From: Maribacter aquimaris
Lineage (GTDB): Bacteria > Bacteroidota > Bacteroidia > Flavobacteriales > Flavobacteriaceae
Direction of reading: 5' to 3'
Assembly: GCF_014596745.1 (NCBI RefSeq)
Contig: NZ_JABTCF010000001.1
Coordinates: 248,001 to 312,000, forward strand
DNA length: 64,000 nucleotides
Below are positions 1 through 64,000 of this stretch, in pieces. Both the position numbers and the translations under genes were made by a program. A model generated the notes under the pieces. The model saw only the letters and a list, made by a program, of their open reading frames with translations, ran no database searches and was not told the origin of the DNA. The first letter of the stretch is position 1. Every line of letters begins with the position of its first letter.

Positions 1-48
1 CAAATAGTATTTGAAATCCTGTCTATCAAGATTACTTGGTATGCTTTA

Positions 49-1425
49 CTACCAACCGTCCAATACGCATTGCATGGTATACGGTTCTTTTTCCGACAGG
101 GGTAATTCTTCCAATTGATCACCTAGATAATTACCACTGGCGAAGCCCGTGGTGTTCTTAAAACGGTACGACCAACAGTATCTAAGATTGGTATATTCCT
201 CGGAATAGGTAACCAGATTATCGACCAATACGGCATTATCAAAATCAGAGAACGCCAAAAAGTACCCGAGGAACTTATTGCGTCGTACGTCGGCATCCGA
301 ACTTTTATACATGTACATGCCACAATTGTTCATCACATTGTCATGTACGAACGTAATTCTGTTATGACCCTTATCGCCACCGTGGGAGTATTGGATATAC
401 CCCAAACGACCGTTGGCGGATCCACTGAGCATGGTCACCGTATTCCGGGCGATAATGTTATGGGTCTTATGCCAGCTAACGATAGGTCCGTCAGTATATT
501 CACTGCCATCACCTTGTTCCATCACATTATCAAGAATATAGACGTTCTCTCCCGTGGCATTGACAATATCACCACCCGAATTGTGATGGAAATAATTGTC
601 CTGTATCAAAATATCCTCGTCCACACGACCCGGGCCTTCGATATCAATCCCAAATTGTGGCGAAGTACCTTTTATATGATGGATTTCATTGTCCTTTATT
701 TCAATACGGACACCGCCAACAATGGATATTCCTTGACGTCTGTTGTTATAAATGTTGTTATCGACAAAAGTAACATCGTTGGAGTCGAGTACCAGTGAAC
801 CATCCCCCGTGAGACTATGTATTTCCATGTTTTGGATCAAGACATTGTTATTGCCCCAAACGCAGATACCGTGTCCTTCATCATGGGCGGTCTTACCATC
901 CTCGCGTGGGGTAAAAATATGGGTATCGCGTTCCCCTTTGATGACCCCATCACGTACGATGATATTATCGCCATTTAAGCGCAAGACACAGTAGTTCCAT
1001 TTATCATTGGTGTCGATGGTCAATACGGCACCTTCACTGAAAACGAATTCCGTATTCCCGAAAATATCAATACCCCCATAATATATATCATTGATATCCT
1101 CACCCACCAAATATTCACCGGCAGGCAATACCACCCGGGTGTAACCTTCGTCATGGGCCCAATCAATAGCCTCTTGTAGATTGGTAGTGGTCTTGGCCGC
1201 ATCGGTATTCGTATTCGGGATATCCCACCGGTCCAATTCGATCGTATATTCATTGACTGTCGGTATTTGAGGCAATTGGGCACTAAAAATCCGAATAGGC
1301 AAGCCTTCAGCATCCAAATCCTCCTGATCGGGAGTACTTGTTCCGTTTGCATCGGAATCATCATGGCTGCAAGAAGTATTAAAAATAAGGACAAAAATCA
1401 GTAGATAGTAAGAAAGGTGCTTCAT
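49..1425 (-). CDS. right-handed beta-helix lipoprotein
   Basis: 458-residue surface or periplasmic lipoprotein. The chosen ATG (position 1425) gives a signal peptide ending in a lipobox with the acylated Cys at residue 19; an upstream in-frame start at 1482 would put 19 extra residues before the signal and is unlikely. After an acidic linker comes a pectate-lyase-like N-terminal cap (LPAGEYLVGE) and then repeating coils rich in N-x-I/V and asparagine ladders (DNxI, NNNVLIQN, DNxIYNN), the signature of a single-stranded right-handed parallel beta-helix. This fold is usual for polysaccharide lyases, glycosidases and epimerases, so a carbohydrate substrate is a reasonable inference. No catalytic residues can be assigned. 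It stands alone, without SusC/SusD genes. Confidence 0.8.
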   Translation of the reverse strand: MKHLSYYLLIFVLIFNTSCSHDDSDANGTSTPDQEDLDAEGLPIRIFSAQLPQIPTVNEYTIELDRWDIPNTNTDAAKTTTNLQEAIDWAHDEGYTRVVLPAGEYLVGEDINDIYYGGIDIFGNTEFVFSEGAVLTIDTNDKWNYCVLRLNGDNIIVRDGVIKGERDTHIFTPREDGKTAHDEGHGICVWGNNNVLIQNMEIHSLTGDGSLVLDSNDVTFVDNNIYNNRRQGISIVGGVRIEIKDNEIHHIKGTSPQFGIDIEGPGRVDEDILIQDNYFHHNSGGDIVNATGENVYILDNVMEQGDGSEYTDGPIVSWHKTHNIIARNTVTMLSGSANGRLGYIQYSHGGDKGHNRITFVHDNVMNNCGMYMYKSSDADVRRNKFLGYFLAFSDFDNAVLVDNLVTYSEEYTNLRYCWSYRFKNTTGFASGNYLGDQLEELPLSEKEPYTMQCVLDGW

Positions 1426-1786
1426 GGGAATACTATAATCAAGGTTAAACGGAAACAACATCCATAAATCAATTTGTAACATGTCTGGATAAAGGTTGTA
1501 GCCATTATTTTAGAAACGTTTGCCTTATGAGTATAGTGTGAAAGATGGTATTTTTTCGATTAGATGCACCCTCAGGAAGACCCCCCGCTTCATTTAAGTT
1601 GACTATTTACCGCTATAAACGATAAGAACCCTGCTCTTGACACGCGCTTTGCCCATAATAATTAAAGTAAGTATCGGATGCGGTAAAACGATGTAACCGT
1701 CTAGCATAAAATGGAATAGCTTTAAAATAACAGTAGATAACCCCAGTGGCTAGACATAATTAATTGAAAAGAAACCAATTAAAATA
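1426..1786. other. intergenic, no gene seen
   Basis: Leader region of the beta-helix lipoprotein on the minus strand and upstream region of the cold-shock gene on the plus strand. I see no coding frame or strong hairpin. A short CCAGTGGCTAG near 1743 resembles the loop of the structured repeats described at 46.8 and 60-61 kb but lacks their arms. Confidence 0.4.
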
Positions 1787-1816
1787 TTGTCCGTCGGAAA
1801 AATGGCACCATCTTTG
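1787..1816 (+). promoter_or_regulatory. probable promoter of the cold-shock gene
   Basis: TTG at 1787-1789, 19 bp, then CATCTTTG at 1809-1816, a one-mismatch match to the Bacteroidetes -7 box TAnnTTTG. It lies 37 bp before the cold-shock ATG, leaving a short AT-rich 5' leader. Confidence 0.55.
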
Positions 1817-1852
1817 CAAACAATAAATTATAATAAATTAAATTACATTACA

Positions 1853-2044
1853 ATGAGTAAAGGAACAGTAAAATTTTTCAACGACACAAAAGGTTTTGGA
1901 TTCATAACTGAAGAAGGAGTTGAAAAAGACCACTTTGTACACGTTTCAGGATTAGTAGACGAGATTCGTGAAGGCGACGAAGTTGAATTTGACCTTCAAG
2001 AAGGAAACAAAGGATTAAATGCAGTGAACGTAAAAGTTATCTAA
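1853..2044 (+). CDS. cold-shock protein (CspA family)
   Basis: 63-residue single cold-shock domain, the normal length of bacterial Csp proteins, which bind single-stranded nucleic acid and melt RNA structure. RNP1 (KGFGFI, residues 13-18) is intact; RNP2 reads HFVHVS (27-32), a slight variant of the usual V/IFVHxS. The ATG at 1853 is chosen because the family begins MxxGTVKFFN; a longer frame from 1787 starts with TTG and adds 22 non-conserved residues. Monocistronic: own promoter upstream and a strong terminator directly downstream. Confidence 0.95.
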   Translation: MSKGTVKFFNDTKGFGFITEEGVEKDHFVHVSGLVDEIREGDEVEFDLQEGNKGLNAVNVKVI

Positions 2045-2065
2045 CATATACTTCAAGTTTCAAGA

Positions 2066-2097
2066 AGCCCTGACGGTAACCGTTAGGGCTTTTTTTA
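2066..2097 (+). terminator. intrinsic terminator after cold-shock gene
   Basis: Stem AGCCCTGACGG / CCGTTAGGGCT with loop TAA, followed by seven T. The same stem design recurs at 62641-62677. Confidence 0.9.
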
Positions 2098-2209
2098 TAC
2101 CCCATTTCCAAAGGTCATGATACAGTATCACTTATGATACCTCCCAAGGTTTGAGAGAGGACCAGTATGTATGGAATAATCATTTATCTTTATTCCATAA
2201 TAGGATATC

Positions 2210-2632
2210 ATGACAATCACAGATTTCACCACACGCCTTATTGTTGCCTTATTGGCCGGATTAGCCATTGGATTTGAACGACAGTGGCATCATAAAACCG
2301 CAGGTTTAAAAACAAATATGCTCGTTGCTACCGGAGCGGCCATTTTTGTTTTATTATCCTTTTTATTGAAAGCGGATGAAGCAACCATCGATGTGTCAAG
2401 AATTATTGCACAAGTCGTTACCGGTGTCGGATTTTTGGGAGCAGGCATTATTTTCAGGGAAGGGGCCAACGTTCATGGGTTGGGTTCTGCGGCGACCATT
2501 TGGTGTAGTGCCGCCATAGGCTGCATCGCTGCTGCTGGTTTTTTTGTGGAAACCTTGATCTGTACGGCACTTATAGTTCTTATCAATTCCTTTTTGCAAC
2601 CATTGGATAATTGGTTGAAAAAACGAAAGTGA
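2210..2632 (+). CDS. MgtC/SapB family membrane protein
   Basis: 140-residue integral membrane protein with the hallmark MgtC N-terminal signatures: GLAIGFERQ in helix 1, AGLKTNMLVATGAA in helix 2, and the conserved VTGVGFLGAGIIF followed by a GLxSAATIW segment. It consists only of the about 4-5-helix membrane domain and lacks the C-terminal ACT-like cytoplasmic domain found in longer members. Family members are linked to magnesium limitation, acid tolerance and regulation of membrane potential; the role here is not evident from context. Monocistronic between the cold-shock gene and the convergent metal-efflux operon. Confidence 0.9.
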   Translation: MTITDFTTRLIVALLAGLAIGFERQWHHKTAGLKTNMLVATGAAIFVLLSFLLKADEATIDVSRIIAQVVTGVGFLGAGIIFREGANVHGLGSAATIWCSAAIGCIAAAGFFVETLICTALIVLINSFLQPLDNWLKKRK

Positions 2633-2758
2633 AAAATATTTAAGCTACGGATATAGTTTCTTTTGGTTGGTTGTATTCGCTCCAACAACTTAGTAAATCC
2701 ATTGCCACGAATTGAGCCCTACTTAAAATCAATTTCTTCATTATTTAGCATTTTATGA

Positions 2759-4534
2759 TTATTCTATTATTTGTTTTACTTCACCACAGGTAAGCATCGC
2801 ATCCCCAAAATAGGGGTTGACTACTTCTTTATTCTTACTCAACCAATACGCTCCTTTATTCGTATCTGCCATGGGACAGAATTCCACGTATACCTGTTCA
2901 TTGACACCAAATAACTGGAGTGCATTAATCAAGTGGGACGAAAGATGTTTAAAATGATTTCTTTGTTCCGAAATGTCCGTTGAATTTAGAATTAAAGTTG
3001 CAGATGTCCTTATTTCATTTGCCAATGACATCCAATGATTATGTGCCTCTTTAACCGTTACTAGTTTCATATCTACCAAAGATAGATTATGCAATACCCT
3101 TTTTGATTCTGACTGCACTATTTTGGAATCATCTCTGGCCAAAGCATTCGCCATTTTTAAATAAGCACCATAAACCTCTTTCAACTGATTTTGAAATTCC
3201 TTTGATACACTTACTCTTTCATTCATATTGAAATGTCCGCCCTTCTTGTTTACCACAGCGGTACCTCCCATACCAAGATGTTCCCCATGGACCGTCTTGA
3301 CTTTACCCCCTTCTTTGTTCATCATGGATTTTTTACCTTGTAATTGTGCTGCCGCATCAACGGTAAATGCTCCATTGGTTACTATTTCATCGCCATTGTC
3401 CACCCCTTCCAATACTTCTTGATTATTCCCGATTTGTTTGCCCAATGAAATTTCACGCATCTCAAAAACAGGTTGGGTCGAATTTTTCTTTAAATATACC
3501 ACAGAACGTTCCCCTGTCCATAAAACAGCCGAGGATGGAATTATCATTGACTGTCCTATACTTGAGGTGATACCCTTGATTTTTCCCTCAACAAACATTC
3601 CTGGCTTTAAGGCTCCGTCTTTATTGCGAAGTACCACCCGTAATTTTATGGTTCTTGTTCTGGTATCTAAAACAGGATCAATAAAATCCACTTTCCCTTT
3701 AAATGTCGTATTGCCGTATGCATTTGTGGTTATGGAAATTTCTTGTCCTTTTTTAAACTGGTCGATTTGATTTTCATAGACATCAAAATGTGCCCAAACG
3801 GTGTTCAGGTTTGTGATTTTAAGCAAGGGTTGACCTTGCTTTATATAATCACCTTGTTCGACTAATTTTTCCGTAACTGTTCCTGAAACCGTTGCATATA
3901 CAGGAAAGTTTTCTTTTACCTTACCTGTTTTTCCAATTTGGTCGATCTCACTTTCAGACAATTTCCATAGCTTTAGTTTATTGCGTACCGCATTGTACAA
4001 TTCGGGTTGCGATTCCCGTAAAGATGCCGCTGTAATCAATTCTTGTTGGGCGGCATACAATTCTGGGGAATAGATCGTTGCCAGTAATTGTCCTTTGCGA
4101 ACTTCTTCACCTTTAAAATTCACATTAAGGCGTTCTATCCTTCCTGAAAAATAACTGACTTGAACAGCATTAGCCTCCTCATTTTCAACAATCTTTCCGG
4201 ACAGTTTTATTGTATTGTCCATTGCGTTACCATTCCCGACAATTGACGTTTGAATGTTTGCCAATGCCATGGCATTCTCAGTTAACCTAAATTGATCTGC
4301 CAATAATCCTTCTGAATCACCCGATGCAAGAATCAGATCCATGCCACAAATAGGACATTGCCCGGGTTCTGGTTGCATAATCTGAGGATGCATGGAACAT
4401 GTCCACATTTGATCGGTTTCGGTTACCCTATCGTGATCATGCTTTATTTCATTCGTTGATGAACTGCTAAAGAGCAGCCATCCTAAAAAGAATCCTGCCC
4501 CCAATATCCCAATATATATGATATATTTTTTCAT
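2759..4534 (-). CDS. cusB: heavy-metal efflux RND periplasmic adaptor (CusB-type)
   Basis: 591-residue membrane-fusion protein that should connect the CusA-type pump to its outer-membrane channel. N-terminal anchor, then a Cys-rich heavy-metal-binding domain at about residues 43-69 (MWTCSMHPQI ... CPICGMDL), then the HlyD-like lipoyl, alpha-hairpin and beta-barrel domains. The last about 150 residues (from VSKEFQNQL) form a DUF3347 domain with EFCPMA and MLTCG, likely extra copper or silver ligands. Third gene after the pump in the operon, 3 bp after the TolC-type gene. The family exports Cu(I)/Ag(I); the metal here is inferred from the His/Met/Cys-rich modules. Confidence 0.92.
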   Translation of the reverse strand: MKKYIIYIGILGAGFFLGWLLFSSSSTNEIKHDHDRVTETDQMWTCSMHPQIMQPEPGQCPICGMDLILASGDSEGLLADQFRLTENAMALANIQTSIVGNGNAMDNTIKLSGKIVENEEANAVQVSYFSGRIERLNVNFKGEEVRKGQLLATIYSPELYAAQQELITAASLRESQPELYNAVRNKLKLWKLSESEIDQIGKTGKVKENFPVYATVSGTVTEKLVEQGDYIKQGQPLLKITNLNTVWAHFDVYENQIDQFKKGQEISITTNAYGNTTFKGKVDFIDPVLDTRTRTIKLRVVLRNKDGALKPGMFVEGKIKGITSSIGQSMIIPSSAVLWTGERSVVYLKKNSTQPVFEMREISLGKQIGNNQEVLEGVDNGDEIVTNGAFTVDAAAQLQGKKSMMNKEGGKVKTVHGEHLGMGGTAVVNKKGGHFNMNERVSVSKEFQNQLKEVYGAYLKMANALARDDSKIVQSESKRVLHNLSLVDMKLVTVKEAHNHWMSLANEIRTSATLILNSTDISEQRNHFKHLSSHLINALQLFGVNEQVYVEFCPMADTNKGAYWLSKNKEVVNPYFGDAMLTCGEVKQIIE

Positions 4535-4537
4535 GGT

Positions 4538-5755
4538 TTAATTACTTAAATAATTTATGATTGTTGTTTGAACATAATAATTCCTAATAGATTCAATTTG
4601 GTTCATTTGAAACTTCAATTGCAATTCCTGGATATCCAATACATCATTGAAATCTATCGTACCCGTTTCATAGTTCTTAATTAAAATAGATTCCGCATTT
4701 TTGGCTTGCTTTAAGTTCTTTGCTTGTGTCACATAACTTATCCGTGCTGAAATCCTTTCGTTTAGCGCTTTATCCAATAGCGTTTGCAGCACATTTAAGC
4801 GTTCTTGCTTTTGCGCTACGATTTCCTGTTTTTTCCACTCGTTTTGTTTGGTTTTGGATTTGAATTTTTTATTGAAAATCGGTATTGACAAGAAAACCAT
4901 TGGCATAATGATATCCTTTCCGTTATCACTAAAATCCATAGCCGGTCGCTCGTTTACATTAATATAATCCAATCCAAAACCAATCATTGGACTGCTTTCA
5001 TTTTGATTTAATAATTCTGATTGTGTTACAGATTGATAGAGTTTATCGTATTTCAACAATTCAGGGTGCAATGCCAAATTTTCGATAGCGGATTCAAAAT
5101 CCTTCGAAGGGATATCCAATTCATCGACTACCTGAACAGCCCTAGCTTTTTCCCTATTTAAAAGATTGTTGAAAGCGGTTTGTTCGGCAAGAAATTGTTG
5201 ACCAAGAACATCCGATAATTGTTGCATTTCATTTTGACGCATTTGCAAACGCAAAACATCGACGGCCGAAGCCTTACCAACTTCGACAGATGTTAATGCC
5301 AATGTTTCGTACGTTTCAAGTAGTTTGATGTTTTCGGTCAAAACGGCTTGTTTTGCCTTATTTGCGTATAAATTATAGTACGATTGTGAAACCGAGGCTA
5401 TTAATTTTCTTTTCGCTAAAACGATTTCCTCATATTGCACGTCGGCCAAAGAAGCCACATAATTTTCCCTTGCGGTAATATTGCCGAACCAGGGCAACAT
5501 TTGTTTCGCCGATATTTTATAGCGTTGCGCCCCAGTACGTGTCTCCGGCTCACTTATAAAGTAACCCACATTAAATTCTGTATTTGGCAGGGTGTTCACT
5601 TCATTCTCTTTTTCGGTGGCAATCTTATATTGCAATTCAAACTTTTGGATCTGCGGACTATTGGTCAACGCCTCATCTATAAGTGTTTCCAATTGCTGTG
5701 CACTTGAAAAACCATAGGACATGAGTCCTACACCTAATAAAATAATTCTTCTCAT
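4538..5755 (-). CDS. TolC-family outer-membrane efflux protein (CusC/CzcC-type)
   Basis: 405-residue outer-membrane channel component. Sec signal peptide (about residues 1-19, ending SSA), then two repeats of long amphipathic helices typical of the outer-membrane efflux protein family (many Q/E/K-rich heptads). The start ATG overlaps the cusA stop by one base (TAATG) and its stop is 3 bp before cusB, so the three pump genes are translationally linked. Slightly shorter than E. coli CusC/TolC, as is usual for Bacteroidetes CzcC-type proteins. Confidence 0.9.
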   Translation of the reverse strand: MRRIILLGVGLMSYGFSSAQQLETLIDEALTNSPQIQKFELQYKIATEKENEVNTLPNTEFNVGYFISEPETRTGAQRYKISAKQMLPWFGNITARENYVASLADVQYEEIVLAKRKLIASVSQSYYNLYANKAKQAVLTENIKLLETYETLALTSVEVGKASAVDVLRLQMRQNEMQQLSDVLGQQFLAEQTAFNNLLNREKARAVQVVDELDIPSKDFESAIENLALHPELLKYDKLYQSVTQSELLNQNESSPMIGFGLDYINVNERPAMDFSDNGKDIIMPMVFLSIPIFNKKFKSKTKQNEWKKQEIVAQKQERLNVLQTLLDKALNERISARISYVTQAKNLKQAKNAESILIKNYETGTIDFNDVLDIQELQLKFQMNQIESIRNYYVQTTIINYLSN

Positions 5756-8700
5756 TATATTGTTTTTTTAAGTTGCAACTCTTGTTTCCAACTAAATAAA
5801 ACCGGAACTACAAATAATGTAATCAATGCGATCAACATTCCGCCAAAACTTGGAATTGCCATAGGAATCATAATATCACTTCCACGCCCTGTTGAAGTTA
5901 ATACAGGCAATAATGCCAAAATCGTGGTTGCTGTTGTCATAAGACAAGGGCGAATACGTTTTTCTCCCGCCTCTACGATCGAATCCTTAATTTCTTTTAT
6001 GTTTTTAGGTGTATTTCTACCAAAAGTCTGTGTTAAATAAGTTGCCATTATAACGCCGTCATCAGTTGCAATACCAAATAGGGCAATAAACCCGACCCAA
6101 ACCGCAACACTTAAATTAATGGGATGTATTTGGAATAGGTTTCGCAGGTTATCCCCAAATAAATTGAAATTTAGAAACCAACCCTGACCATAGCACCAAA
6201 TCATTATAAAGCCACCGGCAAAGGCTACTGCTATCCCGGTAAACACCATAAGTGATGTGGCTATGGAACGGAATTGGAAATAGAGGATCAAAAATATGAT
6301 GGCTAAAGCCAAAGGTACGACCACGGATAATGTCTTTTCTGCCCGTAATTGACTCTCATAGGTACCCGTGAACTTGTAACTGATTCCCTTGGGTACTGTT
6401 AATTCCCCGGAATCTATTTTCTGTTGAATCAAGATTTGTGCATTCTCAACTACATTCACTTCTGCAAAACCTTTCAACTTATCGAATAGGACGTAACCTA
6501 CCAAAAAAGTGTCTTCACTTTTAATTACCTGTGGACCCTTTTCATACCTTATGGTTGCCAATTCACTTAATGGTACCGGACTGCCTTTCCCAACGGGAAT
6601 ATAGATTTGCTTTAAATCCGTTGGATTGGTCCTTAATTCCCTTGGATAACGTACCCGCACCCCATAGCGTTCCCTACCTTCGACAGTTTGTGTCAATACC
6701 ATTCCGCCAACAGCTACTTTCAATACATCTTGTACATCCTGTACCGTAATACCATAACGAGCCAATCTATCCCTATCAATGTCAATCAACACATACGGTT
6801 TACCTACAATACGGTCAGCAAATACAGCTTCTTGTTTTACACCTTCGACCTGTTTGAGGATATTTTCCAATTGAACACCAAAAGCTTCTATTTGATTTAA
6901 ATCTTGACCTTTTACCTTTATTCCCATGGGTGCGCGCATTCCTGTTTGAAGCATCACCAGTCTGGTTTCTATGGGCTGCAACTTGGGAGCAGAGGTAACG
7001 CCTGGTAATTTGGTGACACGTATGATTTCGTCCCAAATATCATCCGGCGATTTAATCTCCGGTCGCCAATTGCGGTAGAATTCCCCATCATTGTCAGGGA
7101 TCAGTTGTGTATTTCTAACATTGAGCATCATCGAATTAATTACCGTTTTGTTCTCGACAGAGCCTGTACTGAGCGTAGTCGAAGTGCTCGAACCGACAGC
7201 TATATTTTCGTTTTGGATCAATCGACCGTCTTTCATTACGAATAAACCATCATCGGTTTTATACCGTTGGCGTTCCCCATCTTCATTCAGCATATATTCA
7301 GGTTTATACTGAATAATATTCTCATACATCGAAAGAGGTGCGGGATCCAAAGCCGATTCTGTTCTTCCCGCTTTTCCTACAACGGTTTCAATCTCAGGAA
7401 TGGTGGCTACGGCCATATCCAATTGCTTTAAAACACGTTTATTTTCTTCAACACCGGCATGGGGCATAGAGGTCGGCATCAATAAAAATGAGCCTTCATT
7501 CAACGAGGGCATAAACTCTTTACCCATATTCCCCATTATGAGAAACCCGGCAATAACGATAACTATCGGTATGGATAGGAACAAGGCTTTATGATCTAAA
7601 CACCATCTTAAAATGCGTGTGTAATACCTTCGGAACAACGTAAATACGCCCAATAACCCAAAACAAACGATACTTACGAACATAAGATTCCAAAAGATAC
7701 TTTTTTCTATTCCCAACGGTCTCCAATATTCCGCCAATAAAATGATAATCGCGAATACCGAAATGATGATATTACACTGGTTTGCCCATTTTTCAGTTAC
7801 TTTTTCTTGAAGTTTCAATATTCCTACAACGCCAAAGGCAATTAAGGTAAATCCTAACCAATGGCCATATAAAACAACGGTTAGTCCCAATAGAATTAGA
7901 ATACCATATAGCATATAATTAATAGACTTTCTTAAAGGTTTCCTTCTAAATAAAAATGCCGCAAAAGGTGGAATTAAAAACAAGGCCACAATAATTGATG
8001 CTGTTAAGGCAAAGGTTTTTGTGAAGGCCAGAGGCCTAAACAATTTCCCTTCCGAACCAATCATCGTAAAAACAGGAATAAAGCTAATTATAGTTGTCAT
8101 TACCGCTGTAACTATAGCACTAGATACTTCTGCGGTTGCGTTGTAGACAATTTCATTAATTGAAAGTTTGTTCTTCGCAGCAGCATGAAGAACCCCTTTT
8201 ATGGGTTCTACTTCGTTGGTTCCTTGCCCTGATGGCTCCATGTGCTCATTTTCATCGAGATGTCGAACAATATTTTCGGAAAGAATAACCCCTACATCGA
8301 CCATTGTACCAATCGCAATCGCAATTCCGGAAAGGGCCACGATATTGGCATCAACGCCAAAGAACTTCATAGCTATAAACACCATTAAAACGGCAACCGG
8401 CAACAAGCCCGATATTAATATGGAGGCTCGAAGATTGAACACCATAATGATGATTACGAGGATGGTTATTAAAATCTCCAATGTTAAAGCTTCATTCAGT
8501 GTTCCCAACGTTTCCTGAATGAGTTCGGTTCTGTCATAAAAAGGAACAATCGTAACCTGTGAGGTCCTACCATCTGCAAGGACTTTAGAAGGTAATCCCG
8601 CACTTAACTCCTTTATTTTTTCTTTTACATTATTGATGACTTCCAAAGGATTAGCACCATATCGGGCAATCACAACAGCCCCAACAACCTCCGCACCTTC

Positions 8701-9585
8701 TTTATCCAATACTCCCCTTCGTACTGCAGGTCCCAAGGATACTTTCCCTAAATCTTTTATGCGTATTGAGGTATGGTCCTCAGAAGTGACCACTGCATTC
8801 TCGATATCCGATATCGATTTTACATAGCCCAGACCACGCACTAAATATTCCACTTGATTGATTTCCAACGTTTGTGCCCCAATATCCTTATTGCTTTCCT
8901 TAACGGCTTTTACCACCTGGTTTAAGCCTATGTTGTATTGTCGCATCAATTCCGGATTGACATCGACTTGATATTCCTTAACATAACCACCGATAGATGC
9001 CACCTCGGACACCCCACTCGCAGCCGATAAGGCATATTTTACATAGTAATCCTGAATACTGCGCAATTCGTGCAAATCCCATCCACCGGTAACATTTCCG
9101 TTTTCATCACGACCTTCAAGCGTGTACCAAAATATTTGCCCTAAACCTGTGGCATCTGGTCCCAAAGCGGGATTAACCCCTTCGGGTAGCAACCCACTTG
9201 GTAAGGAGTTCAGTTTTTCGAGAATACGACTACGACTCCAGTAAAATTCTATATCCTCTTCAAAAATGACGTAGATACTTGAAAAACCGAACATAGAGGA
9301 GCTACGAATGGTCTTTACCCCAGGAATACCCAATAGGGAGGTAGTTAAGGGATATGTAATCTGGTCTTCAATATCCTGAGGGGAACCACCGTCCCATTTG
9401 GTAAAAACGATTTGTTGGTTTTCGCCTATATCCGGAATGGCATCTACGGCTACTGGATTCCTTGGCAAAATTCCCGTATCCCAATTGAAAGGGGAATTAA
9501 CAGTTCCCCACCCAAAAAAAAGGAGAAGTAGCAGCACAGCTACTAGTTTGTTTTCTATTAGAAATTTGATGCTTTTATTTAGCAT
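5755..9585 (-). CDS. cusA: CusA/CzcA-family heavy-metal efflux RND pump
   Basis: 1276-residue inner-membrane proton-driven metal exporter. The two RND membrane halves are recognisable: helix-4 motif GIAIAIGTMVDVGVILSEN (about residue 415) with its proton-relay Asp, and helix-10 GIATDDGVIMATYL (about 1168), plus the N-terminal NPVAVDAIPDIGENQ signature. Long for the family because of an insertion between the halves that adds extra membrane segments, common in Bacteroidetes. Odd feature: residues about 798-812 (SSTSTTLSTGS) are encoded by an intergenic-type repeat (7153-7192) that also occurs outside genes in this window. 109 bp after the HYC_CC_PP gene in the same operon. Confidence 0.95.
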   Translation of the reverse strand: MLNKSIKFLIENKLVAVLLLLLFFGWGTVNSPFNWDTGILPRNPVAVDAIPDIGENQQIVFTKWDGGSPQDIEDQITYPLTTSLLGIPGVKTIRSSSMFGFSSIYVIFEEDIEFYWSRSRILEKLNSLPSGLLPEGVNPALGPDATGLGQIFWYTLEGRDENGNVTGGWDLHELRSIQDYYVKYALSAASGVSEVASIGGYVKEYQVDVNPELMRQYNIGLNQVVKAVKESNKDIGAQTLEINQVEYLVRGLGYVKSISDIENAVVTSEDHTSIRIKDLGKVSLGPAVRRGVLDKEGAEVVGAVVIARYGANPLEVINNVKEKIKELSAGLPSKVLADGRTSQVTIVPFYDRTELIQETLGTLNEALTLEILITILVIIIMVFNLRASILISGLLPVAVLMVFIAMKFFGVDANIVALSGIAIAIGTMVDVGVILSENIVRHLDENEHMEPSGQGTNEVEPIKGVLHAAAKNKLSINEIVYNATAEVSSAIVTAVMTTIISFIPVFTMIGSEGKLFRPLAFTKTFALTASIIVALFLIPPFAAFLFRRKPLRKSINYMLYGILILLGLTVVLYGHWLGFTLIAFGVVGILKLQEKVTEKWANQCNIIISVFAIIILLAEYWRPLGIEKSIFWNLMFVSIVCFGLLGVFTLFRRYYTRILRWCLDHKALFLSIPIVIVIAGFLIMGNMGKEFMPSLNEGSFLLMPTSMPHAGVEENKRVLKQLDMAVATIPEIETVVGKAGRTESALDPAPLSMYENIIQYKPEYMLNEDGERQRYKTDDGLFVMKDGRLIQNENIAVGSSTSTTLSTGSVENKTVINSMMLNVRNTQLIPDNDGEFYRNWRPEIKSPDDIWDEIIRVTKLPGVTSAPKLQPIETRLVMLQTGMRAPMGIKVKGQDLNQIEAFGVQLENILKQVEGVKQEAVFADRIVGKPYVLIDIDRDRLARYGITVQDVQDVLKVAVGGMVLTQTVEGRERYGVRVRYPRELRTNPTDLKQIYIPVGKGSPVPLSELATIRYEKGPQVIKSEDTFLVGYVLFDKLKGFAEVNVVENAQILIQQKIDSGELTVPKGISYKFTGTYESQLRAEKTLSVVVPLALAIIFLILYFQFRSIATSLMVFTGIAVAFAGGFIMIWCYGQGWFLNFNLFGDNLRNLFQIHPINLSVAVWVGFIALFGIATDDGVIMATYLTQTFGRNTPKNIKEIKDSIVEAGEKRIRPCLMTTATTILALLPVLTSTGRGSDIMIPMAIPSFGGMLIALITLFVVPVLFSWKQELQLKKTI
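7153..7192 (-). repeat. REP-like repeat inside cusA
   Basis: Plus-strand core AGCCTGTACTGAGCGTAGTC (7161-7180) nearly matches the intergenic copy AGCCTGTCCTGAGCGGAGTC at 46147-46166, and shares CTGAGCGnAGTCG with the reverse strand near 60805-60823. In cusA it is read in frame as a Ser/Thr-rich stretch, so it has been tolerated as a linker between periplasmic elements. Confidence 0.65.
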
Positions 9586-9694
9586 TGATCTTGATTGTTA
9601 AACAGTTGGACATTGGCGTTTGAAAAACACCGAATACAGCAAATCATCCTTTTGGCCATAAGCCATAGGACAACACAGGTCTATTGTTTAAAAA

Positions 9695-10108
9695 TCAGAT
9701 TAAATAAGTCTCGTCAAGCTTGAAGATTTGCCTAAAGACGAGTGGTGGTTCGTACTTCTCGTAAGAGGATACGTTATTATCCAAACCTTCGAAAAGGTTC
9801 AAATATGTATAAACAAATGAGGCTATAAAAACGTGCTGGTCGAAAGAAATATGATCAACCTGTTGTTGTAATTCGTTTTGACCATCAACTACAAGTTTTT
9901 CGTTGTCACAGCAATTCTTTTTTGTAAGGGTACAACCTTCGGTAGAAGGCTTTTGGATTTCCATACCACATCCCTTTGCTTTATGGAAGATAGCGGCTTC
10001 TACTAAAATATCACCACAAAAATGCATATCCACGGTAAACGACATTGTAGAAAACAACACTACAACAGCCATTGTAAAAGACATTATTTTATGCAATACA
10101 TTTTTCAT
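9695..10108 (-). CDS. HYC_CC_PP family small secreted protein
   Basis: 137 residues from the ATG at 10108 (MKNVLHKIMSF...); a frame extension to 10141 exists but would displace the signal peptide. After the signal come HFCGD, KNCCDN and YEPPL, the conserved H-x-C, CC and PP landmarks after which the family is named. The family is found mainly in Bacteroidetes beside metal efflux genes; its cysteines and histidines suggest periplasmic metal binding, but no biochemical role is established to my knowledge. First gene of the cusA operon. Confidence 0.75.
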   Translation of the reverse strand: MKNVLHKIMSFTMAVVVLFSTMSFTVDMHFCGDILVEAAIFHKAKGCGMEIQKPSTEGCTLTKKNCCDNEKLVVDGQNELQQQVDHISFDQHVFIASFVYTYLNLFEGLDNNVSSYEKYEPPLVFRQIFKLDETYLI

Positions 10109-10385
10109 AATACCGGTCAAAGGTAGAAAATTCATGGGCATTCTATTGAATATTGTGCTAATTTTAAGATTTCCGGGGTTAATTTAGTAGTTTAATTTGG
10201 GGGTAGTGACGATACGAATTTTGGGTGCGGTATTTGGTAATCGCCCAATTGTTGGTTTAAGTTACCCAAATAAAGTAATGCCAACATTAGACTTATAAAA
10301 AACAATGGCAAACCACATAAAAAGAGTTAAGAACAACCTTTTCCATTTTATAAGAAATTCATAATAAATCTTTTAGTTTTACGGC

Positions 10386-11942
10386 ATGGTAAGAAATGTG
10401 CAAATTAGATTGTCCTTAAAAGAGGAAGGCGATCCTGACGGACTTCAAAAAAGGGTAGCAAAATATCTGGGCCTACCCGAAAAGGAGCTAACCATACATG
10501 TATTGCGTAAATCGATAGACGCCCGTAAGCCAAAAATCCAATTCAATTACAAACTGGCGGTTTATATCAACGAAGCACCTGACGATACGAAAAACACCTA
10601 TCAATTTGATTATAAGGATGTTTCCAAGGCCAAGGAAATCCATATCATCGGCTTTGGACCTGCGGGCATGTGGGCAGCGCTACGGTGTTTGGAACTGGGG
10701 TACAAGCCTATAGTTTATGAACGTGGTAAAAATGTAAAAGATCGCCGACGCGATTTAAGGGCCATCAATATTAACCACATCGTCAATAGCGAAAGTAATT
10801 ATTGCTTTGGGGAAGGTGGTGCAGGAACCTATTCCGATGGAAAATTATATACGCGAAGTTTAAAACGGGGCGATGTACAACGCATTTTCAAAAGCTTGGT
10901 CCATCATGGGGCAACCCCTCAGATCCTAGTTGATGCCCATCCCCATATCGGCACGAACAAATTACCCAAAGTGGTAAAAAACATTCGGGAAACCATCCTA
11001 AAATTTGGTGGCGAGATCCATTTCAACACTAAAGTAACGGATTTTATCATCAATGATAACCAGTTGAATGCCATTGTGTTGAACAATGAAACGGAAACCA
11101 AGGTGAAACGTGTCATTTTGGCCACCGGACATTCGGCCCGAGACATTTTTGAACTCCTCCATAAAAAAGAAATTTTACTTAAGGCCAAGTCCTTTGCGAT
11201 GGGCGTACGGGTTGAACATCCTCAACATATCATAGATTCCATACAGTATCATTGCAAAGGGGATCGCAATGCATTGCTTCCTGCGGCAGCATACAGTTTG
11301 GTGGAGCAGGTAAAAGGCCGGGGTGTATATTCGTTTTGTATGTGTCCGGGCGGATTCATCGTACCTGCTGCAACTGCTCCCGGTGAAATCGTCGTCAATG
11401 GCATGTCCCCCTCAAAGAGGAATAACCTATTTGCCAATTCCGGTATTGTAGTCGAAATCAATGTGGATGAGGATATTCCAAAATACGAGCATTTGGGCCC
11501 CTTAAAAGGATTGGCCTACCAAAAGGATTTGGAACGGTTGGCATTTACCTCAGGGGGAAGGTCGCAAACAGCACCTGCCCAACGCTTAACGGATTTTGTT
11601 GAAGGCAAACTTTCCCAGGACCTGAATCCAACATCATACCAACCGGGATTAAAATCGGTTCCCTTACATTCCTTATTGCCCAAATTTATAGGAAGCAGAT
11701 TGCGCGGTGGCTTTGCGGCTTTCGGCAAAAAAATGAACGGATTTTACACTTCCGAAGCCAATATCATTGGGGTTGAATCCCGTACCTCATCACCTGTAAA
11801 CATTCCTCGGAACGATGCCTTGGAACATCCCGAGGTACATGGACTTTTCCCTTGTGGGGAAGGTGGTGGCTATGCCGGGGGCATTGTTTCCGCGGCCATG
11901 GATGGTGAACGCTGTGCCGAAGCCGCCATAGTGGGCTTATAA
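10386..11942 (+). CDS. FAD-dependent dehydrogenase (NAD(P)/FAD oxidoreductase)
   Basis: 518-residue cytosolic flavoprotein. An N-terminal beta/alpha domain (1-80) precedes the dinucleotide-binding fingerprint IIGFGPAGMWAALRCLELG (about 87-105) with the acidic end in VYERG. Mid-region FGEGGAGTYSDGKL and the C-terminal GGGYAGGIVSAAMDG close the FAD site. This architecture matches the uncharacterised, widespread FAD-dependent dehydrogenase group related to HI0933/GidA-like proteins; the substrate is unknown. Single gene, divergent from the metal-efflux operon and followed by a bidirectional terminator. Confidence 0.85.
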   Translation: MVRNVQIRLSLKEEGDPDGLQKRVAKYLGLPEKELTIHVLRKSIDARKPKIQFNYKLAVYINEAPDDTKNTYQFDYKDVSKAKEIHIIGFGPAGMWAALRCLELGYKPIVYERGKNVKDRRRDLRAININHIVNSESNYCFGEGGAGTYSDGKLYTRSLKRGDVQRIFKSLVHHGATPQILVDAHPHIGTNKLPKVVKNIRETILKFGGEIHFNTKVTDFIINDNQLNAIVLNNETETKVKRVILATGHSARDIFELLHKKEILLKAKSFAMGVRVEHPQHIIDSIQYHCKGDRNALLPAAAYSLVEQVKGRGVYSFCMCPGGFIVPAATAPGEIVVNGMSPSKRNNLFANSGIVVEINVDEDIPKYEHLGPLKGLAYQKDLERLAFTSGGRSQTAPAQRLTDFVEGKLSQDLNPTSYQPGLKSVPLHSLLPKFIGSRLRGGFAAFGKKMNGFYTSEANIIGVESRTSSPVNIPRNDALEHPEVHGLFPCGEGGGYAGGIVSAAMDGERCAEAAIVGL

Positions 11943-11954
11943 TCTTAAAATAAA

Positions 11955-11987
11955 AAAGTCCGTCTAAAAAATATTCAGACGGACTTT
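11955..11987. terminator. bidirectional terminator
   Basis: Stem AAAGTCCGTCT / AGACGGACTTT around an AT-rich loop between the convergent FAD-dehydrogenase and DUF4494 genes. A-runs on one side and T on the other suit both strands. Confidence 0.75.
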
Positions 11988-12007
11988 CGATATCAACCAA
12001 TAACTCG

Positions 12008-12568
12008 TTATTCCTCTTCGCTAGACAGCACATCGGCCATCTCCAACTTTTCGTCCATATCATTGTTTACAGGTACGGAATCTTTAAGGGCTGTAAATTT
12101 CCCCAAACGTTCAACCTCGTCCTCTTCCCCTGAAAAATAAGGGAAGACATCCATAATTGGGGATTCTGTGATGGCTGGGATGGTATAATCACCCATGGTA
12201 TCCTTCATCACCACAATGGTATTGTCATAGGCTTCCTTTACATCGTTGGCCTGTACCAACAGATACATATTCGTTTTACGTTCCTTCCCACTTTCCTCAT
12301 CAAAGGCGATCAAGGACACTTTGGATTTAAACCATCGATCCGAATTCTCAAAGGGATGTATCTCAGCGTAATTGGCCACTTTGATATTCGTAATCTTGAT
12401 TTCCTCACTATCACTCAAATAGGCCGCCATTTCTTCGGTGATCCTACTTTCAGCCTCGGTATAGGAAACGGCATCGACCAAATAGGGTTCTGTCTTTACC
12501 TTGAGCATGCCTGATGCTTCATCCAATTTTCTGTATTTTACTTTACACTCATACCATGTTGCACTCAT
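12008..12568 (-). CDS. DUF4494 domain protein
   Basis: 186-residue cytosolic, acidic protein. The ATG at 12568 (MSATWYECKVKYRK) is chosen because the family begins with this W-Y-E-C-K motif; the frame runs 26 codons further upstream without a conserved sequence. DUF4494 is a Bacteroidetes-wide family of unknown function with about three beta-alpha repeats and an acidic tail (here LSSEEE). No operon partners. No function is claimed. Confidence 0.85.
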   Translation of the reverse strand: MSATWYECKVKYRKLDEASGMLKVKTEPYLVDAVSYTEAESRITEEMAAYLSDSEEIKITNIKVANYAEIHPFENSDRWFKSKVSLIAFDEESGKERKTNMYLLVQANDVKEAYDNTIVVMKDTMGDYTIPAITESPIMDVFPYFSGEEDEVERLGKFTALKDSVPVNNDMDEKLEMADVLSSEEE

Positions 12569-12786
12569 ACTATTTTGTTTTAGGGGTGCCAAATATAGGG
12601 TTTCGCTTGAGGTATAAAAGTCAAAATCGGGAATAGATATCCACAATTTTAAGCAAAAAATTATATTGTTTTTAGCATGAGGTAGTTAGGGGCGTCCAAA
12701 GGTGTTATTAAAAACCTAAAGTGCATTCCTTTCCTATTAAAACCTCTGGCGTTATGTAACTTTGCACCGATAGAATACATATATTC

Positions 12787-13791
12787 ATGAAAACGCAACA
12801 TACCGCTTATTCCATATTGGACCTTGCCTTGGTTTCTGAAGGCCACACGCTTAAACAGACCTTTGATAACGTTCTTGAACTGGCACAACATGCCGAAACA
12901 TCCGGTTACACCCGGTATTGGTTGGCTGAACACCACAATGCGTCGAATATCGGGAGTAGTGCCACTTCGGTATTGATTGGTTATGTTGCCCAAGGCACCA
13001 AAACACTTCGCATCGGTTCTGGGGGCATTATGCTTCCCAACCACTCCCCATTGATCATAGCGGAACAATTTGGGACATTGGCATCCTTGTATCCCAACCG
13101 TATTGATTTGGGATTGGGTAGGGCACCGGGAACCGATAGGGAAACAGCACAGGCCATACGTTCCGATTTTATGAATGCCGCACATGCATTCCCCGATGAA
13201 TTGGAAAAATTGGAAATGTACTTTTCCAAAGAAAATGCCCATGCTAACGTACGCGCCACCGTAGCGGAAGGGGTAGAGGTACCCTTCTATATTCTGGGTT
13301 CCAGTACCGATAGTGCCCATTTAGCGGCAAAAAAAGGATTACCCTATGCCTTCGCCAGCCACTTTGCAACTACATATTTATGGCAGGCGCTGGATATTTA
13401 TCGTAAAGAGTTTAAACCCTCAAAGGAATTACAGCAGCCGTATGTCATGGCTGGAGTGAATATCATTATTGCCGATACCGATGAGGAAGCCGAACGTTTG
13501 TCTACCTCCTTGATTCGTTTGATCGTTGGGATATTCACGGGCAAACGTCAATATGTGCAACCGCCAACTGCTATGACCCCAGATCTTCAAGAGGTGATGA
13601 AAAACCCTCAAGTACATCAAATGCTTAAGTATTCCTTTATCGGAAGTAAAGCCACGGTCAAAGCCCAGGTCAAGGAGTTTATCGAACAGACCAAGGCGGA
13701 CGAATTGATTGCCGTAACCAATATTTATGGTGCAAAGGAAAGAATAAGGTCCTTTGAGTTATTTGCAGAGATCATGAAGGAGTTGAATTAA
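12787..13791 (+). CDS. LLM-class flavin-dependent oxidoreductase
   Basis: 334-residue luciferase-like TIM-barrel oxidoreductase of the MsnO8/YhbW-like group. Seen: N-terminal SILDLALVSEG, the conserved WLAEHHN motif (about 40-46), GSGGIMLPNHSPL and GLGRAPGTD, all typical of bacterial luciferase-family enzymes using FMNH2 or F420-like cofactors. The substrate is unknown. Stands alone, divergent from the DUF4494 gene. Confidence 0.9.
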   Translation: MKTQHTAYSILDLALVSEGHTLKQTFDNVLELAQHAETSGYTRYWLAEHHNASNIGSSATSVLIGYVAQGTKTLRIGSGGIMLPNHSPLIIAEQFGTLASLYPNRIDLGLGRAPGTDRETAQAIRSDFMNAAHAFPDELEKLEMYFSKENAHANVRATVAEGVEVPFYILGSSTDSAHLAAKKGLPYAFASHFATTYLWQALDIYRKEFKPSKELQQPYVMAGVNIIIADTDEEAERLSTSLIRLIVGIFTGKRQYVQPPTAMTPDLQEVMKNPQVHQMLKYSFIGSKATVKAQVKEFIEQTKADELIAVTNIYGAKERIRSFELFAEIMKELN

Positions 13792-13861
13792 AATCCGGAG
13801 GTCAATTCCCATATTTACCCACGTTTCTTATTCTTCTTTTATCGTTCATCATTTATAAACA

Positions 13862-15199
13862 TCACGGTATAAACGAAGGTAGTTCCACGACATAAGACTC
13901 TACAGACATACCATCATCACTGCCACTCCAATCCGACCCGAAAAGTACCCGGGTTCCGGTCGGACTGATAACGGCATGGGGTTCGCCCCAATAGTCAAAT
14001 TCGTCCTCATCGGCCCTATGGTGTCCTATTCGGTATACCTCAACACTTCCTGGTGCTACCTTGGCAATTACCAGCTCTTGGTCCAAAAGTGATTGTCCGT
14101 CTTGTTCAAAACCCATCATGGAAGCTGCTACCCATCCCGGGTTTTTATGGGCCACTGCCGAAATATGCGTCCCGCTTTTAGGATAATCATACCCCAAATC
14201 CTCAGAAATTACGGGAATACATTCCCCGGTATTCAAATCATAGGCGATGATATTCCCTTGACACCCCCCATTTGGACCTTCACTAAAACTTACCGAAAAG
14301 TCGGTATCGGTTCCATTGGCCATTCTACCCAAACAGGAATGCTCAACCCCACTTTTATTCAGTCGGGCCTTCAAATCCCCATTGACATCGTAAGAGGATA
14401 CATTATGGTAAAATAGGTTTCCACTCGGTGCGGGCATAGCCGCCGTATAATTCACATCATCAAGGTGGATCGTGGTCAATTGTTCAGTGGAGAACCGGTA
14501 GGCATAGGATGTATCATTATTACAACGAAATCCGATGACATCGGAATCCCACGACATCATTTGAACATCATCGCCCATACTAATGCTTCCATCACAGCCC
14601 GAAAGCTCCTTTAGATTCACCATGGTTTCTTTGCCCCCCGTTGATACGGTGTATTTGATAAAATCATCCGTAGTGGCATCCAAATAATATAGGATATCAG
14701 GATCATTGAAATCCCAAAACAATTGTTCCAGGTCATCAGGACGCACATCATCGAGATTCTTGATAAATGTATAGTCCATCCCATTCAATAATTGATGTAC
14801 ACCATGGGTCTGGTCGTACAGGATCATTCTGGTCTCATCGGCATTCCATGCCTGAATGGTACTGTACATGGGTTTTATCACACCGCCGTTTCCTGCATCC
14901 GAAATCCTACGAATGATCGTTCCGAAGGAGGGATCTACAATGGTTTCCAAATATTCTGGTTTTGCAATATCCTGCATGGGATGGGGTGATAGGTCATTGG
15001 CCGTCAGCTCTGTGGCCACATCTACCGTAGATTCATTTTCATCATTGGCTTCCCCTTCTTCATCGGGAGTATCATCAGGGGTTTCTGTTTCCTGTTCTTC
15101 GATGGCCTCCGTAGTCATCTGGGCTAAATTATCGTCGGAACAACTGTTTATGGCACAAGCAAGGCCTAACAACCAGAGGTGGATTTTCAATTTTCGCAT
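13862..15199 (-). CDS. propeller-like lipoprotein of unknown function
   Basis: 445-residue lipoprotein: lipobox Cys at residue 20 followed by a long Glu/Asp/Thr linker (about 21-70). The remainder shows spaced D-E-T-R/S-x-D and W-D-F-N-D patterns of a TolB-like or oligogalacturonate-lyase-like six-bladed beta-propeller (IQAWNADETRMILYD; SPTGTRVLFGSDWSG). The blade motif near the C-terminus resembles those of polysaccharide-binding propellers. Divergent from the GH92 gene with 182 bp between, so shared carbohydrate regulation is possible but not shown. Confidence 0.7.
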   Translation of the reverse strand: MRKLKIHLWLLGLACAINSCSDDNLAQMTTEAIEEQETETPDDTPDEEGEANDENESTVDVATELTANDLSPHPMQDIAKPEYLETIVDPSFGTIIRRISDAGNGGVIKPMYSTIQAWNADETRMILYDQTHGVHQLLNGMDYTFIKNLDDVRPDDLEQLFWDFNDPDILYYLDATTDDFIKYTVSTGGKETMVNLKELSGCDGSISMGDDVQMMSWDSDVIGFRCNNDTSYAYRFSTEQLTTIHLDDVNYTAAMPAPSGNLFYHNVSSYDVNGDLKARLNKSGVEHSCLGRMANGTDTDFSVSFSEGPNGGCQGNIIAYDLNTGECIPVISEDLGYDYPKSGTHISAVAHKNPGWVAASMMGFEQDGQSLLDQELVIAKVAPGSVEVYRIGHHRADEDEFDYWGEPHAVISPTGTRVLFGSDWSGSDDGMSVESYVVELPSFIP

Positions 15200-15381
15200 A
15201 AGATTTCAGTAATGGGGTTAAAGGATGTACGAAATAAACTAGGGCAGTGGTTGTTTTGGTTATGTATTTCTTGAAATCCATTTTGTTTATTAATCTACAG
15301 ACAAACCCTATCCGTCGAAAAATTTCTTTGGTATGCCATTAATCCCGTAAGTTGTCATAGCTTAATCAAAATAGCATCTAT

Positions 15382-18300
15382 ATGAAAAGGTACCTCTTAC
15401 TTCTTAGCACTCTTGTACTCCTTTTTTCCTGTGAAAAAAAGCAATCCTTGGTCCATTATGTGGATCCTTTCATTGGTACCGATGCGCACGGACACACCTT
15501 TCCTGGGGCTACTACACCTTACGGCATGGTGCAATTGAGTCCGTCTAACGATTTTAAAACGTGGGATTGGTGTTCTGGGTACCATTATTCGGATTCCATC
15601 ATCAAAGGGTTTGCCCATAACCATATCAGTGGTGCCGGACTCTCCGGTCTGGGGGATATCCTCATTATGCCGACCATGGGCAAGGAAACTACCTATGCCG
15701 GTTCTGATGAGGAAGTGGATACCAGCTATCGTTCCCGTTTTTCCCACGACAGCGAAAAGGCCTATGCCGGGTATTACGAGGTACTCTTGGAAGATTATAA
15801 CATCAAGGTAGCCTTGACAGCCACCACGCGTTCCGGGTTTCATAAATACACCTTTTTAAAGGCAGGGGAAGCCGCCATTGTGTTGGACCCAACCCATACA
15901 TTATTGCAGGTACCTGCTGAAACCGGTATCGAGAAAGTATCGGATACGGAGGTCCGTGGGTTTAAAAAGATGAATATGGGGGAACACCGCATGCGATCCG
16001 TATATTTTAGTGCCAAATTTTCAAAACCCTTTAAAAAAATTACGCTCACCGAAAACGATGAACCTATTCAGGGAACCGAAAACACCTCGAAAAGAACCAA
16101 TGCCCTTGTCTATTTTGATGTGGATATGGATGAGGATATTGAAATCGTTGTTACCCTATCCCCAACGGATTATGAGGGCGTAGCCAAAAATTATGAAGTC
16201 GATTCGAACATGGATTTCGATGCTGCCCTAAAATCCGCCGAATCATCATGGGATGCGATCCTAAACAAAATCGTTTTGGGGGAAAATACTACGGAAGCTG
16301 ATAAACGGACTTTCTACACCGCATTGTACCATACCGCTATTTCACCCAATATCATTTCCGATGTGGATGGGAATTATACGGTGGAAGGGGAAAAACAACA
16401 TTCCGACTTTACCCAATTCAGTAATTATTCCACTTGGGACACCTATAGGGCCCTTCATCCATTAATGACGATTATCAATCCGACAAAAACCAGTGAAATC
16501 GTAAACAGTATGATTTCCCGAACCACCGAAGCCGGCGTGGGTCAGCCCGTTTGGGAACTTGGGGGATTCGATAATTACTGTATGATCGGATATACCACCG
16601 CACCGATTATCGCGGAGGCCGTGTTAAAGGATATTGATGGGGTCGATACCGAGGCCGCTTTTGAGACCATACGAAGTGCTGCTTTTGATATTACAAAACA
16701 CAGTGCCGTCTATGATGTGAGTGGTCTGGCGGATTATATCAACTATGGCTATGTTACGGGGGAAACCGGTTCTTCGGTATCCAAAACCACGGAATACAAC
16801 TATCACGATTATGCCATTGCCCAAGTAGCCCAAAAATTAGGCAAGACCGAAGATGCCGCACTGTTTACACAAAGAAGTTTGGGGTATCGCAGTCTCTACG
16901 ACCCCAAAACAGGCTACCTCATGCCCAAACTAAGTACTGGGGACATGAATTATATGGATACCTCGGTTTGGGACGGAATGATCACCAATTATGTTTCAGG
17001 GAATATTTGGGCCTATTCGGCCTATACGCCCCAAGATATGGCCGGTAGCATTGCGCTGCATGGCGGTAAGGAAAAATATGCCGCTTGGCTCGATGGTATT
17101 TTTACCGACACCACCCAAGTAGGCGGGGCCCAGCATGTCGATATCTCCGGATTTATAGGAAAATACGGTCACGGCGATGAACCCGGACACCAAATGCCCT
17201 ATTTGTACAATTACGTGAACCAACCTTGGAAAACCCAAAAGTACGTCAATACCGTTATGCGTACCATGTACTCGGACCGACCCGACGGAATGATCAACAA
17301 CGAGGATTTGGGCCAAATGTCCGCCTGGTACGTCTTTAGTGCCCTCGGCTTTTATCCGGTTTCCCCGGCCAGTTTGGAATATCAGTTGGGAGCACCCTTT
17401 CAGGAGGAAGCCAACATACATTTAGACAATGGGAAAACCTTCACGGTACGGGCCAAAAACAGGACCAAGGAAAATTTGTATGTGCAATCCGCCACCCTTA
17501 ATGGTGAAGACTATACCAAAACCTATATCCATCATAAAACGATTATGGACGGTGGGGTTTTAACCTTTACCATGGGGCCTGAACCCAACAAGGTATGGGG
17601 TGCTAAGGATGAGGATTCTTCTGTGGGGACCATAGGCCCAGCAAAACCCGAAATCTTGGTAATGGCCTCGGTAGCGCCTTATGACACTACGGAAAGTGCT
17701 TTCTTTACAAACGAACACCAAGCCGTGTTACAAAGTAATGACCCTAAGGCGACCATCTATTATACGGTGGACGGTAGCACCCCAACGGTAAAATCCGCAG
17801 AGTTTACCAAGCCCATTGTAATCAAGGAGAACACCACCCTTAAGGCCATTGCCATTTCGGACGGACTAAAACCTAGTAAGGTATACGAAAAACCAGTGTT
17901 CAAAAGCATCTTCCCTGCCCTTAAAAAAGGATATCCCAAATATACCATGGCATATCCCGACACCCCTTATGGCAAAGGGGACGGAAGCTTTTTGTTTGAT
18001 GAACGTATCGGGAGCAGCAGTTATAGTGATGGCAAATGGACCGGGATAAAGAATACAATCGAGGTGGATTTGGATTTGGGGGAACAGGTAGCCCTCAAAG
18101 GGATTTCGGTAGGGATGTTAACCGATATTGCCTCTTGGATCTTCCCTGCCAAAAGCATTGAGGTCTTTGGCGGAAATACTACAAACAAGCTACAGCCGAT
18201 TGCTTCGAAGATCATTGAACCCAATACGGATTATCCCAAGGAAGTCAACCGGTATTCCGTACCACTTTCCGGTAGGTATCGCTATCTTAAGGTAAAGGTA

Positions 18301-18384
18301 CTTCCGTTGGCTGAAGGCCCCGACTGGCATGATGCCATAGGGAAAAAGGTTTGGTTGTTTGTGGATGAGATTATTTTGTATTAG
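15382..18384 (+). CDS. GH92 alpha-mannosidase lipoprotein with chitobiase-C and discoidin-like domains
   Basis: 1000 residues, lipobox Cys at 17, so probably outer-membrane or periplasmic. GH92 opening signature YVDPFIGTDAHGHTFPGA, then SGYHYSD and HNHISGAGLSGLGD. Candidate catalytic acid in KTTEYNYHDY and the conserved base region GHGDEPGHQMPYLYNY. GH92 enzymes are calcium-dependent, inverting exo-alpha-mannosidases acting on N-glycans or yeast mannan. After the catalytic part comes a chitobiase/beta-hexosaminidase C-terminal domain (about 755-850; IYYTVDGSTPT) and a discoidin/F5-8C-like domain (about 860-1000), making it longer than the usual about 750 residues. No SusCD partners in the window. 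Confidence 0.93.
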   Translation: MKRYLLLLSTLVLLFSCEKKQSLVHYVDPFIGTDAHGHTFPGATTPYGMVQLSPSNDFKTWDWCSGYHYSDSIIKGFAHNHISGAGLSGLGDILIMPTMGKETTYAGSDEEVDTSYRSRFSHDSEKAYAGYYEVLLEDYNIKVALTATTRSGFHKYTFLKAGEAAIVLDPTHTLLQVPAETGIEKVSDTEVRGFKKMNMGEHRMRSVYFSAKFSKPFKKITLTENDEPIQGTENTSKRTNALVYFDVDMDEDIEIVVTLSPTDYEGVAKNYEVDSNMDFDAALKSAESSWDAILNKIVLGENTTEADKRTFYTALYHTAISPNIISDVDGNYTVEGEKQHSDFTQFSNYSTWDTYRALHPLMTIINPTKTSEIVNSMISRTTEAGVGQPVWELGGFDNYCMIGYTTAPIIAEAVLKDIDGVDTEAAFETIRSAAFDITKHSAVYDVSGLADYINYGYVTGETGSSVSKTTEYNYHDYAIAQVAQKLGKTEDAALFTQRSLGYRSLYDPKTGYLMPKLSTGDMNYMDTSVWDGMITNYVSGNIWAYSAYTPQDMAGSIALHGGKEKYAAWLDGIFTDTTQVGGAQHVDISGFIGKYGHGDEPGHQMPYLYNYVNQPWKTQKYVNTVMRTMYSDRPDGMINNEDLGQMSAWYVFSALGFYPVSPASLEYQLGAPFQEEANIHLDNGKTFTVRAKNRTKENLYVQSATLNGEDYTKTYIHHKTIMDGGVLTFTMGPEPNKVWGAKDEDSSVGTIGPAKPEILVMASVAPYDTTESAFFTNEHQAVLQSNDPKATIYYTVDGSTPTVKSAEFTKPIVIKENTTLKAIAISDGLKPSKVYEKPVFKSIFPALKKGYPKYTMAYPDTPYGKGDGSFLFDERIGSSSYSDGKWTGIKNTIEVDLDLGEQVALKGISVGMLTDIASWIFPAKSIEVFGGNTTNKLQPIASKIIEPNTDYPKEVNRYSVPLSGRYRYLKVKVLPLAEGPDWHDAIGKKVWLFVDEIILY

Positions 18385-18594
18385 AGGAAGCCTCTACATC
18401 CAGGATTAACCCTTATGTATAATTTAGCCAGTGTGTCATCATTCTTGATTATGGCTTTAGCCACTGGCCCAACCGATACAACGCAGAAACAAAAGGTACT
18501 TATGATAGGGTACGGATACCTGATTGGAAGCCTTACGTCCCTTTAAAGAGTATTAAGACTCTTGTCTGTATGTTACGTGGGAATTTGTACCGAA

Positions 18595-19557
18595 CTACTT
18601 TGAGGATTCGTTTTTAGGATAATGGACTTCCACCTTACGGTGCATGGTATACAATCGGAACTTATCTCCATCTGGCACCAAGAGACCGCTAGATCTATTC
18701 CCTCCCATAATAGGGTTTTGACCATACTTCTTCCAATGAACCAAATCCTTGGAAGCGGCTACATTGGTAGACCAATCATGCCAATCTTCAAACGAGGTAC
18801 CATGGTAATAGGCATAATACCATCCCTTATATTTGATTATTTGGTCTACAGCAAGTCCGTACTTATCATAGGTTTCCGGGCCCATGGCGATTACCGGGTC
18901 GTCTTGTACATTAGTCCATGTTTTAAGGTCTTTGGAAGTGGCCAACCAAACGCCCAAATCATTCCGTTCATAAAACAAATACCACAAATTGTTTTCCCTC
19001 CAAACGGTTGTGGTGCCAAACGGGCCTTCACTTAAAGGGGAACCGTCGGAATTCCGGATATCCAATACCTCATGATCTTCCCAATGTATGCCATCTTTTG
19101 ACGAAAGCCTATGGGCCCTATCGTTTTTACCTTCGGCGAACATATGATAGATACCATCTACCTTTATGACCATCATATCTTCCGTCCAACTTTCATCAAA
19201 AATCGGTTTGTCGCTATACCGTTTCCATGAAATACCATCCGTGGAAGTTGCATAGCCCAGGAATACAGGTTCATCTTCCACGCGTTCACCACTATACCAC
19301 ATATGATATGTATCCCCTTCCTTTAAAATATACCCTCTTTCCCGTATGCTTTGATCCCAAGTTGCTTCACCCGTACCTTCAAATAAAGGATTCTCCGAAG
19401 CGGTCTCGAAGTCTACCAATTCATCGGGAAAAGGAATGGTATCCACTACAACAGCACTAATGCCAGGTATATCATTTTTTTCTGCTTGTTTTTTTGATTT
19501 GTTCTGACACGAGCAAAAAAGAATTGCCGAGATCAATATAAGAAGGTTTGTTTTCAT
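18595..19557 (-). CDS. GH43/GH117-like five-bladed propeller lipoprotein
   Basis: 320-residue lipoprotein (lipobox Cys 17). The sequence repeats the blade pattern of the GH32/43/68/117/130 fold: YHMWYSGER ... LGYATSTDGISWKRY, IYHMFAEGKN ... SSKDGIHWED, LWYLFYERND ... ATSKDLKTWT, YYAYYHG ... AASKDLVHWKKYG. Acidic residues at blade starts could be catalytic but cannot be assigned without alignment. Convergent with the GH92 gene, so a shared glycan substrate is possible. Confidence 0.75.
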   Translation of the reverse strand: MKTNLLILISAILFCSCQNKSKKQAEKNDIPGISAVVVDTIPFPDELVDFETASENPLFEGTGEATWDQSIRERGYILKEGDTYHMWYSGERVEDEPVFLGYATSTDGISWKRYSDKPIFDESWTEDMMVIKVDGIYHMFAEGKNDRAHRLSSKDGIHWEDHEVLDIRNSDGSPLSEGPFGTTTVWRENNLWYLFYERNDLGVWLATSKDLKTWTNVQDDPVIAMGPETYDKYGLAVDQIIKYKGWYYAYYHGTSFEDWHDWSTNVAASKDLVHWKKYGQNPIMGGNRSSGLLVPDGDKFRLYTMHRKVEVHYPKNESSK

Positions 19558-20180
19558 AGCATTGGTCTAAATACCCTGTTTTGATTTTTCCAAGCTTTAA
19601 AGGTACTAAAGACATTTAAAATGGATATGCGTTTTTATTTTTATAACAATTACGGTAAAACAGAAAACAGAATTACTACTTAAGTACCGTACTGAGGTAG
19701 GAGGGGAGGGGAACCGTTAAGGTAAAGAACACCCTAACTAACCATCGATAAGACATTTACTGAAAATTTTTAATATCCTAACAGATTTCCGTAGTCATAT
19801 ACTTACTTGACCGGCATGTTTGCCGTAGGTTTTCCTTAAAACCATCCATAAAATCGAAGCCAGGTCATAGGTTCCCGGTAGTTTTCCGTATAAGAAGGCA
19901 AACGGACAATTACGCGACAGCTCCAAGGCTTAACCATACATATATTCCTACTAATTGAACAGAATTTCTTACTGAATGTACAATTGTATTCCTGATAATG
20001 AAGGAATTAGAATAGTTTTATACAGTTTTGGAATTTTGGTGAGCCTATTTTTTTCGATTATCCAAACTTAGGCTCTATTCCTAACAATCCCCCCTTTATT
20101 TACAAGCTATAAAAACTTCCCTCAGGATGCATAATGTATTCTTATTCAAACGAATATAACATTTTTAAATATTCTGTAAT
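19558..20180. other. long intergenic region
   Basis: 623 bp without a convincing gene. A purine-rich TAGGAGGGGAGGGGAA at 19698-19713 belongs to a short G-rich repeat also present near 46173, 46942, 48829 and 52993. AT-rich DNA before 20181 probably carries the promoter of the M64 locus, but no clear TAnnTTTG box was identified. Confidence 0.5.
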
Positions 20181-20630
20181 ATGGAAAAAAAAGCAAAAAG
20201 TAAAGATAGACCGAAAAATGGTCCCGTCGTTAGGGTTCGATTGGTTTTTAAAAACCAAAAATACCATCTGATAAAATCCAAGGCCATTGAAAAAATGGGC
20301 CTTTTAAAATCAATAGAACTTCCCAAAAGCGAAAAAATCATAGGAAACTATATCGAATTAACGGATGCGAAAGGCAACGTGTTGTACCGTAACAACTACG
20401 AGGATGTCAGTGACCCATACGTGTCAATCCCTAATGAGAATGGCACTTCCACCATGATAAAAAGTAATTTGAAGGAAAGGCATCTCGAAATACTTGTCCC
20501 AAATATCCATTCTGCCGACACCTTACGATTGTACAGTTCTGGAAATGAGAATAACAAATGTGAAGAAGTTTTTAGACTTACAATGAAGGAGATTAAAGAT
20601 TCCATTGAACCCAAAAACAGAAAAAAATGA
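20181..20630 (+). CDS. small basic protein preceding the M64/vWA gene
   Basis: 149 residues, strongly basic N-terminus (MEKKAKSKDRPKNG), no signal peptide, and alternating hydrophobic stretches (VRVRLVF, YIELTDAKGNVLY, HLEILVPN, LRLYSSG) that suggest a beta-sandwich. I do not recognise the family. Its stop overlaps the next start (ATGA), so the two products are almost certainly made together. One possibility is that it substitutes for the separate beta-rich N-terminal domain found in many M64 peptidases; that is inference. Confidence 0.8.
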   Translation: MEKKAKSKDRPKNGPVVRVRLVFKNQKYHLIKSKAIEKMGLLKSIELPKSEKIIGNYIELTDAKGNVLYRNNYEDVSDPYVSIPNENGTSTMIKSNLKERHLEILVPNIHSADTLRLYSSGNENNKCEEVFRLTMKEIKDSIEPKNRKK

Positions 20631-23596
20631 ACCAGATACTAGGAACTACGAAAATTTTGGACAACGGCCCTGACTCAGATCGATTGAATATTGTTTTTCT
20701 TGCGGAGGGTTATCAAGATACGGAACAAACCAGCTTTAATGATAGCTGCGATGAAATTGTAATCGCCATACAGAACGAACCATGGTTCGGTGATCTTCTT
20801 AAGGCCGTAAACATACATCGTATCAATGTAGAATCCAATGAATCAGGGGCTGATGACCCCGATTGTGACGGTGATGGTGCTGGAACCACCGCAGATACCT
20901 TTTTTGATGCTACATTTTGTGCCGACGGGGTAATTAGAAGGTTGCTGGTTGCAGATGCGACCAAAGCTCAAGATGCCATGGATGATCAAGTTCCCGAATG
21001 GCATGCTGGCGTTGTACTCGTGAATACTACAACCAGAGGAGGTGCAGGAGGGGCCATTGCCACTGCTTCGGTTCATGGAGGCGATTGGATCGATGTTATT
21101 CTTCATGAACTGGGCCATAGTCTGTTCGGTCTTGCCGATGAATATAACTATTGGGCAGGCTGTGGTACTGATACGGATCGGGACAATGCCCCTAGTGGCG
21201 AACCCATAGAGCCTAATGTGACCTCCAACAATTCGATCACCGGTTTAAAATGGGGCCATTTGGTCGATACCTTGACCACCCCGATTCCTACCATGGAAAA
21301 TCCGGACTGTTCAACTTGCGATACCAGACCCAATGTACTCCCTAGCGTTGACATCATCGGATTGTATGAAGGGGCAAAATACTATCATTGTGGTAGGTAC
21401 AGACCGGCTTATAATTGTAAAATGAGAAGTTCCTTCGTTCCTTTTTGTAGGGTCTGTGCAGAGGCAATCCATGATAGGGTACGCCCTTTTTTCGGTAGCG
21501 ATCCGGCTTTAGGGGCATCGGTAAGCGAATTGGATTTTGGGGATATTGGCACCGGTGCTACCCGCACCCTGGATTTTGATATCAGTAATCTAGGAACAGT
21601 CGATGTAACCGGAATTAACATTACTATTGACAACCCTAATTATTTATTCAGTACTGTACCGGCCGGAAGTACTTTGGGTTCTGGTAATTCCGCGACGATC
21701 AGTGTCACCTTGGGCCCAGTATTCACTGTAGGAAGCCAACCGGGCTCAATTACCATCACCAGTAATTCCGATACCATTACGATTGGGCTTATCGCCAATG
21801 TATGTACGGCATCACCAGATTTGGATACAATTCCATTCGATGGGGATGACTTGGATTTCGGGGATGTGACCCAAGGACTCACCATGTACCGCAGTTTTGA
21901 AGTCCAAAATAGAAAAACTTCTTGTCCAGGTCCATTAAGGGTTGTCCTGACAGATCCAGTAGGGAATTTTTCATATGCCCCAGGCACTGTGCTCGATTTT
22001 GTATTACCGGCAGCAGAAGAGGACGAAATTTATACGTCACAAACCGTTTTCGTTGCATTTACGGCCTCCACAGGGGGATCAGGCATAGAATCAGGTTCTT
22101 TGACCATTACCACTCCGGATAATACGGGTATATCAACGGTCACCCTGAATTTGGTGGGTAACGTGGTACCTGAAAAAACTATAGATACCGTTCTGGTAAT
22201 CGATCGCTCGGGTAGTATGTCCGATCCGACAGGTGAAGCATCGAACCGAAAGATTGATCACGCTATATATGCTGGTGACCTATATGTAGATCTTATGAAG
22301 GATATTGATCGAACGGGAGTAATAGGCTTCAACACAAGCACTGATGAATTGATAGGACTTACTTTAGCTGGATCCTTAGGTGCAGGAAACAGGGGTACGA
22401 TTAAAAACGTCATCGATATTTCCAATTTAAATCCTACCGGTGGTACTTCCGTAGGAGCTGGAATTATTGCGGCAAGTGATTTGTTGGATGCAAGTACGGC
22501 GGATGACAAAGCCATAATCGTCCTTACCGATGCCAGACAGAATGTTGACCCCAGTATTGCCGAAGCAAATGTTGTAGTCTCAGGGAAATCTCCACAACAA
22601 AGGGTATTTGCAGTGGGACTTGGACTCAATCAGATAGAGGAGAATTTGGATTTGATGGCCAGCCTCACGGATGGGTACACCCAAATAACTCCAGATTTAG
22701 TGGGTTCCAAAGAGTTTTTATTACAAAAACTTTATGTTCAGATTCTTTCGGATGTCGAAGATAGCGCATTCGTCAAAGATCCCTATCGGGTATTGCAAGG
22801 AGGGAATAAACAATTTACCGAAATTAAAATAAGTGAATTGGAAACCTCCGTAGATTTCATTCTTTGTAACAGACCGAGTTCCGTTCACCCTAAATACATG
22901 AGAATTTGGTTGGAGGCCCCCGATGGTACTATTCTTAAACAAAGTGATGCAGCTTCCCATCCCAACTTAACTTGGACACAACAGGAAGCACATCAGATTG
23001 CAAGGTTAAGGTTGCCCTTTTTCCCTGCAAAACCACAATCACATATCGGCTCTTGGAAAGTTTGGGTAGAAAATTTTTATACCTACGAAGCGGTATACTC
23101 CCATTATGTGGAAAATCAGCCACCTCGTTATCCTTTGTATTATTCCGTAATGTCAAAAGCGAAAAGCAACTTCTTACTTAGGGGAAATTTGATTCAGGAC
23201 GGCTATATGCCCAATACTTCATTTGAATTTATTTTAGATCCAACCATGCATGGTTTGTCCATTGAACTGGACTATAATCCAATTATTTCGATACGTAAAC
23301 CTAATGGGAATAAAAAGGAAGTACAGCTATGGTTAGATGCTGACGGTGTATACCGGGGCACCTTTACAGATACCCATGCAATCGGTGTTTATGCGGCACA
23401 AACGGAAGTGAAAGCTACGTCGCCCATGGGCCATTCTTGTACCAGATTCAGGTATTTTACGGGCATCATAAGCAGAAAACCGCAAAATACGATTGATGAC
23501 GGGCAAGGTGGCAACAACGGCCAAAATGATGAAATGAAGCGTTGTTGCAAGGAAATCAATCATCTATTGAAGAAGCTGATTGAGAAGGATTGTTAG
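20627..23596 (+). CDS. M64-family metallopeptidase with ASH-like repeats and vWA domain
   Basis: 989 residues, no signal peptide. Residues 1-290: M64 peptidase (IgA-peptidase family) with NIVFLAEGY and the zinc motif H160-E161-x-x-H164 followed by D171-E172 (HELGH ... ADEYN). About 295-510: two choice-of-anchor-D/ASH-like beta-sandwiches (LDFGDIGTGATRTLDF; LDFGDVTQGLTMYRSF). About 520-720: von Willebrand A domain with intact MIDAS (DRSGS, GGTSVG, LTDAR). The last about 250 residues hold one more beta domain and a Cys-containing C-terminal helix (RCCKEINHLLKKL). M64 proteins are normally secreted; lack of a leader is odd. Translationally coupled to the 149-residue gene. Confidence 0.9.
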   Translation: MNQILGTTKILDNGPDSDRLNIVFLAEGYQDTEQTSFNDSCDEIVIAIQNEPWFGDLLKAVNIHRINVESNESGADDPDCDGDGAGTTADTFFDATFCADGVIRRLLVADATKAQDAMDDQVPEWHAGVVLVNTTTRGGAGGAIATASVHGGDWIDVILHELGHSLFGLADEYNYWAGCGTDTDRDNAPSGEPIEPNVTSNNSITGLKWGHLVDTLTTPIPTMENPDCSTCDTRPNVLPSVDIIGLYEGAKYYHCGRYRPAYNCKMRSSFVPFCRVCAEAIHDRVRPFFGSDPALGASVSELDFGDIGTGATRTLDFDISNLGTVDVTGINITIDNPNYLFSTVPAGSTLGSGNSATISVTLGPVFTVGSQPGSITITSNSDTITIGLIANVCTASPDLDTIPFDGDDLDFGDVTQGLTMYRSFEVQNRKTSCPGPLRVVLTDPVGNFSYAPGTVLDFVLPAAEEDEIYTSQTVFVAFTASTGGSGIESGSLTITTPDNTGISTVTLNLVGNVVPEKTIDTVLVIDRSGSMSDPTGEASNRKIDHAIYAGDLYVDLMKDIDRTGVIGFNTSTDELIGLTLAGSLGAGNRGTIKNVIDISNLNPTGGTSVGAGIIAASDLLDASTADDKAIIVLTDARQNVDPSIAEANVVVSGKSPQQRVFAVGLGLNQIEENLDLMASLTDGYTQITPDLVGSKEFLLQKLYVQILSDVEDSAFVKDPYRVLQGGNKQFTEIKISELETSVDFILCNRPSSVHPKYMRIWLEAPDGTILKQSDAASHPNLTWTQQEAHQIARLRLPFFPAKPQSHIGSWKVWVENFYTYEAVYSHYVENQPPRYPLYYSVMSKAKSNFLLRGNLIQDGYMPNTSFEFILDPTMHGLSIELDYNPIISIRKPNGNKKEVQLWLDADGVYRGTFTDTHAIGVYAAQTEVKATSPMGHSCTRFRYFTGIISRKPQNTIDDGQGGNNGQNDEMKRCCKEINHLLKKLIEKDC

Positions 23597-24025
23597 GCAC
23601 CTCCCAAGATGATTTGTAATTGTTCCTTGAGAATTAAGGACGAGAGTTAGGGTCTGTTCAAAAATAAGTATTTAGCTTGTTTTTAGGGCAGACCCTCTCT
23701 ATTCAACCACAATGGTTCTCACCGAACCTACCTTATTCATTATTCATTCGGATTAGTCGAGGAAATAGGGTTGCAACCACCCAATGCATTTTGTCAATTT
23801 CTATTTATCATACTGTAAAAAGCATCTCCATTCTTTTACCACCCAACCAAACGTACACTATTTCTTACAGAATATACACTACTCGAGCGAAACGATCCAT
23901 ACCCTTTGTAATTTAAAGGATGCTAATGTCCTAATACCGATGTCAAGGTATTTTCCAATGTTCTCCCAAAACAAGCTATAGAAAACCTGCTGTTTATTCC
24001 GATACGCAGCACAAAAACCACCATT
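23597..24025. other. intergenic with a long-loop inverted repeat
   Basis: 429 bp. AGGGTCTG (23649-23656) and CAGACCCT (23689-23696) form a perfect 8-bp inverted repeat with a 32-nt loop containing a T-run; it might terminate the M64 transcript. The small open frames here are not supported as genes. Confidence 0.4.
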
Positions 24026-24382
24026 ATGAAATTCAAGAACTACCTAATACCCCTTGTGTTATTGGCGTTTCTGGTGCTACTCTTATTTCAATCCTGTTAT
24101 TCGGTACGCCTGGCGAGCGTTGAAGGGACACCCAACCCTGCGGCCCCTATGGTCAGGGATGACTATTACAGGGCCATGGAAGTTACCGAATTGGATACCG
24201 TGATAACCATTGGTGTGGAAAACAAGGATTTCACCTATCTCATCAAGGTAACCGATTTATGTCCCACCGGAAAACTGCACACCGTGGAATACACCAATAC
24301 CTTCGGTGCGGTATTATTGAGCGCGGTTACTTTTGGCCGAAAGCGAAAAGTAAAAATCAAATATGTCTGCATGAAACCATAA
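24026..24382 (+). CDS. Bor-like small lipoprotein
   Basis: 118 residues; signal peptide with lipobox Cys at 24. The C-terminal half (DLCPTGKLHTVEYTNTF ... LLSAVTFG ... KIKYVCMK) follows the pattern of the Bor/Iss lipoprotein family: a Cys, an alternating strand, a hydrophobic G-containing turn, and a closing Cys. The assignment is by pattern, not alignment. 10 bp upstream of the flavoprotein gene, so probably cotranscribed with it. Confidence 0.65.
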   Translation: MKFKNYLIPLVLLAFLVLLLFQSCYSVRLASVEGTPNPAAPMVRDDYYRAMEVTELDTVITIGVENKDFTYLIKVTDLCPTGKLHTVEYTNTFGAVLLSAVTFGRKRKVKIKYVCMKP

Positions 24383-24392
24383 AACTATTGCG

Positions 24393-25991
24393 ATGGCCAC
24401 AACAACAAAATTGACCTTAACGGAATGGGATACCTTGCATAATAACGGACCTTTTCCCCTTAAAATATTGTACAAAACCAAGTTGGCATCACCTGCAGTG
24501 ATGTCTTCCGACTTGGACCGCTACAATGATGCGGCACAGGAAATACAGACGCTGATTACCGAAGCAAAGAACAAAAACGAAGGTTTTAGGGCCTATGGTT
24601 CTGCTTGGTCCATGTCCAAAATAGCCCATCAAAAAGATCGTATGCACTTCAATGCGCATATGAATACCTATTTCTCCTTTAGAAACCAAGATTTACATGC
24701 GCTGTCGGGCTATCAGGCGGAAAACCTTTTCCTTTTCCAATGCGGCAATGTGGTCAAAGAGATCTCGGAGAAATTGGCCGGACATGGAAAATCGTTAAAA
24801 GCCTCAGGTGCGAGTAACGGGCAAACGATTGCCGGTTGCATCTCTACCGGTGTACATGGTTCGGGAATCAATGTAGGTTCCGTTCAGGATTATGTTGTGG
24901 GACTTAACCTTATTATTGGTCCCAATCCTGGTGATATCGTCTATTTGGAACGCCATTCCAAACCGGCCCTGAATGATGCGTATGTGCAAAAACTGCGGTC
25001 ACGGGTAATCCGTAATGACGGACTCTTCAATGCGGCCTTGGTTGGTTTAGGCTCCTTCGGATTCATCCATGGTGTGGTGATCGAAGCCCAGAACCTGTTC
25101 CTATTAAAACGGTATGTAAAGGAACTGAAAAAGGATACAGCCATTGAACTCGCCCAAAAGCAGCATTTTAAGGAATTTGATGGTATACCCGAAGAAGTGA
25201 AAAGTAATGGGGATGCCAATATTCCATATCACTTTAAGATATTCGTAAATCAATACAAGGATAACGGAAAGTATGTAGTGGAATTCATGTACAAGAAGCC
25301 TTATAAATTGAACTATCCCGATCCATTTCCTGTAATTAAAAAATCGCTTTATCGGGATTTGATCAATCTCGTGGTACAGATAGGGTCGAGCGTCCCTGCG
25401 AGTATTCCGGTGTTCATCAATATGCTCAAAAACTCCATTCTTCCCACAGTCAATGAAGTTTCCATAGGAACCTTGGCCGAAACGTTTTGGGATGCACCCT
25501 ACCAAGGTCCCGCTTTCGCCATTTCGTTCGGGGTGAGTCACACCAATGCGGAAAAGGCGCTGAAAGTACTTACCAAAGTGAGTATTGATGAAGGACCCGT
25601 ACCTGGGATTTTCGCGATGCGTTTTATTAAAAAATCCGACGCCACCTTATCCTTTGCCCGTTTTCCCACTACCTGTATGATCGAAATCGATGGTGTTCTA
25701 TGGAATGAAAAAAAGAAATTGGGAACGCTCGAAGGCCTATCCAAAAAAATGATAGAGGCCCTACAGCACGAAAACATACCGTTTACCATGCATTGGGGAA
25801 AGAATGCCGATTGGAAGTTCACGGGGTTGGTCGATCATATGTATGGCACGGATGCGGTTACTTGGCGAAAATACCGCTGTTCCCTGCTGTCCGACGATAT
25901 GCAGACCCTATTTTCCAACGCATTTTTAAAGGAAGTGAATCTGGACAAAAAAGAACCCAGTAACCCAATATTGGTGCAATCCCTTTTATAG
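24393..25991 (+). CDS. FAD-linked oxidase, sugar-lactone-oxidase-like
   Basis: 532 residues, PCMH-type FAD-binding domain at about 40-230: RAYGSAWSMSKIA and the pyrophosphate loop GASNGQTIAGCISTGVHGSG. The C-terminal part ends with MHWGK, a motif shared with D-arabinono-1,4-lactone oxidase and L-gulonolactone oxidase, which oxidise aldonolactones with O2 or a quinone. The usual His of covalent FAD attachment cannot be placed with certainty. No signal peptide. Second gene of a two-gene unit with the Bor-like lipoprotein. Confidence 0.8.
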   Translation: MATTTKLTLTEWDTLHNNGPFPLKILYKTKLASPAVMSSDLDRYNDAAQEIQTLITEAKNKNEGFRAYGSAWSMSKIAHQKDRMHFNAHMNTYFSFRNQDLHALSGYQAENLFLFQCGNVVKEISEKLAGHGKSLKASGASNGQTIAGCISTGVHGSGINVGSVQDYVVGLNLIIGPNPGDIVYLERHSKPALNDAYVQKLRSRVIRNDGLFNAALVGLGSFGFIHGVVIEAQNLFLLKRYVKELKKDTAIELAQKQHFKEFDGIPEEVKSNGDANIPYHFKIFVNQYKDNGKYVVEFMYKKPYKLNYPDPFPVIKKSLYRDLINLVVQIGSSVPASIPVFINMLKNSILPTVNEVSIGTLAETFWDAPYQGPAFAISFGVSHTNAEKALKVLTKVSIDEGPVPGIFAMRFIKKSDATLSFARFPTTCMIEIDGVLWNEKKKLGTLEGLSKKMIEALQHENIPFTMHWGKNADWKFTGLVDHMYGTDAVTWRKYRCSLLSDDMQTLFSNAFLKEVNLDKKEPSNPILVQSLL

Positions 25992-26273
25992 TAAAAATGA
26001 TTGTACCCAATTTGTTTTTATACCTAAGGAAATTTTCGGAAAACTGACAAGGAGGGGCATAGCTGGAATTTTACAATATATCCCAACTTACATTTGTAAA
26101 TAATTCCATACCATCGCCCTATAATCCATTCATTGAAATTAAAGTACCTAATCAGATTGTAAACAACGAATTACATATTAATTTCCAAAAATTTAAACAG
26201 GGTTGAAAAAACCTAAAAAGGTTAAATCTATCTTAATTGCTATTGCCCGGCACATTATCATTTAATGGTAGTG
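25992..26273. other. intergenic, no gene seen
   Basis: About 300 bp of AT-rich sequence between the lactone-oxidase-like gene and the old-yellow-enzyme promoter. No coding frame, hairpin or repeat found. Confidence 0.4.
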
Positions 26274-26281
26274 TAATTTTG
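26274..26281 (+). promoter_or_regulatory. -7 box of the old yellow enzyme gene
   Basis: TAATTTTG, a perfect TAnnTTTG, 32 bp before the ATG. No well-placed -33 TTG at the preferred spacing, so activation or weak basal promoter activity is possible. Confidence 0.55.
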
Positions 26282-26312
26282 CTTATTGAATAATCGTAAA
26301 GGATCCTACGCT

Positions 26313-27410
26313 ATGAGCAATCAATATTTATTACAACCCTATAAAAAGAACAACCTCAACCTAAAAAACAGGGTAGTTATGGCGCCCATGACGCGTAGCC
26401 GTGCCAATAACGAAGGTAAAGTCGCAACAGACGGGTTGCAAGGTTTATATTATGGGCAACGTGCTTCAGCAGGTCTGATAATCACAGAAGGGTCCCAGGT
26501 TTCGGAGCAGGCAGTGGGTTATATCAATACCCCGGGAATCCATACCGATGCACAGGTGGAAGGTTGGAAAAAAGTCACCCAACGCGTGCATGATAAAGAC
26601 GGGAAAATATTCATTCAATTATGGCATGTCGGTAGAATATCGCATCCCGATTTTCATAATGGCGCATTACCACTATCGGCTTCCGCTATGAACCCCAACG
26701 CCAAATCATTTACCCCAGAAGGCTTTAAAGATACGGTTACGCCAAAGGAAATGACCATTGAAGATATCAAAAACACCGTCAACGATTTTAAAAATGCTGC
26801 TGCAAATGCTGTAGTAGCAGGTTTTGATGGTATCGAGATCCATTCCTCCAACGGCTATTTATTCCAGCAATTCCTTAATGGATGCTCCAATAAAAGAACC
26901 GATGATTACGGTGGAAGTATTGAAAATAAAACCCGTTTCTTTTTTGAGGTTTTGGATGCCATGAAAGATGTGATTCCCCAAGAAAAAATAGGGGTTCGTT
27001 TCAACCCCTCACTAAATGGATTATTTGGTATCACCATCGATGAAGAAACGATTCCGACGTTTGAATACATCATCAAAAGATTAAACGATTACAATTTAGC
27101 CTATGTACATCTTTCTGAACCGTTTACAGATGTTTCCGAAGTGCCTTTTGCCGTTACGGAAATCGCTAAACATTTCCGTCCCTTATATAAAGGCACATTA
27201 ATGATCAATTCAGGGTTTGATCAAGACAAAGGGAATAAAGTGATACAAGAAGGTTATGCCGACTTGGTCGCCTATGGCAAACCCTTTATCTCCAATCCGG
27301 ATTTGGTAGAACGTTTTAAGCATAATCTGGACTTGGCGGCATGGGACCAAGAAACCTTTTACACCCCTGGGGCGAAAGGGTATACCGATTATCCAAAAGT
27401 ATCTGAATAG
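26313..27410 (+). CDS. old yellow enzyme-type alkene reductase
   Basis: 365 residues from ATG 26313 (MSNQYLLQPYKKNN); the TTG extension at 26286 overlaps the leader. FMN TIM barrel with MAPMTRSRA, the substrate-binding HSSNGYLFQQFL and RTDDYGGSIENKTRF motifs of the NemA/OYE family, which reduce activated alkenes, quinones or nitro compounds with NADPH. Followed 32 bp later by an OsmC gene, consistent with an electrophile or oxidant response unit. Confidence 0.93.
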   Translation: MSNQYLLQPYKKNNLNLKNRVVMAPMTRSRANNEGKVATDGLQGLYYGQRASAGLIITEGSQVSEQAVGYINTPGIHTDAQVEGWKKVTQRVHDKDGKIFIQLWHVGRISHPDFHNGALPLSASAMNPNAKSFTPEGFKDTVTPKEMTIEDIKNTVNDFKNAAANAVVAGFDGIEIHSSNGYLFQQFLNGCSNKRTDDYGGSIENKTRFFFEVLDAMKDVIPQEKIGVRFNPSLNGLFGITIDEETIPTFEYIIKRLNDYNLAYVHLSEPFTDVSEVPFAVTEIAKHFRPLYKGTLMINSGFDQDKGNKVIQEGYADLVAYGKPFISNPDLVERFKHNLDLAAWDQETFYTPGAKGYTDYPKVSE

Positions 27411-27442
27411 TAACTGATAGTTGAATTTAAAATATACACATT

Positions 27443-27868
27443 ATGAAATTTACAAGAAAAGCAAACGCAGCATGGAAGGGTAGTGGAAAAGAAGGACAAG
27501 GGAATCTATCCACAGCAAGTAAAGTGCTTGACAAAACAAAATATTCTTTTCACACACGTTTTGAAGATGGCGAAAAAGGTACCAATCCTGAAGAGTTGAT
27601 AGGTGCAGCCCATGCGGGATGTTTTGCCATGCAATTAAGCTTCTTATTGAACGAATCGAATTTTACGGCAACCACTTTGGATGTAGATGCCACAGTTACT
27701 TTTGAAGATGGGGCCATTACAAAAATCACCTTGAATCTTGAAGGCGATGTTCCGGAAATCGATGCGGAAAAATTCCAAGAAATAGCACATAAGGCAAAAG
27801 AAGTCTGTCCTGTTTCCAAATTATTGAATACGGAAATCGAATTAAAAGTGACCTTAAAAACAGTATAA
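27443..27868 (+). CDS. OsmC-family peroxiredoxin
   Basis: 141 residues. Conserved peroxidatic and resolving cysteines in HAGCFAMQ (Cys60) and VCPVSK (Cys122) with the OsmC-type central EELIGAAHAGC helix. The family reduces organic hydroperoxides. Length and motif order are typical. Likely cotranscribed with the old yellow enzyme. Confidence 0.93.
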   Translation: MKFTRKANAAWKGSGKEGQGNLSTASKVLDKTKYSFHTRFEDGEKGTNPEELIGAAHAGCFAMQLSFLLNESNFTATTLDVDATVTFEDGAITKITLNLEGDVPEIDAEKFQEIAHKAKEVCPVSKLLNTEIELKVTLKTV

Positions 27869-27912
27869 TAACGGTCTTATTTCGGAAAATCGAATTCGTC
27901 CTTATCGACCCT

Positions 27913-28059
27913 ATGAAGTTCAGGGAAGACCTAGTTGTGGTCAATGATCAAATCACCCTATTGTTCGTGAATATGCCCTATGAGTATAAAAATGGTCCAC
28001 GAGCATCATTCCCCTTTGAAGCTATAGGAAAATTGGGAACGTACGGCATCAGACCGTGA
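27913..28059 (+). CDS. possible small gene or gene fragment
   Basis: A 48-residue frame (MKFREDLVVVNDQ ... FPFEAIGKLG) with protein-like composition. The frame stays open upstream of the ATG with equally protein-like residues (RKIEFVLIDP), which suggests the 3' remnant of a longer gene rather than a complete small protein. 19 bases after its stop lies a very strong hairpin. Family not recognised. Confidence 0.3.
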   Translation: MKFREDLVVVNDQITLLFVNMPYEYKNGPRASFPFEAIGKLGTYGIRP

Positions 28060-28077
28060 ATACCCCCATATTGGGTT

Positions 28078-28118
28078 CGTGCCAATGGGAAAGTCCATAG
28101 GATTTTCCCCTTGGCACG
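28078..28118. terminator. strong inverted repeat, possible terminator
   Basis: Two 19-nt arms (28078-28096 and 28100-28118) match at 17 positions around a 3-nt loop, each ending in CGTGCCAA / TTGGCACG. The following TTCCTTTTGCTGTTT is only moderately T-rich, so a terminator is likely but a transcript-end or mRNA-stabilising hairpin is equally possible. Confidence 0.55.
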
Positions 28119-28211
28119 TTCCTTTTGCTGTTTGTGGGGTACTGGCGCAAACAACATTCTGTCCCCCTTTCCGTTATTTTATTTGAAGCCCATTGTACAA
28201 AACCACAAAAG

Positions 28212-29693
28212 ATGAAGAAAGCATATTTTTTTTGGATGCTTCTAACAGCATCTATTTATCCGATGTGTGGACAAAGTTTGGAAGAACTTCCCCTTTTCGA
28301 TATATCACAATTGACCTATGAAGGCGCCTTCCGTATAAAAGCAAGTGAAAATGGCATATCGGACCTCAACTATGCCCAAGGACCCATCGCTTATAATTAC
28401 GAAAACCATTCCCTCTTTATCGTTGGCCATGCCCACCAGCAGGCCATCGCGGAATATGCGATTCCCGAAATCGTAAAAAGTGAAACACTATCGGAACTGA
28501 ACATGGTAGAGACCCCAATTCAGGTTTTCAGTGATGTGTTATCCCAAACTGCCGATGGGAACCCCGAAGGCATCGATAGGGTAGGTGGACTTTATTACGT
28601 GAACCATGGCGGGCAGGCCAAACTGATCGTCAATGCCTATGAATATTACGATGCCCCAGCGGACAATACCGTGAGTACCCTGGTCGTAAACGATGCCAAT
28701 GCCTTGGAAACCGCTTCGGTAAGCGGTTATTACAATTTTGAGGGCAGCCCCCCAGCACATAGTTCTGGTTGGATATCTGCGATTCCCGAAGCTTGGCAAG
28801 AAGAATTGGGCGGTACGCATATTACCGGACATTCGAGCGGTATCCCCATTATATCAAGGGCCAGTGTGGGTCCCTCTGCATTTGCCTTCAAGATCAACGA
28901 TGCCCTAAATACGACCCAATCCATCCAAACAACCACCCTGTTGGATTTCAAGCTGTCGAACCCCTTACACAGCGACCTGAGCAATGATTCGAAGACCAAT
29001 GATATATGGACACATCTGTCAAGGGCTACCTATGGTTTTATCGTACCCGGTACCCGGACCTATTTGACCATAGGCAGTAGCGGGGGCCACGAAAGTGGTA
29101 TCTGTTATAAATGCACCCAAGACAATGGTAACCTATGCGGCGGATATTGTACCCCCGAAGCCGATGACAATTACCAATACTATTGGCTTTGGGATATGAA
29201 CGACCTGGTAGCGGTTAAAAATGGCTCCGTAAACCCCTATGACGTGAGACCGTACGACCACGGCTATTTCAATACCCCGTTTCAGGCCAATGGCTCAAAA
29301 AAAATCGGTGGGGGAACCTTTGACCCCAGTACCGGAAACCTGTACTTGTCCGTTCAAAGCGGGGATACCGAACAAGGCACCTACGCCAGACCCCCTGTTA
29401 TCGTAGTTTACAATACCAATGGGGAAATACTGACCGAAAACGAACCGATCAACCAAGTTGAGATCATTATGTATCCGAACCCCACTTCCGGGATTCTTTA
29501 TATAGAGGGACTCGTATCCAATTCGATCGTTCAGATAAACGAAATGAGTGGCAAACGCGTAAAGTCCATAACCACCGACGAAGCCTCCTTGGAAGTCGAA
29601 ATGGGTGATCTTTCTTCAGGTGTATATGTGGTCTCCGTTAGCAATATGGCGACGAATCAGGTATATGCCCAACAGATCATTAAGGCCGATTAA
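28212..29693 (+). CDS. secreted protein with type IX sorting domain
   Basis: 493 residues from ATG 28212 (MKKAYFFWMLL...GQS, Sec signal); a frame extension to 28125 lacks support. The last about 80 residues are a Por secretion-system type A sorting domain: YPNPTSGILYIEG ... SGKRVKS ... LSSGVYVVSV, ending in a basic IIKAD. The body (about 25-410) is propeller-like with repeated G-x-Y-x-x-E-G and D-P-S-T-G-N patterns but is not a family I recognise. Expected to cross the outer membrane by T9SS and be anchored or released. Monocistronic. Confidence 0.75.
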   Translation: MKKAYFFWMLLTASIYPMCGQSLEELPLFDISQLTYEGAFRIKASENGISDLNYAQGPIAYNYENHSLFIVGHAHQQAIAEYAIPEIVKSETLSELNMVETPIQVFSDVLSQTADGNPEGIDRVGGLYYVNHGGQAKLIVNAYEYYDAPADNTVSTLVVNDANALETASVSGYYNFEGSPPAHSSGWISAIPEAWQEELGGTHITGHSSGIPIISRASVGPSAFAFKINDALNTTQSIQTTTLLDFKLSNPLHSDLSNDSKTNDIWTHLSRATYGFIVPGTRTYLTIGSSGGHESGICYKCTQDNGNLCGGYCTPEADDNYQYYWLWDMNDLVAVKNGSVNPYDVRPYDHGYFNTPFQANGSKKIGGGTFDPSTGNLYLSVQSGDTEQGTYARPPVIVVYNTNGEILTENEPINQVEIIMYPNPTSGILYIEGLVSNSIVQINEMSGKRVKSITTDEASLEVEMGDLSSGVYVVSVSNMATNQVYAQQIIKAD

Positions 29694-29776
29694 GGCATTA
29701 TACAACCCTAATGAATACTAGAGAAGAGGGAAAGGAATGCAACCATTGGGTTGCGTAAAAGTTAAAGATGGAAACA

Positions 29777-30514
29777 TCAGATATTGATTAAATAATTTTT
29801 CTGAAACATCTTTTCGTAAACATCCTTACTGAACATATACAGTTTTGCGGGTTTTTTGGACACCCCGAATTGTTTCTCGTCCAAAGGGATGATGTATTTT
29901 TTATTAATGAGTTTTCTTCTAAAATTACGATTGTCTATTTCTATTCCTAAAATGGATTGATAAGCATCCTGTACTTCATTAATAGTGAATTTATCGGGTA
30001 ATAATTCAAAAATAATGGGCTCTACCAAACACTTTGTTTTTAGATCCCCGTAGGCCTCATTAATAATCTGTTTGTGATCAAAACCCAATTCCGGCAGGTC
30101 CTTAACCGGAAACCACTTGGCGTCATATTTATTGTTTTTTAGGTCTACATCCTCGGTTTTCAGTAAAAAGTAATAGGCAATCGTCACCGTTCTTTTATCA
30201 AACTTTTCATTCTCGATCCATAACAAATCCTTTGCATTGGTCAAACGATCTGGGTCACCGAAAGCTTTAAATTGCTTTTTATACTGCTGTGTTAAGCCTG
30301 TAAGTTCTTTTAGGACACGGGTAGCCGCATTGTCCAGGGTTTCATCTTGATACACATGATATCCGGTAAGCACATGATCATCAACAAGTATTTCGCTTTT
30401 ATCTTCAGATTCCAAGTAGCGTTTAATCAATAAGGCATTAAGGGACTTTGTATTGGTATCATACCCGAATACCACACAATCCACTGATAAATTCTGGATT
30501 ATTTTAGATTCCAT
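29777..30514 (-). CDS. Nudix-type transcriptional regulator (NrtR/AraR-like)
   Basis: 245 residues: N-terminal Nudix fold (about 1-145) and C-terminal winged helix (about 150-245; FTINEVQDAYQSILG ... NFRRKLINKKYI). The Nudix box is degenerate: after DETLDNAAT the usual REUxEE reads RVLKEL, losing metal-binding glutamates, as expected for a ligand-sensing rather than hydrolytic Nudix domain. Members of this group regulate NAD or sugar (arabinose) genes. Divergently placed against the transporter - mannitol dehydrogenase - fructokinase operon, it is the obvious candidate regulator, with repeated AAACGTCA motifs in between. Confidence 0.85.
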   Translation of the reverse strand: MESKIIQNLSVDCVVFGYDTNTKSLNALLIKRYLESEDKSEILVDDHVLTGYHVYQDETLDNAATRVLKELTGLTQQYKKQFKAFGDPDRLTNAKDLLWIENEKFDKRTVTIAYYFLLKTEDVDLKNNKYDAKWFPVKDLPELGFDHKQIINEAYGDLKTKCLVEPIIFELLPDKFTINEVQDAYQSILGIEIDNRNFRRKLINKKYIIPLDEKQFGVSKKPAKLYMFSKDVYEKMFQKNYLINI

Positions 30515-30552
30515 AGACCTTCAAATTCGTTTAAAAACAATTCATTAAAATT

Positions 30553-30570
30553 ATTAAACGTCAATATAAC
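30553..30570. promoter_or_regulatory. candidate operator 1 (Nudix regulator)
   Basis: ATTAAACGTCAATATAAC. It shares the core TWAACGTCAWTWTAA with the reverse strand of 30703-30728 (AATAAACGTCATTTAAACG). Lies 39 bp before the start of the Nudix regulator gene, fitting autoregulation. Confidence 0.45.
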
Positions 30571-30691
30571 ATTTTATACCTCCCTTTTAAAACCCCTTGT
30601 CCACGGGCATTAAATATCAATACAACACATTTTAAAGCTAAAATAGCATATATTTATGACTAAAATCATAAAAGAATCTAAAAATAATTTA

Positions 30692-30699
30692 TACATTTG
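30692..30699 (+). promoter_or_regulatory. -7 box of the mannitol operon
   Basis: TACATTTG, a perfect TAnnTTTG, directly followed at 30703 by candidate operator 2, so a bound regulator would cover the transcription start. Confidence 0.5.
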
Positions 30700-30702
30700 A
30701 AT

Positions 30703-30728
30703 AACAAACGTTTAAATGACGTTTATTA
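30703..30728. promoter_or_regulatory. candidate operator 2 (Nudix regulator)
   Basis: Contains the imperfect palindrome AAACGTTTAAATGACGTTT with AAACG / CGTTT half-sites. Position just downstream of the -7 box suggests repression until an inducer is present. Confidence 0.5.
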
Positions 30729-30963
30729 AAAGCAATTCACAAAAAGCAAAAATGACCCCATCCGAAGCACACTGTTATGTAACCCATGGTTTGCCTAGGA
30801 CGAACTTAGGACATCACACTATTTTAAACCCATATTCCAATGTATTCAACGGATAGATCAAAAATCGCAAAACTGTCTTTCAAAATGTCGGGCCATCCCT
30901 GTATTTGTATAAAGCAGCAATCCTTAAAGAATATCATATAAGCTAATTCCAAAATTACAAATC

Positions 30964-32679
30964 ATGGATACGACCAATGAATTCCAGCAATTCGAAAAAT
31001 TAGAAGTAGATCAATTACCGATTGCAAAAAACAAATTGCACAATTGGACCCACTTTGCCGGTTTGTATGCCGCTGAACATGTTGCCGCCACCGAATTTGT
31101 CATTGGAGCGACCTTCGTGGCTTTGGGCGCAACGACCAAGGATATCTTATTGGGCTTATTGATCGGTAACATTTTGGCCGTATTAAGCTGGACATTGATT
31201 ACCGCCCCCATTGCCGTAGAAACCCGATTAAGCTTATATACCTATCTTAATAAAATAGCGGGTGACTCCATGACCAAGCTTTATAATTGGGCCAACGTCA
31301 TAATTTTTACGGTAATATCCGCAGCCATGATCACCGTTTCCGCTACGGCTGTTCGTTTTGCGTTCAATATTCCCCCTCAATTGAACTGGTATCCGACCAA
31401 TATGTGGTTTGTGCTCATTGTATTAATCGTTGGTCTTGTTGTGGTTTCTATTGCTATCTATGGTTTTAGTGCCGTTTCTGAATTTTCGAGTATTTGCGCC
31501 CCATGGCTGTTCGTTATGTTCACCAGTGGTGCATTTGTTCTTTTACCCGCTTTATCGTTGGAAGTATTGGGAAAAACCATACCTGATGGCTGGACCGACT
31601 TTATAACGCTCGGCGACCAATCCATATGGACCGGTGTCAACAGTGATGGGCAACCAGGCATTGGTCTTACCGAAGTGATCGGTTTTGCTTGGGCAGCCAA
31701 TACCATAACACATTTTGGACTTATAGATATGGCTCTATTCCGTTTTGCCAAAAAGAAAGTGTACGGATTGGCCACCAGTACAGGAATGATGTTCGGACAT
31801 TATGTGGCATGGATTGCTGCGGGTATCATGGGAGCAGGAGCCGCCGTGATTCTCGGAAAATCCATCGTAGAACTAGATCCCGGTGATGTTGCGTACTACG
31901 CCCTTGGCTGGTCTGGTTTTGTAATCGTAATTGTAGCCGGTTGGACTACCGCCGTTGCCAATCTATACCGTGCCGGTTTGGCCGCACAGGCTGTATTTCA
32001 CAATACGTCAAGGAAAACAACAACATTGATCGTAGGTTTGGCAACGTGTATCGTGGCCTGTTTCCCTTTTGTGTTTACACAGATCCTTCCGTTACTTACC
32101 TATGCCGGTTTAATAGTCGTACCCGTTGGGGGCATCGTATTTGCCGAACATCAAATATTTCCCCGCATTGGATATTCAAGATATTGGTTGCACTATAAAC
32201 AACTAAAAACCAGTACCCCTGCGATAACATCATGGATTCTAGGTCTCGCATTCGGTTTTGGCTTAAATGCGCTTAACGTCATGTCTTTCTTTTATCTTTT
32301 TATACCCACTTGGATCTTCACCATAGCCGTCTATACGTTTTTGGCCGGAAAATATGGTGCTAAAAACAAATACCCTGAGGCCGAGGAAAAAGAAAGAACA
32401 CGTAATGCAAACATTGAAAGATTCCAAGAACAACAAGCCAAAAAAGAAAGCAAACCCATAAAGGATACTACACTTTTTTCAAAGGTATTGAAGGTCATTT
32501 CAATGCTAACATTGCTAATCAGCTTAGTATTGGCCTGTATCGTACTGTTCGGCAGCTCCAATGAAACCATATACTTGGAGAATCGCGAGATTTTCTATCG
32601 GTATACATTTATATGTACTCTAATTTATTTTGCCACTGCATATTGGGCGCTCAAACGGGGAAAATCCCAAAAAAAATAA
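30964..32679 (+). CDS. NCS1-family permease
   Basis: 571 residues, about 12 membrane helices, with NCS1 signatures near the N-terminus (HNWTHFAGLYAAEH ... GATFVALGAT) and in the middle (GDVAYYALGW ... AGWTTAVANLYRAGLA). NCS1 proteins usually carry cytosine, purines, allantoin or hydantoins with Na+ or H+. Here it heads an operon with a polyol dehydrogenase and a fructokinase, so it may carry mannitol or another polyol; that is inference from context. The charged cytoplasmic tail (about 465-500) is followed by two extra helices. Confidence 0.85.
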   Translation: MDTTNEFQQFEKLEVDQLPIAKNKLHNWTHFAGLYAAEHVAATEFVIGATFVALGATTKDILLGLLIGNILAVLSWTLITAPIAVETRLSLYTYLNKIAGDSMTKLYNWANVIIFTVISAAMITVSATAVRFAFNIPPQLNWYPTNMWFVLIVLIVGLVVVSIAIYGFSAVSEFSSICAPWLFVMFTSGAFVLLPALSLEVLGKTIPDGWTDFITLGDQSIWTGVNSDGQPGIGLTEVIGFAWAANTITHFGLIDMALFRFAKKKVYGLATSTGMMFGHYVAWIAAGIMGAGAAVILGKSIVELDPGDVAYYALGWSGFVIVIVAGWTTAVANLYRAGLAAQAVFHNTSRKTTTLIVGLATCIVACFPFVFTQILPLLTYAGLIVVPVGGIVFAEHQIFPRIGYSRYWLHYKQLKTSTPAITSWILGLAFGFGLNALNVMSFFYLFIPTWIFTIAVYTFLAGKYGAKNKYPEAEEKERTRNANIERFQEQQAKKESKPIKDTTLFSKVLKVISMLTLLISLVLACIVLFGSSNETIYLENREIFYRYTFICTLIYFATAYWALKRGKSQKK

Positions 32680-32684
32680 ATCTC

Positions 32685-34184
32685 ATGAATAATAGCATTA
32701 AACTTAATCAAAAGAATTTGGCAGAAATCGCCAAAAGAATGCCTTGTCCAACCTATGACAGGAGTAAATTGAAAACAGGGATTGTACATGTTGGTATCGG
32801 CGGTTTCCATAGAGCTCATGAAGCTTTTTACACCGATCGGTTATTGCATGATGAGAACATTACGGATTGGGGTATATGTGGTATCGCCTTATTGGAATTC
32901 GATACGAAGATCCATAATACCCTAAAGGAACAAGATGGGCTTTATACCTTGATTATCAAAGAATTGGATGGCTCACTTACCAAACGTGTCATTGGTTCTA
33001 TTGTTGAGAATTTATATGCCCCCGAAAATCCAACAACGGTAATCGAAAAAATGGCAAGTAGCGAGGTTAAGATCATTACCTTGACCATTACCGAGGGGGG
33101 TTACAATTATAGTGAGGCCACCCAAAGTTTTGATTTTACCAATCCTAATATCCAATATGACTTAAAGCATCCGGAAGCCCCAAAAACAATTTTCGGTTAT
33201 TTAACACAAGCCTTTAAGCTTAGAAAAGAACGAGGATTACAGGGCTGTACCCTGCAATCGTGTGATAACATCCAAGGAAACGGTCATATGGCCAAGAGGA
33301 TGCTATTGAGCTATGTGCAAAAAGCGGAACCGGAATTGGTATCGTGGATAGAAACTCATGTGTCGTTTCCAAATAGTATGGTCGACCGAATCACACCGGC
33401 CACAAGTGCAGCCGATATTGAAAACCTTAAAGCATCCTCAGGCATTGATGATGCTTGGCCAGTGGTTTGCGAGCCCTTTAAACAATGGGTCATAGAAGAT
33501 GATTTTACAGCAGGCAGACCTTCATGGGAAACCGTAGGTGCCCAATTTGTGGAAGATGTGGTTCCCTATGAAAAAATGAAATTAAGCCTATTGAATGCAG
33601 GCCATACCGTTTTAGGGATCATAGGTGCCTTACTGGGATATGACACCATCGATGAATCGGTTCACAATCCTCAAATAAGTGCCTTCTTAAAGCATTACAT
33701 GGACATAGAGGTAACACCTACGTTGGGATCCTTGGAAGGCGTTGATCTGGACGGTTACAAAAAATCCTTATTGGAACGGTTTGGAAACATCAATATCAAA
33801 GACCAAATCGATAGGATTTGTTCTGAAAGCTCTGCAAAATTCCCAATTTTCGTTTTACCGACCGTAAACACCAATTTGGAAAAAAAGGGCTCCATTGCAT
33901 TTGCATCCTTGGTGATTGCCGCATGGGCAATTTACAGCCTAGGAAAGGACGAAAAGGGCAATAATTTGAACATTAAGGATGCCATGAGGTCCATCTTGAA
34001 CGAAAAAGGTCTTGCCGCCTCAAAAGGCGATCCAAAAGCCTTTTTGGAAATTGAAACCGTATTTGGCAAACTCAAGGATTCACCCACTTTTGTAGAGGCG
34101 TTTACAAAGGCCTATAAAAACATAACAGAAAAGGGTATTGCAACCTGTGTTATCGAACAAAACGATAAGGCACTTAAAAATTAG
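32685..34184 (+). CDS. mannitol 2-dehydrogenase-type polyol dehydrogenase
   Basis: 499 residues from ATG 32685, 5 bp after the permease stop; a frame start at 32613 would overlap the permease and is rejected. Long-chain mannitol dehydrogenase family: TGIVHVGIGGFHRAHEA (NAD-binding start), ITLTITEGGYN, and the catalytic Lys-x4-Asn-x2-His motif in KLSLLNAGH. The family oxidises mannitol to fructose, or reduces fructuronate/tagaturonate (UxuB/UxaB). The adjacent fructokinase favours mannitol. Seen in alga-degrading flavobacteria as a two-step mannitol pathway. Confidence 0.88.
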   Translation: MNNSIKLNQKNLAEIAKRMPCPTYDRSKLKTGIVHVGIGGFHRAHEAFYTDRLLHDENITDWGICGIALLEFDTKIHNTLKEQDGLYTLIIKELDGSLTKRVIGSIVENLYAPENPTTVIEKMASSEVKIITLTITEGGYNYSEATQSFDFTNPNIQYDLKHPEAPKTIFGYLTQAFKLRKERGLQGCTLQSCDNIQGNGHMAKRMLLSYVQKAEPELVSWIETHVSFPNSMVDRITPATSAADIENLKASSGIDDAWPVVCEPFKQWVIEDDFTAGRPSWETVGAQFVEDVVPYEKMKLSLLNAGHTVLGIIGALLGYDTIDESVHNPQISAFLKHYMDIEVTPTLGSLEGVDLDGYKKSLLERFGNINIKDQIDRICSESSAKFPIFVLPTVNTNLEKKGSIAFASLVIAAWAIYSLGKDEKGNNLNIKDAMRSILNEKGLAASKGDPKAFLEIETVFGKLKDSPTFVEAFTKAYKNITEKGIATCVIEQNDKALKN

Positions 34185-34188
34185 CGAA

Positions 34189-35067
34189 ATGAAAAATATC
34201 GTTTGTTTTGGAGAGGTGCTATGGGATGTGTTCCCTTCACATAAAACTATAGGGGGCGCCCCATTAAACGTTGCCCTAAGGTTGCAATCATTGGGCAATA
34301 CTGTTTCCATCATCACAAGAATAGGTGATGATGCGCCCGGTAAGGAAATAGTGGCCTTCGCAGCCAAGCATGGTGTTAACGTCGATTACATACAGGTAGA
34401 TACAACTTTAGGGACAGGAGCGGTAAAAGTGACGTTGAATGAAAAAGGTTCCGCCTCCTATGACATTAATTTCCCAAGGGCTTGGGATAATATCCAATTC
34501 ACCGAACAGGCCAAGAAAAAAGTCCAGGATTCGGATGCCTTCATTTTTGGTAGTTTGGTGGCTAGGAGTGAAACCTCCAGGGATACGTTATACGGACTTT
34601 TAAAACTGGCAAAATATAAAATCCTTGATATTAACTTAAGAAAACCACATTACACCCTAGAGGTTTTAACTTACCTTATGAAGCAAGCTGATTTTCTTAA
34701 ATTCAATGACGATGAGATTTTTGAAATTGCGTCAGCCTTGGGGGCTACTTCAAAATCCATGGAAAATATCGTTCTATTCATGGCCGAACACACCCATTCA
34801 AAATCCATTTGTGTAACCAAAGGACGCCACGGGGCGCTGCTCTACCACAACGACACCTTTTATTACAATAGCGGATATAAAATAATCGTTTCCGATACGG
34901 TAGGTGCCGGGGATTCCTTCTTGGCCGCCTTGACGGATAAATTATTGAAGGGCACCCCTCCCCAAAAGGCAATCGATTTTGCCAGTGCCGTAGGTGCTAT
35001 TGTGGCCAGTAAACAAGGAGCCAATCCTAAGATTGAAAATCAAGAAATCGAGGGTTTTATTCAATAA
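34189..35067 (+). CDS. PfkB-family fructokinase
   Basis: 292 residues from ATG 34189, four bases after the dehydrogenase stop. PfkB signatures: GEVLWD at the N-terminus, GGAPLNVALRLQSLG (first PfkB motif) and DTVGAGDSFLAALTDKLL near the C-terminus with the catalytic Asp of GAGD. Expected to phosphorylate the fructose made by the preceding enzyme to fructose-6-phosphate, completing entry of mannitol into glycolysis. Confidence 0.9.
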   Translation: MKNIVCFGEVLWDVFPSHKTIGGAPLNVALRLQSLGNTVSIITRIGDDAPGKEIVAFAAKHGVNVDYIQVDTTLGTGAVKVTLNEKGSASYDINFPRAWDNIQFTEQAKKKVQDSDAFIFGSLVARSETSRDTLYGLLKLAKYKILDINLRKPHYTLEVLTYLMKQADFLKFNDDEIFEIASALGATSKSMENIVLFMAEHTHSKSICVTKGRHGALLYHNDTFYYNSGYKIIVSDTVGAGDSFLAALTDKLLKGTPPQKAIDFASAVGAIVASKQGANPKIENQEIEGFIQ

Positions 35068-35228
35068 TGTAGACGAAAATAAAGGTTTCCCAGAAATTAT
35101 TCGATCCTTCAAATCTTAAGTAATCAATAATCTTGAAAGATAGTAGAAAACCGAGTGTGAAACCCAGGTTTAACCATAGCGTATTCGAACGATAAGGAGG
35201 AAGCACAGAATTTAAAGAATGACAGAAA

Positions 35229-35981
35229 TCAACTCTTTACTTCAATTTGTTTTAACTGAATAAAGCCAAAAGCATTCAACAGTCTGATTATCAAATATGT
35301 AATATCAATTTCATACCATTTTACGCCAAAATTGGCTCTACTTGCGAACTTATGATGATTGTTGTGATAGCCTTCGCCCATCATTAAAAAATCGAATCGA
35401 AAAAGGTTTTTACTTGTGTTCTTCATTTTATAATTCACATAGCCATAAATATGTCCAAACCAATTGATTATAACTCCGTGAATAGGTGCCATTAAAAAAG
35501 TCACAGGTAATAATGACCATTGCCATGGTGAAGTCGTAAAGAATGCAAAAAATAGAATATAAAGCGAAATCCATAGTATTCGTGAAAATCGTGAACTTGC
35601 AAAGGCATCAAAAGCTTTCCATTGCGGAACGTTCTTGGTAAAACGCTGGTCAATTTCAATACGCTGTTTATTGATATCTTGATAGATGTTTTTTGTTCTC
35701 CACATCATCGCAAACAAATTAGCATCATGCGATGGTGAATGTGGGTCATTTTCAGTATCTGTATATGCATGATGCATACGATGCATAACACCGTACCCAT
35801 AAGCACTTAAGTAACTTGACCCTTGAAATACCCATGTAAGGACAAAGGTGATGCGTTCCATGGTTTTTGACATGGTAAATACCTGGTGTGCCGCATAACG
35901 ATGCAAAAAGAAAGACTGAAAAAACAAGCCTCCATACCAAAGCACTAAAACGAAAATAACGATTGCCATAAGTTTTTTCAC
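35229..35981 (-). CDS. membrane fatty-acid desaturase (acyl-CoA delta-9 type)
   Basis: 250 residues with several hydrophobic segments and the three di-iron His boxes: HRYAAH (27-32), HRMHH (67-71) and HNNHH (about 212-216). This pattern matches stearoyl-CoA desaturase-type enzymes that insert cis double bonds into acyl chains and adjust membrane fluidity. Shorter than animal enzymes but normal for this bacterial group. 54 bp after a Crp-type regulator on the same strand, likely one unit. Confidence 0.88.
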   Translation of the reverse strand: MKKLMAIVIFVLVLWYGGLFFQSFFLHRYAAHQVFTMSKTMERITFVLTWVFQGSSYLSAYGYGVMHRMHHAYTDTENDPHSPSHDANLFAMMWRTKNIYQDINKQRIEIDQRFTKNVPQWKAFDAFASSRFSRILWISLYILFFAFFTTSPWQWSLLPVTFLMAPIHGVIINWFGHIYGYVNYKMKNTSKNLFRFDFLMMGEGYHNNHHKFASRANFGVKWYEIDITYLIIRLLNAFGFIQLKQIEVKS

Positions 35982-36035
35982 AAATATAGCTTCAGACTAT
36001 AAACAAAACAATGAACCTAAATCAATAAAAATGGG

Positions 36036-36605
36036 TCACACGCGTTTTCGAATTCTACTTAAAGCTTGGGCTGTTACCCCAATATAAGAACTGATGTATT
36101 TAAGGGGAACAACCTTTAGAAGTTCAGGACGCTCTTTAAATAACTTTAGATAGCGCTCCTCAGCCGTTAAATTCAATAAGTATTGTTCGCGTTTCGATTT
36201 GAGCAGAAAGAGTCGTTCTGCCGTAAGCCTACCAATAAGATTTCCTATTTGGGTGGTTTTATATACCTCCTGCAGATCATCATACGTAATACTTAAAATG
36301 GATGTCTCTGTCAGTGCCTGTAATTGATAAGTAGAAGGTTTCCTTGTTAAAAAAGAATCATATGCACTTATAAACTGGTTTTTGAAACTAAAGCCAAAAG
36401 TGATTTCCTTTTCGGGGTTTTCCTTTGGAATATATAAGCGCACAATACCTGCTTCAATAAAGGAAATATGGTTTTCTATCTCGTTGAGTTTTAAAAAAAC
36501 CTTTTTCTTCGGAATAACGGATGGCTTTAATTTTGATGTGAAAAAATCCCAATCAGAATTAGATATGATCGCTATATGATCTAAGTAAGCTTTTATCTGT
36601 AACAA
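36036..36605 (-). CDS. Crp/Fnr-family regulator
   Basis: 189 residues: cyclic-nucleotide-binding-like jelly roll (about 20-120) and a C-terminal HTH (VPLKYISSYIGVTAQALSRIRKR). No Cys cluster for an iron-sulfur site, and no obvious cAMP-binding RxS motif, as is usual for Bacteroidetes members. Directly upstream of the desaturase gene, which it may control. Confidence 0.85.
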   Translation of the reverse strand: MLQIKAYLDHIAIISNSDWDFFTSKLKPSVIPKKKVFLKLNEIENHISFIEAGIVRLYIPKENPEKEITFGFSFKNQFISAYDSFLTRKPSTYQLQALTETSILSITYDDLQEVYKTTQIGNLIGRLTAERLFLLKSKREQYLLNLTAEERYLKLFKERPELLKVVPLKYISSYIGVTAQALSRIRKRV

Positions 36606-36790
36606 ATCTTATAAACCTTATATTATGGCGTAAAGTTAAGGATTCCTGAAATTACATATAATGACTCGTTAAATGAAGTAACCTTACCAAGTATGGAGCT
36701 TCCTTATTACGGAATACCCGAATCATAATAAAGAGTAAAAATCATGGCAGAATTAAATGTATGCTTTAATTTTATAAAAAGTTTTAAAAG

Positions 36791-36818
36791 AGCCCATCGG
36801 TAACGATGAGCTTTTTTT
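36791..36818 (+). terminator. orphan terminator-like hairpin
   Basis: AGCCCATCG / CGATGAGCT around GTAA, followed by seven T. It lies between two divergent genes, so no annotated gene feeds into it. A 19-codon frame starts at 36744 and ends in the stem; leader peptide, small RNA or attenuator ahead of the deaminase gene are options. Confidence 0.65.
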
Positions 36819-36863
36819 ATGAAATTACAAAGGTGCTTTTAATGCTACTAAAAGAGATTTAAT

Positions 36864-37334
36864 ATGAGCAAGGAAAAGTTTATGCAAGAGGCCGTAAATG
36901 CGGCTTTAAAAGGGATGCAAAATAATGAAGGGGGACCCTTTGGCTGTGTGATCGTCAAAGACGGAAAAATTATCGGTAGAGGTAATAACAGAGTAACATC
37001 GACCAACGACCCAACGGCACATGCTGAGGTTATCGCTATCCGGGATGCCTGCAAGAACCTGGATTCATTTCAATTGGAGGGTTGTGAGATTTATACCTCC
37101 TGCGAACCCTGCCCCATGTGTTTAGGTGCTATTTATTGGGCCCGACCCGATAAGGTCTATTATGGAAGCAATCAAGCCGATGCCGCCAATATCGGCTTTG
37201 ATGATGCCTTTATCTATAAAGAGATTCCCTTACCCTATAACGAACGAAGTATCCCCTTTGAGCAATTGGTACCGGAAATAGCGATAAAACCTTTTCAGGA
37301 ATGGGAGAAAAAAGAGGATAAAACGGAATATTAG
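36864..37334 (+). CDS. guanine deaminase-type nucleoside deaminase
   Basis: 156 residues of the zinc cytidine-deaminase fold: H53-A54-E55 and P-C83-P-M-C86 zinc motifs (TAHAEVIAI, EPCPMC). The C-terminal extension with DDAFIYKEI and the swapped tail resembles Bacillus guanine deaminase GuaD rather than tRNA adenosine deaminase TadA, which lacks this tail. Hydrolyses guanine to xanthine plus ammonia. Monocistronic. Confidence 0.85.
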   Translation: MSKEKFMQEAVNAALKGMQNNEGGPFGCVIVKDGKIIGRGNNRVTSTNDPTAHAEVIAIRDACKNLDSFQLEGCEIYTSCEPCPMCLGAIYWARPDKVYYGSNQADAANIGFDDAFIYKEIPLPYNERSIPFEQLVPEIAIKPFQEWEKKEDKTEY

Positions 37335-37364
37335 TTCTAGATAGATCACATTCCACCATAAAGA

Positions 37365-38663
37365 TCAAGCCTTTAGGGGTTTAAAGCTGATAAACAGTAC
37401 GGTGTAAACAAACAACAGCAGTAAATACCATGAATTGAATACTAAGTCCAGATAATCTATCCTTCCTTTAGAAAAGCTCAAGATCATTAAAACCTGTGCA
37501 CCATAAGGGAGTAACCCTTGGGAGATACAAGCAAAAATATCCAAAATGGAAGCTGTCTTTTTATTATCCAAATGATACTCATCGTTCAGGGTCTTGGCTA
37601 TAGGACCGGCAATGATAATGGATACCGTATTATTTGCAATGGCCGTATTGATCGCCCCCACCAATGTAGCAATTCCATACTGGGCCGTTCTCTGGTTTTT
37701 TATAAGCCTTCTTATCTTGATCAAGATAAATCCAATCCCCCCATTTTTTTCTACCAAAGCTGCCAATCCCCCTGTAAGTAGGGATAATAGGAATATTTCC
37801 GACATGTTCGTAAACCCCGTATAGGCGATTTTAGTGGATTCCAAAAGGGTGAAATCACCATAAACAATCCCTAAAAGTCCGGCCGAAACCACACCTAACA
37901 ATAAGGTTACGAAAACATTAACGCCCATGATGGAAAGGATGATGACCAATACATAAGGCATGATTTTCAAAACGGAATAACTATAGGCTACGGTAGCTGT
38001 TTCCATGGACTTTAATCCCAACCCTTGAAAGATCAATAAGGCCATAGTGAATAGGGCGGCAGGAACGGCCATCTTGATATTCTGTTTGAACTTATCGCTC
38101 ATTTTACACCCCAGGGATTGGGTTGCGGCAATGGTGGTATCTGAAATGACCGATAAATTGTCACCGAACATACTACCCCCCAATAAGGCGCCAGATAATA
38201 TGGCCAGGTCCGCACTGCTTTTATCCGCAAAACCTACCACTATAGGGGCCAAAGCGACAATGGCACCGACCGAGGTCCCTGTTGCTATCGATAAAAATCC
38301 GGAAATTATGAAGATGCCCACATAAATATATTGAATGACAATATAATCCAAACCAAGATTTACGATCGAATCCACACTACCGGTCTCGTTCGTAATTGCG
38401 GCAAATGCCCCGGCGAGTAAATAGATCAGGCACATGGTTACTATTTTATCATCACCACATCCTTTTAACAAGGTTTCTATTTTTGAACTTAACGATTGTT
38501 CAAATAGTATGAATGCGACAATAATGCCCATGATGACAGCAATAGGGGCAGGTAACGCATAAAAATCGTCTTGATAGATCCCAACACCCAAAAACGTGAA
38601 AACGAAAACAAATAGGGGTATTAAAGCTGAAAATTTAGGGGTAACGCTTTGAATAGTTGCCAT
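37365..38663 (-). CDS. NhaC-family transporter, possibly methionine-related
   Basis: 432 residues, about 11 membrane helices. NhaC-family features: GTSVGAIVALAPI, GGSMFGDNLSVISDTTIAATQSLGC and a second repeat with ANNTVSIIIAGPIAK. Classed by homology as a Na+/H+ antiporter, but NhaC-like MetT proteins are placed in methionine regulons by S-box riboswitches in Gram-positives. A SAM-aptamer-like sequence 78 nt upstream therefore points to methionine or a related sulfur compound as cargo. That reading depends on the riboswitch being real. Confidence 0.85.
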   Translation of the reverse strand: MATIQSVTPKFSALIPLFVFVFTFLGVGIYQDDFYALPAPIAVIMGIIVAFILFEQSLSSKIETLLKGCGDDKIVTMCLIYLLAGAFAAITNETGSVDSIVNLGLDYIVIQYIYVGIFIISGFLSIATGTSVGAIVALAPIVVGFADKSSADLAILSGALLGGSMFGDNLSVISDTTIAATQSLGCKMSDKFKQNIKMAVPAALFTMALLIFQGLGLKSMETATVAYSYSVLKIMPYVLVIILSIMGVNVFVTLLLGVVSAGLLGIVYGDFTLLESTKIAYTGFTNMSEIFLLSLLTGGLAALVEKNGGIGFILIKIRRLIKNQRTAQYGIATLVGAINTAIANNTVSIIIAGPIAKTLNDEYHLDNKKTASILDIFACISQGLLPYGAQVLMILSFSKGRIDYLDLVFNSWYLLLLFVYTVLFISFKPLKA

Positions 38664-38740
38664 TTCTCTTTCTTCATTTCAAAAAGGAAACAGCTCCCAA
38701 TAAATGGGATCATGATGTAACATTGGGTCCTATTAATTGG

Positions 38741-38804
38741 CTTATCTATTTAGCACCTTGCTCTTTATTGCAGGTTGCTATCTCCTCTTATGGGATTCTT
38801 GATA
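38741..38804 (-). ncRNA. SAM-clan riboswitch-like aptamer (reduced form)
   Basis: On the minus strand, reading toward the NhaC gene: TATCAAGA, a short hairpin (ATCCC / GGAGAT), AGCAACC (38773-38779), hairpin TGC...GCA, AGGTGCTAA (38750-38758), then AGATAAG. These are the invariant SAM-I core elements in the correct order: P1 TATC/GATA with 4 bp, J1/2 AAGA, P3 closed by ACC/GGT. The long kink-turn P2 and the P4 hairpin of classical S-box RNAs are missing. A possible expression platform is the ACCCAAT / ATTGGG hairpin that follows. Distance to the ATG 77 nt. Confidence 0.6.
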
Positions 38805-39129
38805 CTAATTTAGGGCCGCAAAATTAGTGCAAATAACGATCTGCTGTTCTTAAAAAAAGTTAATTTCCGAGGTGGAATTCAACGGCTATTTTTTACAACT
38901 TTCAGTGCCACTATTCCTTGGGCATGGGAACTTTCCCGTTTTGAAGGAAGAATGTAATTACACTACCTTTGTTGCACGTATTTCGTTAAAGCTGCTGTCC
39001 CTAAAAAATGGGAATGCCCATTTTGGAAATAAAAGAAATTCAGTGTAAAGAAATATGAGGTAAATCTATAGAGGATTCCATTTTTATAAGCATTCTGCTA
39101 TAACGTTATACATCAGCACATTTCCAGCA
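38805..39129. other. intergenic, no gene seen
   Basis: Upstream half of the divergent region between the NhaC gene and the secreted 263-residue protein. Promoters are presumably here; no clear TAnnTTTG box, repeat or coding frame was recognised. Confidence 0.4.
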
Positions 39130-39921
39130 ATGAAAAGAACACTTTCTATTTTCACCCTTATACTATCTTTAGGATATAGTGCTACAATATATTCCCAACA
39201 AACGGTTGATGCTGCTGCTATAGACAATCATCTGACTTCCATTTATAAAAAGTTTAAGGACAATAAGCACGACTACGGTGGTACTTATGGGGAAGCGAGG
39301 GATAGCATTTTAATACGATTTCAAAATACCTTGGCTGAAACCCTTAAAAATGAATCATTAATAAATGTGAAATACGATTCATTATCCAAGTTTGTAAGAA
39401 TCATTTCTTCTGAAGACGATAAACTAAGAATTTTTTCTTGGAATGAGTTTAGTGGTGGTACATGGCACATCTATAATTCCATGTATCAGTATAAAATAAA
39501 CAATGAATTGGCTGTTGGTTTTTTGACAACTACCGAGAATCATAACATCATCGATAACACGGAAGTTTACCATTATCAAATACATCGTATCGACAATGAT
39601 AAATACCTAGTAAAGGGGTACGGAACACACGGTAGCGGTAAAGAGTTTTATGTTTTTAGATTATTAAGCTTTAGTGATGGGGTTTTAAAAGATTGCAATG
39701 GCTGCTTTCATGGGGATGATAAATTCATGTATGAAATAACTAGAGGTCACGATGAGTTGATACCCCAATACAACCCCGAAACAAAAGAAATATCATACCA
39801 TGGGTTAGTCGAAACCTATATCGATGGAGACTTGGATTCCCCATCGGGCTTCATGAAATCTACCGGTAAAATTCTAAAACTGACGTATGAAAACGGAGCA
39901 TTTATACCCATGGAAGATTAA
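39130..39921 (+). CDS. secreted protein of unknown function
   Basis: 263 residues with a Sec signal peptide cleaved near YSQ-QT (about 23). The mature part has a helical start (IDNHLTSIYKKFKD) and beta-rich remainder with SWNEFSGGTWHIYNSMYQYK and a CNGC pair near residue 195. I do not recognise the family. Convergent with the FadH-like gene; no operon. Confidence 0.75.
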   Translation: MKRTLSIFTLILSLGYSATIYSQQTVDAAAIDNHLTSIYKKFKDNKHDYGGTYGEARDSILIRFQNTLAETLKNESLINVKYDSLSKFVRIISSEDDKLRIFSWNEFSGGTWHIYNSMYQYKINNELAVGFLTTTENHNIIDNTEVYHYQIHRIDNDKYLVKGYGTHGSGKEFYVFRLLSFSDGVLKDCNGCFHGDDKFMYEITRGHDELIPQYNPETKEISYHGLVETYIDGDLDSPSGFMKSTGKILKLTYENGAFIPMED

Positions 39922-39959
39922 TTCATTTTAAAATAGTGATTTCTCCTTTTAAAACCGCA

Positions 39960-42538
<2,579 letters not shown>

Positions 42539-43612
42539 ATGCCATTATTGAATAAAAAGAAACGAATACAATATCTAGGGTTTGATGATTTCTGGTATTC
42601 GATCATGGGCATTCTTGTATTAAGTATTATCACAAACTATTTATTCAATAACCCATCCGAGAGAACATCCACAGCACTCGTTTTCATAGGTTGGGTCGCT
42701 TCCTTATTCTTTACCCTTTGCGATTGGGTCATTATACGAAGTATCTTAATTTCTTTGCGAAAAAAATACCCCGATTTCAAAGACGATAAAAAGCGGATTG
42801 GCATCCTTATTCTAGCTGTAATTTCCACGGTTTTTTTGGTGGATTTACTGGGGGGATATTTATCGGCGGGCGTCATCAAACTATTTGGGTATAGCTCACA
42901 ACATGTAATACATTTAAAAGTACTTATTCCGGTCATTATCATGACGATTATGGTGATGGCCATTTATGAGGTCATTTACTCGTATGTACGCTTAAAAAAA
43001 TCGATACGGGAAGAGGAACAAACCAAACAGGTAATGATACAGGCGCAGTTAGACACCTTAAGAAACCAGGCGCGTCCCCATTTCCTTTTCAACAGTCTAA
43101 ATACCCTGCGGGATATCATTGACCAAGACACCAAGGAGGATGCCAAGGATTTTGTGGATAATTTATCCGGTGTATATCGTTTTATTATCGAGTCGGGCAA
43201 CTCCAATTTAATTTCGCTAGGGGAGGAGTTGCAATTCGCGAAAGCCTATATTCATATCCAGTCGGAAAGATTTGGGGATAACTTGAAGTTGAACTGGAAT
43301 ATTCCTGACGCTAAACTTAGCACAATGATCGTCCCTATGAGTTTACAGCTTTTATTGGAAAATGCCATAAAACACAATATTGTTTCCAAAGCCAAACCAT
43401 TGACCATAACCGTAACCATTACGGATGACCACCTGGTAGTACGTAATAAAATCCAACCCAAATCGAGCCAAACACCCTCAACACAAATCGGTTTGCAGAA
43501 TATAAAAAAACGGTATCAACTTATAGCAAGTAAAACGCCTATCATCAAAAATGAGGGAGGGCATTTTACAGTTTCCCTTCCATTATTAAAACCATCCAAA
43601 GAAAAGTCATGA
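42539..43612 (+). CDS. LytS-type sensor histidine kinase
   Basis: 357 residues from ATG 42539; the TTG extension at 42482 is rejected. Four predicted membrane helices (about 10-150), then a His_kinase (LytS/YehU-type) domain with the phosphoacceptor in RPHFLFNSLNTL (about residue 180) and a C-terminal ATPase with LLLENAIKHNI and the GLQNIKKRY box. Overlaps the response regulator start by 4 bp (ATGA), so the two are translationally coupled. The signal is unknown; no periplasmic domain of size. Confidence 0.92.
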   Translation: MPLLNKKKRIQYLGFDDFWYSIMGILVLSIITNYLFNNPSERTSTALVFIGWVASLFFTLCDWVIIRSILISLRKKYPDFKDDKKRIGILILAVISTVFLVDLLGGYLSAGVIKLFGYSSQHVIHLKVLIPVIIMTIMVMAIYEVIYSYVRLKKSIREEEQTKQVMIQAQLDTLRNQARPHFLFNSLNTLRDIIDQDTKEDAKDFVDNLSGVYRFIIESGNSNLISLGEELQFAKAYIHIQSERFGDNLKLNWNIPDAKLSTMIVPMSLQLLLENAIKHNIVSKAKPLTITVTITDDHLVVRNKIQPKSSQTPSTQIGLQNIKKRYQLIASKTPIIKNEGGHFTVSLPLLKPSKEKS

Positions 43613-44364
43613 AAATATTGATCGTTGAAGATGAACCCCGTGCAGTAAGTCAATTAAAGCACTTATTGAACAACAGTGATTTTGATTTTGAAGTACTGGC
43701 TGTTATCGATTCCGTCGAGGATACGGTTTTATGGTTTAGAAATAATAGGACACCGGATTTGGTGTTCATGGATATTCAACTGGCGGACGGTTTAAGTTTT
43801 GAGATTTTCCGGAAAATAGAAGTAACCGCACCTATTATTTTCACTACGGCTTTTGACCAATACGCCATTCAGGCCTTTAAGGTAAACAGTATTGACTATC
43901 TCCTAAAGCCCATCAAACAAAACGACTTGGATGCTGCATTGATCAAATTCTCGAAATCCAAAAGGCTATCAACTCCCATAGAACCGAATATTTTAAAAGA
44001 ACTTTTAGGTAGTATCCAAACACCACAAAAACGTTCGGGAATCTTGGTAAAGGAGGGGAGTGGCTTTGTACAAATACGGGTATCGGAGCTTTTGTATATG
44101 TATTCGCAGGACAGTATCACGTTTGGTATTACCCATAACAAACGCTACATCATAGATGAGACCATGGACGAATTGTTTGGGTCCTTGGATGACACCAAGT
44201 TTTACAGAATCAATAGGGGCCAGATCATCTCCAAAATTTCAATCCAAAAAATAGAACCCTATTTTAACCATCGCGTAAAGTTATCCCTATCAAATCCCCG
44301 TGACCAGGAATTTATTGTAAGCAGACAAAAGACCAGCGATTTTAAAGACTGGTTGAACCAATAG
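43609..44364 (+). CDS. LytTR response regulator
   Basis: 251 residues: receiver domain with phosphoacceptor Asp55 (VFMDIQLADG), acidic pair ED at 7-8 and Lys in LLKPI, then a LytTR DNA-binding domain (about 145-250; VRVSELLYMYSQ ... FYRINRGQIIS). Partner of the preceding kinase. The S41-like gene begins 104 bp later and could be its target. Confidence 0.93.
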   Translation: MKILIVEDEPRAVSQLKHLLNNSDFDFEVLAVIDSVEDTVLWFRNNRTPDLVFMDIQLADGLSFEIFRKIEVTAPIIFTTAFDQYAIQAFKVNSIDYLLKPIKQNDLDAALIKFSKSKRLSTPIEPNILKELLGSIQTPQKRSGILVKEGSGFVQIRVSELLYMYSQDSITFGITHNKRYIIDETMDELFGSLDDTKFYRINRGQIISKISIQKIEPYFNHRVKLSLSNPRDQEFIVSRQKTSDFKDWLNQ

Positions 44365-44468
44365 GACGTCCGTGATGTTTCAAGTAACATTCCCTACGTT
44401 TCAACACAAAGTACTGCTATTCGGAGGGGATTAAAACCATATTTGTGATGTAATCAAAAAACGACATC

Positions 44469-46118
44469 ATGAAAAAATTACTTGTTATCCTCAACCTATT
44501 CATCTTCTTTCAATTATCGGCCCAGAAGGACGTAAGCGCAACGCAATGGCAAGAAGACCTTCGTTTTTTACAGAACACGATCCATAAAGACTATTCGTTT
44601 CTTTTCGTAAAAACGACCAAAGAGGATTTTGATACCCAGGTTGAAGCACTTTACCATGAGATTCCCAACCTAAGGGAACACGAGATCCGTGTGGGATTGG
44701 CACGTATGATATCCCAATTTAAATATGGTCATACCCAGATCCCCTATAGCACCATGGCCAAGAGCGGAATCTTACCCATCAATCTGTACCAATTTAAAGC
44801 GGATATCTATATTGAAGGCGTTCAAAAAGACCACAAAAAGGTTTTGGGCGCCAAAGTCTTGAAGATAGGTGATACGGCTATAGACAAGGCTATGGAATTG
44901 ATTTATCCTGTAGTTCCCGTAGAAAACGAGCAATACTTTAAAGCCTATGGACTACGCTTTTTATTGGCGCCGGAAGTACTGCATGCACAAGGCGTTATCC
45001 CGGAACTTTCAGGGACGGTCACCCTTACTTTGGAAAAAGAGGGAAAGGTCTTTACGCATGAATTTAAAACCATCGCTATGGAAGATAAGCCGAAAGCCTT
45101 CAATTTCACATTACCGACGGCGGAGTGGCTCACGGCCCGAAATACGGAGACGACCCCTTTGTATTTAAAACATCTCGAGGATAAACTGTTCTATTTTGAA
45201 TATTTGGAAGACATAAAAACACTCTATGTTCGACAGAGTTCCGTATTTGATGATGAAAACGAAACCCTTGAGCAATTTTATAAGCGACTGTTTGAATTTA
45301 TTGATACGCACCATATAGAAAAGTTGGTCTATGATGTCCGTCTTAACGGTGGTGGTAATAACTACAACAATCTCCCATTGATAAAGGGCTTGATGGCAAG
45401 ACCGAAAATCAATAAAAAGGGTAGTTTCTATTTTATTATCGGTCGTGAAACGTTTTCGGCCTGTCAAAATCTGACCAATGAAATCACTAGGTATACAGAA
45501 GCGATTTTAGTAGGGGAACCAACAGCGGAGAATGTCAATTTTTATGGGGATACCCGACCCGTAGTATTGCCCAATAGCAAGATTACAGCGTATTTATCGT
45601 ATTTATGGTGGCAAGATATGCCCGCCTTGGAAAATGCCGATTGGACCGCCCCCAGCATTCCCGTTACCATGGGTTTTGATGACTATGTAAACAATCAAGA
45701 CCCGGTATTGGAAGCCGCATTGACATTTAATGCCCATGATTTTGAACCCAAACCCATCGAATATATAACGGACCTGTATCTATCCGGACAAACACAGCAA
45801 TTGGCCGAAGTACTTCCCAAAATGATACAAGACCCCCGTTATGCTTTTTGTGATTTTGAAATGGAATTAAACAAAAAAGGAAACCTATTATTGCAGAGTG
45901 GCCGTGTACCACAAGTACAGGCTTCCATTCAGGTATTTTCGATGGTTTCACAACTATTCCCGAATTCTGCAAGCACATATAAAAATCTAGGGGAAGCGTA
46001 CATCGCATTACAAGACACCCCTAAAGCAAAAGAGGTACTCAAAAAGGCCATTTCCTTGGATACTAATGGAAAAATTGGCAAAGCTGCAAAAGGGATGTTA
46101 TTGGAGATAGACCAATAA
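44469..46118 (+). CDS. S41-like peptidase with C-terminal TPR
   Basis: 549 residues with a signal peptide ending at LSAQ. The C-terminal-processing-peptidase core is recognisable: DVRLNGGGNN (about 294) and GRETFSACQNL (about 325), where the Ser of TFSA is the S41 nucleophile position; the general-base Lys is not evident. The last about 90 residues contain one or two TPRs (PNSASTYKNLGEAYIALQD). Related secreted proteins of this type in Bacteroidetes are mostly uncharacterised. Follows the LytS/LytTR pair in the same direction. Confidence 0.78.
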   Translation: MKKLLVILNLFIFFQLSAQKDVSATQWQEDLRFLQNTIHKDYSFLFVKTTKEDFDTQVEALYHEIPNLREHEIRVGLARMISQFKYGHTQIPYSTMAKSGILPINLYQFKADIYIEGVQKDHKKVLGAKVLKIGDTAIDKAMELIYPVVPVENEQYFKAYGLRFLLAPEVLHAQGVIPELSGTVTLTLEKEGKVFTHEFKTIAMEDKPKAFNFTLPTAEWLTARNTETTPLYLKHLEDKLFYFEYLEDIKTLYVRQSSVFDDENETLEQFYKRLFEFIDTHHIEKLVYDVRLNGGGNNYNNLPLIKGLMARPKINKKGSFYFIIGRETFSACQNLTNEITRYTEAILVGEPTAENVNFYGDTRPVVLPNSKITAYLSYLWWQDMPALENADWTAPSIPVTMGFDDYVNNQDPVLEAALTFNAHDFEPKPIEYITDLYLSGQTQQLAEVLPKMIQDPRYAFCDFEMELNKKGNLLLQSGRVPQVQASIQVFSMVSQLFPNSASTYKNLGEAYIALQDTPKAKEVLKKAISLDTNGKIGKAAKGMLLEIDQ

Positions 46119-46141
46119 TAGCGATAAAATCAAGTTTCTTG

Positions 46142-46188
46142 ACCCAGCCTGTCCTGAGCGGAGTCGCAGGGATAGGAGGGGAGGGGAA
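46142..46188. repeat. REP-like plus G-rich repeat
   Basis: AGCCTGTCCTGAGCGGAGTC (46147-46166), similar to the copy inside cusA, followed by TAGGAGGGGAGGGGAA (46173-46188). A second version of the same pair lies at about 46924-46955 (GCCTGTCCCAAGTGGAATAG). Confidence 0.6.
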
Positions 46189-46219
46189 TCGAAGATTCGT
46201 GGCTTCATTGCCATGACTT

Positions 46220-46600
46220 TTAGATAAAGCAGGCGGTTTGACCATATAGTTGATTGTAAACCATATCAATTGAATGGTAGAATTCAGTTTTTGTAAAGGG
46301 CTTTTTGATAAAATCCGCACACCCAAGTTCCCTAGCTTCTCCCTCAAAACCTTGTTTGGTAGAACTGGATATAAAAGGCACTCGGTTTCCGAACATTTCA
46401 AGAAAAGAAAATCCATTCATACCCGGCATTTCAATATCGGACAATACCACCTGTGGTTTTGCTGTTTGTATGTACACCCAAGCATCATAAGAATCGATGA
46501 AAGATGTTGTGCGACCAATTAAAGGGTGGGTTTTGGCTAGCTTTTCAGCCAAGGATAACCATAGAAAAGAGTCATCTACGATGATCAGGTCAAGTTTCAT
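46220..46600 (-). CDS. stand-alone CheY-like receiver
   Basis: 126 residues, receiver domain only. Acidic pocket DD at 9-10, phosphoacceptor Asp55 (VVLSDIEMPGMNG), Thr/Ser switch region SSSTK and Lys in FIKKPF. No output domain; such single-domain regulators relay phosphate or act by protein contact. No kinase adjacent on this strand, convergent with the S41-like gene. Confidence 0.88.
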   Translation of the reverse strand: MKLDLIIVDDSFLWLSLAEKLAKTHPLIGRTTSFIDSYDAWVYIQTAKPQVVLSDIEMPGMNGFSFLEMFGNRVPFISSSTKQGFEGEARELGCADFIKKPFTKTEFYHSIDMVYNQLYGQTACFI

Positions 46601-47025
46601 ATGTTTTGATTTAGGAACTTTAAATCTATCCTATTGTTTCAGAATGACAAATTATATTGGACGAAAGGAGCATTAGTGTCTTTAAAAGTCCATATCCGAT
46701 GATTTTTCATCTTTTGAAATGTTCAATAAAACGCATAGTTTGAAAACACGTTAAGTGTCCGCAAAAGGAATAAAGGGCTACTTTACACGTGACACGTGCC
46801 AAAAGGAATTAGCCAGTGGCTGATTGCTTTTGGCGGCGGGTTGGGGCAGTGGCGTTTATTGCAGAATTTCCTTTTACATAATACCTGCCAATATGGTTTT
46901 AAAGAAACTTATTATACAAGCCAAGCCTGTCCCAAGTGGAATAGGAGGGGAGGGTAATGTGTATGCAATGGGTAAAATTAATTTTCAATACCAAGGACTA
47001 TCCCTTAAAGGGTATAAAATATGCA
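46601..47025. other. intergenic with structured repeats
   Basis: 425 bp between the receiver gene and the 3' end of the acyl-CoA dehydrogenase gene. It holds one structured stem-loop repeat (46787-46856) and one G-rich repeat (46942-46954). A small plus-strand frame here consists of repeat sequence and is not a gene. Confidence 0.5.
46787..46856 (+). repeat. structured repeat family B, copy 1 (partial)
   Basis: Stem GCCAAAAG...CTTTTGGC (46798-46834; 11 of 12 paired positions when extended) around the 13-nt loop TAGCCAGTGGCTG, followed by TGGCGGCGGGTTGGGGCAG. Starts CACGTGACACGTGCC, like the terminal repeat of the complete element at 61035-61230, but no matching right end is present, so this is a truncated copy. 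Confidence 0.7.
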
Positions 47026-48516
47026 CTAAACAAAATCATACCACAAACTATTTTCGTTATAATCAGTAATTACGCTTGCTGTATTTTGTGCATGAAATGA
47101 ATTAATTAAGTTAGAAACATCGAGTTTTATTAATTCTAGACAATTTGTGGTTAAGTCTTTCCTAAAGCCTTTCCCTTCCATTTCCAACACAAAATTCAAA
47201 GTAATTACTCTAGAAAATATTTTACCCAGATCAATCATTTTTCTTTGTTTTAACCCAGGATCAAAACTAAAATCCAATTCATTTTTGAAGTAAGGATAAG
47301 ACTGATCGGTTAAATTGAAATCTTTAAGAAAATGATAGATATTAAACTCTTTTTTACGTTTCATAAGCTTTACAATCATCTCAGAAATTTGAGTGTATAG
47401 CATTTCGTTAGATCCCTCGAATATTTGAAAAGCCCTACTATCCATAATACCTCGTCCACCAACATTGTCAATTTTAAACCCTTTTGCTCCAGAAAGCTGT
47501 GTTAGTGTTTGTGCTGCTTCTTGCATTAAATCGGTTACAAATGCTTTCATGGTATTTGCCTCGATGCCTTCATTGGACAAGTCGTTTTCTATTCCACTAT
47601 GACCACTACTTCTAAAACACATGGCAGAAGCAATAGTGTAAGCACCTTGAACTCTGGAAATTTGATATTGGATTTGGTCTAATTCAATTAGTTTTTTTCC
47701 ACCAACAATTCGTTCATTACAATATTTGATAGACTCGTCTAACATTCTTTTAATGAATCCTGTTGCCATTCCCGGAAACTGCATTCTACTTCTGTGCAAA
47801 ATGTCTAACATCATTTTTACACCAGAGGTTTCTGGTTGTAGTTTAAATTGAGCAGGAACTTTGACATCAACCTTATTTCTCCCGTAAGGAATCATGTATA
47901 AGCCTATATTGTCGTAATATTCCTCTACCGTTATTTGCTGATTTGGTTGGGTAACATCACAGATAAAAAAATCAATATCCCTGCTTAAATTGCCATTACT
48001 ATTTTTTTTCCGGGAAGTAATTAACCAATAATCGGCCATACCTGTTAAACCTTGCCAATGTTTTGTTCCTTTGATGATATATTCATCCCCTACTTTTTCA
48101 TTAAAGGTTTCCATACCCAAAGCATCACTGCCAAAACTAGGTTCAGTAATCATTAAACCGCCCATATTCTGCTTTTCTAAAAAGCGTTTAAAGATGTCGG
48201 CTTGAACGGACTTATTGGAATATTTTGCTACGGGCTCTAAAAACAAAGCAATGTTAATTCCAAATGTTAGTGATAAGGCAAGCGATTCGTATGAAGCACT
48301 TGATAAAAGTCTAAGGCATTCTTTTACTTTTACCCCTCTACCTCCAAAATTTTCCGGTATAGCTACAGATAATGGAGCTTTTGCCATAATATCCCTTAAG
48401 GCCACCACTGGTAAACCTCTTTCTTTACTAAATTGGTTTATGTCATACCGCTCATGAAAAACACTTTTTAAACTGTTTTCAAACTCTTTGATGTACTCTG
48501 AAAATTCTTGGAGCAT
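47026..48516 (-). CDS. acyl-CoA dehydrogenase family protein
   Basis: 496 residues with the three-domain acyl-CoA dehydrogenase layout: helical N-terminus, the middle beta domain with MITEPSFGSDALGMET and KGTKHWQGLTGMADYW (flavin and substrate contacts), and the C-terminal helical domain with GGRGIMDSRAFQIFEGSNEMLYTQ. The position of the catalytic Glu matches FEGSNE of the family. Slightly longer than medium-chain enzymes because of a C-terminal extension of about 90 residues. Probably a single gene; substrate unknown. Confidence 0.88.
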   Translation of the reverse strand: MLQEFSEYIKEFENSLKSVFHERYDINQFSKERGLPVVALRDIMAKAPLSVAIPENFGGRGVKVKECLRLLSSASYESLALSLTFGINIALFLEPVAKYSNKSVQADIFKRFLEKQNMGGLMITEPSFGSDALGMETFNEKVGDEYIIKGTKHWQGLTGMADYWLITSRKKNSNGNLSRDIDFFICDVTQPNQQITVEEYYDNIGLYMIPYGRNKVDVKVPAQFKLQPETSGVKMMLDILHRSRMQFPGMATGFIKRMLDESIKYCNERIVGGKKLIELDQIQYQISRVQGAYTIASAMCFRSSGHSGIENDLSNEGIEANTMKAFVTDLMQEAAQTLTQLSGAKGFKIDNVGGRGIMDSRAFQIFEGSNEMLYTQISEMIVKLMKRKKEFNIYHFLKDFNLTDQSYPYFKNELDFSFDPGLKQRKMIDLGKIFSRVITLNFVLEMEGKGFRKDLTTNCLELIKLDVSNLINSFHAQNTASVITDYNENSLWYDFV

Positions 48517-48988
48517 TTTTTTCCCTAATTAGTTTTATACTTGTTAAAGATATGAGGTTTAGTATTTCTACAGCAATCATTTTTGATACTTTCAATAATG
48601 ATATTCTAAGTAAAATTATTAAGACTCATTCTAATTAAAAATTAATTATAGCTTTTTTTTTAAAAATAGCCAATAAAAGACCAAAACATGTATTAAGATT
48701 AGCGTGGCCTCAGAAAACTTTTGAAAACCAATAGCTATTTTGATGCCGCTGTTAAAAAAGCATAGGAAAATATTAGTTCAATGTCTTAGCTATTGTTTTT
48801 TAAGGTTGTCCCTATCGGCGTAGAAGGAATAGGAAGGGAGTGAAACCTTTAGGTTCATGAATTCCTTATTATAAAATAACCAACCATGAATAAAGGAGTG
48901 TGGAATGGTATTTTATATGCAAACGCGGAAAAGAATAGAAGAGTTACAGTAATTTTGTGTTTCATATACATTATATAATTTCAGAAGC
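48517..48988. other. divergent intergenic region
   Basis: 472 bp, AT-rich near the acyl-CoA dehydrogenase start. A G-rich repeat (AATAGGAAGGGAGTGAAA, about 48828-48845) preceded by GTCCCTATCGGCGTAGAAGG looks like a degenerate copy of the pair at 46142-46188. No gene seen. Confidence 0.4.
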
Positions 48989-49588
48989 TTGTTAGAGAAA
49001 AGACAACAATTACCCCAAGAACAATTTATAGATGCAACTAATTTCATTTATTGTTTAGAAGCGGTTCATGAAACAGAAACGGACAAGGTTACCGAAGCAC
49101 AAGAAAGCTTGGAACAATTGGCCTTGAAATATGGAATAGCAAGCATCTATAAAACCTGTGACACCATTGAAGGACTGGAAGATAGCTTAAACACACTGGT
49201 CTTGGATGATCATCATTTTAAGGATTATGAAATCATCTACATGGTTATGACCGGTGAGGCCAATAGTATTTGTTTGAATGACTACTACTATAGTTTACAG
49301 GAAATTGCTGAAATTTTTGAAGGAAGGTTACAAGGAAAGATCTTACATTTTTCAAATGCGAAAATCTTGGATTTGGACGAAGAGGAAGCACAATATTTTT
49401 TGGATATCACCGGGGCAAAAGGTGTTTCTGGCTATGGTAATGCACATAATGGAATAAGTAGCTCAAATCTTGACAAGGCCTTCTTCAACTTATTCAAGGA
49501 AGATGATACTATGTTGGATGTGGTAGAAGAGCTGCACCAAAGACACTACAATGTCTGTAAATTACTTGATTTTAGATTGTATTACTAA
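48989..49588 (+). CDS. DUF6642-like protein
   Basis: 199 residues. Begins near FIYCLEAVHE and continues with YEIIYMVMTGEANSICL and a helical C-terminal half, a pattern I associate with DUF6642, which may have a caspase/CHAT-like fold; the assignment is tentative. No ATG is available: the frame opens after a stop at 48950-48952 and the only plausible initiator is TTG at 48989, unusual in this phylum. The start may have been altered or lost. Structured repeat family A begins at the base after its stop codon and probably serves as terminator. Confidence 0.6.
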   Translation: MLEKRQQLPQEQFIDATNFIYCLEAVHETETDKVTEAQESLEQLALKYGIASIYKTCDTIEGLEDSLNTLVLDDHHFKDYEIIYMVMTGEANSICLNDYYYSLQEIAEIFEGRLQGKILHFSNAKILDLDEEEAQYFLDITGAKGVSGYGNAHNGISSSNLDKAFFNLFKEDDTMLDVVEELHQRHYNVCKLLDFRLYY

Positions 49589-49652
49589 GGGCCGAGCGTT
49601 AAAAAAAGGTCTAGCAGACCTTTTTAGCGAAAGAGCCAGCCGGCGCGTTGGC
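49589..49652 (+). repeat. structured repeat family A, copy 1
   Basis: GGGCCGAGCGT, then hairpin AAAAAGGTC / GACCTTTTT (49603-49625), then AGCGAAAGAGCCAGCCGGC and CGCGTTGGCC. The same flanks with other hairpin arms occur on the minus strand at 60337-60402 and 63663-63722. Here it abuts the stop codon of the DUF6642-like gene. Confidence 0.7.
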
Positions 49653-49785
49653 CTTTTATCTACGGTTTTCTATAATACCAATAGGGTAGGGGTTCAATTA
49701 AGAATTACATTAGATCCTGAAATATAGCGTAGCGAGGCGTAATTGTTTCCATCCCGAGACTTCGGGAATCTGTAAGCCTTAAATG

Positions 49786-49860
49786 CAAAAAAGAACAGAA
49801 CACGAACTCCGGGATAGTTTATACTTTCTTTTTCTAATCCACACACACTTTTGGGATTGA
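49786..49860 (+). repeat. direct repeat family C, copy 1
   Basis: 75 bp closely matching 63797-63872: shared CAAAAAAGAACAGAACAC, AACTCCGGGATAGTTTATAC, TTTCTTTTTC and ACTTTTGGGATTGA with about eight differences. Same orientation, about 14 kb apart. Confidence 0.75.
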
Positions 49861-49960
49861 ATCTTTATTTACCTTCCCTCGATGTGTACTACAAGGGATA
49901 TTCTACGGATTACAAAGTTCGTTTGGCCTAGCACAATGGGGGAAAATCGACCTATATGTG

Positions 49961-50002
49961 TATGCTTTCTTTTTCCAATTCACACCCAACTTATGGGATT
50001 GA
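49961..50002 (+). repeat. direct repeat family C, partial copy
   Basis: 42 bp (CTTTCTTTTTCCAATTCACA ... GGGATTGA) that match the right half of 63797-63872 at all but about two positions, so it is closer to the distant copy than to its neighbour at 49786. Confidence 0.7.
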
Positions 50003-50155
50003 TCCATCACCCCTTTTATTTATTTCACTACTTCCTTTTCGACTTCAATAACGAATTTCAATAAGCGTACAACCTACTTACTTTTTGACTAAAAAAATAG
50101 ACCCGTTTTATTGTATAATAAATTGTTACTTTCACAATTCCATACACACCTAAAA

Positions 50156-52726
50156 ATGAAGAAAAAAAGGCAATATTCTATCTTAAAAAGTATATATTTA
50201 ATACTATTCGTGAGTTCTTTGATACAATGTTCACCAAAAGTAGCATCCTCGATTTCAGAAGAAGCATGGGATGCGCTACCCGCAGATGGTCCAAATATCT
50301 CATCGTTTGACGGTATCTATTACATTTCTGATACCGCATCTGGAATGTATGCAGCAACTGAATTTCAACGACTTTTTAAAGCATTTACAGGTAAAGAGTT
50401 GCCTATTGACAGTTCCGGATCAACGATTGGAAAAACCATTGTAATAGGTCCTAATGCAGCTACTAACGTTGGTTTAGAAATAAACACAAAAAATCTAGGT
50501 AAAGAAGGGTTTACTATCGAGATCTCTAAGGATCAAATAGCTATTTTCGGGGATCAACCTCGTGGAACGCTCTATGGTGTCTATGAGTTTTTTGAAAAAT
50601 ATTGTGGTGTTCGATTCTTGACTCATGATCATACTTTTTATCCAAAAGAAGGGAGAAATGATGATTTTAGAATCAAAGGAAAAAATTATAGTTACGTACC
50701 TCCTTTTGCTTTCCGTTCTTCGTATTATGGTGAAACACTCAAAAACCCTTCGTTTGCTGCCAAACTGCGGACCAATACGGTTAAAGGTGAAGATCAATTT
50801 GGCGGTATATCCGAGTATATACGTGTAAGTCATAATGTTTCTTCTCTTCTTCCCCCTTCCATTTATGGCAAGGAACATCCAGAATACTATGCATTGGTCA
50901 ACGGAAGGCGTGAAGTAAGCATGCATGGCGGTGGGCCACAATTATGTTTAACGAACAAAGACGTTCTAGACCTTGTAACAGAGGCCACTTTGGAGGCCAT
51001 TGAGAAAAATCCAACCCGTAAGAATTTCAACGTTGCTCAAATGGATAATGGTAGTTACTGTACCTGCGAATCTTGTGCGGCTCTCGATGCGCAAGAGGAA
51101 TCCCATGCGGGTACCATGATTTCTTTTGTCAATGCCGTTGCAGAGCGTGTTGAAAAAACGCATCCAGAGGTTTTAATTGGCACCTATGCCTACGAATACA
51201 CGCGTAAGCCACCGAAAACAATAAAGCCAAGGGACAATGTCATGCTTATGCTATGCAGTATTGAATGTTGTAATTATCATGCGATTGACGATCCTACTTG
51301 TATGCTGAACGAAGAGTTTAGCAAGGATATGGATGATTGGAATAAAATAGCCAAAAACATCTTTATCTGGAATTATAACACCAATTTCAGGGGGTATCTC
51401 CTCCCTTTCCCGAATCTACAAAGCATCGGAAAGAATGTTGACTATTTTGCGAACCATAGTGGTCGTGGCGTATTTATGCAGGCAGCCGGAAATGGTTTTT
51501 CCACGGAGTTAAGTGACTTACGAAATTATGTGATATCACGCTGTCTATGGAAACCGGGTCGCGATAGTTGGCAAGAAACCATTGACTTTTGTCGCATGCA
51601 TTATAAGGAAGCCGCACAACCTATTATTGATTACTTAAGTTATTATCACGATTTGATTGAAAAAGAAAAGCGGCACCCCGGTCTTTATTCTACTGAAGCG
51701 ACTTTATGCTTAAATGCCGAAACCGTAAATCAAATGGATTCTTTTTTTAAGGAAGCACTTTCATTGGCAAAATCAGAAGAGGTGCGTACGCGGGTAGAAA
51801 AGGCTTCGCTATGTGTATATCGTGCAAAACTGAGTGTAGCGACTATGAATCTCACCTATGAAAATGGTTTATGCAAGCCTTCTTTAAATGATACTGATGC
51901 GTTTATACTGGATAAATACACTGATCTATGTGCAAAATACAATGTAATCAGGGACAATGAATATGTGAAAAATGAAACCTACCTAAAAAATATGCGTGCA
52001 ATTTTTTCAGGTATGAAAGCAGTTCAATTAGAAAATAAGTATTGGCGATTACTTGTATTACCTGAAAGTAATGCTAAGGTGGTTGGGATGACCTATAAGC
52101 CTACGGACCGAAACGTTGTTCAACCGACACGTGCCTTTGATCGTTTTCGTTTTGAAGAATGGGTTAGAGCCGGGGATGGCCCAAAAGCTGATGGAATTTT
52201 GGGGTATGAAATTGTTGCCCAAAGCCCTACGGAAGTTAATATTGCACTTACCACAAAAGATGGTGCCCGAATTGAACGTACCATCAGTCTCGAAGGAGAG
52301 GGCATCCACTTTGAAACAGCCTTAAAATCGAAGACAGACCGTTCCTTTAATTTCTTCGTACACCCCGAATACAATGCTGGGTCAGGCACTTTAGACCCTC
52401 AAGAAGTCGGTGTGTATGTGAAAGCTGACCATTGGTTGCAGGTGAACCAAGGTTGGGAAAATGCAAAACCAACAGAAAGGACAAATTCCATACTGAATAA
52501 AGGGCTTAAAGGAGGGTCCTTTGCCTATTTTAACCAAAAATCCGGATTTGGTGTTGAGCAACGTTTTAAACCGGGTACTTTTGAAAATTTAAATCTTTTC
52601 TGGAGTCCAGAGCGTGTACAGATCAATTTGGAAATGACCCCTAATGTCAAAGAATTGAAAGCCGGGCAAGAGGCAAGTTACGCCTATGAGATCCATTATT
52701 TGGATGAAGCACCAAGGAACAATTAA
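50156..52726 (+). CDS. DUF4838 (GH163-like) lipoprotein
   Basis: 856 residues from ATG 50156; lipobox Cys at 25. N-terminal domain typical of GH20/GH67/GH84-type glycosidases (GRTxYGVYEFFEKYCGVRF pattern, about 145-165), then a DUF4838 TIM-barrel region with NVAQMDNGSYCTCESC, CSIECCNYH and FIWNYNTNF. DUF4838 founded GH163, endo-beta-N-acetylglucosaminidases acting on complex N-glycans, but many members remain uncharacterised. The C-terminal about 200 residues are beta-sandwich-like. With GH92 at 15 kb it hints at host glycoprotein or N-glycan use; not in one operon. Confidence 0.82.
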   Translation: MKKKRQYSILKSIYLILFVSSLIQCSPKVASSISEEAWDALPADGPNISSFDGIYYISDTASGMYAATEFQRLFKAFTGKELPIDSSGSTIGKTIVIGPNAATNVGLEINTKNLGKEGFTIEISKDQIAIFGDQPRGTLYGVYEFFEKYCGVRFLTHDHTFYPKEGRNDDFRIKGKNYSYVPPFAFRSSYYGETLKNPSFAAKLRTNTVKGEDQFGGISEYIRVSHNVSSLLPPSIYGKEHPEYYALVNGRREVSMHGGGPQLCLTNKDVLDLVTEATLEAIEKNPTRKNFNVAQMDNGSYCTCESCAALDAQEESHAGTMISFVNAVAERVEKTHPEVLIGTYAYEYTRKPPKTIKPRDNVMLMLCSIECCNYHAIDDPTCMLNEEFSKDMDDWNKIAKNIFIWNYNTNFRGYLLPFPNLQSIGKNVDYFANHSGRGVFMQAAGNGFSTELSDLRNYVISRCLWKPGRDSWQETIDFCRMHYKEAAQPIIDYLSYYHDLIEKEKRHPGLYSTEATLCLNAETVNQMDSFFKEALSLAKSEEVRTRVEKASLCVYRAKLSVATMNLTYENGLCKPSLNDTDAFILDKYTDLCAKYNVIRDNEYVKNETYLKNMRAIFSGMKAVQLENKYWRLLVLPESNAKVVGMTYKPTDRNVVQPTRAFDRFRFEEWVRAGDGPKADGILGYEIVAQSPTEVNIALTTKDGARIERTISLEGEGIHFETALKSKTDRSFNFFVHPEYNAGSGTLDPQEVGVYVKADHWLQVNQGWENAKPTERTNSILNKGLKGGSFAYFNQKSGFGVEQRFKPGTFENLNLFWSPERVQINLEMTPNVKELKAGQEASYAYEIHYLDEAPRNN

Positions 52727-53147
52727 AACATCATTTTTCAAGGCTTCGGGAAGAGGTTTGTCGCAGGGGTTCTAAGAATTGGAAATTTTGTAGAAAGTCT
52801 TTCCTATGTATAAAATTTGAGGCTAGGTGAACCTATAAGGATTGCCAGCCGCGTTCACAAAATAGTGCTACAGTATCTTTAAAAAATTTATTCTAAAATA
52901 CCTCTTCTACAAGGGTAATGAAACCGGAGGTTAACGAGGACCTATTTATCAAAATAGAAATGACCCGAGTAAACACTTTTTATGCGACGACGTAGGAGGG
53001 AAGCGTAATGTGTGTGGAATGGCAATTATACTAAATCACTAATTTCTTTTTAAAATACTAATTATTGTTAAAATTAAAACAAGTTTCAGTATCTTATTAT
53101 AGTCTTTTATTATTATTCTCAAAAAATATTCTATTTATTTTTTTATT
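52727..53147. other. intergenic before the TetR operon
   Basis: About 420 bp. A G-rich repeat (GTAGGAGGGAAGCGTAATG, 52992-53010) continues with TGTGTGGAATGG, similar to copies near 42217 and 46942. Base composition becomes strongly AT-rich from about 53030, marking the left edge of the accessory operon. Confidence 0.5.
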
Positions 53148-53165
53148 ACTAATCAATTGATTAGT
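53148..53165. promoter_or_regulatory. TetR operator 1
   Basis: Perfect 18-bp palindrome ACTAATCAATTGATTAGT. It overlaps the -7 box TAGTTTTG (53162-53169) of tetR, so repressor binding would block RNA polymerase. The inner 16 bp recur exactly at 53769-53784. Confidence 0.85.
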
Positions 53166-53169
53166 TTTG
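53162..53169 (+). promoter_or_regulatory. -7 box of the tetR gene
   Basis: TAGTTTTG, exact TAnnTTTG, 16 bp before the tetR ATG and overlapping operator 1. Confidence 0.65.
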
Positions 53170-53185
53170 TGCAATAATTTAGTTT

Positions 53186-53749
53186 ATGCCTAGAGTAAAA
53201 CAATATAATGAAGCAGAAGTAATAGAAAGTGCTATGGGCGTATTCTGGCAGAATGGCTATAAAAGTACTTCTTTACGAATGTTATCCAAAGAAATGGGTA
53301 TCAATCAATTTTCTATAAATGCTAGTTTTGGTAATAAACAAAATCTGTTTTTAGAAAGTTTAAAATTGTACAGAACTAAGCTACAGCAATTATTAAAAAC
53401 CTTTGAAGAGAATTCTAATGGTATTGAGAGTATTAAGAACTTCTTTTATGCATTTGCAGAATTTTCAAACCAAAATGAGTACAAAAGAGGCTGTTTAATG
53501 ATCAATACAATGTCTGAATTTGGTCTTGAGGTAGATAAAGAAGTTGGTGCTCTTATTTCAAATTACGCAGAACAGTTAAAGGCTTTATTTAAGAAGAATC
53601 TTGAATTCAATACTACAAAAGATAACGACACTATAAAAAGACAAGTAAATTACCTTGATTTGGCTATTGGTGGTTTAGGCTTAGCAACAAAAGTAAAAGA
53701 CAATACAGCCATAGAAGATTATATAGAAATGACATTTAATAACTTATAA
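53186..53749 (+). CDS. TetR/AcrR-family repressor
   Basis: 187 residues. N-terminal HTH with VFWQNGYKSTSLRMLSKEMGINQFSINASFGNK pattern split over residues about 18-50, the conserved F-x-N-K-x-x-L-F recognition segment, and an all-helical ligand domain. Preceded and followed by identical palindromes, which indicates autoregulation and control of the downstream dehalogenase operon. The inducer is unknown; halogenated or reactive small molecules are a guess from the genes controlled. Confidence 0.92.
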   Translation: MPRVKQYNEAEVIESAMGVFWQNGYKSTSLRMLSKEMGINQFSINASFGNKQNLFLESLKLYRTKLQQLLKTFEENSNGIESIKNFFYAFAEFSNQNEYKRGCLMINTMSEFGLEVDKEVGALISNYAEQLKALFKKNLEFNTTKDNDTIKRQVNYLDLAIGGLGLATKVKDNTAIEDYIEMTFNNL

Positions 53750-53768
53750 CATTTTTTTTACCTTAAAA

Positions 53769-53784
53769 CTAATCAATTGATTAG
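53769..53784. promoter_or_regulatory. TetR operator 2
   Basis: CTAATCAATTGATTAG, identical to the core of operator 1, located 18 bp before the first structural gene. Confidence 0.85.
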
Positions 53785-53801
53785 AAATAAATATAGAACA
53801 C

Positions 53802-54794
53802 ATGAAAACAAAGAACAACTTAGGAAAAACAGTACTACTCACGTTAACAATTGTATTATTAATGGGAAACAATATGCAAGCACAAGAAAAGGAAGTATAT
53901 AATAAGGATATTACCAACAAGAAAGAAAGACCATTTATAGTGGATAAGGGCGAGTATCCTTTTAAAAGTAATTGGTTTGAAAAAGATGGCGTTTCTATGC
54001 ATTATATAGATGAAGGTGAAGGGATACCTATTGTATTAACTCACGGTAACCCAGATTGGTCTTTTTTAAATAGAAATATTATTAAAGGACTTTCAGGTGA
54101 AGCTAGAGTAATAGCTTATGATTTACCAGGATTTGGTTTTTCAGACACGCCAGAAAACTATGGTTTTACACCACAAGAGCATGTAGAATGGATTAGCGCA
54201 CTTCTTTTTGAGCATTTAAAGTTAGAGAAGTTTATTATTGTTGTTCAAGATTGGGGTGGACCTACAGGGCTATCCGTAGCTACAAGCAACCCAGATAAAG
54301 TTTTAGGAGTAGTTATCAGTAATACTTGGGCTTGGAAAGCAGAAGGAAAATTAGAAGGTTTCTCTATGTATATGAGAACACCAGAAATGGAAGCAAAGGT
54401 TATCGATAACAATTATTTTGCAACCACATTAATGCAAAGCTCTATTAATAAAAAATCGAGTAGTACTAAAGCAATTACAGATGCTTATGAAATGCCGTTC
54501 CCAACCAAAGAATCTAGAAAAGGAACAGCAATATTCCCGCAGCAAATTACATTAGCAGCAGATTGGTTAGTAGATTTAGAAGGCAAGCTGAATACGCTAC
54601 AAGATAAACCTGTTGAATTTATTTTTGGTTTAAAAGATGATACAGTTGCTTCACAAGACATTCAAGATAAATGGCGTTCTATTTTCCCTAAAGCACCAGT
54701 ACAATTGTTACCAGAAGCTGGTCACTTTACACAAGAAGACAGTCCTGAGAGTTTTGTGTTTTCATTGAGAAGAATTCTAAAAAATATAGAATAG
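53802..54794 (+). CDS. secreted haloalkane-dehalogenase-like alpha/beta hydrolase
   Basis: 330 residues with a Sec signal peptide (about 1-28, MQA-QE). Alpha/beta-hydrolase core: HGNPDW (Asn83, halide-stabilising position), nucleophile Asp150 in VVQDWGG, acid in GLKDDTV and His in EAGHFTQED. The acid lies after strand 7, as in the HLD-I/III subfamilies, unlike the second copy at 58370. A periplasmic dehalogenase-type enzyme would be unusual; fluoroacetate dehalogenase-like or epoxide-hydrolase-like activity cannot be excluded. First gene after operator 2. Confidence 0.83.
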   Translation: MKTKNNLGKTVLLTLTIVLLMGNNMQAQEKEVYNKDITNKKERPFIVDKGEYPFKSNWFEKDGVSMHYIDEGEGIPIVLTHGNPDWSFLNRNIIKGLSGEARVIAYDLPGFGFSDTPENYGFTPQEHVEWISALLFEHLKLEKFIIVVQDWGGPTGLSVATSNPDKVLGVVISNTWAWKAEGKLEGFSMYMRTPEMEAKVIDNNYFATTLMQSSINKKSSSTKAITDAYEMPFPTKESRKGTAIFPQQITLAADWLVDLEGKLNTLQDKPVEFIFGLKDDTVASQDIQDKWRSIFPKAPVQLLPEAGHFTQEDSPESFVFSLRRILKNIE

Positions 54795-54799
54795 ATTAA

Positions 54800-55132
54800 A
54801 TGGCTGATTCAACCGATTATGTAGACTTTATTTTGGACCAATTATCAAATTGGAAAACGATCATCACAAAAAGAATGTTCGGTTGTGTCGGTCTTTATGC
54901 AGATGGTTTAATGTTTGGTATAATCGCCAAAGAAACTATTTATTTTAAAGTAGACGACTCCAATAAAAACAAGTATTTAGAAGCTGGTTCAGAGACTTTA
55001 AAACTTTTTAAAAGTAACAGTGTGGTCGCTTCTTTTTATGAGGTTCCTGTTGAAATTATTGAAGACGCAAATCAATTTGTGGTTTGGGCTGAAGCCTCTT
55101 TAGAGATTCAAAAAAGAAAAAACGAAGTATGA
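54800..55132 (+). CDS. TfoX N-terminal domain protein
   Basis: 110 residues, only the TfoX/Sxy N-terminal domain (DFILDQLSNWKTIITKRMFGCVGLYADGLMFG). Full TfoX has a second C-terminal domain and controls competence in gammaproteobacteria; single-domain forms are of unknown role. Five bp after the hydrolase gene and overlapping the next gene by 4 bp. A truncated paralog is present at 59718-59876. Confidence 0.85.
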   Translation: MADSTDYVDFILDQLSNWKTIITKRMFGCVGLYADGLMFGIIAKETIYFKVDDSNKNKYLEAGSETLKLFKSNSVVASFYEVPVEIIEDANQFVVWAEASLEIQKRKNEV

Positions 55133-55791
55133 AAGTAATTATAACAGGAACCACGGGTATGGTAGGACGAGGCGTTTTAATAGAATGTTTAGAATCTCCA
55201 AATGTTGAAGAAGTATTGGTCATAAACCGAAGCTCTTTGCAAATGCAGCATCCAAAATTAAAAGAAGTAATTCATAAAGATTTTTTCAATTTTAGTTCCA
55301 TTAAGGAAGAATTAAAAGGGTATGATGCTTGTTTTCATTGCATGGGAGTTTCTTCTATTGGAAAGAAAGAGGAAGAATATCATCGTTTTACCTACGGAAT
55401 AACGGAAGAATTAGCTAAAACGCTTTATACTATAAATCCAGAAATGGTATTCAATTATGTTTCTGGAGAAGGCACAGACAGTACCGAAAAAGGAAAATTG
55501 ATGTGGGCTCGTGTAAAAGGAAAAACCGAGAATATGATTTTGAATATGGGCTTTAAAGATGCTTATATGTTTCGACTTCAAGTAATTCTTCCTTTGAAAG
55601 GGGTGAAATCCAAGACCGCATGGGTAAATGCATTCTATTTTATCGCTCGTCCGTTTTTTGGACTTTTAGAAAAAAAGAAAAATAACACCACAAGTGTCAA
55701 CGTTGGTCTCGCTATGATTAATAGTGTTCTTTTTGGAACCGACAACAAACTTTTAGAAAATGAACAGGTAAATAAACTAGCAAAAAATTAA
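55129..55791 (+). CDS. NAD(P)-binding epimerase-like (atypical SDR)
   Basis: 220 residues; Rossmann start IITGTTGMVGRGVLIECLE (GxxGxxG), then CFHCMGVSS at the strand-4 position and a W-x-x-K segment (LMWARVKGKTENM) in place of the usual YxxxK. This variation is typical of atypical SDRs that act as NAD(P)H-binding or redox sensor proteins. Translation-coupled to the TfoX gene (ATGA). Confidence 0.85.
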   Translation: MKVIITGTTGMVGRGVLIECLESPNVEEVLVINRSSLQMQHPKLKEVIHKDFFNFSSIKEELKGYDACFHCMGVSSIGKKEEEYHRFTYGITEELAKTLYTINPEMVFNYVSGEGTDSTEKGKLMWARVKGKTENMILNMGFKDAYMFRLQVILPLKGVKSKTAWVNAFYFIARPFFGLLEKKKNNTTSVNVGLAMINSVLFGTDNKLLENEQVNKLAKN

Positions 55792-55801
55792 ACCAATCAA
55801 A

Positions 55802-56191
55802 ATGAATAAAATATTTAAAACAATAGTTCTAATAGCAGGTGTCTTAAACTTCCCAATAGGTATTATGATGATTGTACAAGCAATCTCTAGTAAAACGGGC
55901 GAAGCCTTAATAACCAATTCGGTAGCAGGTGCTTTTATAATCTTCGCGGGAGCATCACTAATTTGGGCGATACAAGAAGTAAACACCAGAGCACCCATAA
56001 TCCTTTGGAATGGTTTTGTGCGCTTATTTAACGTATTTCTAGTATCCTATGCCACAACGGTTGGGGATGTGCCACAAGAAATGATATACACTACGGGAAT
56101 GGATTTAGTATTAGCAATTGTCTTCATAATTGGAAGTGTAAAAGTTACGGGAATACCATTTTCAAAATTAGTAATAGGAAAAACAAATTAA
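55802..56191 (+). CDS. small four-helix membrane protein
   Basis: 129 residues with four predicted membrane helices (about 6-28, 38-58, 68-88, 95-115) and short polar loops. No family recognised with confidence; resembles small DUF-type inner-membrane proteins that often accompany SDR genes in flavobacterial clusters. 10 bp after the preceding gene. Confidence 0.7.
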   Translation: MNKIFKTIVLIAGVLNFPIGIMMIVQAISSKTGEALITNSVAGAFIIFAGASLIWAIQEVNTRAPIILWNGFVRLFNVFLVSYATTVGDVPQEMIYTTGMDLVLAIVFIIGSVKVTGIPFSKLVIGKTN

Positions 56192-56213
56192 TAAAAACTT
56201 AAAATCAAATACA

Positions 56214-56954
56214 ATGAAAAATAATATAGAAGGTAAAGTAGTAGTAATTACAGGAGGAAGTAGTGGATTAGGAGAAGCTACAGCACGTTTTTTAGCAGAA
56301 AAAGGAGCAAAAATAGTTTTAGGTGCTCGTAGACTAAATAAATTAGAAGTAATTGCTGATGAAATAAGAAAAAGCGGAGGAGCAATTGAAGTTTTAAAAA
56401 CAGACGTTACCAAAGCTAATGATGTAAAAGCATTAGTAAAAAAGGCAATTGACAGTTTTGGTAAAATAGATGTAATGATAAATAATGCAGGCATTATGCC
56501 ATTAGCACCATTAGCTGCACTTAAAGTAGACGAATGGGACAGCATGATTGACGTAAATATCAAAGGAGTATTATACGGAATTGCAGCTGCATTACCAGAA
56601 TTTCAGAAACAAAAATCAGGTCATTTTATAAATCTTGCTTCCGTAGCCGGATTAAATGTGAGCCCAGGTGGAGCCGTATATAGTGGGACTAAATTTGCCG
56701 TAAGAGCTATTAGTGAAGGCTTACGAAAAGAAGTAGGTAAGGACATTAGAACCACCATACTTACACCAGGTCTTATAGATTCTGAATTACAACTAGGAAG
56801 CTCAGACGAGGCTACTTCTCAGTTTGTACAACAAGTATATAAAGATGCTATTCCTGCTATTTCTATTGCTAAAGCAGTGGCTTATGCTATTGAGCAACCT
56901 GATGATGTAGATATTAATGAATTAGTAATTCGTCCTACGGTACAGGAATTTTAA
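56214..56954 (+). CDS. SDR-family oxidoreductase
   Basis: 246 residues, classical short-chain dehydrogenase: cofactor loop GGSSGLGEA (about 14-22), NNAG, catalytic Ser in NLASVAG and YSGTK (Tyr/Lys). Substrate unknown; the C-terminal segment (IRPTVQEF) matches NADP-preferring oxidoreductases of the YdfG-like group. The same C-terminal segment is found again as a relic at 57602. Confidence 0.92.
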   Translation: MKNNIEGKVVVITGGSSGLGEATARFLAEKGAKIVLGARRLNKLEVIADEIRKSGGAIEVLKTDVTKANDVKALVKKAIDSFGKIDVMINNAGIMPLAPLAALKVDEWDSMIDVNIKGVLYGIAAALPEFQKQKSGHFINLASVAGLNVSPGGAVYSGTKFAVRAISEGLRKEVGKDIRTTILTPGLIDSELQLGSSDEATSQFVQQVYKDAIPAISIAKAVAYAIEQPDDVDINELVIRPTVQEF

Positions 56955-56970
56955 TAATATAAAATCTAGT

Positions 56971-57606
56971 ATGAAAAAAACCTTAGTTATAGGAGCAAGT
57001 GGGCAAATAGGCAAAATGCTTGTTGAAAAATTGCTCCAAGAAGAAAATTCTGTAGTTGCCTTGGTTCGTAATGAACAGAAGGGGCAAGAACTTGAAAAAC
57101 TAGGAGCAGAAATTGTAGTTGGAGACCTTGAAAATGATTTTGAACACGCTTTTAAAGATTGTGACAAAGTTGTATTTAGTGCAGGTTCTGGCGGTAATAC
57201 AGGTTACGATAAAACACTTTTAATAGATTTATGGGCAGCAAAAAAAGCTGTTGATTATTCTTTAAAAAATAATATACAGCATTTTATTATGGTAAGTGGT
57301 CTGGGTGCTGGTGATCCTAACGAGTTTGTATCTGACTTAAAACCATATTTAGTAGCGAAGTATTTTGCCGATTATTATTTATTAGAAAGTGGTTTAGCGT
57401 ATACGATTTTACGTCCTGGTAGTTTAATCAATGAAAAAGGAACGGGTTTAGTTAGAACTTCAAGATCTGAAATTTTTAAAGAGTTAGTCATTCCAAGAGA
57501 AGATGTAGCTCATGTAATTGCGTATTGTCTAGAAAATAACGACACAAAAGGCAAAACATATGAGCTATATAGCGGAAAAGAGTCTATTCGTGAATCTTTA
57601 AATTAA
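56971..57606 (+). CDS. NAD(P)H-binding atypical SDR
   Basis: 211 residues; GASGQIGKMLVEKLL cofactor motif, SAGSGGNTGYDKT, then MVSGLGAGDP and LRPGSL. Matches NmrA-like/SDR_a5 NAD(P)H-binding proteins, including biliverdin-reductase-like folds. Directly downstream of the classical SDR and likely cotranscribed. Confidence 0.88.
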   Translation: MKKTLVIGASGQIGKMLVEKLLQEENSVVALVRNEQKGQELEKLGAEIVVGDLENDFEHAFKDCDKVVFSAGSGGNTGYDKTLLIDLWAAKKAVDYSLKNNIQHFIMVSGLGAGDPNEFVSDLKPYLVAKYFADYYLLESGLAYTILRPGSLINEKGTGLVRTSRSEIFKELVIPREDVAHVIAYCLENNDTKGKTYELYSGKESIRESLN

Positions 57607-57643
57607 TGAACCAATAATTCGTCCAACAGTACAAGATTTTTAG
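57602..57643 (+). pseudogene. relic of a second SDR C-terminus
   Basis: Reads INEPIIRPTVQDF and stop, against INELVIRPTVQEF and stop at the end of the SDR at 56214-56954. It begins within the stop region of the atypical SDR gene and has no start. The DNA differs from the intact copy, so it derives from a divergent paralog whose body was deleted. Confidence 0.75.
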
Positions 57644-57650
57644 AATAGAA

Positions 57651-58364
57651 ATGAAAAACTATCTTCAAGAAATAGAAATAATCACTTCTAAAGCAGGTGA
57701 TACAGTTCCTTTACAAAGGAAAGCTTTTAATGCGGGCTTTAGTTTTAGCCTTTTAACTTTTGGTGAACAACTAGAGATATGGGATTTTATCTGGAAAAAC
57801 ACTCAAGATTACAGAACAGAAATGTTTTGTTTGTATTTCTTGGAGGAGCATATTAAAAATAAAGAAGATATACTTACCTCTTGGTCAACGATTAAATTAT
57901 GGCAAGACAAAATTAATCGTTGGGAAACAAGTGATAGTATTTCAAAAATATACGCTCAATTGGTTGAATATGATGCAGAACTAATTATGCCAACGTATAA
58001 AAAATGGAATACATCTAAAAACCCATGGCATAGAAGACAAAGCATAGTAGGTTTACTTTATTATAGCGCACATAGAAAACACTATTTACCTTTTCAAGTA
58101 CTTATAGATTTGGTAGCACCTTTAATTTCTGACAAAGCTTATTATGTGGAGAAAGGAGTAGGTTGGACACTTAGAGAAATAGGAAATATTTACCCAAAAG
58201 AGCAGGAAGAATTTCTTTTTGAAAATGCTACTAAAATTTGCGCTTATGGATATAGTGCAGGTACGGAAAAATGGGATAAAACAAAACGAGAAAAACTGAA
58301 GGAAATTAGAAAAGTGGGAAGAGTTTTAAACCGCAAAAGTTCAATTTCAAAATTTAATAAATAA
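57651..58364 (+). CDS. AlkD-like DNA alkylation repair protein
   Basis: 237 residues, all-helical with HEAT-like repeats. Family signatures: KNPWHRRQSIVGLLYY and VEKGVGWTLREIGNIYP, the latter supplying the Trp and acidic residues that line the AlkD active groove. AlkD glycosylases remove alkylated bases without base flipping. Presence next to dehalogenases suggests a response to alkylating or halogenated compounds; inference from context. Confidence 0.85.
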   Translation: MKNYLQEIEIITSKAGDTVPLQRKAFNAGFSFSLLTFGEQLEIWDFIWKNTQDYRTEMFCLYFLEEHIKNKEDILTSWSTIKLWQDKINRWETSDSISKIYAQLVEYDAELIMPTYKKWNTSKNPWHRRQSIVGLLYYSAHRKHYLPFQVLIDLVAPLISDKAYYVEKGVGWTLREIGNIYPKEQEEFLFENATKICAYGYSAGTEKWDKTKREKLKEIRKVGRVLNRKSSISKFNK

Positions 58365-58369
58365 AAAAT

Positions 58370-59269
58370 ATGACCAACAAAAAACAAATATCAGCAGCGT
58401 TTCCTTTTGAATCTAAATTTCAAGAAGTATTAGATTCTAAAATGCATTATGTAGATGAAGGAGATAAAAATTCAAAAGATACTTTTGTACTGCTACACGG
58501 TAATCCTACATCTAGTTATTTATGGCGTAATATTATTCCGTATGTAAGTCCGTTAGGTCGTGTAGTAGTTCCAGATCTTATTGGAATGGGCAAATCTGAC
58601 AAACCAGATATAGACTATACATTAAAAGATCATATTGCTTATTTAGATGCTTTTATTGAAAAGTTAGAGCTAAAAAATATCATTCTAGTAATACAAGATT
58701 GGGGTTCTGGTTTAGGTTTCAATTATGCCAATCAGCATAGAGGAAATGTAAAAGGAATAGTGTTTTTTGAAGCTATGGTTCAAGTTTCTTATTGGAAAAA
58801 TACGACTAAAGAGACCGAAACACTATTCAAGAAATTTCGTGACCCTGTAGAAGGACATGAAATGATCGTTAAAAACAACTTCTTTATTGAAGCTATGCTA
58901 CCTATGATGGCAGGCAGAGAATTAACTAAAGAGGAAATGGACCATTACCGAGCTCCTTATTTGGAAGAAAAGAGTCGTAAACCACTGTTTATGTGGCCAG
59001 GTCAAATTTCGTTTGATGGTGTTCCAAAATTCACTACAGACATTGTTAATTCATATAATGAATACCACAAAAATTCAGACGTTCCTAAGTTGCTCTTTTT
59101 TGCAGAACCAGGACTCATAATTAATCGAAAATTAGGAGAACATATAGCTGAAACTTGGAAAAATGTTACTGCAGTAGATTTAGGTGAAGGAAAGCATTAT
59201 CTACAAGAATCACATCCACACGAAATTGGAGAAGGTATTGTAGATTGGTATAAAAAAAATATTAAATAA
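58370..59269 (+). CDS. dhaA: haloalkane dehalogenase (HLD-II type)
   Basis: 299 residues, no signal peptide. All catalytic and halide-binding positions of the DhaA/LinB subfamily are visible: Asn45 in HGNPTSS, nucleophile Asp110 and halide-binding Trp111 in VIQDWGSG, acid Glu134 in VFFEAM (after strand 6, diagnostic of HLD-II), and His276 in EGKHYLQE. The C-terminal FFAEPGLI resembles LinB closely. Such enzymes hydrolyse haloalkanes to alcohol and halide. Length is normal. Second dehalogenase-type gene of the operon. Confidence 0.92.
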   Translation: MTNKKQISAAFPFESKFQEVLDSKMHYVDEGDKNSKDTFVLLHGNPTSSYLWRNIIPYVSPLGRVVVPDLIGMGKSDKPDIDYTLKDHIAYLDAFIEKLELKNIILVIQDWGSGLGFNYANQHRGNVKGIVFFEAMVQVSYWKNTTKETETLFKKFRDPVEGHEMIVKNNFFIEAMLPMMAGRELTKEEMDHYRAPYLEEKSRKPLFMWPGQISFDGVPKFTTDIVNSYNEYHKNSDVPKLLFFAEPGLIINRKLGEHIAETWKNVTAVDLGEGKHYLQESHPHEIGEGIVDWYKKNIK

Positions 59270-59277
59270 ATAAAAAG

Positions 59278-59715
59278 ATGAAAATGAAAAATAATTTTAG
59301 TTTAAAACAGTTTATTGTAATCACACTAATAACTAGTATTTGGATACATATTGCAGAAATAGGAAGAGCTATGTTAGTGGCCTTCCCATTGATAGAAAAA
59401 TTTATTGCGGGCAGAATACCAGTTGGTGCAATGGAAGTAAGTAATGCTTTGATTTGGGGAATTTGGGATACTTTATTGACTGCAGTTTTAGTATTTATAT
59501 TTTGGCTTTGTTCCGTAGCTTTTGGGAATAACTTAAAGTCAATTATTATTTCTGGTACAACTACAGCTTTAGCAACCATAGGTATTTTCTGGATAGCCAC
59601 TGTAAATACAGGCTTGGGAGCGTGGAGTGCGGCAGCTGTTATATTTCCTATCGCATGGGCTGAAATGATTATCGGCGCTTGGATAGCATCAAAATTGTAT
59701 TCAAGAAACAAATAG
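59278..59715 (+). CDS. four-helix membrane protein
   Basis: 145 residues with four membrane helices: FIVITLITSIWIHIAEIGRA, LIWGIWDTLLTAVLVFIFWL, a third around TTALATIGIFWIATV and a final AWAEMIIGAWIASKLY. Not recognised by family. Its second half is duplicated in the relic at 59835-60066, which shares FWIATVNTGLG and IASKLY. Last intact gene of the operon. Confidence 0.75.
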   Translation: MKMKNNFSLKQFIVITLITSIWIHIAEIGRAMLVAFPLIEKFIAGRIPVGAMEVSNALIWGIWDTLLTAVLVFIFWLCSVAFGNNLKSIIISGTTTALATIGIFWIATVNTGLGAWSAAAVIFPIAWAEMIIGAWIASKLYSRNK

Positions 59716-59717
59716 AA

Positions 59718-60066
59718 ATGGCTGTTTCAAGTTATTTTACACAGTTTGTTCTCGACCAACTATCGGTTTGGGGTAAAGTGTCTATCAATAAAATGTTTGG
59801 CTGTGTTGCATTGTATAAGGATAATTTTGCTTTTCATTTTTTGGCTTTGTGCAAAAGCTTTTGGCAACACTACTAAGGCTATTTTTATAAGTGCAACTGT
59901 AACAGCTTGGGCAACTATTGGCATATTTTGGATAGCAACTGTTAATACAGGTTTAGGAGAATGGTCTACAGGCTTTTTGGCGATACTATTTGCTTGGATT
60001 GGTCTCTTAATTGGTGCATTTATAGCCTCTAAGCTATATAAGACAGAACGTTGGGTTAGTAAGTAA
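59718..60066 (+). pseudogene. chimeric relic: TfoX-N fused to membrane-protein tail
   Basis: Frame 1, 59718-59876: a TfoX N-terminal start (VLDQLSVWGKVSINKMFGCV), homologous to the intact TfoX gene at 54800. Frame shifts at about 59830, where sequence homologous to the end of the neighbouring membrane protein begins (FIFWLCAKAFGN ... FWIATVNTGLG ... IASKLYK). A deletion joined two genes that once lay in tandem. Neither part can be functional as written. Confidence 0.8.
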
Positions 60067-60137
60067 AGTTTTATTTTGCTTATTTATTCTGAATTTTATC
60101 TAAAAAGGAGAATTCTAATAATGACCTTGGCCTCATA

Positions 60138-60155
60138 ACCCCGAAGCTTCGGGGT
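60138..60155. repeat. perfect GC-rich palindrome
   Basis: ACCCCGAAGCTTCGGGGT, 18 bp without loop. A similar CCCGA / TCGGG hairpin lies at 49753-49766, also next to structured repeats. Not followed by a T-run. Confidence 0.6.
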
Positions 60156-60195
60156 GGTAAAACAATAAGGTGAAGTGAGCGTAAATATTTTAGGC

Positions 60196-60236
60196 TATCC
60201 AAATACAATGATCCAGTGGATGATTGTATTTGGATA
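60196..60236. repeat. structured repeat family B, copy 5
   Basis: Arms TATCCAAATACAAT (60196-60209) and ATTGTATTTGGATA (60223-60236) are a perfect 14-bp inverted repeat around the constant loop GATCCAGTGGATG. Confidence 0.8.
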
Positions 60237-60276
60237 CAACACTTTACTAAATGTTAGTTTCAAATCGTATTTAACT

Positions 60277-60309
60277 AAAAATGTATTTTGGGTACATTTT
60301 CTTAACGCC
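60277..60309 (-). repeat. structured repeat family A, partial copy
   Basis: Hairpin AAAAATGTATTTTGGGTACA and following CTTAACGCC closely match the hairpin of the full copy at 60364-60387 (AAAAATGTACTTTGGGTACA), but the AGCTGGCTCC flank is missing. Confidence 0.6.
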
Positions 60310-60336
60310 AAATAGTCTAGAATATAGCGACTGAGC

Positions 60337-60402
60337 GCCACCGCGCCAGCTGGCTCCTTCGCTAAAAATGTACTTTGGGTACATTTTCTTTACGCTCGGC
60401 CC
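60337..60402 (-). repeat. structured repeat family A, copy 2
   Basis: Minus strand reads GGGCCGAGCGT, hairpin GAAAATGTAC / GTACATTTTT, AGCGAAGGAGCCAGCTGGCG. The flanks equal copy 1 (49589) while the hairpin arms are unrelated in sequence. Outside, CGGCCCTGTTTCTTTTTTTA is shared with copy 3. Confidence 0.7.
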
Positions 60403-60425
60403 TGTTTCTTTTTTTATCAAGAGGG

Positions 60426-60464
60426 CATAAAATGAAATTATCCAGTGGATGATTTTATTTTATG
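60426..60464. repeat. structured repeat family B, copy 4
   Basis: Arms CATAAAATGAAAT and ATTTTATTTTATG pair at 12 of 13 positions around TATCCAGTGGATG. Arms differ from all other copies; the loop does not. Confidence 0.8.
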
Positions 60465-60834
60465 AGCCAGGCGTTGCAGCGGACTTAACCATTAAGAAAA
60501 TAAGGCCAACGCATCAGCTGGCCCAAAATTTCAGAGATACTTAATCTCTAAAATTTATATCCTATTTTACATAATATTAGAAACACCTAAAGTAAAACTT
60601 CAAACAGAGGATAGTGGTAGCAAGTGCTAAGAATTTTGCTCGGTTTGCCAGCGCTTCATCTCGCTCATATTTTAAAAGGTCTACCAGACCTTCCAAAATA
60701 CTGCCGTGCGGCAAGCTGACGAGAATGCTGTAGAAAAAAATCTTGCACACATTTCCTCGAATACGAGAATTTCAAATGAATCTAAAAGTTTTGCTTTTTT
60801 TGGTCCTTCGACTGCGCTCAGGATAAACTATGGC

Positions 60835-60912
60835 AAGCGATGGAAATCCGGTGGATGATTTTATTTGGCGGCGAGATGGCGCAGCTGGGAAACGCTGCGC
60901 AGCAAATCGCTT
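60835..60912 (+). repeat. structured repeat family B, copy 3 (78-bp element)
   Basis: Terminal inverted repeat AAGCGAT / ATCGCTT (7 bp, perfect). Inside: a short arm around ATCCGGTGGATG, the shared TTGGCGGCGAGATGG, and a perfect GCGCAGC / GCTGCGC hairpin (60879-60900). A smaller version of the layout of 61035-61230. Confidence 0.7.
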
Positions 60913-61034
60913 ATTAGTTTCATGACCCAAGTTCCAATTATTCTTATGAAAACGAATTGCTTCTAGGATATTTTATATAATGCAATTATAGCTGTCTAAT
61001 ATGAACCAACATTTCAGTAAAACGGCTTTTACAT

Positions 61035-61230
61035 ACGTGACAAAAGGAATTAGCCCGTGGCTGATTGTTTTTGGCGGCGGGTTGATGCGGCTGCGACGAT
61101 ATAGAACACTGGCGTGTTGCTATATCTACAATTATATCAAATACGTGGTATACGCCGTTTTATGCATTCCCAGCCGCACAGGTCTCGCCGCCAATCTAAA
61201 AAGTCTACTAGACTTTCTAGATTGTCACGT
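61035..61230 (+). repeat. 196-bp multi-branched inverted-repeat element (family B, copy 2)
   Basis: Perfect 8-bp ends ACGTGACA (61035-61042) and TGTCACGT (61223-61230). Nested inside: arm 1 with loop TAGCCCGTGGCTG; GGCGGCG (61073-61079) with CGCCGCC (61186-61192); GCGGCTG (61087-61093) with CAGCCGC (61171-61177); GATATAG-AACAC with GTGTT-G-CTATATC (61098-61126); arm 3 AATCTA / TAGATT enclosing AGTCTA / TAGACT (61193-61223). The whole can fold as a multi-way junction of DNA or RNA. No coding content. Confidence 0.75.
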
Positions 61231-61337
61231 GTACTATAATTTATATTATGTAAAATAGGATATTTAAAGAGGTGTACAACCACCCTTTATCGAATATCCC
61301 TGCATCTTATCCCAAATGTCCCTTTTCAAACTCCCCG

Positions 61338-61353
61338 ACTGATCCTGATCAGT
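61338..61353. promoter_or_regulatory. palindromic operator candidate
   Basis: ACTGATCCTGATCAGT: 7-bp arms around CT, 48 bp before the first CHRD-like lipoprotein gene. Confidence 0.4.
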
Positions 61354-61401
61354 TCATCCCAAAGAATTACAAGATAAATTAGTTTCCTAAAACGTGATAC
61401 A

Positions 61402-61872
61402 ATGAAATACACAAGTTCCCCCTTTGTGCTCATTTGGGCATTGATGTTCCTTTTCCTGGGTTGTAACAATGATGATGTCAAGGAAGCCGTCATCCTACAA
61501 AGTGTTGCATATCCCATATATGATATCTCAAATTCAGGCATCTCCGGTACGGCTACCTTTACCCAAGAGGACAATGGTTCCACACACGTATTGATCGAAC
61601 TCGAAGGCGCCTATACCTCCGAAAACCCGGCTTACATCCGGTTTAACAGTGCCGCTGAAGGCGGTACGGTGGCCTTTACCCTTAAAAACTGTGAATGTGC
61701 CATTAGCAATTCCACCATTACCCATTTGGATAACGGAAACGCCATTAGCTATGAAGGTTTGATTAGCTTGGACGGACATATTACCATTCATGGTGGTGTT
61801 GGCTATAACGCCCCTATCGTGGCCGTAGCAGACATTGGTTCCAATGCAAAACCAAGTTCAACGTCCCTATAA
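61402..61872 (+). CDS. CHRD-like lipoprotein, copy 1
   Basis: 156 residues; lipobox Cys at 21 (LGCNND). The mature part follows CHRD-domain logic (SGTATFTQEDNGSTHVLIEL ... NPAYIRFNSAAEGG ... ITIHGG), though the usual HPAHIH is NPAYIRF. Paralog of the gene at 62179 with long identical segments. Copy 1 has a small insertion near the C-terminus (GGVGYNAP) and a longer tail. Function unknown; surface or periplasmic location expected. Confidence 0.82.
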   Translation: MKYTSSPFVLIWALMFLFLGCNNDDVKEAVILQSVAYPIYDISNSGISGTATFTQEDNGSTHVLIELEGAYTSENPAYIRFNSAAEGGTVAFTLKNCECAISNSTITHLDNGNAISYEGLISLDGHITIHGGVGYNAPIVAVADIGSNAKPSSTSL

Positions 61873-62178
61873 CAGATTTTGAAAATAGTCTAGGCTTTTA
61901 TTTCAGCCTATTAAAAGGATACAAATTCCGCTTAACGATCCGTATTATTCCTATCGTAAATTTATTCCAAAGGAATATCTGGTTTTGCCATTTTCGAGGC
62001 TTCCTTTGGAAAAATATCCTTGAATATTCGCAAAATCGGTTCGATAAAAAGCGTTTTATCCTACTAAAAACTGCTCTACGTCGGAATTTTCACCCTTTTG
62101 GTAGAAAAGCCATTTCCAAATACAATATCATATCAACCAATTTCTAATTTTGGAGGGAATAAACAACACTTAAGAAAT
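61873..62178. other. spacer between paralogous lipoprotein genes
   Basis: 306 bp, AT-rich, no gene, hairpin or repeat recognised. It is long enough to hold a separate promoter for the second gene. Confidence 0.4.
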
Positions 62179-62622
62179 ATGAAAATTAAAAGTTCCCTCT
62201 CTGTATTAGCTTTGCTATGTGTAATGGTTTTTACTGGTTGTAAAAAAGATGACGTTGAAAAAGCCGTTATCCTCAATAGCGTAGAATACCAAATTTATGA
62301 TGTATCCGATTCTGGTGTTTCCGGTACGGCTACCTTTACCCAGGAAGACAATGGTTCAACCCACGTATTGATCGAATTGGATGGAGCCAATACCTCTACC
62401 AATCCTGCTTATATACGATATAACAGTGCCGCTGAAAGTGGTGATGTCGCCATTACCCTTTCCGTTTGCGAATGTGCTATCAGTAATACCACGATTACAA
62501 CATTGAACAATGGCAATACCATTACGTACGAAGGACTGGTTGCCTTGAACGGACATATCACCATACATGATGCCAACGGTAACATTGTAGCCGTTGCTGA
62601 TATAGGAGCTAATTCAAACTAA
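62179..62622 (+). CDS. CHRD-like lipoprotein, copy 2
   Basis: 147 residues from ATG 62179; a TTG extension at 62098 is rejected because the lipoprotein signal starts at this ATG (lipobox Cys 21, TGCKKD). Shares GTATFTQEDNGSTHVLIEL, NPAYIR and ECAISN with copy 1, so the pair arose by tandem duplication. Followed by a strong terminator. Confidence 0.83.
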   Translation: MKIKSSLSVLALLCVMVFTGCKKDDVEKAVILNSVEYQIYDVSDSGVSGTATFTQEDNGSTHVLIELDGANTSTNPAYIRYNSAAESGDVAITLSVCECAISNTTITTLNNGNTITYEGLVALNGHITIHDANGNIVAVADIGANSN

Positions 62623-62640
62623 TCACATATACAATAAACC

Positions 62641-62677
62641 AAAAAAAGCCCTGACGCAACCGTCAGGGCTTTTTTTA
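62641..62677. terminator. bidirectional terminator
   Basis: AAAGCCCTGACG / CGTCAGGGCTTT around CAAC with A-run before and T-run after, between the convergent lipoprotein and 117-residue genes. Nearly the same stem as the cold-shock terminator at 2066. Confidence 0.9.
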
Positions 62678-62696
62678 TACTCGAACATCATCATAC

Positions 62697-63050
62697 TCAA
62701 TGATGAACGTATTTTGTCCTGGCCTCCTCCATATACGCTTCCACGCCCCGTTTCAAGGCATTGAATTCCGAATATTGTTCTTGTACCTTTTCATAATATC
62801 TTTTTGTCGGATACTTATCCTCCCTTATGGACAGGATAATGGCCCTATTGACCTCGCCAAGGGTATCCAATCTGTTTCGCAGTGATTCTATCCGCTTAAA
62901 ATCCGTATAGGTTTGCGGTTCGCAACTGTAGGAATTCAAATAATTACGTAATTGACCTACGTCCTGTAAATTACGTTCCAATCGATGGATCAATGCATTT
63001 GCGCTGGGCTCAAGACCTGTTGAACCCCTGGTATTTAATAATGTTCTCAT
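62697..63050 (-). CDS. small helical protein of unknown function
   Basis: 117 residues, no signal peptide, highly charged and helical throughout (LIHRLERNLQDVGQLRNYL; YYEKVQEQYSEFNALKRGVE), so a coiled-coil bundle is likely. Family not recognised. ATG start at 63050 and shared terminator at 62641-62677 support a real gene. Confidence 0.7.
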   Translation of the reverse strand: MRTLLNTRGSTGLEPSANALIHRLERNLQDVGQLRNYLNSYSCEPQTYTDFKRIESLRNRLDTLGEVNRAIILSIREDKYPTKRYYEKVQEQYSEFNALKRGVEAYMEEARTKYVHH

Positions 63051-63318
63051 AGGATTTGATTTATGGGGTTAAACAAAAACTATTCTATTCCATTAAATTA
63101 CGAAATTATACCCACCCTTATCGATTCCAAATTCCTTATTATCAATATTTAACGGTAATTTAGTATTCCCTTAAAATAACTTTAGCATAAGGCATGAAAA
63201 AACCGGATCAAGAACAGTTTCTGGGTATTTATATTCATGCAAATAATCGAGTTAACCTAAATAGGAAGAATCCTGTATTTCTAACGCCTCTGAACGGGGT
63301 GCTAAAGAAGAAAGGACC

Positions 63319-63363
63319 CATTTTCAATTTCGTTTTAAATCAAGTGGTTTCCGCATTGGGCGG
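63319..63363 (+). repeat. direct repeat family D, copy 1
   Basis: CATTTTCAATTTCGTTTTAA ... TTTCCGCATTGGGCGG. Matches 63569-63613 except for about three bases. Confidence 0.8.
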
Positions 63364-63397
63364 GGGAAGCCGTCCATAGCGATAGCGCATAAGACCT

Positions 63398-63487
63398 TGT
63401 CATTTCGACAGAGCGAGGAACAAGCGACGAGAAATCCCATACCCCTATGCTAGTGCGATTCCTCTTCGTACCTCATTCGGAATGACA
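63398..63487. repeat. TGTCATT-ended inverted-repeat element
   Basis: 90 bp from TGTCATTTCGA to TCGGAATGACA; the ends pair and further complementary blocks (AGGAA / TTCCT, AAATC / GATT) run inward. Resembles short palindromic intergenic repeats common in flavobacterial genomes. Confidence 0.7.
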
Positions 63488-63568
63488 GGCTGACTTTAAA
63501 AAGAATGTCAGTCTTGTAAATCAATATTTCCATTGGTTTCAGTAAGTTAATCGTAAACTTTCCCGGCC

Positions 63569-63613
63569 TATTTTCAATTTCGTTTTAAATCCAGTGATTT
63601 CCGCATTGGGCGG
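63569..63613 (+). repeat. direct repeat family D, copy 2
   Basis: Second copy of 63319-63363, 250 bp downstream, same orientation; AAATCCAGTGATTT here replaces AAATCAAGTGGTTT and is close to the family B loop. Confidence 0.8.
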
Positions 63614-63662
63614 TGTGGCCCAGGGGGTTTACTTGCTTTTCCCAATATAGATCTCAGTAAAA

Positions 63663-63722
63663 TGGCCAGGCTGTAGCTGGCTCCTCTAAACCACGGTATA
63701 CCATACCTTGGTTTTTCGGCCC
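63663..63722 (-). repeat. structured repeat family A, copy 3
   Basis: Minus strand: GGGCCGA, hairpin AAACCAAGGTAT / ATACCGTGGTTT (one mismatch in 12), then AGAGGAGCCAGCTACAGCCTGGCC. Flanks as in copies 1 and 2, arms different again. Confidence 0.7.
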
Positions 63723-63796
63723 TGTTTCTTTTTTATTCATCGGCTTGTCTATTGTTATTTAACGGTATTCATGAATGCTATGCATTTGAGGCAATA

Positions 63797-63872
63797 CAAA
63801 AAAGAACAGAACACAAACTCCGGGATAGTTTATACTTTCTTTTTCCAATTCACACCCAACTTTTGGGATTGA
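63797..63872 (+). repeat. direct repeat family C, copy 2
   Basis: 76 bp matching 49786-49860; its right half is nearly identical to the partial copy 49961-50002. Confidence 0.75.
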
Positions 63873-63874
63873 CC

Positions 63875-63906
63875 AAAAAAACCTCCATATGATTGGAGGT
63901 TTTTTA
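63875..63906. terminator. intrinsic terminator of the 3'-terminal gene
   Basis: AAAAAACCTCC / GGAGGTTTTTT around ATATGATT. On the minus strand it follows the partial gene at 63932 by 25 bases. Confidence 0.85.
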
Positions 63907-63931
63907 CAATGTAGTTTGGTTAAAAGGTTTA

Positions 63932-64000
63932 TTATTCCTCTTCAACAAAATCAATATCGGCCATAGCCTTGTTCATCTCATTGGAGAACGGATTTTTGCT
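63932..64000 (-). CDS. 3' end of a minus-strand gene (partial)
   Basis: The last 22 codons and stop of a gene running off the window: an acidic C-terminus, SNEMNKAMADIDFVEEE. Too short to identify. Supported by the terminator just beyond its stop. Confidence 0.7.
   Translation of the reverse strand, partial: SKNPFSNEMNKAMADIDFVEEE

Follow-up and report, generated by a model that had tools for sequence, protein, structure and literature searches.

We found that the constant-tip hairpins of the analysed window lie in the non-coding stretches of an operon-cassette array next to dif, the site where the cell separates joined chromosomes. The window is a stretch of 64,000 nucleotides from Maribacter aquimaris (RefSeq assembly GCF_014596745.1, contig NZ_JABTCF010000001.1, positions 248,001 to 312,000 of the forward strand). 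Related bacteria of the family Flavobacteriaceae carry similar arrays, which look like a way of collecting whole operons, some of them anti-phage systems, with the cell's own recombinases. We consider that the hairpins are most likely structural parts of Xer-dependent operon cassettes, with a probability of about 0.55, although the role of the hairpins themselves is inferred and the array in the window looks partly decayed. The relevant features of the window are as follows.

61230 to 61256, plus strand: chromosomal dif site, consisting of TGTACTATAA, TTTATA and TTATGTAAAAT in this order; the only exact match in the genome in a search with up to 3 mismatches, and the only hit of a dif matrix in the window; the operon-cassette array lies upstream of it.
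60196 to 60236, plus strand: hairpin with a CC-AGT-GG tip, of the subfamily of the LEFT stem; 12 of 12 inner pairs, DNA fold z -7.7.
60426 to 60464, plus strand: hairpin with a CC-AGT-GG tip; 11 of 12 inner pairs, z -5.1.
61041 to 61073, plus strand: hairpin with a CC-CGT-GG tip in the non-coding segment next to dif; 9 of 12 inner pairs, z -2.6, with 3 of 200 shuffles folding as well.
46799 to 46833, plus strand: hairpin with a CC-AGT-GG tip at the older end of the array; 11 of 12 inner pairs, z -5.4.
60845 to 60857, plus strand: tip sequence without complementary arms; 4 of 12 pairs.
60129 to 60170, plus strand: LEFT end of the non-coding element, just after the operon, in which AAAATTTT is replaced by another palindrome, as read from an alignment of 17 elements.
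60968 to 60992, minus strand: degenerate inverted dif-like site, read by comparison with relatives and below the threshold of the matrix scan.
60557 to 60577, minus strand: inverted XerD-arm-like repeat, a perfect inverse of 61243 to 61263.
53186 to 60066, plus strand: operon carried by the last cassette (TetR, hydrolases, TfoX-like, dehydrogenases, DNA alkylation repair).
52964 to 53022, plus strand: SITE3, the right end of the non-coding element before the operon; profile E 5.8e-15, model R1 E 1.1e-11.
46894 to 46971, plus strand: a second, weaker SITE3; profile E 1.6e-8.

The initial annotation described a constant 13-nt loop between arms that vary freely but stay complementary, and this observation was confirmed. 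The sequence KAKCCMGTGGMTG, searched with up to 1 mismatch, occurs 4 times in the window, all exact, at 46810, 60210, 60439 and 61051, whereas 0.64 occurrences were expected and at most 3 were seen in 100 shuffles. With three arm bases on each side, the 4.86-Mb genome has 4 perfect places, all in this window, and 6 other places with 2 mismatches, indicating that this is not a genome-wide repeat. Among 299 genomes of the family, 68 have a match with at most one mismatch, some of them in coding frames, and the reversed pattern matched in 13. The arm complementarity of all occurrences of the loop had been proposed as a test, and we ran it on 62 non-redundant tips in loci of relatives. Of the 50 tips outside open frames of 150 codons, 46 have at least 7 of 12 pairs, and 423 of 550 arm cells (77%) are Watson-Crick, against a mean of 0.532 (sd 0.019, maximum 0.585 of 200) when the 3' arms were dealt out anew. 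On the other hand, of the 12 tips in long frames, 9 have 5 or fewer pairs, and 50 of 132 cells are paired. When only 13-17 arms that differ from each other at 4 or more of 12 positions were taken, 0.72-0.80 pair against about 0.45, and 0 of 500 shuffles reached this value in each of 20 picks. The tip at 60845 is a case against the claim.

Two points of the initial description needed correction. The loop is itself paired (ATCC-NGT-GGAT or GCC-NGT-GGC), so it is the conserved tip of a longer hairpin with a triloop, CC-NGT-GG; the third position is T-A in 38 and G-C in 12 of 50, and the outer bases are T.G in 36 of 50. Also, the arms are not entirely free but fall into several subfamilies. G.T pairs outnumber A.C 45 to 9 in the arms, but in coding tips the ratio is 24 to 12, so that composition explains part of the excess. 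In 8 hairpins that lie antisense to the cassette the ratio is 5 to 0. This hints that the hairpin's own strand folds as a single strand.

The interpretation given in the initial annotation was partly supported. On the one hand, the fold rather than the arm sequence is kept, with changes on both sides of pairs beyond the partner-shuffled controls. On the other hand, the link to a Y1/RAYT transposase was not supported. The genome gives one Y1_Tnp match, below the cut-off of the family (21.4 of 23 bits), and this is a RAYT-like ORF (locus from position 201475 of contig C3 of the genome) whose neighbouring palindromes are of another kind, the AGACCTACAAGGTTTT type. Palindromes in non-coding DNA with several subfamilies would fit miniature REP-like elements mobilised by a RAYT, but with these palindromes and only four perfect copies in 4.86 Mb we regard this origin as very unlikely. 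The arms rebuilt by template switching and the tip-recognising protein that had been proposed are conjectures on present evidence. The initial annotation missed the dif site about 170 nt after the last copy, the dif-like sites beside the hairpins of relatives, and the cassette array.

Relatives share a non-coding element between operons, with a LEFT end (beginning CCTCATAAAATTTTGG), in many a long imperfect stem with the hairpin, and a right end, SITE3 (ending AATGTGTGTGGAATGG). LEFT follows the last gene on the same strand in 36 of 40 cases, often within 40 nt. After SITE3, the next gene is on the same strand in 47 of 64 judged cases, 36 of them starting 49-213 nt away; in 17 it is opposite, and in 15 of these its stop codon lies within 29 nt. 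In total, 37 units from SITE3 to the next LEFT or dif hold 124 same-strand and 18 opposite genes, and 28 of 37 have no opposite gene; the units are about 1-10 kb long, with a median of 4.7 kb. The cargo is varied, and among 126 ORFs, PADLOC models for a CBASS-type cyclase, type II methyltransferases, a Mads protein and PDC-S60 match two ORFs each. A DUF6642 gene of 199 aa and unknown function (window 48989 to 49588) recurs beside such arrays, with 7 members in 5 genome groups. For the histidine kinase and LytTR regulator pair at window 42482 to 44364, relatives of the regulator occur in 10 and of the kinase in 8 of 36 genome groups of array loci, several right beside SITE3.

These positions allow that the hairpins act as RNA, that is, as terminators, processing signals or a long structured 3' UTR of the operons, carried along in the cassettes without a part in recombination. 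The position of LEFT after the last gene, the excess of G.T over A.C pairs and the good fold of the whole element of one relative's locus, L060 (z -5.65, 20 shuffles), are in line with this possibility. However, eight hairpins lie antisense to the cassette and keep 5 G.T and 0 A.C, and 12 of 50 begin at a fixed distance from an inverted dif-like site. A search for known RNA families gave no Rfam match to the hairpins; it returned only an unrelated SAM-I-IV riboswitch on the minus strand of the window (38713 to 38810) and two sub-threshold matches in three relatives' loci. RNAalifold gave 12 pairs on SITE3, 3 with changes on both sides, and 12 on the long stem, 4 with such changes, which is weak support only. 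We consider the RNA explanation doubtful.

At the outer end of arrays recurs the sequence of TGTACTATAA, TTTATA and TTATGTAAAAT, which resembles the dif of E. coli. With up to 3 mismatches it was found in 26 of 26 family genomes tested, in one place in 22 and in two places in 4, and the reversed pattern matched in 3. We first considered that TATATTATGTAAAATA marks transposon ends, but array ends showed it to be the XerD arm of dif. The genome has an XerD (329.9 bits, cut-off 329.6) and a second Xer-type protein that fits XerC best but lies below its cut-off (293.9 of 335.15). A sister species is 87% identical downstream, and the alignment starts at the first base of dif; upstream its cassette differs, while parts of the non-coding segments are alike in several species. 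MscS and DUF3817 genes recur in 11 of 36 genome groups of the sampled loci and next to dif in 3 of 11 dif loci fetched later, so in several genera this is the same chromosomal place. Right after dif, two similar small proteins without a Pfam match (window 61402 to 61872 and 62098 to 62622) are kept in most of the genus genomes that could be read, and beyond dif lies a 47-nt direct repeat, 94% identical, of unknown kind (63317 to 63363 and 63567 to 63613).

In the 13 genomes where we found SITE3 (E below 1e-7) within 20 kb of dif, it is on the XerC-arm side and the same strand. However, of the 11 dif loci fetched for the purpose, 5 show SITE3 and 6 do not, and some arrays lie far from dif, as in the family genomes G061 (at 2.18 Mb) and G125 (at 0.74 Mb). 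The genome searches with the SITE3 model score only part of their candidates and missed sites that a profile found in fetched loci (genomes G258 and G061). Second arrays in G125 (contig C1 near 1090991) and G300 (contig C11 near 1159387) end in a dif-like site with three mismatches, so arrays may also form at secondary sites. We expected dnaA opposite dif, but it lies within 4-24% of the genome length from dif in all 14 single-contig genomes of the family. A GC third-position signal was sampled in one genome, where 16 of 20 samples fit a terminus near dif and 4 do not (2.16, 2.37, 3.56 and 4.02 Mb), with the origin placed by eye from the same data. It is also conceivable that the hairpins are double-stranded palindromes or cruciforms that bind a protein of the replication terminus, since they cluster beside dif in several genomes. 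However, the arms vary, the G.T excess is strand-specific and arrays also lie away from dif, and we regard this explanation as very unlikely.

Array starts in relatives carry TACTATAATGTTCYGYGTTATGTAAC, which comprises the XerC arm, a 9-nt centre and a shortened XerD arm. A scan of named genomes gave at least 119 loci, from Flavobacteriaceae genera or Flavobacteriales, apart from a Saprospiraceae, a Bacteroidia and a Bacteroidetes MAG. In the first 80 loci, 78 of 80 testable sites have SITE3 downstream, 60 of the 78 at 157-165 nt, and in the other 39 loci, not looked at before, 39 of 40; 4 of 124 sites were too near a locus end. In total, 117 of 120 testable cassette-start sites have this conserved end downstream. 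In 48 relatives' loci a dif matrix finds 79 sites (4 in a Markov control), 31 with a 6-nt and 33 with a 9-nt centre. Neighbouring sites within 400 nt are inverted with XerC arms inwards 15 times, the other way once and direct never. In the window itself the matrix scan finds only dif and no cassette-type site, so this array, with one good and one weaker SITE3, may no longer move.

A dif-like site lies within 400 nt of 25 of 50 non-coding tips, of 0 of 12 coding tips and of 24-33 of 500 random places. In 12 of the 50 cases an inverted dif-like site ends 15-16 nt before the tip, just where the hairpin arm begins, although the arms differ. At positions 6688 to 6834 of a relative's locus, L045, the only inverted pair that was folded, the DNA pairs its two inverted dif-like sites with the hairpin as a branch (z -6.6, no shuffle of 200 as good). 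This forked hairpin resembles the folded attachment site of CTX-type phages, two inverted sites 90 nt apart (PMC5357621). However, half of the tips have no dif-like site within 400 nt, and the idea that segments between inverted dif-like sites carry these hairpins was not borne out, since only 1 of the 15 strict inverted pairs holds an NGT hairpin.

What the sequences show directly is the dif site at 61230, the cassettes of relatives that start with a dif-like site, carry operons mostly on one strand and line up on the XerC-arm side of dif, and the 12 of 50 hairpins that begin at an inverted dif-like site. We infer from this that host XerC/XerD recombine a circular cassette into dif; the movement itself, the strand form used and what the hairpin does are likewise inference. 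The cassette site has a good XerC arm, a 9-nt centre and a poor XerD arm, so exchange on the XerC side would leave a cassette-type site on the left and an intact dif on the right, which is what is seen. In this view, the hairpin together with inverted dif-like sites is most likely a foldable attachment site used when the cassette is single-stranded, as in CTX-type elements, and selection then keeps fold and tip and lets the arms drift. However, no circle, carrier or reaction was seen, and searches of viral contigs (with the exact pattern), plasmids and phages gave no match.

In comparison with known systems, the dif or pdif modules of Acinetobacter (PMC6449649, PMC12907356, PMC13141974) also have genes between Xer sites that alternate in direction, arrays of modules, varied cargo and host XerC/XerD. 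Here, by contrast, whole operons lie at the chromosomal dif of Flavobacteriaceae, with cassette sites that have a 9-nt centre, a conserved 160-nt end and tip-conserved hairpins, and movement is only inferred. One three-gene cassette is shared by two species at different array positions, but at 87% identity and only over the coding part. The IMEX, which include CTX-, VGJ- and TLC-type phages, the gonococcal island and LME-1 (PMC5357621, PMC9765430), share a dif-like site with a good XerC arm and an intact dif on one side; the two inverted dif-like sites of the CTX type, which fold in single-stranded DNA, have a clear counterpart in the one place of L045; no integrase of their own is known for the cassettes. 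No recombinase gene was seen among the ORFs scanned, which covers the 25 commonest of 135 Pfam families of 126 ORFs and 9 ORFs of one array scanned singly. The cassettes differ in that no phage or transfer genes were seen in the ORFs sampled, and in that many small cassettes lie in tandem. In the relatives, the site criteria of both dif modules and IMEX are fulfilled. Microvirus-related proviruses of Bacteroidales (PMC3091885) show Xer-type integration at dif-like sites in the same phylum, some with a second dif-like site near one end, but carry viral genes instead of host operons and belong to another order.

Integrons also form cassette arrays in one direction with structured sites and with defence genes among the cargo. 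The tandem cassettes on one strand could suggest integron attC sites; however, the boundaries here are dif-like, the cargo is operon-sized and no integron integrase was seen among the two of the genome's nine tyrosine recombinases that were typed. These two are both Xer-type and score far below the integron-integrase cut-off (134.8 and 107.1 of 265 bits). We consider an attC identity highly unlikely. We found no account of such cassettes in Flavobacteriaceae in open-licence PubMed Central papers, to which the search was confined.

A further reading, which we consider unlikely but which is not excluded, is that Flavobacteriaceae have an integrase-free gene-capture system. In this case, operons, including anti-phage defence, would travel as small single-stranded circles whose non-coding backbone folds into a forked hairpin attachment site with a conserved CC-NGT-GG tip, and host XerC would insert them at dif and so build integron-like arrays at the replication terminus. 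The tip may also serve packaging or replication by a helper.

In summary, if our main interpretation is right, a large family of mostly marine bacteria has a widespread counterpart of integrons that runs on the cell's own chromosome-separating enzymes and stocks whole operons, some of them defence systems, near the replication terminus. It would also explain hairpins with a constant tip and compensated arms.
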